Of a stretch of DNA of 32,131 nucleotides, positions 1-32,131 are shown piece after piece; within the stretch, counting starts at the first letter, position 1; each line of letters opens with the position of its first letter. Origin of the DNA: Selenomonadaceae bacterium (GTDB lineage Bacteria > Bacillota > Negativicutes > Selenomonadales > Selenomonadaceae); the NCBI GenBank assembly GCA_017406175.1, contig JAFQZB010000248.1:1-32131 (forward strand), read 5' to 3'. The translations under genes and the position numbers were made by a program. The notes beneath the pieces were generated by a model. That model had not been told where the DNA came from. It ran no database searches and saw only the letters and a list, made by a program, of their open reading frames with translations.

Positions 1-999
1 AATCGAGTCGTAATCTTGGAAAGCCTTGCTCAAGCCGCCCGCGAAGTAGTAAGCATTAACCGCCGCGCTATTGGAGTCGTCGCCTATGTTCATCGAGTAG
101 AAGACCTCCAAGCCGTCAATGAACACCAGATAAGCCCGGTCGACTTTGCGAACTTTGACATGCCCGCCGCCGTAAGTAGTCATCAGCTCCGATAATTTAG
201 CCTCGCGCTTATCGGTGTCGGGGTGGTCGCTTAAGGTCTGGTCGTCGGGAGTGTCGTGTGCGTCGAACTCCAAAACGTTTTGCGTTTCATAGCGGACGTA
301 GTAGCCCAGGCGATTCATAGCCGCCGCGCCGCCGCCGGGATTGAAGCCCGCACTCGTCATCAGGTAGAAGCCGCCCTCGTCCGCCTCGTACTCGACTGGC
401 ACGTTGATATTCTTTGCAATCGAGTAATCGACCATCGCCGAGAATTTATTCCAATCAATGTTCCTGCCGTTGTCCGCGTTCATGCCAAGCATCATCGCGC
501 CGAGGGATTGGGCTACGGCTTGCGCATAACTTTTGGCGGAATGTTGTTCAAGCCCGTGGGTCATTTCGTGGGCAAGGACGGCGGCGAGTTGATTCTCGTC
601 TAGGTTAAGCCCGCGAACCAGCCCGCGATTGACGCTGATATAATTCATCGGGTAGCAGGCGGCGTTGAATTTCTCGTCGTCGTTGACGTGCCACACGAAC
701 GGCAGCGAGTTTATCTTAAGTTCGTATTGCCCGTCGCGGACGAGCCGTCGCATAACCGAATCAACAACCTCAATGTCATGCTTATTCTTATCGGTGCCGT
801 TCTTTTGCATATCCTGCTTGCGGACGGACATTTGCGCATCGACATTGTTGCCGAGCGCGAGCATTTCCCTTAGCGTCGATTGATAAGCCGCGAACACGCC
901 CAGAGCCTCCGCCGCGATTGCCCAGGCGTCAGCCGCTACGACATGAACAGGACTAAGGAGCGTCGCCAACGTCACCAATAAGACGATTAAGGACTTCAT
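1..999 (-). CDS. Secreted M48-type zinc metallopeptidase (3' end cut by window edge)
   Basis: Open from the ATG at 999 to the window edge: 333 codons with no stop. Residues 1-24 form a signal peptide (MKS, then a Leu/Val-rich core, then VVAADA). HEMTH at residues 144-148 is the HExxH zinc and catalytic motif. EADEGG around residues 205-210 supplies the third zinc ligand (E205) as in M48 peptidases. SDHPDTDKR further on matches the S/T-HP-x-x-x-x-R motif of that family. M48 enzymes of this type act outside the cytoplasm on misfolded or envelope proteins; the substrate here is unknown. The ATG overlaps the metG stop (ATGA), so it is the third gene of the rsmI-metG operon and probably translationally coupled. 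The C-terminus is not visible, so a downstream TPR or other domain cannot be excluded. Confidence 0.85.
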   Translation of the reverse strand, partial: MKSLIVLLVTLATLLSPVHVVAADAWAIAAEALGVFAAYQSTLREMLALGNNVDAQMSVRKQDMQKNGTDKNKHDIEVVDSVMRRLVRDGQYELKINSLPFVWHVNDDEKFNAACYPMNYISVNRGLVRGLNLDENQLAAVLAHEMTHGLEQHSAKSYAQAVAQSLGAMMLGMNADNGRNIDWNKFSAMVDYSIAKNINVPVEYEADEGGFYLMTSAGFNPGGGAAAMNRLGYYVRYETQNVLEFDAHDTPDDQTLSDHPDTDKREAKLSELMTTYGGGHVKVRKVDRAYLVFIDGLEVFYSMNIGDDSNSAAVNAYYFAGGLSKAFQDYDSI

Positions 1000-2519
1000 G
1001 ACTTTTCAATCACAATGCGCGGGAAAAGTTGTTCGGGCTTGCCGACCTCGTGATTTGGTTCAAGCAGTCCGAAAGTCTCCGCTTCGTCAAGTTTAGGCTC
1101 CAACGTGACCTTGAGTTGAGCGCGTATCTTTTGAGCCGTCGACGGCATGAACGGCGCGATTAGCAGGCTGACAATCCTAAGCGATTCGGCTAGGTTGTAA
1201 AGGACGTTCGCAAGTGCTTGCCGCTGAGTTTCGTCTTTGGCGAGCTTCCAAGGCGCGGTTTCGTCAATGTATTTGTTCGACCGCCCGATAAACTTCCACA
1301 CGACCTTAACCGCGTCGGACAGTTGAACGCCTTCCATTAGTTTGCGATAATCTTTTGCCGTGTCGATTGCCTCTTGCCGGAACGACTTATCAAGGTTGGT
1401 GCCTTCGGTCGGCGGCAGGAGGATTCGCTTTTGGAACTTGCCAATCATGTTAAGCGTCCTGTGCAGGAGGTTGCCGAGGTCGTTAGCTAAGTCCGCGTTA
1501 ATCCTCTGAATCAGAGCGTCGCGATTGAAGTTGCCGTCAAGCCCAAGGGTAATCTCGCGCAGGAGAAAATATCGGATAGCGTCCGCGCCGAATTCCTCAA
1601 CCAACGCCACGGGGTCGACGACGTTGCCTTTTGACTTCGACATTTTATCGCCGTCCGTGACTAGCCAACCATGCCCGTAAATCTGCTTTGGCAACGGAAG
1701 ACCTGCCGCCATTAGCATTGCCGGCCAAATGATTGAATGGAAGCGGACGATTTCTTTTCCGACAAGGTGAATGTCCGCCGGCCAAAACTTTTGCATTTCG
1801 GGATTGTGAATCAGCGGCGTGATATAGTTGATGACGGCGTCGAACCAAACGTAAATGACGTGGCGTTGGTCGTCGGGCACGGGAATCCCCCAATCAAACG
1901 ACGTGCGCGATATGCATAAATCCTCCAGCCCTTGCTTGATGAAATTAATCATCTCGTTGCGGCGCGAAGTCGGCACGATGAATTCGGGGTGTTCGTCAAT
2001 GTGTTTAAGCAAAGCGCCGGCGTATTTGGACAGGCGGAAGAAGTAAGCCTCCTCCGAAACCTTCTCAACGGGGCGGTGACAATCGGGGCAACAGCCGTTC
2101 TCGTCAAGCTGCAATTCCGTCCAATACGACTCGCAAGGCGTGCAATAAAGTCCGGTGTACTCGCCCTTGTAAATGTCGCCGTTCGCCTTAATTCGCTGGA
2201 AAATCTCCTGCACAACCTGTTCATGCCTCGGCTCGCTCGTTCTTATGAAGTCGTCGTTCGAAATATGAAACTTTTTCCAGAGGTCTTTGAAGCTGTCAAC
2301 AATCGGGTCAATGTACTCAAGCGGCGTTTTGCCTTGGGCTTGTGCGGTGCGTTGAATCTTTTGCCCGTGTTCGTCAGAGCCAGTCAGGAAGAAGACTTCA
2401 TAGCCCGCCAGACGTTTAAAGCGTGCAATGGCGTCGGCTATCGTGGTGCAGTAGGCGTGCCCGATGTGAAGCTTTGCGCTGGGGTAGTAAATCGGCGTCG
2501 TGATGTAAAATGTTTTCAT
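996..2519 (-). CDS. metG: Methionyl-tRNA synthetase
   Basis: Charges tRNA-Met with methionine (class I synthetase, cytoplasm). 507 residues. The HIGH signature is at 18-21 and KMSKS at 292-296. The connective-peptide zinc knuckle has Cys126, Cys129, Cys144 and Cys147 (CxxC plus CxxC, the four-cysteine form). WFDAVINY near 225-232 and the helical anticodon-binding domain follow. The protein ends near residue 507, so it lacks the C-terminal EMAP/Trbp111-like tRNA-binding domain present in many ~650-residue bacterial MetRS; that domain may be encoded separately or be absent. The start ATG overlaps the rsmI stop (ATGA) and its own stop overlaps the next start, which indicates a tightly coupled operon. 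Confidence 0.97.
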   Translation of the reverse strand: MKTFYITTPIYYPSAKLHIGHAYCTTIADAIARFKRLAGYEVFFLTGSDEHGQKIQRTAQAQGKTPLEYIDPIVDSFKDLWKKFHISNDDFIRTSEPRHEQVVQEIFQRIKANGDIYKGEYTGLYCTPCESYWTELQLDENGCCPDCHRPVEKVSEEAYFFRLSKYAGALLKHIDEHPEFIVPTSRRNEMINFIKQGLEDLCISRTSFDWGIPVPDDQRHVIYVWFDAVINYITPLIHNPEMQKFWPADIHLVGKEIVRFHSIIWPAMLMAAGLPLPKQIYGHGWLVTDGDKMSKSKGNVVDPVALVEEFGADAIRYFLLREITLGLDGNFNRDALIQRINADLANDLGNLLHRTLNMIGKFQKRILLPPTEGTNLDKSFRQEAIDTAKDYRKLMEGVQLSDAVKVVWKFIGRSNKYIDETAPWKLAKDETQRQALANVLYNLAESLRIVSLLIAPFMPSTAQKIRAQLKVTLEPKLDEAETFGLLEPNHEVGKPEQLFPRIVIEKS

Positions 2520-3328
2520 TGAGTGTCCTCCTTAAGCAGTGTGTTATAAATTTCGCGGCGGCTGACGTTGAATCGCTTTGCCGTATCGCGCATGGCGGAT
2601 TTCTTGTCGAGTCCTTGCGCCAAAAGTTTTCGGTAGAAGTCAAGCGGATTGCCTTCGGGCGGCGGCGAAGTCTCCTTGCCCTCGACGACGATTACGAATT
2701 CCCCGCGTGGTTCGTCGACTCGTTCAATCAGCTCGCTTAGCGTCCCGCGCAGAAACTCTTCATGGACTTTGGTCAGCTCGCGGGCAAGGACTGCTACCCG
2801 TTCTCCGAAGACCTCCGCAAGCTCCGACAGAAAATCTTTCAGGCGATGCGGTGCCTCGTAGAAGATTATCGTTGCCTCGACTGTCGAAAGTTCTTCTAAT
2901 AGCTCGCGGCGATTCTTTTTTGTCTTGGGCGCGAAGCCCGCGAATAAAAATTTTGTCGTGTCTAGCCCCGAACATATCAGCGCACTCAAGGCGGCGTTGG
3001 CTCCGGGTATCGGGCAGACGTTAATCCCCGCGTCGATTGCAAGCCTTACCAAGTCCGCGCCTGGGTCACAGATTGCCGGCAAGCCCGCGTCGCTTACCAC
3101 GGCAGCTGATTCGCCCTCCCGCAACCTTTGCAAAATCTTTTCGGTAGCGGACGCCTTGCAATTCTCATCGAACCTGATTAGCGGCGTGTGTATGTCAAAG
3201 TGCGTCAAAAGCTTCCGAGTGCGTCGCGTGTCTTCCGCCGCGATTAAGTCGACTTCGCGCAGGATTCGCACGGCTCTAAACGTCATGTCCTCAAGGTTGC
3301 CAATCGGCGTCGCGCACAAGTACAGCAA
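2516..3328 (-). CDS. rsmI: 16S rRNA (cytidine1402-2'-O)-methyltransferase RsmI
   Basis: SAM-dependent tetrapyrrole-methylase-fold enzyme that 2'-O-methylates C1402 in the decoding centre of 16S rRNA. The family N-terminus (YLCATPIGNLEDMTFRA) begins right after the chosen start, followed by AAEDTRRT and VSDAGLPAICDPG, both typical of RsmI. The C-terminal segment around 240-268 resembles the family's helix-turn-helix-like tail. I chose TTG at 3328: GGAGG (3336-3340) lies 7 bases upstream and gives 270 residues, the usual length. A longer ATG frame from 3445 would add about 39 residues that match nothing and run into the promoter; a GTG at 3334 is only 1 base from the GGAGG. First gene of rsmI-metG-peptidase. 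Confidence 0.93.
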   Translation of the reverse strand: MLYLCATPIGNLEDMTFRAVRILREVDLIAAEDTRRTRKLLTHFDIHTPLIRFDENCKASATEKILQRLREGESAAVVSDAGLPAICDPGADLVRLAIDAGINVCPIPGANAALSALICSGLDTTKFLFAGFAPKTKKNRRELLEELSTVEATIIFYEAPHRLKDFLSELAEVFGERVAVLARELTKVHEEFLRGTLSELIERVDEPRGEFVIVVEGKETSPPPEGNPLDFYRKLLAQGLDKKSAMRDTAKRFNVSRREIYNTLLKEDTQ

Positions 3329-3391
3329 CTTCACACCTCCAAAGCTTTTCTCACTAGATGCAACGTTCACGTTGCCCAAAAATTTTTTGCC

Positions 3392-3400
3392 ATTATAGCA
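3392..3400 (-). promoter_or_regulatory. Extended -10 promoter of the rsmI operon
   Basis: On the minus strand the sequence is TGCTATAAT, a perfect -10 with the extended TGn element, 64 bases upstream of the TTG start. No good -35 is seen at 17 bp, as expected for an extended -10 promoter. A short perfect inverted repeat GCAACG-TTCA-CGTTGC lies in the leader. Confidence 0.6.
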
Positions 3401-3415
3401 CAGTTCGCGGCAATG

Positions 3416-3424
3416 TGATATAGT
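3416..3424 (+). promoter_or_regulatory. Possible extended -10 promoter of the ybgC operon
   Basis: TGATATAGT fits an extended -10 element and lies about 20 bases before the ybgC ATG, so the leader would be very short. There is no convincing -35. It would be divergent from the rsmI promoter within the same ~115-base gap. Confidence 0.35.
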
Positions 3425-3444
3425 TTCGGCAAGGAGGGAAGGCA

Positions 3445-3846
3445 ATGATTGTTAAGACCTTGTACCGCGTGAAATTCTTCGATACTGACGTTATGGGCGT
3501 CGTGCACCACGCGAATTATATCCGCTGGTTCGAGACGGGGCGCGTTGAGTTCTTGCGAGAACTCTGCATCGACCTAAACGAGATGATGAGCGACGGGATT
3601 TTATTTCCGATTGTCGAGATTACGGCGAAGTTTCATGCCCCCGCGAAGTTTGATGACGAGCTGGAGATTGTCACGACGGCGGAGGCATTGACTAAGGCTA
3701 AGATGAAGTTTGATTACGTGATACGCAAACGCGGCGAAGAAAAAGTTTTGGCGGAGGGAACAAGTACCAACGTCTTCACGAACGACGGGAAGATATGCCG
3801 CTTGCCCGATAAATATTATTCTCGGCTGACACGAGGCTTAGAATGA
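3445..3846 (+). CDS. YbgC/FadM-type acyl-CoA thioesterase (hotdog fold)
   Basis: 133 residues, the normal size of a single-hotdog 4-hydroxybenzoyl-CoA/YbgC-type thioesterase, which hydrolyses acyl-CoA thioesters in the cytoplasm. The N-terminal signature FFDTDVMGVVHHANYIRWFE carries the family's catalytic Asp (Asp15) and the HANY segment. The ATG at 3445 has a strong AAGGAGGG 6 bases upstream. First gene of a five-gene plus-strand operon; its TGA overlaps the next ATG. In many bacteria YbgC sits with tol-pal, but that is not the case here, so the physiological substrate cannot be inferred from neighbours. Confidence 0.88.
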   Translation: MIVKTLYRVKFFDTDVMGVVHHANYIRWFETGRVEFLRELCIDLNEMMSDGILFPIVEITAKFHAPAKFDDELEIVTTAEALTKAKMKFDYVIRKRGEEKVLAEGTSTNVFTNDGKICRLPDKYYSRLTRGLE

Positions 3847-5051
3847 GTCGGCGATTTTTTATCAAGGTGCTAATCGCGTTGGGTCTTGGGGCTTACTTCC
3901 CGAAGCTGGCGGAGGCTGAACGGCTTGACGAACTGCACACGCCGCAAGACGGCTACGAGCCATTGACTAGCGTAAAATTTTTGCGGCAAGTCGTCACTCG
4001 TGATTCAAGGGTCTCGCGGGTGATAATGTGGCAGGCGGACGCTGAAGAACCTTTTCAAGTGGAGTGGCAGCTCGTCGGCGAAGAGGCGGCGCATTTCTCC
4101 GAGGTCAAGCAACGAGATTTAATCTATTCGTGCAAGCTTGAAGGACTAAAGGCGGCGAGTTTGTATAAGTTCCGAATCGTGGCGGGTGAGCGGGCGACTT
4201 CATGGCAAGAGTTGCGGACGGCGGGCGATGGGGCGTTCCAAATGATAATCTTCGCGGACAGTCAATGCGAACATTACAACATTTGGCAGAGAACAGCGGA
4301 CGCGGCACACGCGATTTATCCCGACGCGGAACTTGTGACGGTTATCGGCGACCTAGTGGACAACGGCGAGGCTGACTATCAATGGCGGGCGTGGCACTTG
4401 GCGGCGGCGAAGATTTTATCGGGGCGGACGTTTGCTCCGGTCATGGGCAATCACGAGTGCTACGGCGTCGACTGGTTCAATGCCTTGCCGACGGGTTATC
4501 TTAATCAGTTCAGCTTGCCCGATAACGACGCTAAGAATCTCGGCGGCTACTTCTATTCCTTCGATTATGGGGCGGCGCATTTCTTTATCCTCAACACGCA
4601 ATTTGCTGAGCTGGAAAAGTTCAAGCCGAACATGCAAGCCGCGCAGGAGTATTGGTTCAGACGCGACGCCGCCAACGCCAATCGCCCGTGGAAAATCGTC
4701 TTCATGCACAAGGACATTTACGACTACGGGCAAGACAGGTTCAACGACATTGCCGATAGGTTTATGGAGCTGTTCGACGAGCTGGAAATTGATTTGGTGT
4801 TCACGGGGCATTTGCATACCTATCGCAATCGCGGACGAATAAAAGGCACGACTTACATTTTGTGCGGGCGGGCTGGCGACCAGAAATACGTTGAGCCGCA
4901 CTCGACGATTGACGACGTGGCATATCCGAATCAGCGCGAGGAGCCGGAAAGTTTCATTGCATTGGACGTTAAAGCTTCGGAACTGCACTTGACGGCACGC
5001 ACAGTCAACGGACAGATTATCGACGACTTCACACTAAGGAGGAATGATTGA
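3843..5051 (+). CDS. Tat-exported metallophosphoesterase, purple acid phosphatase-like
   Basis: 402 residues. The N-terminus MSRRFFIK is a twin-arginine signal (S-R-R-x-F-x-K) followed by a hydrophobic stretch and a possible cleavage site after AEA (residue 25). Residues ~38-128 look like the Fn3-like N-domain of purple acid phosphatases. The phosphoesterase core follows: ADSQ (Asp139), GDLVDNGE (169-176), GNHE (202-205), MHKD (His289) and GHLHTYRNRG (322-331). These are the usual metal ligands of the calcineurin-like fold. The first motif is D-S-Q rather than the common D-x-H, so one ligand may differ. It likely folds with its metals in the cytoplasm and then hydrolyses phosphomonoesters outside. 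Overlaps ybgC by ATGA. Confidence 0.85.
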   Translation: MSRRFFIKVLIALGLGAYFPKLAEAERLDELHTPQDGYEPLTSVKFLRQVVTRDSRVSRVIMWQADAEEPFQVEWQLVGEEAAHFSEVKQRDLIYSCKLEGLKAASLYKFRIVAGERATSWQELRTAGDGAFQMIIFADSQCEHYNIWQRTADAAHAIYPDAELVTVIGDLVDNGEADYQWRAWHLAAAKILSGRTFAPVMGNHECYGVDWFNALPTGYLNQFSLPDNDAKNLGGYFYSFDYGAAHFFILNTQFAELEKFKPNMQAAQEYWFRRDAANANRPWKIVFMHKDIYDYGQDRFNDIADRFMELFDELEIDLVFTGHLHTYRNRGRIKGTTYILCGRAGDQKYVEPHSTIDDVAYPNQREEPESFIALDVKASELHLTARTVNGQIIDDFTLRRND

Positions 5052-6233
5052 ATGAATTTGCAAGGCTTAATCGTCTGCCGCAACCTATTGGACGAAGAAA
5101 TTTTCACGGGCGCGGCTGACAAGTTCGATACTGCCGCTAAACTGATTGAACGGGCGGAACGGCTCGGCTTGAGCGGCAATCTCTTTCGGGCGTATCTGAT
5201 TTACCTTCTGGCGCACGAACCTAACCTTATCTCCACGACGATTGAATCAAGCGGCGGCGTCATCGGCGAGAGCCTCCGCGAAGTTTTCAAACGCGACGTG
5301 GAAATTTTACTGCCGATACTGCGCGGCGAACTCTGGAGCGATATGAAAATCCTCGACATATACAAGCCGACCGCCGCAAGCAACGACGAATCCTTTAAGG
5401 AACTTCTTCGACGGCTGGACAAGCTCACGACCGCAGAGGAAATCGCCGACGCCTTTATCGAACACTGGCGACGCTTCGGCTACGGCGACATTGCGACCTA
5501 TCGCGCCTTCCGCTGGGATAAAAATATCATCGGCATTCGTCACTTTGAAACGATACGCCTTGAAGACCTAATCGGCTACGCGCACCAGAAAGAACTTTTG
5601 ACGGGCAACACAACCGCCTTTGTCGACGGCAAGCCCGCTAACAATGTCCTGCTCGTCGGGGCACGCGGCACAGGTAAATCGTCGGGCGTCAAGGCTCTGG
5701 TCAACGAATACTATTCGCAAGGGCTAAGGCTCGTCCAAATCACTAAGCCGCAACTGAAATTCTTGCCTGAGATTATGGAGACGTTGCGGCGGTTCATGAG
5801 CAAGCGGTTTATCGTCTTCCTAGATGATTTGTCGTTTGAGGAGTCGGAAGGCGAGTACAAATATCTGAAGTCGGCGATTGAAGGTGGCGTGGAGTCACGT
5901 CCGGAAAATGTTTTAATCTACACGACGAGCAATCGGCGACACCTTATCCGCGAGACTTGGCGCGACCGTGACGAGGGACACGAGGAACTTTATCGCGACG
6001 ACAGCTTGAACGAAACCATTTCCCTATCAGACAGGTTCGGGCTGATAATACATTACTACGCGCCAACGCAGGCAGAGTACCTTGAAATAATCCGCAGTAT
6101 GTTGAGGCGGCGGGGCATTGAACTTGACGCGGAGCAACTTAGGATTGAGGGCTTGCGTTGGGAAATGTCGCATTCGGGGCGCAACGGGCGCACGGCTCAA
6201 CAGTTCGTCAATTACTATTTGGGGCAACGGTGA
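5052..6233 (+). CDS. DUF815-family AAA+ ATPase
   Basis: 393 residues. The C-terminal two thirds match the DUF815 family of predicted ATPases: 'IGYAHQKELL' precedes the Walker A GARGTGKS (203-210), and the Walker B is FIVFLDDLSF (253-262). A sensor-like TTSNRRHLI and an arginine-rich ETWRDRDEG segment follow. The N-terminal ~150 residues are helical and poorly conserved as far as I can tell. The molecular role of DUF815 proteins is not established. The ATG directly abuts the upstream TGA and has AAGGAGGAA in the preceding bases, so it is co-translated with the phosphatase gene; the next gene starts inside its stop codon (TGATG). Confidence 0.85.
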   Translation: MNLQGLIVCRNLLDEEIFTGAADKFDTAAKLIERAERLGLSGNLFRAYLIYLLAHEPNLISTTIESSGGVIGESLREVFKRDVEILLPILRGELWSDMKILDIYKPTAASNDESFKELLRRLDKLTTAEEIADAFIEHWRRFGYGDIATYRAFRWDKNIIGIRHFETIRLEDLIGYAHQKELLTGNTTAFVDGKPANNVLLVGARGTGKSSGVKALVNEYYSQGLRLVQITKPQLKFLPEIMETLRRFMSKRFIVFLDDLSFEESEGEYKYLKSAIEGGVESRPENVLIYTTSNRRHLIRETWRDRDEGHEELYRDDSLNETISLSDRFGLIIHYYAPTQAEYLEIIRSMLRRRGIELDAEQLRIEGLRWEMSHSGRNGRTAQQFVNYYLGQR

Positions 6234-7699
6234 TGGCAATGGTATATCTTATCGGCGCGGGCGCAGGAGACTTTGGATTGTTGACGCTTAGGGCTTGCGA
6301 ACTTTTGCAGGCGGCGGACGTCGTGATTTATGACAGGCTAGCTGACGACGCTATCTTAAAACTCTGCGCGGCGGCTAAGAAAATTTACGTTGGCAAGGCG
6401 GCAGGGCGTCATACCCTCAAGCAGGAGGAGATTAATCAACTGCTCGTCGAGGAGGCAAGGCTCAATAAAATCGTCGTTAGGCTAAAGGGCGGCGACCCAT
6501 TTGTATTCGGGCGCGGCGGCGAGGAGGCTCTTTATCTGCGCGAACATGGCTTGCACTTCGAGATTGTCCCCGGCGTCACCAGCGCGATTGCAGTTCCTGC
6601 CTACGCCGGAATTCCCGTAACTCATCGCGGCATCGCTACGAGCTTTGCAGTCGTCACGGGGCACGAAGACCCACTTAAGCCCGAATCGTCAATCCGCTGG
6701 GACAAACTCGCTACGGCAGTCGACACGCTGATTTTCCTAATGGGCGTCGCTAACCTGCCGCAAATCGTCAGCAAGCTCATAAGCAACGGACGCAAACCTG
6801 ATACGCCCGCCGCATTGATTCGTTGGGGCACGAAGCCTGAACAAGAAGTAATCATCACGACGCTTGCCCAGGCTCCGCACGCGAATATTAAGCCGCCCGC
6901 AATCTTTATCGTTGGCGAGGTCGTCAGCCTCCGCGAGCAACTCAAATGGTTCGAGGCGCGTCCGCTGTTCGGCAAAAGGATTTTGGTCACGCGAGCACGT
7001 GCTCAAGCTTCCAAGCTGTCGAAGGCATTGCAAGACCTCGGCGCACACGTCATAGAGTGTCCAACAATAAAAATCGCCGCGCCGTCCGATAACTTCAGTC
7101 AGCTTGACGAGGCGATAAAAAATCTGCGCGGCTATGATTGGGTTGTCTTCACCAGTGCAAACGGCGTCGACAAGTTCTTCGAGCGGCTGGCACTTCACGG
7201 ACGCGACGCACGGGCTTTGAATCAGGTTGCGGCAATCGGTTCAGCGACGGCGGCTAGGCTTTTAACCTTCGGGATAATCGCGGACGTTGTGCCTAAGGAT
7301 TTTGTCGCGGAGAGTTTAGCTGAGTCACTCAAGGACGTTGTCGCCGATAAGAGCGTTTTGCTTGCACGGGCGGAGGTTGCTCGCGACGCTTTACCTGAGA
7401 CGTTGAAAACTTTCGGCGCGAAGGTCACGATTGCTCCCGCCTATCAAACGTTGTCCGAGGCTTCCGCGCAGATTGATTTCGATACGCTTGACTTAGTGAC
7501 GTTCACCAGCTCTTCAACCGTCAAGAACTTCATCGCGGCTTACGGCGTCGACTGCTTGAAAAAGATTCCGTCCGCGGCAATCGGTCCGATAACTGCTAAG
7601 ACTTTGGAAAGCTTCGGGGTGGCGGCTAAGGTCGTGGCGGAAGAATTCACTATCGGCGGACTCGTTGAGGCGATTAGGAAATTTTATGAACGACGATAA
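6233..7699 (+). CDS. cobA-hemD: Uroporphyrinogen-III C-methyltransferase / uroporphyrinogen-III synthase fusion (CobA-HemD)
   Basis: 488 residues with two domains. Residues 3-240 are the SUMT domain: VYLIGAGAGDFGLLTLRA (the usual GPGD is GAGD here), VRLKGGDPFVFGRGGEE at 82-98 and VPGVTSAIAVPAYAGIPVTHR at 112-132. From about residue 243 (FGKRILVTRAR) to the end is the HemD domain. Together they would close hydroxymethylbilane to uroporphyrinogen III and methylate it to precorrin-2, the entry to siroheme, cobalamin and F430-type tetrapyrroles. Start: ATG at 6233 overlapping the upstream stop; an in-frame ATG at 6239 is the alternative. It stands apart from hemA/hemB/hemC, which are not in the window. 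Confidence 0.95.
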   Translation: MAMVYLIGAGAGDFGLLTLRACELLQAADVVIYDRLADDAILKLCAAAKKIYVGKAAGRHTLKQEEINQLLVEEARLNKIVVRLKGGDPFVFGRGGEEALYLREHGLHFEIVPGVTSAIAVPAYAGIPVTHRGIATSFAVVTGHEDPLKPESSIRWDKLATAVDTLIFLMGVANLPQIVSKLISNGRKPDTPAALIRWGTKPEQEVIITTLAQAPHANIKPPAIFIVGEVVSLREQLKWFEARPLFGKRILVTRARAQASKLSKALQDLGAHVIECPTIKIAAPSDNFSQLDEAIKNLRGYDWVVFTSANGVDKFFERLALHGRDARALNQVAAIGSATAARLLTFGIIADVVPKDFVAESLAESLKDVVADKSVLLARAEVARDALPETLKTFGAKVTIAPAYQTLSEASAQIDFDTLDLVTFTSSSTVKNFIAAYGVDCLKKIPSAAIGPITAKTLESFGVAAKVVAEEFTIGGLVEAIRKFYERR

Positions 7700-8114
7700 A
7701 CAATCCAACGAAGACGAGCTTTACGCAGTCGAAGACACGGACGACGACCTTTACGCGGAAAAAGTTTCCCTAGACAAGGAGACGCGCCCGAAGACTTTCC
7801 ACAGCAAAAACTTCGTAGACAGCGAGACGCAAGCGGCGGAGGATAAAGCAAAGTCATCGACGCACGAGCCAGAGCTTAAAGCTAAACTGTCGCACGCGGA
7901 GACAAGCGGCGTAGCAATCTCGGCGGTCATGTTGGTTTACGCCTTCGCCGAAGCGGATAAGCCGCTGTTCTTCCTGTCGACTGCGTTGCTAACGTTCCTA
8001 TTGCGTCCGCTAATCGGTGCCCTCTTCGGCAAACACAATCGCGCCGTCCAGAACGCCTTGCACAGCTTTAGCCTCGTTCTGTTCGTCGGGGCGTTGCTTA
8101 TGCTGTTCCTATGA
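7686..8114 (+). CDS. Small membrane protein with acidic N-terminus
   Basis: 142 residues, not recognised as a named family. The first ~70 residues are highly acidic and hydrophilic (runs of D/E, K). The C-terminal half has about three hydrophobic segments: roughly 74-90, 93-114 and 124-142. This suggests a cytoplasmic tail on a small integral membrane protein. The ATG at 7686 overlaps the cobA-hemD end by 14 bases and has TAGGAAA 5-9 bases upstream; a TTG at 7665 is a weaker alternative. Last gene of the ybgC operon. Its 3' end overlaps the convergent gene at 8098 by 17 bases. Confidence 0.7.
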   Translation: MNDDKQSNEDELYAVEDTDDDLYAEKVSLDKETRPKTFHSKNFVDSETQAAEDKAKSSTHEPELKAKLSHAETSGVAISAVMLVYAFAEADKPLFFLSTALLTFLLRPLIGALFGKHNRAVQNALHSFSLVLFVGALLMLFL

Positions 8115-8796
8115 TGCGCTGATTGCCCGAAAAATAAATAACTTTTACATTTGGTGGCGGGAATTTCTTTCCTAGCATTTCTTGAAAAACTTCTTCATAA
8201 TGCCGCGTCCAATCTTCTTTTGGCGTGGATATGTAAGTTTCATCGTCTGTAATGTTCAACAGTACTAAAACCGTGCGGCAAATTTTCGGTAAAGCCATCT
8301 GATTCATGAAGTGCAAAAACGTCAATCGATTACCGAGCTGATAATATTTGTTTGTCCACGCCGCGAAATTTTCTGAGTCTGTGTTGGAAATTTCCTCGAA
8401 GACTTTGAGCATGGAGTTTGTAATTTTTTCAATGCTGTTGGGATTGCTCGCGCTGATTTTGCTAAGCATTTCTTTGATATGGGATTTAGCCTCGAATAAA
8501 TATAAAATTTTTCCGTCGGCAGAAACAGTGATTGCGTCCCAACGGGGCTGATTCGTCGCCCAAAAAGAAAATTTTTCTTTGAATGCTTCCCGCGATAAAC
8601 CGAGCACTTCGGAAAAAATTTTTGGCTCTTTAAGCTGATATTCTTTGTAAGACTCGACTTGCAACGGCGTCGCCCATTGAAGATTTCTTTCGCCAAGCAA
8701 TTCTTCCAACCGAGCCTCAAGTAAATCATCATTTACGATTTCCTGCATCCAAAATTTACTGCCCTTTAAAGCCTTTGAATTTGAAGTGTTGCTCAT
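8098..8796 (-). CDS. Orphan protein with PD-(D/E)xK-like pattern, function unknown
   Basis: 232 residues. The start is ATG at 8796, with AAGGGAG 8 bases upstream; a longer frame from 8829 adds 11 residues and lacks a site. The sequence reads GSKFWMQ near the N-terminus, then WDAIT (Asp87) and, after a predicted strand turn, LYLFEAKSH (Glu102, Lys104). This Asp-x(14)-Glu-x-Lys spacing is what a PD-(D/E)xK nuclease core would show. A later [16 protein letters not shown] segment is reminiscent of a widespread uncharacterised family. Nuclease activity is inference only. The gene is AT-rich (23 of 60 G+C in one block I counted, against 34 of 60 in cobA-hemD) and stands alone on its strand, which suggests transfer. 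Confidence 0.65.
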
Positions 8797-8875
8797 ATTT
8801 ATTGCTCCCTTCGCATTTTTCTCCTTCATGATAACTTTTAATCTCTTATCGTGTCAATCGACGTGTGGCGGCGTA

Positions 8876-8905
8876 TTGGATTTTTTTCGGCGCGGGTGCT
8901 ATACT
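8876..8905 (+). promoter_or_regulatory. gyrA promoter
   Basis: TTGGAT (8876-8881), an 18-base spacer, then TATACT (8900-8905) preceded by TG at the extended -10 position (TGCTATACT). It lies about 30 bases upstream of the GTG start of gyrA. Confidence 0.65.
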
Positions 8906-8932
8906 GTGTTAAATAATGGAAGAGGTGAGAAT

Positions 8933-11374
8933 GTGCAAGAACTAAACTTTGGACACGGGAAGATTATCCCGGTCAATCTCGAACACGAGATGAAATTCTC
9001 TTACATAGATTACGCAATGTCGGTTATCGTGTCACGCGCCCTGCCCGACGTTCGCGACGGCTTAAAGCCCGTGCACCGCAGGATTCTTTACGCAATGCAA
9101 GAGGCAGGCATGACAAGCGGCAAGCCTTATAAAAAGTCGGCACGTATCGTCGGTGAGGTCTTGGGTAAATATCATCCGCACGGCGATACTTCCGTCTATG
9201 ATGCAATCGTTCGTATGGCGCAAGATTTCTCTATGCGGTACCTGCTAGCCGACGGGCACGGCAACTTTGGTTCGGTTGACGGTGACCCAGCCGCCGCCAT
9301 GCGTTATACCGAAGTCCGCATGTCGAAGATTTCCGAGCTTATGCTTCAGGACATCGAAAAAGATACCGTGGACTTCATGCCCAACTACGACGAATCACTC
9401 AAGGAACCGTCAGTTCTGCCCGCGAAGTTCCCTCAGCTGCTAGTCAATGGCTCATCGGGTATCGCGGTGGCCATGGCTACGAACATTCCCCCGCACAACA
9501 TAGGCGAGATTATTGACGCGACACTTTATCTAATCGACGAGCCAGACGCCTCGACCCGCGAGCTTATGAAGATTGTTAAAGGTCCCGACTTCCCGACCGC
9601 CGGCTTGATTATCGGCAAGGAAGGAATCCGCGATGCTTATGCCTCTGGACGCGGGGCAATCAAAATGCGGGCGCGAACGTCGATTGAAAAACTTTCCAAC
9701 GGCAAAAGCCGAATCCTCGTCACGGAGCTACCCTATCAAGTCAACAAAGCGCGACTGATTGAAAAGATTGCTGACCTCGTTCGCGACAAGACGATTGAGG
9801 GCATAACCGATTTGCGCGACGAGTCCGACCGCGAAGGCATGAGGATTGCTATCGACCTTAGACGCGACGCCACGCCGCAAATCATCTTGAATCAGCTGTT
9901 CAAGCATACGCAAATGCAAGATACCTTCGGCGTGAACATGATTGCACTAGTCGACGGCAAGCCGCAACTCCTAAACCTCAAGGAAATCCTCAAGCACTAC
10001 ATCAGGCATCAGGAAGAAGTCATCACGCGGCGCACACGCTTTGACCTAGCTAAGGCTCGCGCACGTGCCCACATACTCGAAGGCTTGACGACGGCGGTTA
10101 AAAGTCTCGAACGAGTGATTAAGATTGTCCGCGATAGTTCGTCAGTGGCAGACGCGAAATCGGAGCTTATGAGTTGGTTTGAATTCAGCGACGCTCAAGC
10201 ACAAGCGATTTTGGATTTGCGTTTGCAGAAGCTCACGGGGCTTGAACGTTCCAAACTCGACGAGGAATACCGCAACGTCATCGCGGCGATTAAGGACTAT
10301 GAATTAATTCTCGGCGACGAACAACGGATTTTGCAGATTATCAAAGACGAGCTGACGGCGGTCAAGGAAAAGTTCAACGACGACCGGCGCACAGAGATTG
10401 TCGGCGAGGAGTTGCAAGCGTTCGAGGCGGAGGACTTGATTGACGACGATGATATTGTTGTTACCTTGACGCACGGCGGCTACGTTAAGCGAATCGACCT
10501 GGACGCCTATAAACGGCAGAAACGCGGCGGCGTCGGTGTGACGGGCATGGGCACTAAGGAAGAAGACTTCGTGGAACAGATTCTGATAACCACGACGCAC
10601 CACACGATTTTATTTTTCACGAACAAGGGCAAAGTCTTCCACCTCAAAGCCTATCAAATCGCCGAATCGGGACGCGCCGCTAAGGGGAATCACATAAGCA
10701 ATCTTTTGATGATTGAGGCGGGTGAGAAAATTACCGCGATGATTAAGGTTAAGAACTTCGACCCGACGCGCTATCTGTTCATGGCGACGCGCAAAGGCAT
10801 CGTCAAGAAGACTCAGCTTAGCGAGTTTAGCTCGATGATGAAACGCGGCATGATTGCTATCAAGCTAGACAAGGACGACGAGTTGATTGGCGTCAAGTTC
10901 ACGGAAGGCGAACGTTACATTATCCTCGGCACCGCGCAGGGCATGACGATTTCTTTTGCGGAAGAGGAAGTGCGTTCAATGGGCAGGAGTGCTCGCGGCG
11001 TCAAAGGCATTCAGCTTAAGCGCGGCGACCGTGTCATTGGCATGGATAAACTACGGCGCGGGGCTGAAGTCTTGACCGTCAGCGAAGAGGGCATTGGCAA
11101 GCGCACGCCCGCCGAAGAGTATCGACCGCAGGGGCGCGGCGGCAAAGGTCTTATCAACATGAAGATAACCGAGAAGACTGGCGAAGTCGTCGGAATTAAA
11201 GTCGTCACGCCCGACCAGGAATTGCTTTTGATAACCACGGAAGGCTTTGTGATTCGCACGAGCATAGACGACATTGGCTTGCAGGGGCGCAATACTCAAG
11301 GCGTTATCCTCATGAAGACAAAGGAAGATGACCGCGTTGCCTCGTTGGCGACCGTCACGCTTAGGAACGATTAA
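8933..11374 (+). CDS. gyrA: DNA gyrase subunit A
   Basis: 813 residues. Breakage-reunion subunit of gyrase, which introduces negative supercoils with GyrB. The catalytic tyrosine is Tyr125 in AAMRYTE. The quinolone-determining region reads [10 protein letters not shown] (81-90): Thr at the Ser83-equivalent position and Asp at the Asp87-equivalent. The C-terminal pinwheel begins after ~500, with the GyrA box QKRGGVG at 529-535 (canonical QRRGGRG), which argues for GyrA rather than ParC. I chose GTG at 8933 because GAGGTG lies 5 bases upstream and the following residues ([20 protein letters not shown]) fit the family N-terminus. The open frame extends to 8786 but that part overlaps the promoter. 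gyrB is not nearby. Confidence 0.96.
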
Positions 11375-11395
11375 AAGACTTGACCTGAAGTCGGC

Positions 11396-11424
11396 TTGAC
11401 ATATTACAATCGGAAAAAATTTAT
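11396..11424 (+). promoter_or_regulatory. Possible promoter of the alcohol dehydrogenase gene
   Basis: A consensus -35 TTGACA (11396-11401) is followed after 17 bases by a poor -10 (ATTTAT). A second pair, TTGACC at 11380 and TACAAT at 11405, has a 19-base spacer. The gap between gyrA and the ADH gene shows no obvious terminator, so read-through is also possible. Confidence 0.35.
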
Positions 11425-11438
11425 GGAGAGTGATTTAT

Positions 11439-12605
11439 ATGGCATTTGTATGGAACATCCCGACGAAGATTTTATTTGGCGCGAGCAAGCTCGGCGAACT
11501 GCACAAGGAGACGCCGCTCGGCAAGAAGGCTTTGATTGTCATCTCGAACGGACGCTCGACGAAAACTAATGGCAGTCTCGATAAGTTGCAAGAGGAGCTG
11601 ACGGCTTGGGGCGCGGAGTACGTCGTTTTCAACAAGATTGCGGCGAATCCGATTGAACCGACTGTGCAAGAGGGCGTAGACTTCGGGCGCGATAACGGCT
11701 GTGATTTCGTGGTAGGTTTGGGCGGCGGCTCGGTGCTCGACGCGGCTAAGGCTATCGCCTCGATGATTCCGCAAAAGGAAGGTCGCGTTTGGGATTACAT
11801 TATGTTTGGCACGGGCGGCAAGAAACCGTTGACGGAAAAAGCCCTGCCGTTCATAGCGATAACGACGAGTGCGGGCACTGGCTCCGAAGTCGACGCGGGC
11901 GCAGTCATCACCAACCCGGCGACTAACGAGAAAACTGCCTTCTTTGGAAGTTATCCCGTTTTAGCGATTGTAGACCCGCTGTATATGCTGACGGTTCCAA
12001 AACACTTCACGGCGTATCAAGGCTTCGATGCCTTCTTCCACAACGCCGAAGGTTACATTTCCAATGCGTGCAACGAGGCGTCCGCGATGATTGAGCTTAC
12101 GGCGATTGCAAAGCTAGCGAAATACTTGCCCATTGCCGTTAATGACGGACAGAATCTTGAGGCAAGGACGCAGGTCGCCTTCGCCAATACTCTCGGTGGC
12201 ATGTCGATGGACGTTTGCGTTTGTACGTCTGAGCATTCGTTAGAACATGCTTTGAGCGCGTATCATCAGGAGTTGCCACACGGCGCGGGCTTGATTATGT
12301 TGTCGGTTGCTTACTTTAGTCACTTCGTGGAAAAGCACGCCTGCGTCGACAAGTTCATAGACATGGCGCGGGCAATGGGCAAGGTCAATGCCGATAAGCC
12401 CGAAGACTTCATCGACGCGTTAAAGGAAATGCAAGCGGCTTGCGGCGTCGACAACCTTAAGATGAGCGACTACGGCATAAGCCCCGACGAGTTCCCGAAG
12501 ATGGTTCAGAACACCCGCGACGCTATGGGCTTTCTCTTGCAGTTCGACCCGATTCCCTTGACTTATGAAGATATGCTAAACATTTACAAGAAGTCTTACC
12601 GCTGA
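11439..12605 (+). CDS. Iron-containing alcohol dehydrogenase
   Basis: 388 residues, the normal size of group III (Fe-ADH/FucO-like) dehydrogenases that interconvert alcohols and aldehydes with NAD(P)H. The nucleotide-binding segment GGGSVLDAAKAIA and the TTSAGTGSEVDAGAVITNP block are clear. Metal ligands are visible as GFDAFFHNAE (D-x3-H) and the two-histidine region SEHSLEHALSAYHQELPHG, with one extra residue between the histidines compared with FucO. ATG at 11439 with GGAGAG 8 bases upstream; the frame opens at a GTG at 11430. Sequence resembles butanol dehydrogenase-type members, but substrate and cofactor cannot be told from sequence. In an anaerobe it probably disposes of reducing equivalents. 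Confidence 0.88.
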   Translation: MAFVWNIPTKILFGASKLGELHKETPLGKKALIVISNGRSTKTNGSLDKLQEELTAWGAEYVVFNKIAANPIEPTVQEGVDFGRDNGCDFVVGLGGGSVLDAAKAIASMIPQKEGRVWDYIMFGTGGKKPLTEKALPFIAITTSAGTGSEVDAGAVITNPATNEKTAFFGSYPVLAIVDPLYMLTVPKHFTAYQGFDAFFHNAEGYISNACNEASAMIELTAIAKLAKYLPIAVNDGQNLEARTQVAFANTLGGMSMDVCVCTSEHSLEHALSAYHQELPHGAGLIMLSVAYFSHFVEKHACVDKFIDMARAMGKVNADKPEDFIDALKEMQAACGVDNLKMSDYGISPDEFPKMVQNTRDAMGFLLQFDPIPLTYEDMLNIYKKSYR

Positions 12606-12627
12606 AATTTTTCGTGATTGTCAAGAC

Positions 12628-12656
12628 TTGTAATGAAAAATTTTTCGTGCTATTAT
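12628..12656 (+). promoter_or_regulatory. Promoter of a structured RNA candidate
   Basis: TTGTAA (12628-12633), a 17-base spacer, TATTAT (12651-12656) with TG at the extended position. Predicted transcription start is about 12663. The spacer contains the box TGAAAAATTTTTCGTG, and a near copy (TGAAATTTTTCGTG) lies at 12603-12616. Confidence 0.65.
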
Positions 12657-12662
12657 CTGCGC

Positions 12663-12893
12663 CGAAGGAGGAAAGATCTGGGGTGTACGAGGAATCAGAT
12701 AATGTCTAACCTACATTAAAATTAGGGAACCTGAATTGAATTCGGAAGATGGAGAATTGTCCGTGAGGCGAGTAACAGAGACCGAGCTTAAGGAACCCAC
12801 CTGCGAGTAAGCAGGTTTAGACATTCAGAGGAACCGGCACTTTGGAAGCCTTTTTCAGGAGAGGCCGCTGATTACAATCGGCGGTCTCTTCTT
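12663..12893 (+). ncRNA. Structured RNA candidate, class unassigned
   Basis: About 230 bases between a good promoter and a terminator-like hairpin, with no plausible ORF. AATGTCTAA (12701-12709) pairs perfectly with TTAGACATT (12817-12825), and the helix continues as CCT/AGG with one bulge. Inside it are a perfect hairpin ACCTGC-GAGTAA-GCAGGT (12799-12816) and a smaller hairpin around CTGAATTGAATTCGG (12731-12745). Outside it, ATCTG/CAGAT (12676-12699) can pair. GAGGAA occurs on both flanks of the long helix (12689 and 12828). The architecture (own promoter, long closing helix, multi-hairpin interior) suits a stable ncRNA such as a 6S-like or raiA-type RNA, but I could not match either from memory. 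A leader of yaaR is the alternative. Confidence 0.55.
12860..12893 (+). terminator. Terminator-like hairpin after the RNA candidate
   Basis: AGAGGCCGCTGATT and AATCGGCGGTCTCT form a long hairpin (about 13 pairs with G-U pairs and one irregularity) with a 2-4-base loop. A modest T-rich tail (CTTCTTG) follows. The weak tail leaves open an attenuator in front of yaaR. Confidence 0.55.
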
Positions 12894-12920
12894 GCGTTTG
12901 CAAACGAAATTTTATAAACT
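12892..12920 (+). promoter_or_regulatory. Possible yaaR promoter with palindrome
   Basis: TTGCGT (12892-12897), 17-base spacer, TAAACT (12915-12920), 19 bases before the yaaR ATG. A perfect 12-base palindrome CGTTTGCAAACG (12895-12906) overlaps the -35 and could be an operator. Confidence 0.35.
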
Positions 12921-12939
12921 AGCGGCGAGGTGAATTGAT

Positions 12940-13395
12940 ATGGCAGTAAAGATAGGAAGCTCGGCAATGCCCGCGTCCCCTTTTGAAATGCTACGCGGCG
13001 TGAGTGAACATCCCCGCGACAAAGAATTGAGTTTCGAGACGGAGCTAATGGAGCAACAATCCGAGGGCGTTTCTCATGAAGAAATGGAAGCGATGCTCAA
13101 AAAGATTGACGAGCAAGCAACCCGACTCACGAAGACGCCGACTTACGAGGAGCTTAAAGAGTATCGCACGCTGATAAAAAATTTTATCGGGGCGGCAGTC
13201 AGCAATATGTACGAGGTGCACACGTCCGCCGGCTGGGACAGAATGGGTCGGCAACGCGTTTATACTACAGTGAGGAAAATCGACCGCAAGCTTGAGGACA
13301 TGGCGGAACGAATTCGGCTGGGGCAATCGGATCAGCTTGATGTAATCGCCGCACATGACGCTATCCGCGGAATGCTCGTCGATATATTCATGTGA
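12940..13395 (+). CDS. yaaR: YaaR family protein (DUF327)
   Basis: 151 residues, matching the YaaR/DUF327 family: a polar N-terminus, a long helical middle (HEEMEAMLKKIDEQATRLTKTPTYEELKEYR) and the KNFIGAAVSNMYEVHTSAGWDRMGRQRVYTTVRKID core. The function is unknown. In Bacillota the gene commonly precedes holB, as it does here. The start is ATG at 12940 with GAGGTG upstream. Its TGA overlaps the holB ATG (TGATG), so the two are translationally coupled. Confidence 0.85.
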   Translation: MAVKIGSSAMPASPFEMLRGVSEHPRDKELSFETELMEQQSEGVSHEEMEAMLKKIDEQATRLTKTPTYEELKEYRTLIKNFIGAAVSNMYEVHTSAGWDRMGRQRVYTTVRKIDRKLEDMAERIRLGQSDQLDVIAAHDAIRGMLVDIFM

Positions 13396-14381
13396 TGATT
13401 GGCTGGAAAAATTTAATCGGACACGCCGCGACGATTGCTTACCTCAGGAAGAACATCGCCGAAGAAAAATTTCCGCACGCCGTGATATTCTCTGGCGCGG
13501 AGGGTGTCGGCAAAAGGTTAGCGGCTGAAGTCTGCGCGGCGGCTCTGCTGTGTGAAAGTCCCGTTGACGGCTCCCCGTGCGGCGTCTGTGAAAGTTGTCA
13601 TCTCGTGGCGGCGAGGACTCACCCAGATTTTTACGTTGTGGAGGCGGAGGAGACTAAGACCGCCCGCAATATCAAAATCGGGCAGATAAGAGACTTGCAA
13701 GCCGAAGTAGCATTGCGCCCGATAAATTCTGTGCGGCGCGTGGTGATAATCGACGGGGCGGAACTCATGAACAAAACGGCGGCGAACTGTCTGCTTAAAA
13801 CAATCGAGGAGCCGCCGAGCCAAACGATATTTATCCTGCTGACGGCGAATCGAACGGGCTTGCTGATGACGATTCGTTCGCGGTGTATGACGGTGCACTT
13901 TGACAAGCTCACGCCCAAGCAGATTGCCGAGGAGCTAATCAATCGCGGCGTCGAAGTCCAAGAGGCGGAGCGGCTATCAGTGATTGCGGGCGGCAGTTTC
14001 GGACGGGCGTTAATGTTAAGGGATTCAGGCGGCGCAGAACTTCGCGAGGCGGCATTAGACACGATAGAAAAGATTTCACGTGCGGAACTCACGAACGAGG
14101 ACATCTTTAAGCGAGGGGCGGTAATGGCGGATTGGTCGCGGGACAAGTTCTCGGACTTCCTAACGCACGTACAAAAACTTCTGCGGGACATCTGCTTTGC
14201 CGAAGAGTTGGAGCCGCATAACCCCGACTTAGTATCGCGGCTTAGCAAGATAAACCTTCCCGAACGGAAAATCTTTCTGATGATAGAGGCGGGCGCGAAA
14301 ATTCATCGGCGGCTAAAATCGAACGCGAGCTTGCGACTGCTAGCCGAGGCATATCTTATGGAACTTAGGAACCTTCGCTGA
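13395..14381 (+). CDS. holB: DNA polymerase III delta' subunit
   Basis: 328 residues. Clamp-loader subunit that helps place the sliding clamp at primer ends. The P-loop position reads GAEGVGKR (34-41): the usual Ser/Thr after GK is Arg, in line with delta' subunits that do not hydrolyse ATP. A zinc module is formed by Cys53, Cys62, Cys65 and Cys68. [16 protein letters not shown] (126-141) and the SRC sensor motif (162-164) are typical. Start ATG at 13395 overlaps the yaaR stop; a GTG directly upstream at 13392 is an alternative. The stop codon lies inside a rho-independent terminator hairpin, so transcription probably ends here. Confidence 0.93.
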
Positions 14382-14397
14382 CAGCGGAGGCTTTTTT
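14372..14397 (+). terminator. Rho-independent terminator overlapping the holB stop
   Basis: CCTTCGCT-GAC-AGCGGAGG, eight pairs including one G-U, followed by C and six T. The holB TGA (14379-14381) forms part of the stem and loop. Confidence 0.8.
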
Positions 14398-14410
14398 ATG
14401 CAGTTTTAAT

Positions 14411-14439
14411 TTGCAAAAGGGCGTTGCGGTTGCTATCAT
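14411..14439 (+). promoter_or_regulatory. smpB promoter
   Basis: TTGCAA (14411-14416), 17-base spacer, TATCAT (14434-14439) preceded by the extended element TGC. Only about 12 bases separate the predicted start from the ribosome binding site GGAGG at 14446-14450. Confidence 0.65.
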
Positions 14440-14458
14440 TGCGGCGGAGGTGGTCTAT

Positions 14459-14923
14459 ATGACGAAAGACGCGATAAAGGTTGCGTGCGAGAATCGGAAG
14501 GCACGCCACGATTATTTTATCCATGAGACTTTCGAGGCAGGCATTGAGCTTAAAGGGACGGAGGTCAAAAGCCTGCGGGCGGGCAAGGCGAACTTGCGCG
14601 ACAGCTATGCCGAGGTCAAGGACGGTGAAGTTTTCGTCGAGCACATGCATATCAGCCCGTATGAGCAGGGAAATATCTTCAATCATGAGCCGTTGCGCCC
14701 GCGTCGATTGCTCTTACACAAGCGCGAGATTCTAAAGCTCTTCGGTAAGACACGAGAGAAAGGCTTTACTCTGGTTCCGCTTAAGATTTACTTCAAAAAG
14801 GGGCGGGCAAAGATGGAATTAGCCTTAGCGAGCGGCAAACATAACTACGATAAACGAGACGCCTTGCACGAAAAATCCGCCCAACGCGACATTGAACGGG
14901 CAATGAAGGAGAGGTCGAGATGA
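14459..14923 (+). CDS. smpB: SsrA-binding protein SmpB
   Basis: 154 residues. Binds tmRNA and delivers it to stalled ribosomes for trans-translation. Family blocks are clear: [38 protein letters not shown], and the C-terminal KHNYDKRD before a basic tail ([15 protein letters not shown]) that enters the empty mRNA channel. ATG at 14459 with GGAGG 8 bases upstream; the frame opens earlier at 14411, but that part lies in the promoter. Its TGA overlaps the ATG of the next gene. The tmRNA gene itself is not seen in the window. Confidence 0.96.
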
Positions 14924-15513
14924 TTAAGAAACTTTTTGCCGCCGTGATGATGATTGCCCTTATGGCTGTCACGCACAACGCCTGCGCCGCGCCGGAGATA
15001 AACTATCAAGTTCATGTCCAAGATTATGGCTGGATGCATCCCGTCGGCGAAGATCAAGTAGCCGGCACTACGGGAGAAGGCAAACGCATTGAGGCGATAA
15101 TTATAAATTGCTCCTCGCCTATCGAGTACAATGCTCACCTTCAAGATTGGGGCTGGCAAGGCTGGGTTAGTCAAGGCTACATCGCCGGCACCGTGAACGA
15201 GGGACGCCGCCTTGAGGGAATTAGAATTCGTTTCGCTGATAGCACTGCGGACCGATACGACATTTATTATCGGGCTTACGTTCAAGACATTGGCTGGCAA
15301 CGCTGGGTTAAAAACGGTCAAGTCGCCGGGACTGAAGGTCGGGGCAAACGCATGGAGGCTTTGCAAATCCGAATCGTGCGCAAGGGCGAGAGCTTCGGCA
15401 ATGACAGATACGACAGCGACCGCTACGGCAACGACAGGTATCACCACGGCAGACACAGACACAGACGCGGCTACGATTACTACGACGATGACTACTACGG
15501 CTATTATCGGTAA
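14920..15513 (+). CDS. Secreted protein with three ChW repeats and Tyr/Asp/Arg/His-rich tail
   Basis: 197 residues. The signal peptide covers residues 1-23 with likely cleavage at ACA-AP. Three repeats of the 'clostridial hydrophobic with conserved W' type follow at about 28-62, 68-104 and 115-151. Each has the form Q-D-x-G-W, V, (I/V)AGT, then G-x-R-(I/L/M)-E. From residue 158 to the end is low complexity: repeated D-R-Y units, a His/Arg stretch and a final [11 protein letters not shown]. ChW repeats occur on extracellular and cell-surface proteins of Clostridia and relatives; their binding partner is not settled. Overlaps smpB by ATGA and is followed 8 bases later by a GT41 enzyme, so it is a candidate glycosylation substrate by position only. 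Confidence 0.8.
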
Positions 15514-15521
15514 GGATTAAC

Positions 15522-17087
15522 ATGAACATCTTAAAGACATATTCTAAGGCTCTAAAACTGTACAGGGCAAAAAATTACGACGAGGCATTGAAGATTGTTT
15601 CCAAAGTCAAAGCCGCCGCCCCAAATTGGGATAAACCATTCTTGCTGGAGGTTTTCATAAGGCGCGAACAAGGCGAGCGGATTAAAACTTTGCCCATGCT
15701 GGAAAAGCTTCTGCCGCGCTTGAAAGATTCTTCGCCAGAGGATAAAGCAATGGCAGCGGACGCGTTTAACTGTCTCGGCTCCGTAAACCGATTTCTCGGA
15801 CGCAATGAAGAGGCGGTACGGGCTTTTTGCCTGTCGGCTAGCTTATCAGACGACAATCACAAGGCTTGCGACGAGATAAGCAACGCCCTGTTCACGGCGA
15901 GCAGTGCCGAAAACTTTTCTGCCGAAGACTTTCAAGCACTCTACGCCGAGTACAAAAAATATCTAGCGGACATTGCGCCCTACCCGAAGAAATTCTACGA
16001 GCATAAAAAAATTCGCGTGGGGTTCTTGTCGGCTAACTTTCAATGGAGCGTCGTCATGTCGTGGAGTTGGTACTTCTTTAACGACACCTTTAACGACAAA
16101 GCCTTCACGGTCTATTGTTACTCGAATGTCAAAGAGCCTGACGAAGTTACGGAGCTTTTCCGCAAGGTCGTCAAAAATTGGCGGGATATCTACGACTTGA
16201 CGGACGAGGAAGCGGCTAAACTGATTCGCGACGACGAAATTGACATTCTCTTTGACCTGGACGGGCACACCCAAAACAATCGGTTGCGTGTGGCGGCGTA
16301 TCGACCAGCTAGCGTGCAAATCTCTGGCGTCGGCTTCATGAACTCGACGGGGCTTGAGTGCTTCGATTACTTCCTGTCAGACGTTTACTGCGCGGGCGAC
16401 GAAAGTTATTTCACGGAAAAACTTATCGTCCTGCCGCATAGTCATATCTGTTACGAGTCGCCGATTAAGCTTGAACCCGCCGACGCTCCGCCCTGCCTTA
16501 GAAATGGTTACGTGACGTTCGGGAGCTTTAACAACTTCGCAAAGGTCACTGATTCTATTCTGCTTGCCTGGAAAAAAATTCTCGACGCCGTGCCCGATAG
16601 CCGATTGCTTCTCAAGCATAAAATCTTCAGCAACGACGACGGAAGGGAATTCGTAAGCGAACGCATGAAAAGTTTTGGCTTCGACCTAGCGCGGGTGGAA
16701 ATGCGCGGCTTCTCGGATAGCAATTATCTCGTTGAGTATGGCGACATGGATATTGCCCTTGATACCTTCCCTTATACCGGCGGCGTGACGACTTGTGAGG
16801 CTTTGTATATGGGCGTTCCCGTCGTTAGCTTGTATGGAGACAGGCACGGGACGCGCTTTGGTCTTAGCCTTCTAAGTAATGCTGGGCTTGGTGAATTGGC
16901 TGTTGCCTCTTATGATGAGTACGTTGGGCGGGCTGTCTTGCTTGCGAGTGATTGGGAGCTATTAGCTATCCTCCGAAAAAATTTGCGGGTGATGATGAAG
17001 AAGTCACCGCTCATGGATTCGGCAGGTTACATTCGCGAAGTTGAACAAGCCTTTATCAAAGTCCTAAACGAGGCAAGGCAAGAGTAA
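15522..17087 (+). CDS. SPINDLY/GT41-type O-GlcNAc transferase-like glycosyltransferase, copy 1
   Basis: 521 residues. One clear TPR-like pair of helices sits at 5-45 and another at 78-110; the catalytic GT41 region runs from about 160 to 510. Visible family blocks are DILFDLDGHT (241-250), YRPASVQISGVG, the nucleotide-sugar region FGSFNNFAKVTDSILLAW (Lys341 aligns with the essential Lys of human OGT), DTFPYTGGVTTCEAL and HGTRFG. GT41 enzymes transfer GlcNAc or related sugars to Ser/Thr of proteins. Where the family and the paralog at 18.1-19.6 kb have His-Pro-Val, this copy reads S-V-V (176-178). Normal GC for the window (30 of 60 in one counted block). Probably the last gene of the smpB transcript. 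Confidence 0.88.
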   Translation: MNILKTYSKALKLYRAKNYDEALKIVSKVKAAAPNWDKPFLLEVFIRREQGERIKTLPMLEKLLPRLKDSSPEDKAMAADAFNCLGSVNRFLGRNEEAVRAFCLSASLSDDNHKACDEISNALFTASSAENFSAEDFQALYAEYKKYLADIAPYPKKFYEHKKIRVGFLSANFQWSVVMSWSWYFFNDTFNDKAFTVYCYSNVKEPDEVTELFRKVVKNWRDIYDLTDEEAAKLIRDDEIDILFDLDGHTQNNRLRVAAYRPASVQISGVGFMNSTGLECFDYFLSDVYCAGDESYFTEKLIVLPHSHICYESPIKLEPADAPPCLRNGYVTFGSFNNFAKVTDSILLAWKKILDAVPDSRLLLKHKIFSNDDGREFVSERMKSFGFDLARVEMRGFSDSNYLVEYGDMDIALDTFPYTGGVTTCEALYMGVPVVSLYGDRHGTRFGLSLLSNAGLGELAVASYDEYVGRAVLLASDWELLAILRKNLRVMMKKSPLMDSAGYIREVEQAFIKVLNEARQE

Positions 17088-17098
17088 GCAAAAAAATT

Positions 17099-17127
17099 AG
17101 CGGCTCGGAAGAGTCGCTTTTAATTTT
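17099..17127. terminator. Bidirectional rho-independent terminator
   Basis: AGCGGCTC-GGAA-GAGTCGCT, eight pairs with one G-U. It is flanked by TTTAATTTT on the plus side and, read from the other strand, by AATTTTTTT. It sits between the convergent GT41 gene and the CsgG-like gene. Confidence 0.8.
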
Positions 17128-17171
17128 GTCAGAAGTCTTAACGAACGCCCACGAACACCAATAGAAATCAT

Positions 17172-18029
17172 TTAGAACAGTCCCTTGCTGAAAGGAATTC
17201 CTTTTGGCATGAAGTCTTTATCGCTCTTGCCCTTGACGATGACTTTATCAACGTATTTGTTCACGCGCTTAGCAATGAGTTTCGCCGAATCCTCGACCGA
17301 CTCCATATAAGCTTGCGTCCAAACGTCGTCATAACCTTTGCCTGGGCTGTGATGCTTTATTGCCTTCCCCGTGAAATTGTTTTCCCAGACAACCTCGCCG
17401 GTCTCCACGTTGATGAATTGCATGTTGACGACGGTATTAAGGGCGGTGCGTTTCGTCACGTCCAAAAGACTGCCAAAGCCGAGCAAGCCAACGCCCGCGC
17501 CGACCCGACGCAACGTCTTATCGCGATTGCTTGAGCCGCTACCGCCCAACGAAAGCCCGCCGCCAACAATGCCAGTAATCAAGCCAATAGCTTTATCTTC
17601 AACCTTTGTGGCTCCGAGGGCAAGCACTTCACAGCGAACGACATAATCAACGCCGAAGTTCTTATAAAACGCTGGCTCAAAGTCCTTGGCAACCGTGGAG
17701 GCTCGCGGCAACTCAATGGCGTCGAAAATCAGAATCTCTCCGATGTTCTCAGCGATATAGTTTTGTTCGACTACGGTCTGTGCAGGTGTCTGTTCCGCGT
17801 CAGAAGTATTTGTATCGACGACGGTAATAAGGTTTTTCTCAACGAGCTTATCGTTCAAGAAGAGTTCCAAGCTCTGAGCCGTGCCGAGTTCTTTATGCCG
17901 TGAGCCGTCCTTGACCTCGACCGCGATTTTTATTCGGTCTTCCTCCGGCAAGCCCTCGTCCTTAGCCGATACTACGCCTTGCATGACAAGTAGCAACGCT
18001 AAGCAAATCAGGAAAATTTTTCTCGTCAT
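17172..18029 (-). CDS. Secreted CsgG-like protein
   Basis: 285 residues. A signal peptide occupies residues 1-22 (MTRK, hydrophobic core, VVSA). No lipobox Cys is visible, unlike true CsgG lipoproteins. The body has alternating strands with DYVVRCEVLAL, then a Gly-rich stretch at about 150-195 interrupted by RDKTLRR, then VVNMQFINVETGEVVWENNFTGKA. The last block is typical of CsgG/HfaB-like and related envelope proteins that form or gate periplasmic assemblies. Start ATG at 18029 with GGAGGAG 5 bases upstream; the frame opens at 18062 within the promoter. It follows a GT41 gene by 58 bases. Assignment to CsgG is by general look, not by a diagnostic motif. Confidence 0.6.
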   Translation of the reverse strand: MTRKIFLICLALLLVMQGVVSAKDEGLPEEDRIKIAVEVKDGSRHKELGTAQSLELFLNDKLVEKNLITVVDTNTSDAEQTPAQTVVEQNYIAENIGEILIFDAIELPRASTVAKDFEPAFYKNFGVDYVVRCEVLALGATKVEDKAIGLITGIVGGGLSLGGSGSSNRDKTLRRVGAGVGLLGFGSLLDVTKRTALNTVVNMQFINVETGEVVWENNFTGKAIKHHSPGKGYDDVWTQAYMESVEDSAKLIAKRVNKYVDKVIVKGKSDKDFMPKGIPFSKGLF

Positions 18030-18053
18030 AACATCTCCTCCATTTTTTCCGAT

Positions 18054-18082
18054 ATTATACAATAGCCCACTTTAGCAGGGAA
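18054..18082 (-). promoter_or_regulatory. Possible promoter of the CsgG-like gene
   Basis: On the minus strand a perfect TATAAT (18054-18059) lies 24 bases upstream of the start codon. The -35 at 17 bp is weak (TTCCCT). It would allow expression independent of the upstream GT41 gene. Confidence 0.4.
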
Positions 18083-18087
18083 AATTT

Positions 18088-19650
18088 TTATTGTCGGCTC
18101 CGTTCAATGTCTAGGACGTCGATAAAGGCTTGCTCAACTTCACGGATATAACCTATCGAATCCATAAGCGGCGACTTCTTCATCATAGTTCGCAGATTTT
18201 TTTTGAGGATATTCAACAGTTCCCAATCGCCCGCCAAGGAAATTGCCCGTTCAACATAACTTTGATAAGAATTAACTGCCAACTCGTCAAGCCCGATATT
18301 TTTTAAAATACTTAGTCCGAAACGCGTTCCATGCCTTGTGCCATAAAGACTGATAACTGGAACGCCCATATGCAATGCTTCGCAAGTTGTAACTCCGCCA
18401 GTGTAGGGAAAAGTGTCCAAAGCAATATCCACGTCGTTATATTCCGAAAGATAATTTTTAGTGGTGGGACGCAATTCCACCTGTGCGAGGTCAAAGCCGA
18501 ATTTCTTAAGACGCCTAAGGATAAAATCTCTTCCGCCGTCCATGTCAATGATTTTATTTTTTAGAATCAAACGGCTGTTAGGGACAGTGTATAAAATTTG
18601 TTGCCACGCAATCAAAATGGCGTCGGTTATCTTTTGAAATTGATTGAAGGAGCCAAAAGTCACGAATCCATTTTTAATGCACGGTGGCTCATCAGTTAAT
18701 TCATTCGTACTTGTCGGCTCGTAGCAAATGTGGCTATGCGGAAGCTTTATAACCTTTTCTGTGAAAAAATTTTCGTCGCCAGCGCAATACACGTCCGCGA
18801 GAAAATAATCAACGCAATCAAAGCCCGTGCTAAACATGTCACCAACACCCACGATTTGAACAGAAGCAGGACGATAAGCCGTAAGCAAAAGTCGATTGTT
18901 CCCCGTATGCCCAGACAAGTCAAAGAGAATGTCAATCTCGTCGTCACGAATGAGTTTTGCCGCCTGCTCGTTTTTTAAATCGTAAATGTCTCGCCAATTA
19001 TCAATAGCCGTGCGCAAATAATCATTGATTTTGTCTTTAGATTTGTCGTTTGAATAACAATAAAGCTCGAAAAGATTTCTATCAAATTTTGTCATCAATG
19101 GCCACGACCAATTCATCACGGGGTGCAAATGAAAATCGCCAGATACGAAACCTATGCGGATTTTTTCATGATTATAAAACTGTCTTGGGAAAGGCGTATC
19201 TGTCAAACGCTTTTTGAATTTGTCGCGGAAAGCATGTAAGTCGGCAACAGAAAATTTTTCGGAAGTATTCGACATGAAAAAAGCATTTTCGATTGCGGCT
19301 AAGGGAAGTTCTTCTTTTTCGTCCAATTCCAAAGCTGAGCAACAGTATTTTAAAGATTCCTCGTTCAAAGCCAAAACGCCACTAGCCCTGCCGATAAGAG
19401 CGAGAATCTTCATAGCAAATCTTTTTCCCTTGGGCGAAGAAAAATCCAACAGCGGCAAAACTCTTTTGAGCGCGTAGTATTCTTTTACAGAATTATTTCG
19501 TGCTTTCCAAATAAAAGCTTCCAGAGAATGCGCCTTGCGGTATCTCGGCGCGGCACGTTTAATCTTTTCCAGAATTTTTAACGCCGCATCATAACTTTTG
19601 GCATCGGATAGTTTTTCCGCCTTTGAATACATTTCTTGGATATTCATCAT
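18088..19650 (-). CDS. SPINDLY/GT41-type O-GlcNAc transferase-like glycosyltransferase, copy 2
   Basis: 520 residues, clearly paralogous to the gene at 15522-17087 over the full length, with long identical runs such as DTFPYTGGVTTCEAL and KKSPLMDS. N-terminal TPR-like helices lie at 7-45 and 80-110, the GT41 catalytic region at 160-510. This copy keeps the His-Pro-Val motif (176-178, in GDFHLHPVMNW) that aligns with the active-site His region of OGT. It also keeps DLSGHT and FGSFNQFQKIT (conserved Lys). Likely a cytoplasmic protein O-glycosyltransferase. The gene is AT-rich (18 of 60 G+C in one counted block) compared with copy 1. Its ATG overlaps the aminotransferase TGA; a second ATG follows immediately at 19647. 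Confidence 0.88.
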   Translation of the reverse strand: MMNIQEMYSKAEKLSDAKSYDAALKILEKIKRAAPRYRKAHSLEAFIWKARNNSVKEYYALKRVLPLLDFSSPKGKRFAMKILALIGRASGVLALNEESLKYCCSALELDEKEELPLAAIENAFFMSNTSEKFSVADLHAFRDKFKKRLTDTPFPRQFYNHEKIRIGFVSGDFHLHPVMNWSWPLMTKFDRNLFELYCYSNDKSKDKINDYLRTAIDNWRDIYDLKNEQAAKLIRDDEIDILFDLSGHTGNNRLLLTAYRPASVQIVGVGDMFSTGFDCVDYFLADVYCAGDENFFTEKVIKLPHSHICYEPTSTNELTDEPPCIKNGFVTFGSFNQFQKITDAILIAWQQILYTVPNSRLILKNKIIDMDGGRDFILRRLKKFGFDLAQVELRPTTKNYLSEYNDVDIALDTFPYTGGVTTCEALHMGVPVISLYGTRHGTRFGLSILKNIGLDELAVNSYQSYVERAISLAGDWELLNILKKNLRTMMKKSPLMDSIGYIREVEQAFIDVLDIERSRQ

Positions 19651-20813
19651 TTATGCCCTTTCAAGAAGTGTTCAATACGATTCAACGCCTCAGAAATCTT
19701 ATCAATGCTCGTGGCGTAGGAGCAACGCACATGACCCGCGCCGCATTTGCCAAAAGCCGTGCCAGGAACAAGGGCGACGTGCTCGGCTTGAATCAAACGT
19801 TCGGCGAACTCCTCTGAAGTCAAACCGCTCGACGTGATGTCAGGGAAGATATAGAACGCTCCCCGCGGCTCGAAACTATCCAAGCCCAAAGTCTTAAAGC
19901 CGTCGTAAATCAAGTGGCGGCGTCTGTCGTAATCGGCGACCATCTTTAGCATATACTTTTCTCCGCGCTTGAGAGCCTCCACAGCTGCCATCTGTGCGGT
20001 TATCGGTGCGCAAAGAATCGTGTACTGATGAATCTTCGTCATCGCCCCGATAAAATCTGGATTGCTCAGTGCGTAGCCGATACGCCAGCCAGTCATCGCA
20101 TACGCCTTACTGAATCCGTTAAGCAAAATCGTCCGGTCGCGCATCTTCGGCAGGGCGGCAAAGCATTCGTGGACGCCGCCATAAGTCAAGTCGCCGTAAA
20201 TCTCGTCGCTGATAACAATCAAATCGTGAGCCTCGGCGAAGTCGGCAATCTTCAACAGGTCGTCGCGTTCCATAATCGCGCCCGTCGGGTTGTTCGGGTA
20301 GCCGATAAGGATTGCCTTAGTCTTCGGCGTGATGAACGGTTCCAACTCTTCGGGCGTGATTCGGAATTCGTTTTCGATCGTGGCGGGCACGCTGACAGGC
20401 ATACCATTAGCAAGGAAGGTGCACGCTTGATAAGAGACGTAGCACGGCTCCGGAATCAAAACTTCGTCGCCGGGGTCGAGTATCGCACGCAACGCAAGGT
20501 CGAGAGCTTCACTCACGCCGACTGTAACCAAAATTTCCGTGTCAGCGTCGTAGTTTAGGTCGAACTTGTCGACGTAGTGGCGGGCAATCTCCTTCCGCAG
20601 TTCAGGCATTCCGCGATTAGCCGTGTAGCTCGTGTAGCCGCGTTCCAAACCGTAGACGCAACTCTCGCGAATCGTCCATGGCGTCACGAAGTCAGGCTCG
20701 CCCACGCCCAAAGAGATAACGTCCTGCATTTTCGCCGCTATGTCAAAGAACTTCCTTATGCCGCTCGGCGCGATTGACTTAACCGAATTCGACAGCCTAG
20801 CTTGCCACGTCAT
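19647..20813 (-). CDS. Class I/II PLP-dependent aminotransferase (alanine/aromatic type)
   Basis: 388 residues. PLP fold type I: the Schiff-base Lys is K236 in SKAYAMTGWRIGY, with NNPTG at 174-178, SDEIYG at 202-207 and a carboxylate-binding Arg near 364 (VRCSYA). It transfers amino groups between an amino acid and a 2-oxo acid. Family-level similarity is to the AspC/AlaT/PatA group. The gene overlaps the upstream Lrp-type regulator by ATGA, a pairing like B. subtilis alaR-alaT, so alanine transamination is a reasonable guess. Substrate is not decided by sequence. It continues with the GT41 gene by another ATGA overlap, although the two functions look unrelated. Confidence 0.92.
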   Translation of the reverse strand: MTWQARLSNSVKSIAPSGIRKFFDIAAKMQDVISLGVGEPDFVTPWTIRESCVYGLERGYTSYTANRGMPELRKEIARHYVDKFDLNYDADTEILVTVGVSEALDLALRAILDPGDEVLIPEPCYVSYQACTFLANGMPVSVPATIENEFRITPEELEPFITPKTKAILIGYPNNPTGAIMERDDLLKIADFAEAHDLIVISDEIYGDLTYGGVHECFAALPKMRDRTILLNGFSKAYAMTGWRIGYALSNPDFIGAMTKIHQYTILCAPITAQMAAVEALKRGEKYMLKMVADYDRRRHLIYDGFKTLGLDSFEPRGAFYIFPDITSSGLTSEEFAERLIQAEHVALVPGTAFGKCGAGHVRCSYATSIDKISEALNRIEHFLKGHK

Positions 20814-21289
20814 GGCGAAACCACCAGCCTGCGGTCGCGGTCGTCGTCATCCATTATCACGCCGTCTTTCTTGTACGCCTTCAACATGAAATGACTTCGC
20901 GTCTGCGTCACGCCCTCAATCGGTGCTAGCCTCGTCGCTACGAAATTAGCCACGTCCTTTAACGATTTACCCTCAATGATTACCAGCAGGTCAAAGTTGC
21001 CGCTCATTAGATAAACCGTGCGCACCTCGTCGAAGCGGTAAATCTTTTCCGCAATGGCATCGAAGCCGACCTCTCGTTGCGGCGTCAAGTTTATCTCGAT
21101 TATCGCCGTTACCACATCATCGCCGAACTTTTCCCAGTTAATCAGCGCACCATACGACAGGATAATTTTTTCCTTCTCCAGCACGGCAATATCCTTTTCA
21201 ATCTCGTACTCGGACTTTTGTAACATGCTCGCTAGCTCGCCCGTCGAAAGCCGCGCATTGTGCTCCAGCAGTTCCAATATCTCTTTCAT
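20810..21289 (-). CDS. Lrp/AsnC-family transcriptional regulator
   Basis: 159 residues. Residues 1-55 form the winged helix-turn-helix (LLEHNARLSTGELASMLQKSEYEIEKDI). Residues ~60-140 form the RAM ligand-binding domain (TAIIEINLTPQREVGFDAIAEKI, then YLMSGNFDLLVIIEG). Such proteins sense amino acids and commonly regulate adjacent amino-acid genes; the overlapping aminotransferase gene is the obvious candidate target. ATG at 21289 with AAGGAGA upstream. A repeat-built hairpin (21308-21363) sits just upstream in its leader. The C-terminal tail DDDDRDRRLVVSP is unusual but simply extends past the RAM domain. Confidence 0.92.
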   Translation of the reverse strand: MKEILELLEHNARLSTGELASMLQKSEYEIEKDIAVLEKEKIILSYGALINWEKFGDDVVTAIIEINLTPQREVGFDAIAEKIYRFDEVRTVYLMSGNFDLLVIIEGKSLKDVANFVATRLAPIEGVTQTRSHFMLKAYKKDGVIMDDDDRDRRLVVSP

Positions 21290-21307
21290 GTCAAATCATC
21301 TCCTTAG

Positions 21308-21363
21308 TAGGGACTAGTTGTTAGGGACTAGGGACTAGTGTTTTTACTCGTCCCTAGTCCCTA
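21308..21363. repeat. Heptamer-built perfect hairpin between fliB and the Lrp gene
   Basis: The heptamer TAGGGAC occurs at 21308, 21322 and 21329, and its complement GTCCCTA at 21350 and 21357. The tandem pair 21322-21335 and the inverted pair 21350-21363 form a perfect 14-bp stem, extended after one mismatch by AGT/ACT, with a GTTTTT loop. The fliB stop codon (TAG, 21361-21363) lies inside the stem. No T-tract follows on either strand, so it is not a standard terminator; a REP-like element or mRNA-processing or stability hairpin fits better. Confidence 0.8.
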
Positions 21364-22386
21364 TTCAAGCATCATTGAGTAGAAAACTTCGGCGTCGTGC
21401 AACTCGGCAAAAGTCTTTATCGCCTCCATGCCTCCGCGACTGTGATCCATTTTGTCATTTAGCGATAGCAACAGCTCTAAGAAGTTTTCGACGGTGAGCC
21501 TCCGCTTTGAAATGGTCGTCAAGACTGCCGCGAACTCGATAGCCCGATAAGCCGTGACGAACACTCGACTATTGAACGCCGCCCCGCCCGCGAACGCACA
21601 CGGATAACACCTCATGACGAATTCATTGACCAAATAATTTTCCAAGACTACGGCAAATCTCCCGCGCAGTTGAGCTAAGATATTTTCCCTGTGCGTCAAG
21701 TAAACCTCGGCTAGCTGATTCTTCTTGTCGACGGATAAGTTTGCGTCGTACATTTCCCCGAAGACCTCCGCCAAAGCCGCCGCGTGATTCAAAGCGTCAA
21801 AGTCGACTGGCACGGAACTTTTTTCGCCGAAGAACTCACATAGCTCCTTAAGCCGCTGATTAATCGATAGCTCCCGACGTTGCAGAATTTTTATCGCCGC
21901 CCGTTGTAGACTAATGAACTCCTCGGCGGGCATTGAAAGTCTTTCCGTGAAGTCGAACACCTGCCGCGCCCGTAGCTCGTCGACGATTTCAAAATCAATC
22001 GGCTCGTCCCTTAGCAGAATCAGAATCGCCGCAACCGGGCAAGTCAGCGTCATTGCCTGCGAATAAACTTCTGCGCCGAGCTTGTACGTCACACGCGGGA
22101 AGCTTTGACAGACTGCCGTTAAGAATTCCTCGCCGTGCTTGAGCTGAAGCTTGCACAAAAAGTTTTCGTCAAGGAAAGGACATGCCCCAGAACTTTGCAT
22201 TTGGAACGCTTGCCCCGACTCGTCGACGTGGCGGAAGATTTCTGCGCGGGCGGCGGTAGGGAGATGCAGATATTTTTCCCGCGTCTCCTCGTCAAGCACA
22301 ATCCGCCAATCTCGACAGCACCGCGAATCGCAAGCCTTGCCGTCACACTTGAACGCCCTAACGTAAGTCGGACGATAAACCTTCAT
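21361..22386 (-). CDS. fliB: Flagellin lysine-N-methylase (FliB family)
   Basis: 341 residues. The N-terminus RPTYVRAFKCDGKACDSRCCRDWRI carries the Cys cluster C-x4-C-x3-CC (C14, C19, C23, C24) of FliB-type proteins. Further cysteines follow in GACPFLDENFLC and AVCQSFPR, as expected for a metal or Fe-S centre. FliB methylates surface lysines of flagellin in Salmonella, which indicates that this organism or its ancestor makes flagella. I chose the ATG at 22386, which overlaps the stop of the flavoprotein gene (ATGA); a GTG at 22410 is possible, but neither has a strong ribosome site, so coupling is likely. The target here is inferred, not shown. Confidence 0.8.
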   Translation of the reverse strand: MKVYRPTYVRAFKCDGKACDSRCCRDWRIVLDEETREKYLHLPTAARAEIFRHVDESGQAFQMQSSGACPFLDENFLCKLQLKHGEEFLTAVCQSFPRVTYKLGAEVYSQAMTLTCPVAAILILLRDEPIDFEIVDELRARQVFDFTERLSMPAEEFISLQRAAIKILQRRELSINQRLKELCEFFGEKSSVPVDFDALNHAAALAEVFGEMYDANLSVDKKNQLAEVYLTHRENILAQLRGRFAVVLENYLVNEFVMRCYPCAFAGGAAFNSRVFVTAYRAIEFAAVLTTISKRRLTVENFLELLLSLNDKMDHSRGGMEAIKTFAELHDAEVFYSMMLE

Positions 22387-23003
22387 CTGATAAAATGCGT
22401 CGGCGTCCACGGCTCAACCTTTGGCAAGCCGAACTTTTCTTTGCCCAGCGCGATACTCTTCATAAGGAACGTCATGTTGCGAGCAAGCGTGCGCATCGTC
22501 TGCAAGCCCTCAATGTCCTGCAAGCCTTCGCCCGGTTCCATGCCGTAAACCATATTCCAATATTGGCTAGTGGCAATCGTCATGCCCGTGTTGCCGAAAT
22601 ATTTATTGAACACGTCGTAAGCCGCCGAACACCCGCCGCGCCGAGCAACCACTACGCCCGCGCCGACCTTGCCAGTCTTGTCCTGAGTGAATGTGCTGTA
22701 GAAGAGCCTATCGAGAAAGGCAAGAGCCGTGCCATTGGGCGAGGCGAAGTAGACCGGCGCACCGATAACGAACCCTTCCGCCTCCATGAAGTAAGGCGCA
22801 ATCTCATTAACCACGTCGTCGAAAACGCATTTGCCGCGCTGGAAACAACTTTGACACGCCACGCACCCGCGAACGACTTTGTTGCCAATGTGCAAGTACT
22901 TCGTCTCGACGCCCTCCGCCTCGAAAACTTTAATCATCTCGTTCAGCGCAATGCTCGTGTTGCCATTTGCTTTCGGCGAGCCGTTGACCAACAGAACTTT
23001 CAT
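22383..23003 (-). CDS. Iron-sulfur flavoprotein / NADPH-dependent FMN reductase family
   Basis: 206 residues with a flavodoxin-like fold. The FMN phosphate loop NGSPKANGNT is at 8-17. The compact cysteine motif C47-x2-C50-x2-C53-x5-C59 is that of the iron-sulfur flavoproteins (Isf) of anaerobes, which hold a 4Fe-4S cluster next to FMN. The GAPVYFASPNG segment is the second FMN-binding loop. Such proteins move electrons from ferredoxin or reduce oxygen and peroxide in anaerobes; the role here is open. Start ATG at 23003 with AAAGGAG 8 bases upstream (the frame opens at 23021). Upstream fliB-coupled neighbour may be fortuitous, or FliB may need reduction. Confidence 0.85.
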   Translation of the reverse strand: MKVLLVNGSPKANGNTSIALNEMIKVFEAEGVETKYLHIGNKVVRGCVACQSCFQRGKCVFDDVVNEIAPYFMEAEGFVIGAPVYFASPNGTALAFLDRLFYSTFTQDKTGKVGAGVVVARRGGCSAAYDVFNKYFGNTGMTIATSQYWNMVYGMEPGEGLQDIEGLQTMRTLARNMTFLMKSIALGKEKFGLPKVEPWTPTHFIR

Positions 23004-23062
23004 TTTAAGCACTCCTTTCATACGCTTTGCGCTATATTTTGACGCGGCAAGCGAAAATCCTT

Positions 23063-24118
23063 TTACAACATGCTATCAATCTCCTTGAACAGTTCGGCGA
23101 CGAGTTGAGCTTCAGGAACTTTGCGGACGATTTGCCCCTTGCGGAAAATAATTCCTTGTCCGTCAGCTCCGGCGATGCCAACATCAGCCGTCCGCGCCTC
23201 GCCGGGACCATTGACGACACAACCCATAACCGCGACTGTCAGCGGCTGTTTGATTGTGTTAAGACGTTCCTCGACCTGCGCGGCGATTGCGGGCAAGTCA
23301 ATCCGTGTGCGTCCGCAAGTCGGGCAAGCAATCAACGTAACGCCGCCTTCACGCAAGCCCAGCGACTTGAGAATTTCCTTAGCGACTTTGACTTCAACGA
23401 GCGGGTCGCCCGTCAACGAAACGCGGATTGTATCGCCAATGCCCTCCGCTAGCAATGCGCCGATTCCCACCGCCGACTTTATCACGCCGCTATTAATCGT
23501 GCCCGCCTCCGTGATTCCCAAATGCAAAGGGTAGTTCGTCTGCCGACTTGCCAAACGATAAGCCGCCAACGTCAACGGCACGTCGTGAGCCTTCAGAGAA
23601 ATTTTTATGTCGAAGAAGTCTTCCGCCTCCAAAATCGCGACGTGCTCCATTGCCGATTCAACCAGAGCCTCAGGCGTCGCCCCGCCGTATTTAGCTAAGA
23701 GCTTGCGACTTAATGACCCCGCGTTGACGCCTATCCTTATCGGAATTCGGGACGCTTTCGCAGATTTGACGACTTCCCGCACGTGAGCCGCCCCGCCTAT
23801 GTTGCCAGGGTTCAATCGCAACGCCGCCACGCCTTGAGCAATCGCCTCCAACGCCAGCTTATAATCAAAGTGAATGTCCGCGACAATCGGCACGTCGACT
23901 GCAGAGACAATCGCGCCTAAGGACTTCGCCGTCGTCATATCGGGCACGGCAACTCGGACAATGTCGCAACCCTCCGCCGCGAGCCTTTGGACTTGTTCAA
24001 TCGTCGCCGCCGTGTCGTGAGTCTTCGTGTTCGTCATGGACTGGATACTAATCGCCGCCCCGCCACCAACTTTGACGTTCCCAACGCTGATTTGCCGTGT
24101 CAACTTCCTATCAATCAT
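23063..24118 (-). CDS. ispG: (E)-4-hydroxy-3-methylbut-2-enyl-diphosphate synthase
   Basis: 351 residues, the bacterial short form. Converts MEcPP to HMBPP in the methylerythritol phosphate route to isoprenoids, using a 4Fe-4S cluster. Cluster ligands are visible as C265, C268 (ACPTCGRT) and C300 (GCVVNGPGE), with Glu307 as the fourth ligand. The TIM-barrel part shows SIQSMTNTKTHD, DIHFDYKLA and RLNPGNIG. The ATG abuts the wbaP TGA directly (TGAATG). ispG in other Bacillota often lies with dxr and rseP; here it is coupled to a polyprenyl-phosphate sugar transferase, linking isoprenoid supply and use by position. Confidence 0.97.
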   Translation of the reverse strand: MIDRKLTRQISVGNVKVGGGAAISIQSMTNTKTHDTAATIEQVQRLAAEGCDIVRVAVPDMTTAKSLGAIVSAVDVPIVADIHFDYKLALEAIAQGVAALRLNPGNIGGAAHVREVVKSAKASRIPIRIGVNAGSLSRKLLAKYGGATPEALVESAMEHVAILEAEDFFDIKISLKAHDVPLTLAAYRLASRQTNYPLHLGITEAGTINSGVIKSAVGIGALLAEGIGDTIRVSLTGDPLVEVKVAKEILKSLGLREGGVTLIACPTCGRTRIDLPAIAAQVEERLNTIKQPLTVAVMGCVVNGPGEARTADVGIAGADGQGIIFRKGQIVRKVPEAQLVAELFKEIDSML

Positions 24119-25546
24119 TCAATAAGCCCCCTTGCCTTTGAAGACCGCCTTAACAGTTTTGAACAGATACATCAAGTCAATCCAAACAGACCAGTTGCGA
24201 ACGTACCAAGTATCCATTGCGACGCGTTCAGGATAAGTCGTGTCACTGCGCCCGCTAACCTGCCACATGCCCGTTATCCCCGGCAACACCATGTAATATT
24301 CGCGAATGTTCTTGCCGTAGCGCACGACCTCCGCTTGAACAATCGGACGCGGTCCAACCAAACTCATCTCGCCGCGTATAACGTTCCAAAGTTGCGGCAA
24401 CTCGTCTAAGCTCGTCCGTCGCAGAAAATTTCCCAGTTTCGTTACCCTTGGGTCATGAGTCAGCTTGAAAGTTTCTTCCCATTCGCGCCGCGCCTCCGGA
24501 TTCTCGGCGAGGTATTCTTTTAACTTCGCCTCGGCATCGGGTATCATCGTCTGGAACTTGTAGCACGGAAATTTTTTGCCCGCCGCCCCAACTCGCCTAT
24601 GTGCAAAGATAACGTGCCCGCGGTTGTCAATCGCCACTGCCAAAGCAATAGCAAGCAGGACAGGAGAAATCATCAGCCCGCCGACAATCGTAAGCGTCAA
24701 GTCGAAAATCCTTTTGATAACTCGGTTGTATGGTCGCGATAGGTTATTGCGCAGGTTGAGCAGTAAAATTTTTTCGCTGAACAAGAGAGACAACTCCACG
24801 CTAGACATCGGCGTCCCGATTAAGTCGGGCACGAACGAAATATTTTTGACGTACGGTTGAATGTCGCTGATTAGTGATTGAAGGCGTTCCTTGCCCAGAC
24901 CCGGCGCGGCGATTATGACTGTCTTGACGCAAGCCGCCCGAATGATTCTGCGTGCCTCGTCGAAGCCGCCGAGTATCGGGAAATCCTTCGGCAACGTCGC
25001 GGAAATTGGGTGGTCGTCAATCAGCCCGACGACTTTATAACGATAGCCCAAATCCTCTCGCCAGAACTTTATCAGCCGCTCCGCCGTCAGCCCCGCGCCA
25101 ATTAGGATTATCGGTTCGTAGAAAATATTTCGCCGCTTCATGAACTTTAGCGCACAGTACCGAATCAAGCAGACATTGACGAGAACGAACAGCCCGAACA
25201 GGATTATAAACAGCCGCGACGATTGATTGCTTGCCTTAAGGAAGTAGATGATTATGATTGACGCTATCCAGCCCGCGAAGACCGATTGGAAGATGTCGCG
25301 CATGGTGTCCACGACGGGTTTCATTTGCCGATATGAGCGCGATTGACCGAGGAAGATTATAAACAACAGCGGCACGGCTCCATAAATATAAGCGTCGCCA
25401 TAAAGATAAGTAACGCGGTTCCACGTGTCTAGCCAGTCGCGCAAGGCAAAGGCGAGGTGTTCGCTTAGGACTACGCCGACATAATCGAGGAGCAAGAATA
25501 AAAGCGGCGGCGCGATTGAGCTTAGGGGCGTCGGATTCTTTGACAT
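24119..25546 (-). CDS. Polyprenyl-phosphate sugar-1-phosphate transferase (WbaP-like)
   Basis: 475 residues. Membrane-bound enzyme that starts exopolysaccharide, O-antigen or glycan synthesis by moving a hexose-1-phosphate to undecaprenyl phosphate. Four hydrophobic segments lie near 12-34, 52-68, 90-104 and 112-130. A Rossmann-like domain ([11 protein letters not shown] at 148-158) follows, then a re-entrant hydrophobic helix ([20 protein letters not shown]). The C-terminal catalytic domain shows [24 protein letters not shown] and SLVGPRPI. This is the full WbaP-type layout rather than the short PglC type. ATG at 25546 with GAGGAAAG upstream. Galactose versus glucose specificity cannot be told. 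Confidence 0.93.
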
Positions 25547-25576
25547 GTTCTTTCCTCTTCCAAAAATTTTTTGCCC

Positions 25577-25584
25577 ATTGTAAC
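25577..25584 (-). promoter_or_regulatory. Extended -10 of the wbaP-ispG operon
   Basis: On the minus strand TGTTACAAT gives a TGn-extended -10 about 31 bases upstream of the start codon. The -35 region is weak (TTTAAA). The following bases, GGGCAAAAAATTTTTGG, nearly repeat the start of the rsmI leader at 3376-3391. Confidence 0.45.
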
Positions 25585-25604
25585 ACAGCAGACGGCAAAT
25601 TTAA

Positions 25605-25630
25605 AAGCGGCTCCGATTTTGGAACCGCTT
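25605..25630 (-). terminator. Terminator copy A (downstream of the tRNA remnant)
   Basis: Minus strand: AAGCGGTTCC / GGAGCCGCTT stem with loop AAAATC, followed by TTTAAATTT. It is homologous to copy B at 25738-25763 but with GG/CC swapped to CC/GG in the stem. Confidence 0.7.
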
Positions 25631-25657
25631 AGGGATTTCTATTTGGCGTGCTCGGCG
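25627..25657 (-). pseudogene. Duplicated 3' end of tRNA-Arg plus flank (31-bp direct repeat, copy A)
   Basis: These 31 bases are identical to 25760-25790, which span the last part of the intact tRNA-Arg gene (T-stem end, acceptor 3' strand, discriminator, CCA) and the 17 bases behind it. Upstream of copy A no cloverleaf can be formed: acceptor 5' strand and anticodon arm are absent. It is therefore a tRNA fragment, either the relic of a second tRNA gene or an attachment-site scar. Confidence 0.75.
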
Positions 25658-25737
25658 CAAGCGTGAACGCTTGACCCAGTGAACGCGTCGGCGACCGTGA
25701 CAATCTTAAGCTGATGACCGCGCTATATGGAACTTAA

Positions 25738-25763
25738 AAGCCCCTCCACTTTTGGAAGGGCTT
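25738..25763 (-). terminator. Terminator copy B behind tRNA-Arg
   Basis: Minus strand: AAGCCCTTCC / GGAGGGGCTT stem with loop AAAAGT, followed by TTAAG. It lies 14 bases behind the tRNA CCA and would end the malic enzyme-tRNA transcript. Confidence 0.7.
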
Positions 25764-25776
25764 AGGGATTTCTATT

Positions 25777-25852
25777 TGGCGTGCTCGGCGGGAGTCGAAC
25801 CCGCGATTTTTAGCTCCGGAGGCTAACGTCTTATCCACTCGACTACGAGCAC
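25777..25852 (-). tRNA. tRNA-Arg (anticodon CCG)
   Basis: A complete cloverleaf. Acceptor GTGCTCG pairs with CGAGCAC, followed by discriminator G and an encoded CCA. The anticodon stem TTAGC/GCTAA encloses the loop CTCCGGA, so the anticodon is CCG (decodes CGG). The T-arm is GCGGG-TTCGACT-CCCGC. The D-loop contains GTGGATAAG. 76 bases with CCA. Its 5' end is only 6 bases behind the malic enzyme stop codon on the same strand, so it is probably cut out of that transcript. Confidence 0.97.
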
Positions 25853-25858
25853 AAAGCG

Positions 25859-27094
25859 TCAAAGTTTTGCTAGAAGTTCTCTCGTATGCTTAGCGACGTC
25901 TTCGGGCTTGACATTTTTATTGCGAGCAACGCCCGACTCAATGGCAGCCTTAGCGACCGCCGCCGCGACCGTCGGGGCAACCCGTTCATCAAAAGGCGTC
26001 GTGATTACATGTTCTTCGTTGAGCTCGTCTTCACTGACAAGGGAGGCAATCGCATAAGCCGCCGCGATTTTCATTTCCTCGTTGACATCAGTCGCCCGAA
26101 CGTCCAAAGCTCCTCTGAATATGCCGGGGAAGGCAAGCAAATTGTTGACTTGATTTGGGAAGTCACTGCGACCCGTGGCGACGACGCGAGCACCTGCCGC
26201 CTTAGCCTTGTCGGGCATAATTTCAGGCACGGGATTAGCCATTGCCAATATAATTGCGTCTTTGTTCATGGACTTAACCATTTCTTCCGTCAGCAGGTTC
26301 GCCTTCGACACGCCGATAAAAACATCCGCGCCTTGAATAATATCGACGAGCTGCCCCGCCTCGTGATTACAGTTCGTGACTGCGGCGATTTGGTCTTTGT
26401 AAGGATTCATGCCCTTGCCGCGTCCCTCGTAAATTGCCCCCGTCGAATCGCACAGCACAACATCTTCCGCGCCCATTTTTTGAATCAGATAAGTTATCGC
26501 CATGCCAGCCGCGCCCGCGCCGTTGACGACAACTTTTATATTCTCGAACTTCTTGCCGACGAGCCTAAGGGCATTAATCAGAGCCGCCGCAACGACAATC
26601 GCTGTACCGTGTTGGTCATCGTGGAAAACTGGAATGTCAATGGAGTCTTTTAACGCCTGTTCAATGTCGAAGCATTCGGGAGCTTTAATGTCCTCAAGGT
26701 TAATGCCGCCGAAGCTCGGAGCCATAAGTTGAATCGTCTTGATGATTTCGGGGACGCTCTTTGTATTAAGGCAAATGGGAATGGCATCGACGCCCGAGAA
26801 TCCTTTAAAGAGAATCGCTTTGCCTTCCATGACGGGAAGCCCTGCCCCCGCGCCGATATCACCCAAGCCGAGAACCGCCGTACCGTTCGTGACGACTGCT
26901 ACGAGGTTGCCGCGGTTAGTGTAGTCATAAATCTTATCGTAATCTTCTTTTATCTCAAGACAGGGAGCCGCGACGCCCGGAGTATATGCAAGCGTTAAAT
27001 CTTTATTCGTCTTCAGCGATACTTTGCTCCTGACTTCAAGTTTGCCGTGATTAGCCTTATGCAGAGCAAGTGCTTCCTTGTCGACATTTGCCAC
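25859..27094 (-). CDS. Malic enzyme (NAD(P)-dependent, short bacterial type)
   Basis: 411 residues. Oxidative decarboxylation of malate to pyruvate and CO2. The catalytic Tyr37 sits in TLAYTPGVA, Lys92 in [13 protein letters not shown], and metal ligands are in NLEDI (133-136) and FHDDQHGTA (158-165). The Rossmann motif GAGAAG is at 192-197. Length matches the single-subunit short malic enzymes without the phosphotransacetylase domain. The start is GTG at 27094 with AAAGGA about 10 bases upstream; the nearby ATG is followed by a stop and is not used. A strong promoter TTGAAA-17-TATAAT lies upstream. Coenzyme preference is not evident. Confidence 0.94.
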
Positions 27095-27139
27095 TTCTAA
27101 TTCATCCTTTCAAATCATATCTTACCAATAACGCAGCTT

Positions 27140-27168
27140 ATTATATTCGGCGCGAAAAATAATTTCAA
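27140..27168 (-). promoter_or_regulatory. Malic enzyme promoter
   Basis: Minus strand: TTGAAA (27163-27168), 17-base spacer, TATAAT (27140-27145), about 45 bases upstream of the GTG start. Near-consensus sigma-A type. Confidence 0.75.
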
Positions 27169-27227
27169 GCCCGCGCTCCCTTGAATACAATATTTTTTGA
27201 CTGTCTGAAAAATTTTTGAACTGTGGC

Positions 27228-27256
27228 TTGCAAACAAAAATATTTTCTGCTACAGT
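27228..27256 (+). promoter_or_regulatory. Promoter of the second structured RNA candidate
   Basis: TTGCAA (27228-27233), 17-base spacer, TACAGT (27251-27256) with TGC at the extended -10 position. The predicted start is near 27263. It is divergent from the malic enzyme promoter. An AAAAATTTTT box lies just upstream (27208-27217). Confidence 0.65.
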
Positions 27257-27262
27257 TAAGCG

Positions 27263-27510
27263 GCGGGAGGGACGAGAATGTTAAAAATTTAATCTAGTTC
27301 TAAAAATCCTCTAATCATTTCAAAATATAATTTTCGCTAATCCCATTAAAACATAAACGCCACAGAGCCGAAGAGATGTCCCCGCATCAAGGTCGGCGGC
27401 AAATAAACTGCGGTGCCCACCAAGCGTCGCAATCGGGAGGTGAGATATGAAGAATTAACCCATAGTCCAAATAAAAATCAAGACGGAGGCAAAAGCTTCC
27501 GTCTTTTTTC
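27263..27510 (+). ncRNA. Structured RNA candidate with pseudoknot potential, class unassigned
   Basis: About 245 bases with its own promoter and a strong terminator, and no plausible gene. GCCGA (27367-27371) pairs with TCGGC (27393-27397), and CCGCA (27382-27386) pairs with TGCGG (27409-27413); the two helices interleave as an H-type pseudoknot. GGGAC (27269-27273) can reach GTCCC (27378-27382), in competition with or extending the fold. GGCG/CGCC and ATGTT/AACAT could close an AT-rich arm between 27262 and 27357. A short hairpin GGTGCCCACC is at 27412-27421. The conserved-looking G/C-rich islands in an otherwise AT-rich gap suggest a functional RNA. I do not recognise the class. The RNA ends before the convergent glycosyltransferase gene. 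Confidence 0.55.
27481..27510 (+). terminator. Rho-independent terminator
   Basis: AGACGGAGGC-AAAA-GCTTCCGTCT (ten pairs with one G-U), followed by TTTTTT. Read from the other strand it is followed by TGATTTTTA, so it may also stop the minus-strand glycosyltransferase transcript. Confidence 0.85.
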
Positions 27511-27527
27511 GTGCATATGATTTGCGG

Positions 27528-29911
27528 TTAGGTGTCGCTCCTGTGCGGTTGCCATTCGACATGGATTTTGATTTCCTCGTTCGCTTTTGCCTCAAAGTCG
27601 TAACGATAAAATTTATCGTGCCAAGCGGGCGTTAGCTCATCGAATATCGTTTCTCCGTTTACAGCCAACTTGCTGTAGTCAATCCAATAAGGAATGCGTT
27701 TAGTCTTGTCCGTGGGGTCTCTAACATCTACACCAAGGAGCCTCAACATAATTTTTCCAGCCACTGTAGCTTTAGCGGTGAAGTCCAATTCTCCCACGTA
27801 GGAGTGAATCTGGTAGCCAATGCCGTTCTTTTGAAACCAAGCGGGTTTCCATATCTTTGTTTTCTTGTCGGAGACGGAAAGAATCTCAAAATCGCCCGTA
27901 GTGCTCATTAACTGAATATCTAACCTAGCAGTAAGATAGCGTTCAAATTTATTAACTACTTTAACGTAGAAGTCATTAGATGCTTTTTCGTTGATAACGC
28001 TAAAGAGGAACGGCAATAACATCGCTGATGAATAAGAAAATTTTTTGGCGAATTCTTCATGCAAGATTTTGTAAAGCTCCTCGTTGCTGAGTTCCTTTCT
28101 TGCCTCTTCGGTTCGATCAAGACAGCGCATAAGATGTATACTTAACGCCGCTAAACAATAATCGGGATTTTCCGCTAAGACTGCGTTTTCCTTTTCTAAT
28201 TCATACAAAGCCTCAGTGAAATCCACGAAAGAAGAAAACCAAAATCTACATTGTTCCTGCGGTGCTCTAACCTTTCGTACAATGGAATTAGTATTGTAAA
28301 GCCTATGTACATAAAGCGGCGTTGCAATTCGCAAAAATCGCCTTGCGTGGCAATACATATTGATAGTACGAATAGCATCTCCCGAGGTGCGTATATTCGC
28401 AAAGAAAATTTTGTTTCGGACTATAAAATCACGATGAACAAATTTTGTCCATGCTGCTAGATCATTTCCTGAAACGACGTCTAATCTTGTCAACGAATCA
28501 GTGGAACTTCCTTCAAGTAGGAGTCGATTGAGATTTTTATTTGGATCGTCGATAGTAAATTCTGTATGGATAGCAGACATTTTTCTGCTTACCCTATCTC
28601 TAATCAAGTAAATATCATTCGGCGCACGTAAAAAATACCAAGAAGATGTGTAAACTACTTCAGCGTTATAAAGGATTGCCGCTTTATAAAAAATTTCAAG
28701 TGCGGTATCTAAAATCATGTCGTCGGCGTCCATAAAATAAATATACTCACCACGAGTCAACATCATTCCGATATTTCGCGGAACGTGACCGCCGCCGCCC
28801 GAATTCTCTTCCGTCCGAGTGAGCTTGAGCCGCCCGTCAAATTTCGGCGCGTAACTTTCAACGATAGCAACGGAATTATCGGTTGAGCAATCGTCCACGA
28901 TGATTACTTCATAATCTTGGAACGTTTGAGCAAGGAGACTGTCGAGGCACTCGCCGATAAATTCAGCCGCGTTGTACATTGGAATGACTACTGATACGGC
29001 ATGACATTTTCGAGAAGAAAGACCACCAGTCAAGACCGCCGCTGTATCAGCGTCAACCCACGGCGTCTTAAGAAAATAATCCATGAACAGCTGACTATAT
29101 GGATCTCTACTGTCCATAATGAAAGAAGTCATATTTGTCACAAAATGATAAAGCTTTTTCTCAATCGTCCATTCGTCTTCGCGTCTTGCACGCACAACAA
29201 AACGATTAAACTTCAACGGCAACTTTAGATACGTAGTCGAGAAACAATAATTCAGAATATCTTGATCAAGAAGTCTAAACTGCGGATGTTCGCTGACGAA
29301 TTTCATGCCCGCCAGTATGTTAGGCTCTTCGTCACGCAAAACCTTCAAGTTCAGTAACATGACGCCAGAATTGAAATAGTCTTCTGGATTTACAACACCT
29401 TCTCCGCAAATAGTTATGTGTTTTTTTTGGTTCTTAATAGAGGCATCTTTATCTTTAATTTGATAGAATTCGGAAATTGCGCCAAAAGGTTTATCATACA
29501 GTTCAATCTGCCAAAGCTCTGCAATGTCAAGGTTGACGATAGTATCCGAGTCAAGATAGATTGCCTTTTCTATTCCCTGCGGCAGAAGAAGATGCTGGAT
29601 AAAAAATCGATAGAACGTTGCGATACTGTGGCGGTCGGCATAAATATCTGGAAAGTACTCACTTATTTGCGCGAATCTATCTGCGCACAGTTCCTCGACG
29701 TTATAAAACTTCAGCTGTTGCCCGTAGCGTTTGGCGATTTGAATGAACTTATCGCGGTTTCCGTCCGTCAAAGTATTGTCGTGCAAAAGATGAACTGTGA
29801 TTGACGGTAATTGGGAGGGATATGATTCTCAAAGAGCGAGAGCATTGCCGTGCCCGTGAATCTAGAATAAGTTCCCGTCCCGTCGTAAAGGGCAAAACAA
29901 ACCTGAATCAT
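27528..29911 (-). CDS. GT8-GT2 two-domain glycosyltransferase, broken by one frameshift
   Basis: The intended product is about 794 residues. The start ATG at 29911 has AAGGAG 7 bases upstream and encodes MIQVCFALYDGTGTYSRF, a GT8 beginning. After ~31 residues this frame ends soon (stop near 29768). The rest continues in another frame as PSITVHLLHDNTLTDGN, again typical GT8. One base appears lost in ATCCCTCCC around 29815-29822. GT8 motifs follow: YLDSDTIV (DxD) and FNSGVMLLNL. A GT2 domain begins near residue 304 (VSVVIPMYNAAEFIGECLDS, VDDCSTDNS, MDADD). The C-terminal ~130 residues look like a beta-sandwich. Role: probably surface polysaccharide or glycoprotein sugar addition. It is either a pseudogene or carries a sequencing error. 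Downstream of deoB. Confidence 0.8.
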
Positions 29912-29915
29912 AAAA

Positions 29916-30845
29916 TCACTCCTTATCTGCCGTGAACTTTTCCATTCGGCGAAGGAAACTCCTGCCCTGCGTCTCGAAGCTGACGTTGAAAGTTTCAGCG
30001 ATGGTCGAGGCAATGTCTGCAAAAGTCGATAACGTGCCGAGATTAACGCCGGCTTTGATTCGTGTGCCGTGAAGTATCAGCGGGACATTCTCGCGGGTGT
30101 GGTCGGTGCCTTTGGCGGCGGGGTCGCAACCGTGGTCGGCGGTTATCATCAACAAATCGTCCGCACGCATCCGCTTTAAGAATTCGCCAAGCTCGCTGTC
30201 AAAGGTCGTCATGGCTTGCGCGTAGCCGTCAACGTCGCGGCGGTGTCCAAATTTCATATCGAAATCAACCAAGTTCACGAAGCACAGCCCGCTAAAATCT
30301 TCGTCCATTAGCCGCAAAGTTTTATTCATGCCGTCTGAGTTGTCGACGTTGACGCCCAGCGAACGGCTTATCCCTTGCCCCGCGAAAATGTCTTGAATCT
30401 TGCCAATGCCAATCGTCGCGAAGTCTTTTTTCTGCAAGGCGTCAAGGACAGTTTCGGCGGGCGGCGTCAAAGAAAAGTCATGGCGGCGGGGCGTGCGTTC
30501 GTAGTTTGGGAACTCTCCGACGAACGGACGAGCGATAATCCTTCCGACGCCGTGAACGCCCTGCATAATCCTGCGCGCCGTCCTGCAGAAGTTGTACAGC
30601 TCCTCGACGGGAACAATTTTTTCGTGCGCGGCAATCTGCAGGACGCTATCCGCCGAAGTGTAGACGATTAAAGCTCCCGTCGCCTCGTGCTCGCGTCCAA
30701 AGTCATGAATGACTTGCGTCCCCGAATACGGCTTGTTGCAAAGAATCTTCCGCCCAAAACTTTTTTCAAGCTCGCTGATGACTTCAGGCGGAAAGCCTTC
30801 GGGGTAAGTCGGCAAGGGGCGTTCAGAGATAATGCCGGCAATCTC
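29916..30845 (-). CDS. deoB: Phosphopentomutase, 3' exon (gene split by group II intron)
   Basis: 309 codons corresponding to the C-terminal three quarters of DeoB, which interconverts (deoxy)ribose-1- and -5-phosphate. It starts in the middle of the conserved GHWEIAG motif: only EIAG is present. It continues with PLPTYPEGFPPEVI, YTSADSVLQIAAHE, NLVDFDMKFGHRRDVDGYA and the metal-binding TADHGCDP and GTDHTREN. A normal DeoB has ~390-400 residues, so about 90 codons are missing; they should lie beyond the right window edge, on the other side of the intron. A naive open frame reaches 30947, but its first 34 residues come from intron sequence. Splicing would restore the enzyme. The GT8-GT2 start follows 4 bases behind its stop. 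Confidence 0.9.
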   Translation of the reverse strand, partial: EIAGIISERPLPTYPEGFPPEVISELEKSFGRKILCNKPYSGTQVIHDFGREHEATGALIVYTSADSVLQIAAHEKIVPVEELYNFCRTARRIMQGVHGVGRIIARPFVGEFPNYERTPRRHDFSLTPPAETVLDALQKKDFATIGIGKIQDIFAGQGISRSLGVNVDNSDGMNKTLRLMDEDFSGLCFVNLVDFDMKFGHRRDVDGYAQAMTTFDSELGEFLKRMRADDLLMITADHGCDPAAKGTDHTRENVPLILHGTRIKAGVNLGTLSTFADIASTIAETFNVSFETQGRSFLRRMEKFTADKE

Positions 30846-30928
30846 ATAGTGATAGGTAACTCTTTGAAATAATCTCCGAGTTTTCCCCCACTCCACACCG
30901 TGCAAGCGACTTTCACCGCACACGGCGT
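30846..30928 (-). other. Group II intron domains V and VI and 3' splice site
   Basis: Domain V (30895-30928): ACGCCGTG pairs with CACGGTGT (one G-U), and the upper helix GCGGT-GAAA-GTCGC has a GNRA tetraloop. The catalytic triad position reads CGC. Domain VI: AACTC/GAGTT and GTGG.GG/CCTATCAC strands with a bulged A at 30853. Next to it the exon begins with GAGATTGCC. Confidence 0.85.
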
Positions 30929-30957
30929 TCCATCTTTGATATTTCATTTCAATCTAA

Positions 30958-32130
30958 TCAATCTACCGAAAGAATATTATTTCCAACTAATTTTCTTAAC
31001 ACATTGAGCTTTTGGATATCAGGCTTGCAGGTTTGTAAATAATGTTGAATAGTTTTGGCTCTGGTGGCGTGTATAAGCTTGTGGACAGTTGCTGTGACCA
31101 GAATCAAATTTTGATAATCGTCTGTGCCACCTTGCGCTTTTGGAATTTTGTGGTGACAGTGGATTTCTTCCGTTGAAGTAAACTTTTCCCCAGTGACAGC
31201 GCAACACCCCGTTTGAGCTGAGTAGAGCGAGATTCGGTTATCGGCATATTCTATGCTTCTACCATATAACGGTTGACGTAGTAGTTTAACCTTGATTTCG
31301 TCAACTGTTTCAAGTTGCTCGTCTTTGCTCTTATTCATTGGATTTTTGCATTGCACATACCCGACAGGATAAATTGGTTCATCAGCAAGGTAACGTAGCC
31401 TTTTAGATTTGCTATATCTTACCCTTTCGGTTGTGGTTAGTTTACGTCCTTTCTTTTGAATTCCTTTAAGCCTGTTTGTAATAACCGTCATGACTGCCCT
31501 ATTAAGCTTATGTGCGTCTAAACTGATATTAGTTGCAATTCGGTAATAATTTTGCATTCCCATGACCATTTTATTATACTGTCGGATTTCTCCAAGCAGT
31601 CCTTTTTCTGGTCGTGGGCGTGCTATTCGTTTCACTTGCTCAACAAGGGCTTTCTTTTTGGTTTTGAGTTGCTTATCGTTGATATGCGATTTGACTACCT
31701 GCTTTTCACCTTTGGAATGGACTTTGATTTTGAAACCTAAAAACTCGGTATATCTGCGTTTTACGTTTACTGCTCTTGTTTTCTCCTGCGAAACTTCTAA
31801 CTTAAGCCTTTCAGACAGCCATTTTATTACTGCAATTTTTGTCTTTTCAGCTGCTGTTTTTGTTCGGCAAAAGATTCGGAAGTCGTCAGCATAACGTACG
31901 ATGTACATTTCTTTGAGCTTTGTTTTGCGCATTGCCCCATAACCATAACTTTTTATTAGTGTTCCTTTTGAGTTTGTACTTTTTGAGTATTTGTAAACGA
32001 TTGGATTTTTTTCCCAGTTACTTTCTACCCAATGGTCGAGTTCATTTAGCACGATATTTGCTAAAAGTGGCGAGATTATTCCGCCTTGTGGCGTCCCTTT
32101 TGTCGGATATTTCAGCTCGCCGTTTGGCAT
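30958..32130 (-). CDS. ltrA: Group II intron reverse transcriptase/maturase with HNH endonuclease (N-terminus beyond window)
   Basis: 390 codons visible, open to the window edge; the ATG at 32130 is probably internal because RT motifs 0-4 are missing. Visible: GTPQGGIISPLLANIVLNELD (RT motif 4/5 region), the catalytic YADD at 80-83, FLGFKI (RT7), then the thumb/maturase X domain and the DNA-binding region. A C-terminal HNH endonuclease follows, with CCAVTGEKF, IHCHHKIPKAQGG and NLILVTATVHKLIHA. This is the set needed for retrohoming: maturase activity for splicing, reverse transcription and target-strand nicking. The gene is AT-rich compared with deoB. The stop lies 29 bases before domain V. 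Confidence 0.92.
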   Translation of the reverse strand: MPNGELKYPTKGTPQGGIISPLLANIVLNELDHWVESNWEKNPIVYKYSKSTNSKGTLIKSYGYGAMRKTKLKEMYIVRYADDFRIFCRTKTAAEKTKIAVIKWLSERLKLEVSQEKTRAVNVKRRYTEFLGFKIKVHSKGEKQVVKSHINDKQLKTKKKALVEQVKRIARPRPEKGLLGEIRQYNKMVMGMQNYYRIATNISLDAHKLNRAVMTVITNRLKGIQKKGRKLTTTERVRYSKSKRLRYLADEPIYPVGYVQCKNPMNKSKDEQLETVDEIKVKLLRQPLYGRSIEYADNRISLYSAQTGCCAVTGEKFTSTEEIHCHHKIPKAQGGTDDYQNLILVTATVHKLIHATRAKTIQHYLQTCKPDIQKLNVLRKLVGNNILSVD

Positions 32131-32131
32131 T

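Follow-up and report, generated by a model that had tools for sequence, protein, structure and literature searches.

The window analyzed here, a 32,131-nt stretch of DNA comprising one contig of a 3.5-Mb draft Selenomonadaceae genome, very probably carries a real, new small RNA (sRNA) gene restricted to a single clade, judging from its sequence and that of its relatives. The gene is well supported as a predicted stand-alone unit, some 247 nt in length and preceded by a sigma-A-type promoter of its own. Its product is probably a regulator acting on other messages, since it combines C-rich loops with a strong Shine-Dalgarno (SD) sequence before a tiny ORF.

Transcription Unit and Genomic Setting

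The RNA region lies in an AT-rich intergenic gap and is divergent from malic enzyme, an arrangement proposed in the initial annotation of this DNA and borne out by the gene layout of the window:

25859-27094, minus strand: malic enzyme gene, one flank of the RNA region
27228-27256, plus strand: promoter, with -35 element TTGCAA (27228-27233), 17-nt spacer and extended -10 element TGC-TACAGT (27248-27256)
27263-27509, plus strand: predicted small RNA transcript, with similar sequences in 30 genomes from the genus
27480-27509, plus strand: intrinsic terminator, with stem-loop 27480-27505 (11-pair stem, 4-nt loop) and T tail
27528-29786, minus strand: two-domain glycosyltransferase gene, the other flank

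The promoter originally read as TTGCAA-17-TACAGT (TACAGT at 27251-27256, preceded by the extended TGC) was upheld by comparison, as TTGCAA, the identical 17-nt spacing and a -10 region of the form TGCTA[CA]A[GT]T are kept in 29 of the 30 loci. It was missed by a simple consensus scan because its sequence departs from TTGACA/TATAAT. An A/T-rich stretch just upstream, GAAAAATTTTT, is also conserved and is possibly an UP element. At the sole exception, locus L020, the RNA core is intact and the usual promoter and 5′ end have been replaced by unrelated sequence, which may reflect a rearrangement or an assembly join. The transcript start was inferred 7 nt past the -10 element and the end was set at the T-run of the terminator. 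The strong terminator of the initial annotation, an 11-pair stem with a T-run in the window, is conserved among relatives in position and form and starts 32–38 nt past the AUG of the mini-ORF (see below). The full RNA, including the terminator, folds better than shuffled sequences (z −3.0).

The genes found past the terminator were assigned by Pfam to IspG/GcpE, glutamine synthetase, two kinds of glycosyltransferase, a carboxylase, a response regulator and others; they lie on either strand among relatives and on the opposite strand in the window. The fixed same-strand downstream gene expected of a riboswitch or attenuator was thus lacking, and because the downstream genes are unrelated and often on the opposite strand the RNA does not appear to be a leader. 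Malic enzyme is the divergent neighbor at 25 of the 30 loci and is not required, given the five loci without it.

Several other elements were observed in and around these loci. In the window, about 3 kb separates the GcpE/IspG gene (23063-24118, minus strand) from the RNA; at L013, L020, L022 and L026 this gene is directly downstream, on the strand of the RNA (checked with Pfam for L013), and its shifting position is a sign of local rearrangement. At six loci (L018, L021, L027, L028, L031 and L036) the downstream gene encodes a recurring protein that, by eye, looks secreted and has many Pro, Glu and Lys residues; its L018 copy had no Pfam match. Elsewhere in the window, an intergenic 6S RNA match (12672-12852, plus strand) scored just above the Rfam threshold (47.0 vs 46.4 bits) and is possibly the “first” unassigned RNA of the initial annotation. 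A group II intron (30846-32130, minus strand) extends as far as the edge of the window and is located directly upstream of a gene of a metalloenzyme superfamily, with its catalytic RNA end at 30846-30930 and a reverse transcriptase with an HNH domain at 30958-32130 (minus strand).

Distribution

A blastn search of 199 related genomes identified the RNA in 30 genomes, all from one genus, and with a covariance model of the core, 30 of the 66 genus members each yielded a single strong copy (E 1e-20 to 1e-30). Two extra weak matches to the model (G049 and G052, 26–27 bits) were judged by eye to be coding DNA. Outside the genus, no convincing match was obtained among 189 genomes of the family or 380 genomes of the class Negativicutes, the latter searched at E ≤ 0.001. 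In a malic-enzyme tree, which leaves out five carriers without an adjoining malic enzyme gene and one partial sequence, RNA carriers formed one clade (support 100/99); at the malic-enzyme locus of non-carriers the RNA is absent, with other sequence present upstream of malic enzyme. Nothing resembling the RNA was found in the plasmids, phages and viral contigs searched, and a mobile origin was rejected.

Exact-pattern matches among named public genomes fell mostly in Selenomonadaceae or Selenomonadales bacteria, largely ruminant-derived, and included the Quinella bins 1Q5, 1Q7 and 2Q5; the host genus is therefore taken to be the one that contains Quinella. Further pattern matches, in Enterobacter, Streptomyces and others, were attributed to chance given how limited the specificity of the pattern is.

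Conserved Core and 5′ Domain

The core was aligned across 29 species, and the following elements on the plus strand were delineated:

27263-27337: 5′ domain, with helix 27263-27268/27332-27337 closing a weaker hairpin
27358-27364: CGCCACA, invariant in 29 of 29
27367-27370/27394-27397: stem C, 100% of cells paired
27375-27378/27385-27388: hairpin C′ with loop UCCCCG (27379-27384), 100% of cells paired
27409-27416/27424-27431: hairpin D with loop CCACCAA (27417-27423), 4 of 8 pairs changed on both sides
27435-27443: Shine-Dalgarno sequence GGGAGGUGA, GGUGA invariant in 29 of 29
27447-27458: mini-ORF AUG AAG AAU UAA, AUG invariant in 29 of 29

Taken together, helices C, C′ and D are paired in 95.9% of cells, with both-side changes in 8 pairs and 48 cells; their covariation score was 0.321, compared with 0.159 for shuffles and at most 0.078 for slid versions of the helices. 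Four of the pairs with compensatory changes belong to stem C and hairpin C′. The stems vary between species while the hairpin loops (UCCCC of C′ invariant; CCACCAA of D invariant in 29 of 29) and the SD-AUG segment are fixed. Since the core alone folds no more stably than shuffled sequence (z −0.19), the case for an RNA is comparative, built on conservation and covariation rather than folding energy.

The alignment also bears on the interleaved fold put forward in the initial annotation. One of its two helices, 27367-27371/27393-27397, is present, with the four pairs 27367-27370/27394-27397 holding in 29 of 29 species and C-G pairs changing to U-A. Its proposed partner, 27382-27386/27409-27413, showed no both-side changes and scored the same as shuffles, and its first pair fails to form in 15 of 29 species; its arms belong instead to the strongly covarying hairpins C′ and D. 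The pseudoknot was therefore rejected, the relatives showing no covariation for the interleaved helix. The suggested third contact, GGGAC/GTCCC, likewise fails: GUCCC is almost invariant, but the opposite arm drifts (to GGAAC, TAGAC, TAGGC and others).

The 5′ helix (27263-27268/27332-27337) has moderate support as a predicted element: 90% of its cells are paired and two pairs have both-side changes, with weak covariation. At L021 both arms have been replaced together, by eye, with ACAAGA/TCTTGT. An alternative 5′ pairing, GGGAG/CCUCU, was rejected, being disrupted in many of the species that retain the 5′ helix. An AU-rich linker to about 27357 joins the 5′ domain to the core; the linker sequence TTCTAAnAATCCTCTAAnnATCTTnAAATATAATTCCCGTTAATCCC, seen at 27296-27352 and in relatives, shows high conservation that no structure accounts for. 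Downstream of the linker, pairing of the CGCC within the 27358-27364 motif to the GGUG of the Shine-Dalgarno sequence was predicted by RNAalifold, both arms being invariant. The CACC of loop D is also complementary to GGUG.

Shine-Dalgarno Sequence and Mini-ORF

The SD-AUG-stop element, which was absent from the initial annotation, has the makeup of a regulatory minigene. A stop codon occurs within three codons of the conserved AUG in 22 of 29 species, against 6.5 expected as the mean of 2000 shuffles of the spacer (maximum 15) and against 1 and 6 of 29 in the two alternative frames. Because the species are related, the shuffle value cannot be read as a clean probability, and the other-frame control shares this kinship. 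In the remaining seven (L010, L012, L019, L020, L021, L027 and L028) the stop falls at codon 6 or later, or the ORF runs into the terminator. The early stop differs by species (TAA, TGA or TAG) and the sense codons vary, which suggests selection on the early stop rather than on the peptide. The conserved peptide expected of a dual-function sRNA was thus not found, as start and early stop are kept and residues are not.

Comparison with Known RNAs

Both in the window region and in 14 relatives, cmscan detected no Rfam family at either gathering or permissive thresholds. Specific candidates were each discounted: isrP (21.4 bits vs a threshold of 45) covers little beyond the terminator, the cobalamin riboswitch (RF00174) gave no match in the window region at E up to 5 or in the 14 relatives at E up to 3, and at this locus 6S RNA (RF00013) was unmatched and no tmRNA or tRNA was found. 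The initial proposal of an independently transcribed RNA without a known family, likely to act in trans, is supported by this result together with the promoter, the terminator and the unrelated downstream genes.

The closest parallels are the C-rich sRNAs of Firmicutes (RoxS/RsaE, FsrA, RsaI and IsrR). Like them, the Quinella RNA is a stand-alone gene with a promoter, an intrinsic terminator and no fixed downstream gene, and it exposes invariant C-rich loops (UCCCC and CCACCAA) on variable, covarying stems; the malic enzyme gene diverging from it at 25 of the 30 loci hints at a setting in central metabolism. Unlike them, it has a conserved SD with a mini-ORF, its fold differs, and no sequence or covariance-model match connects them. 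The RNA thus perhaps resembles a C-rich sRNA in its mode of action while lying outside the described families. With dual-function sRNAs it shares a regulatory-looking RNA and a real-looking translation start, yet here the ORF has 2–3 codons in most species and encodes no conserved peptide; the conserved minigene is unlike any dual-function sRNA known to us. Regulatory minigenes are known beside toxin-antitoxin genes, and that of axe-txe likewise consists of an SD, an AUG, one or two sense codons and a stop; however, it adjoins the gene it controls, whereas the present one sits within a free-standing sRNA before the terminator (PMC8708949).

Possible Modes of Action

We tentatively favor a trans-acting sRNA with C-rich seed loops that carries a ribosome-recruiting minigene. 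Pairing seeds are usually recognized as fixed loops on stems that vary. Pairing in trans is favored by this pattern together with the binding of central-metabolism targets by the C-rich regions of RoxS and FsrA in B. subtilis (PMC8216469). By this reading, the UCCCC and CCACCAA loops would base-pair to mRNA targets at their G-rich Shine-Dalgarno regions, blocking translation or altering mRNA stability in the manner of the C-rich regions of RoxS, FsrA and RsaE/RsaI. The strong ribosome-binding site with its ORF of 2–3 codons would act as a minigene whose product is irrelevant. Ribosome binding there would compete with GGUG pairing either to the CACC of loop D or to the 5′ CGCC, and could free or lock these segments given their complementarity; the competition would set seed availability, or might protect the RNA. 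Some observations count against the trans-acting reading: the invariance of the loops and SD fits binding of a protein, a ligand or the ribosome equally well, and in seven species no stop follows the AUG within three codons. When 8 carriers were scanned for complements of the loops ahead of an AUG, the matches fell mostly inside coding sequence and pointed to no consistent gene. A more specific version, in which the RNA would represent a new class of ribosome-gated sRNA whose minigene-bound ribosomes switch the exposure of two C-rich, SD-complementary loops, is speculative and in our estimate improbable.

The same minigene could instead serve as a ribosome decoy or sensor, an unlikely though credible alternative in which an abundant short RNA captures 30S or 70S particles through its SD-AUG-stop element and reports or buffers free ribosomes, with the C-rich loops acting in cis as anti-SD arms that open and close the minigene. 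The invariant GGUGA and AUG, the excess of early stops and the complementarity of loop D CACC and 5′ CGCC, both invariant, to the SD all agree with this proposal, but it leaves the invariant UCCCC loop unexplained and meets the same difficulty in the seven species without an early stop.

A rather improbable alternative is the protein- or ligand-binding RNA of the initial annotation, acting in trans; it would be 6S-like or riboswitch-like, with 5′ CGCCACA and the invariant loops forming its binding surface. Such a surface is consistent with the long unpaired stretches that stay invariant within a small, GC-richer core, and GCUGUCCCCGCA presumably resembles part of the cobalamin riboswitch core, which we treat as a lead only. 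Against it, cmscan found no family even at a permissive E-value, cobalamin riboswitch and 6S included; moreover, the pseudoknot proposed to form the pocket is unsupported and no conserved gene is available to be switched. The invariant C-rich loops and the SD mini-ORF would fit base-pairing or ribosome contact better than ligand or protein binding.

We regard as quite unlikely a sponge RNA in which a second, C-rich sRNA of the cell would be trapped by GGGAGGUGA and further G-rich stretches, as RoxS and FsrA are by the stand-alone sponge RosA (PMC8216469). The SD-like segment is strongly conserved, and Firmicutes have known sponge sRNAs that stand alone (PMC8216469). The Quinella RNA shares with RosA-type sponges a free-standing form and a G-rich segment able to trap C-rich RNAs, and differs from them in having C-rich loops of its own and a conserved AUG with an in-frame early stop, for which a sponge has no need. 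Finally, a leader (attenuator or riboswitch) with a leader mini-ORF and terminator is very improbable: the order of SD, tiny ORF and terminator resembles attenuation leaders, and some relatives have a plus-strand gene soon past the terminator, but synteny contradicts this reading, the downstream genes being unrelated and often on the other strand.

Implications

Quinella, which is uncultured, occurs in abundance in the rumen of certain low-methane sheep. A genomic study of Quinella made no mention of small or non-coding RNA (PMC9585023), and the present analysis adds to this group an RNA that is specific to one clade and shows strong signs of function. If the trans-acting sRNA favored here were indeed ribosome-gated, repression of its targets would be coupled to translational capacity in a rumen bacterium, and minigene gating of seed loops would constitute a new way of tying sRNA activity to ribosome supply.
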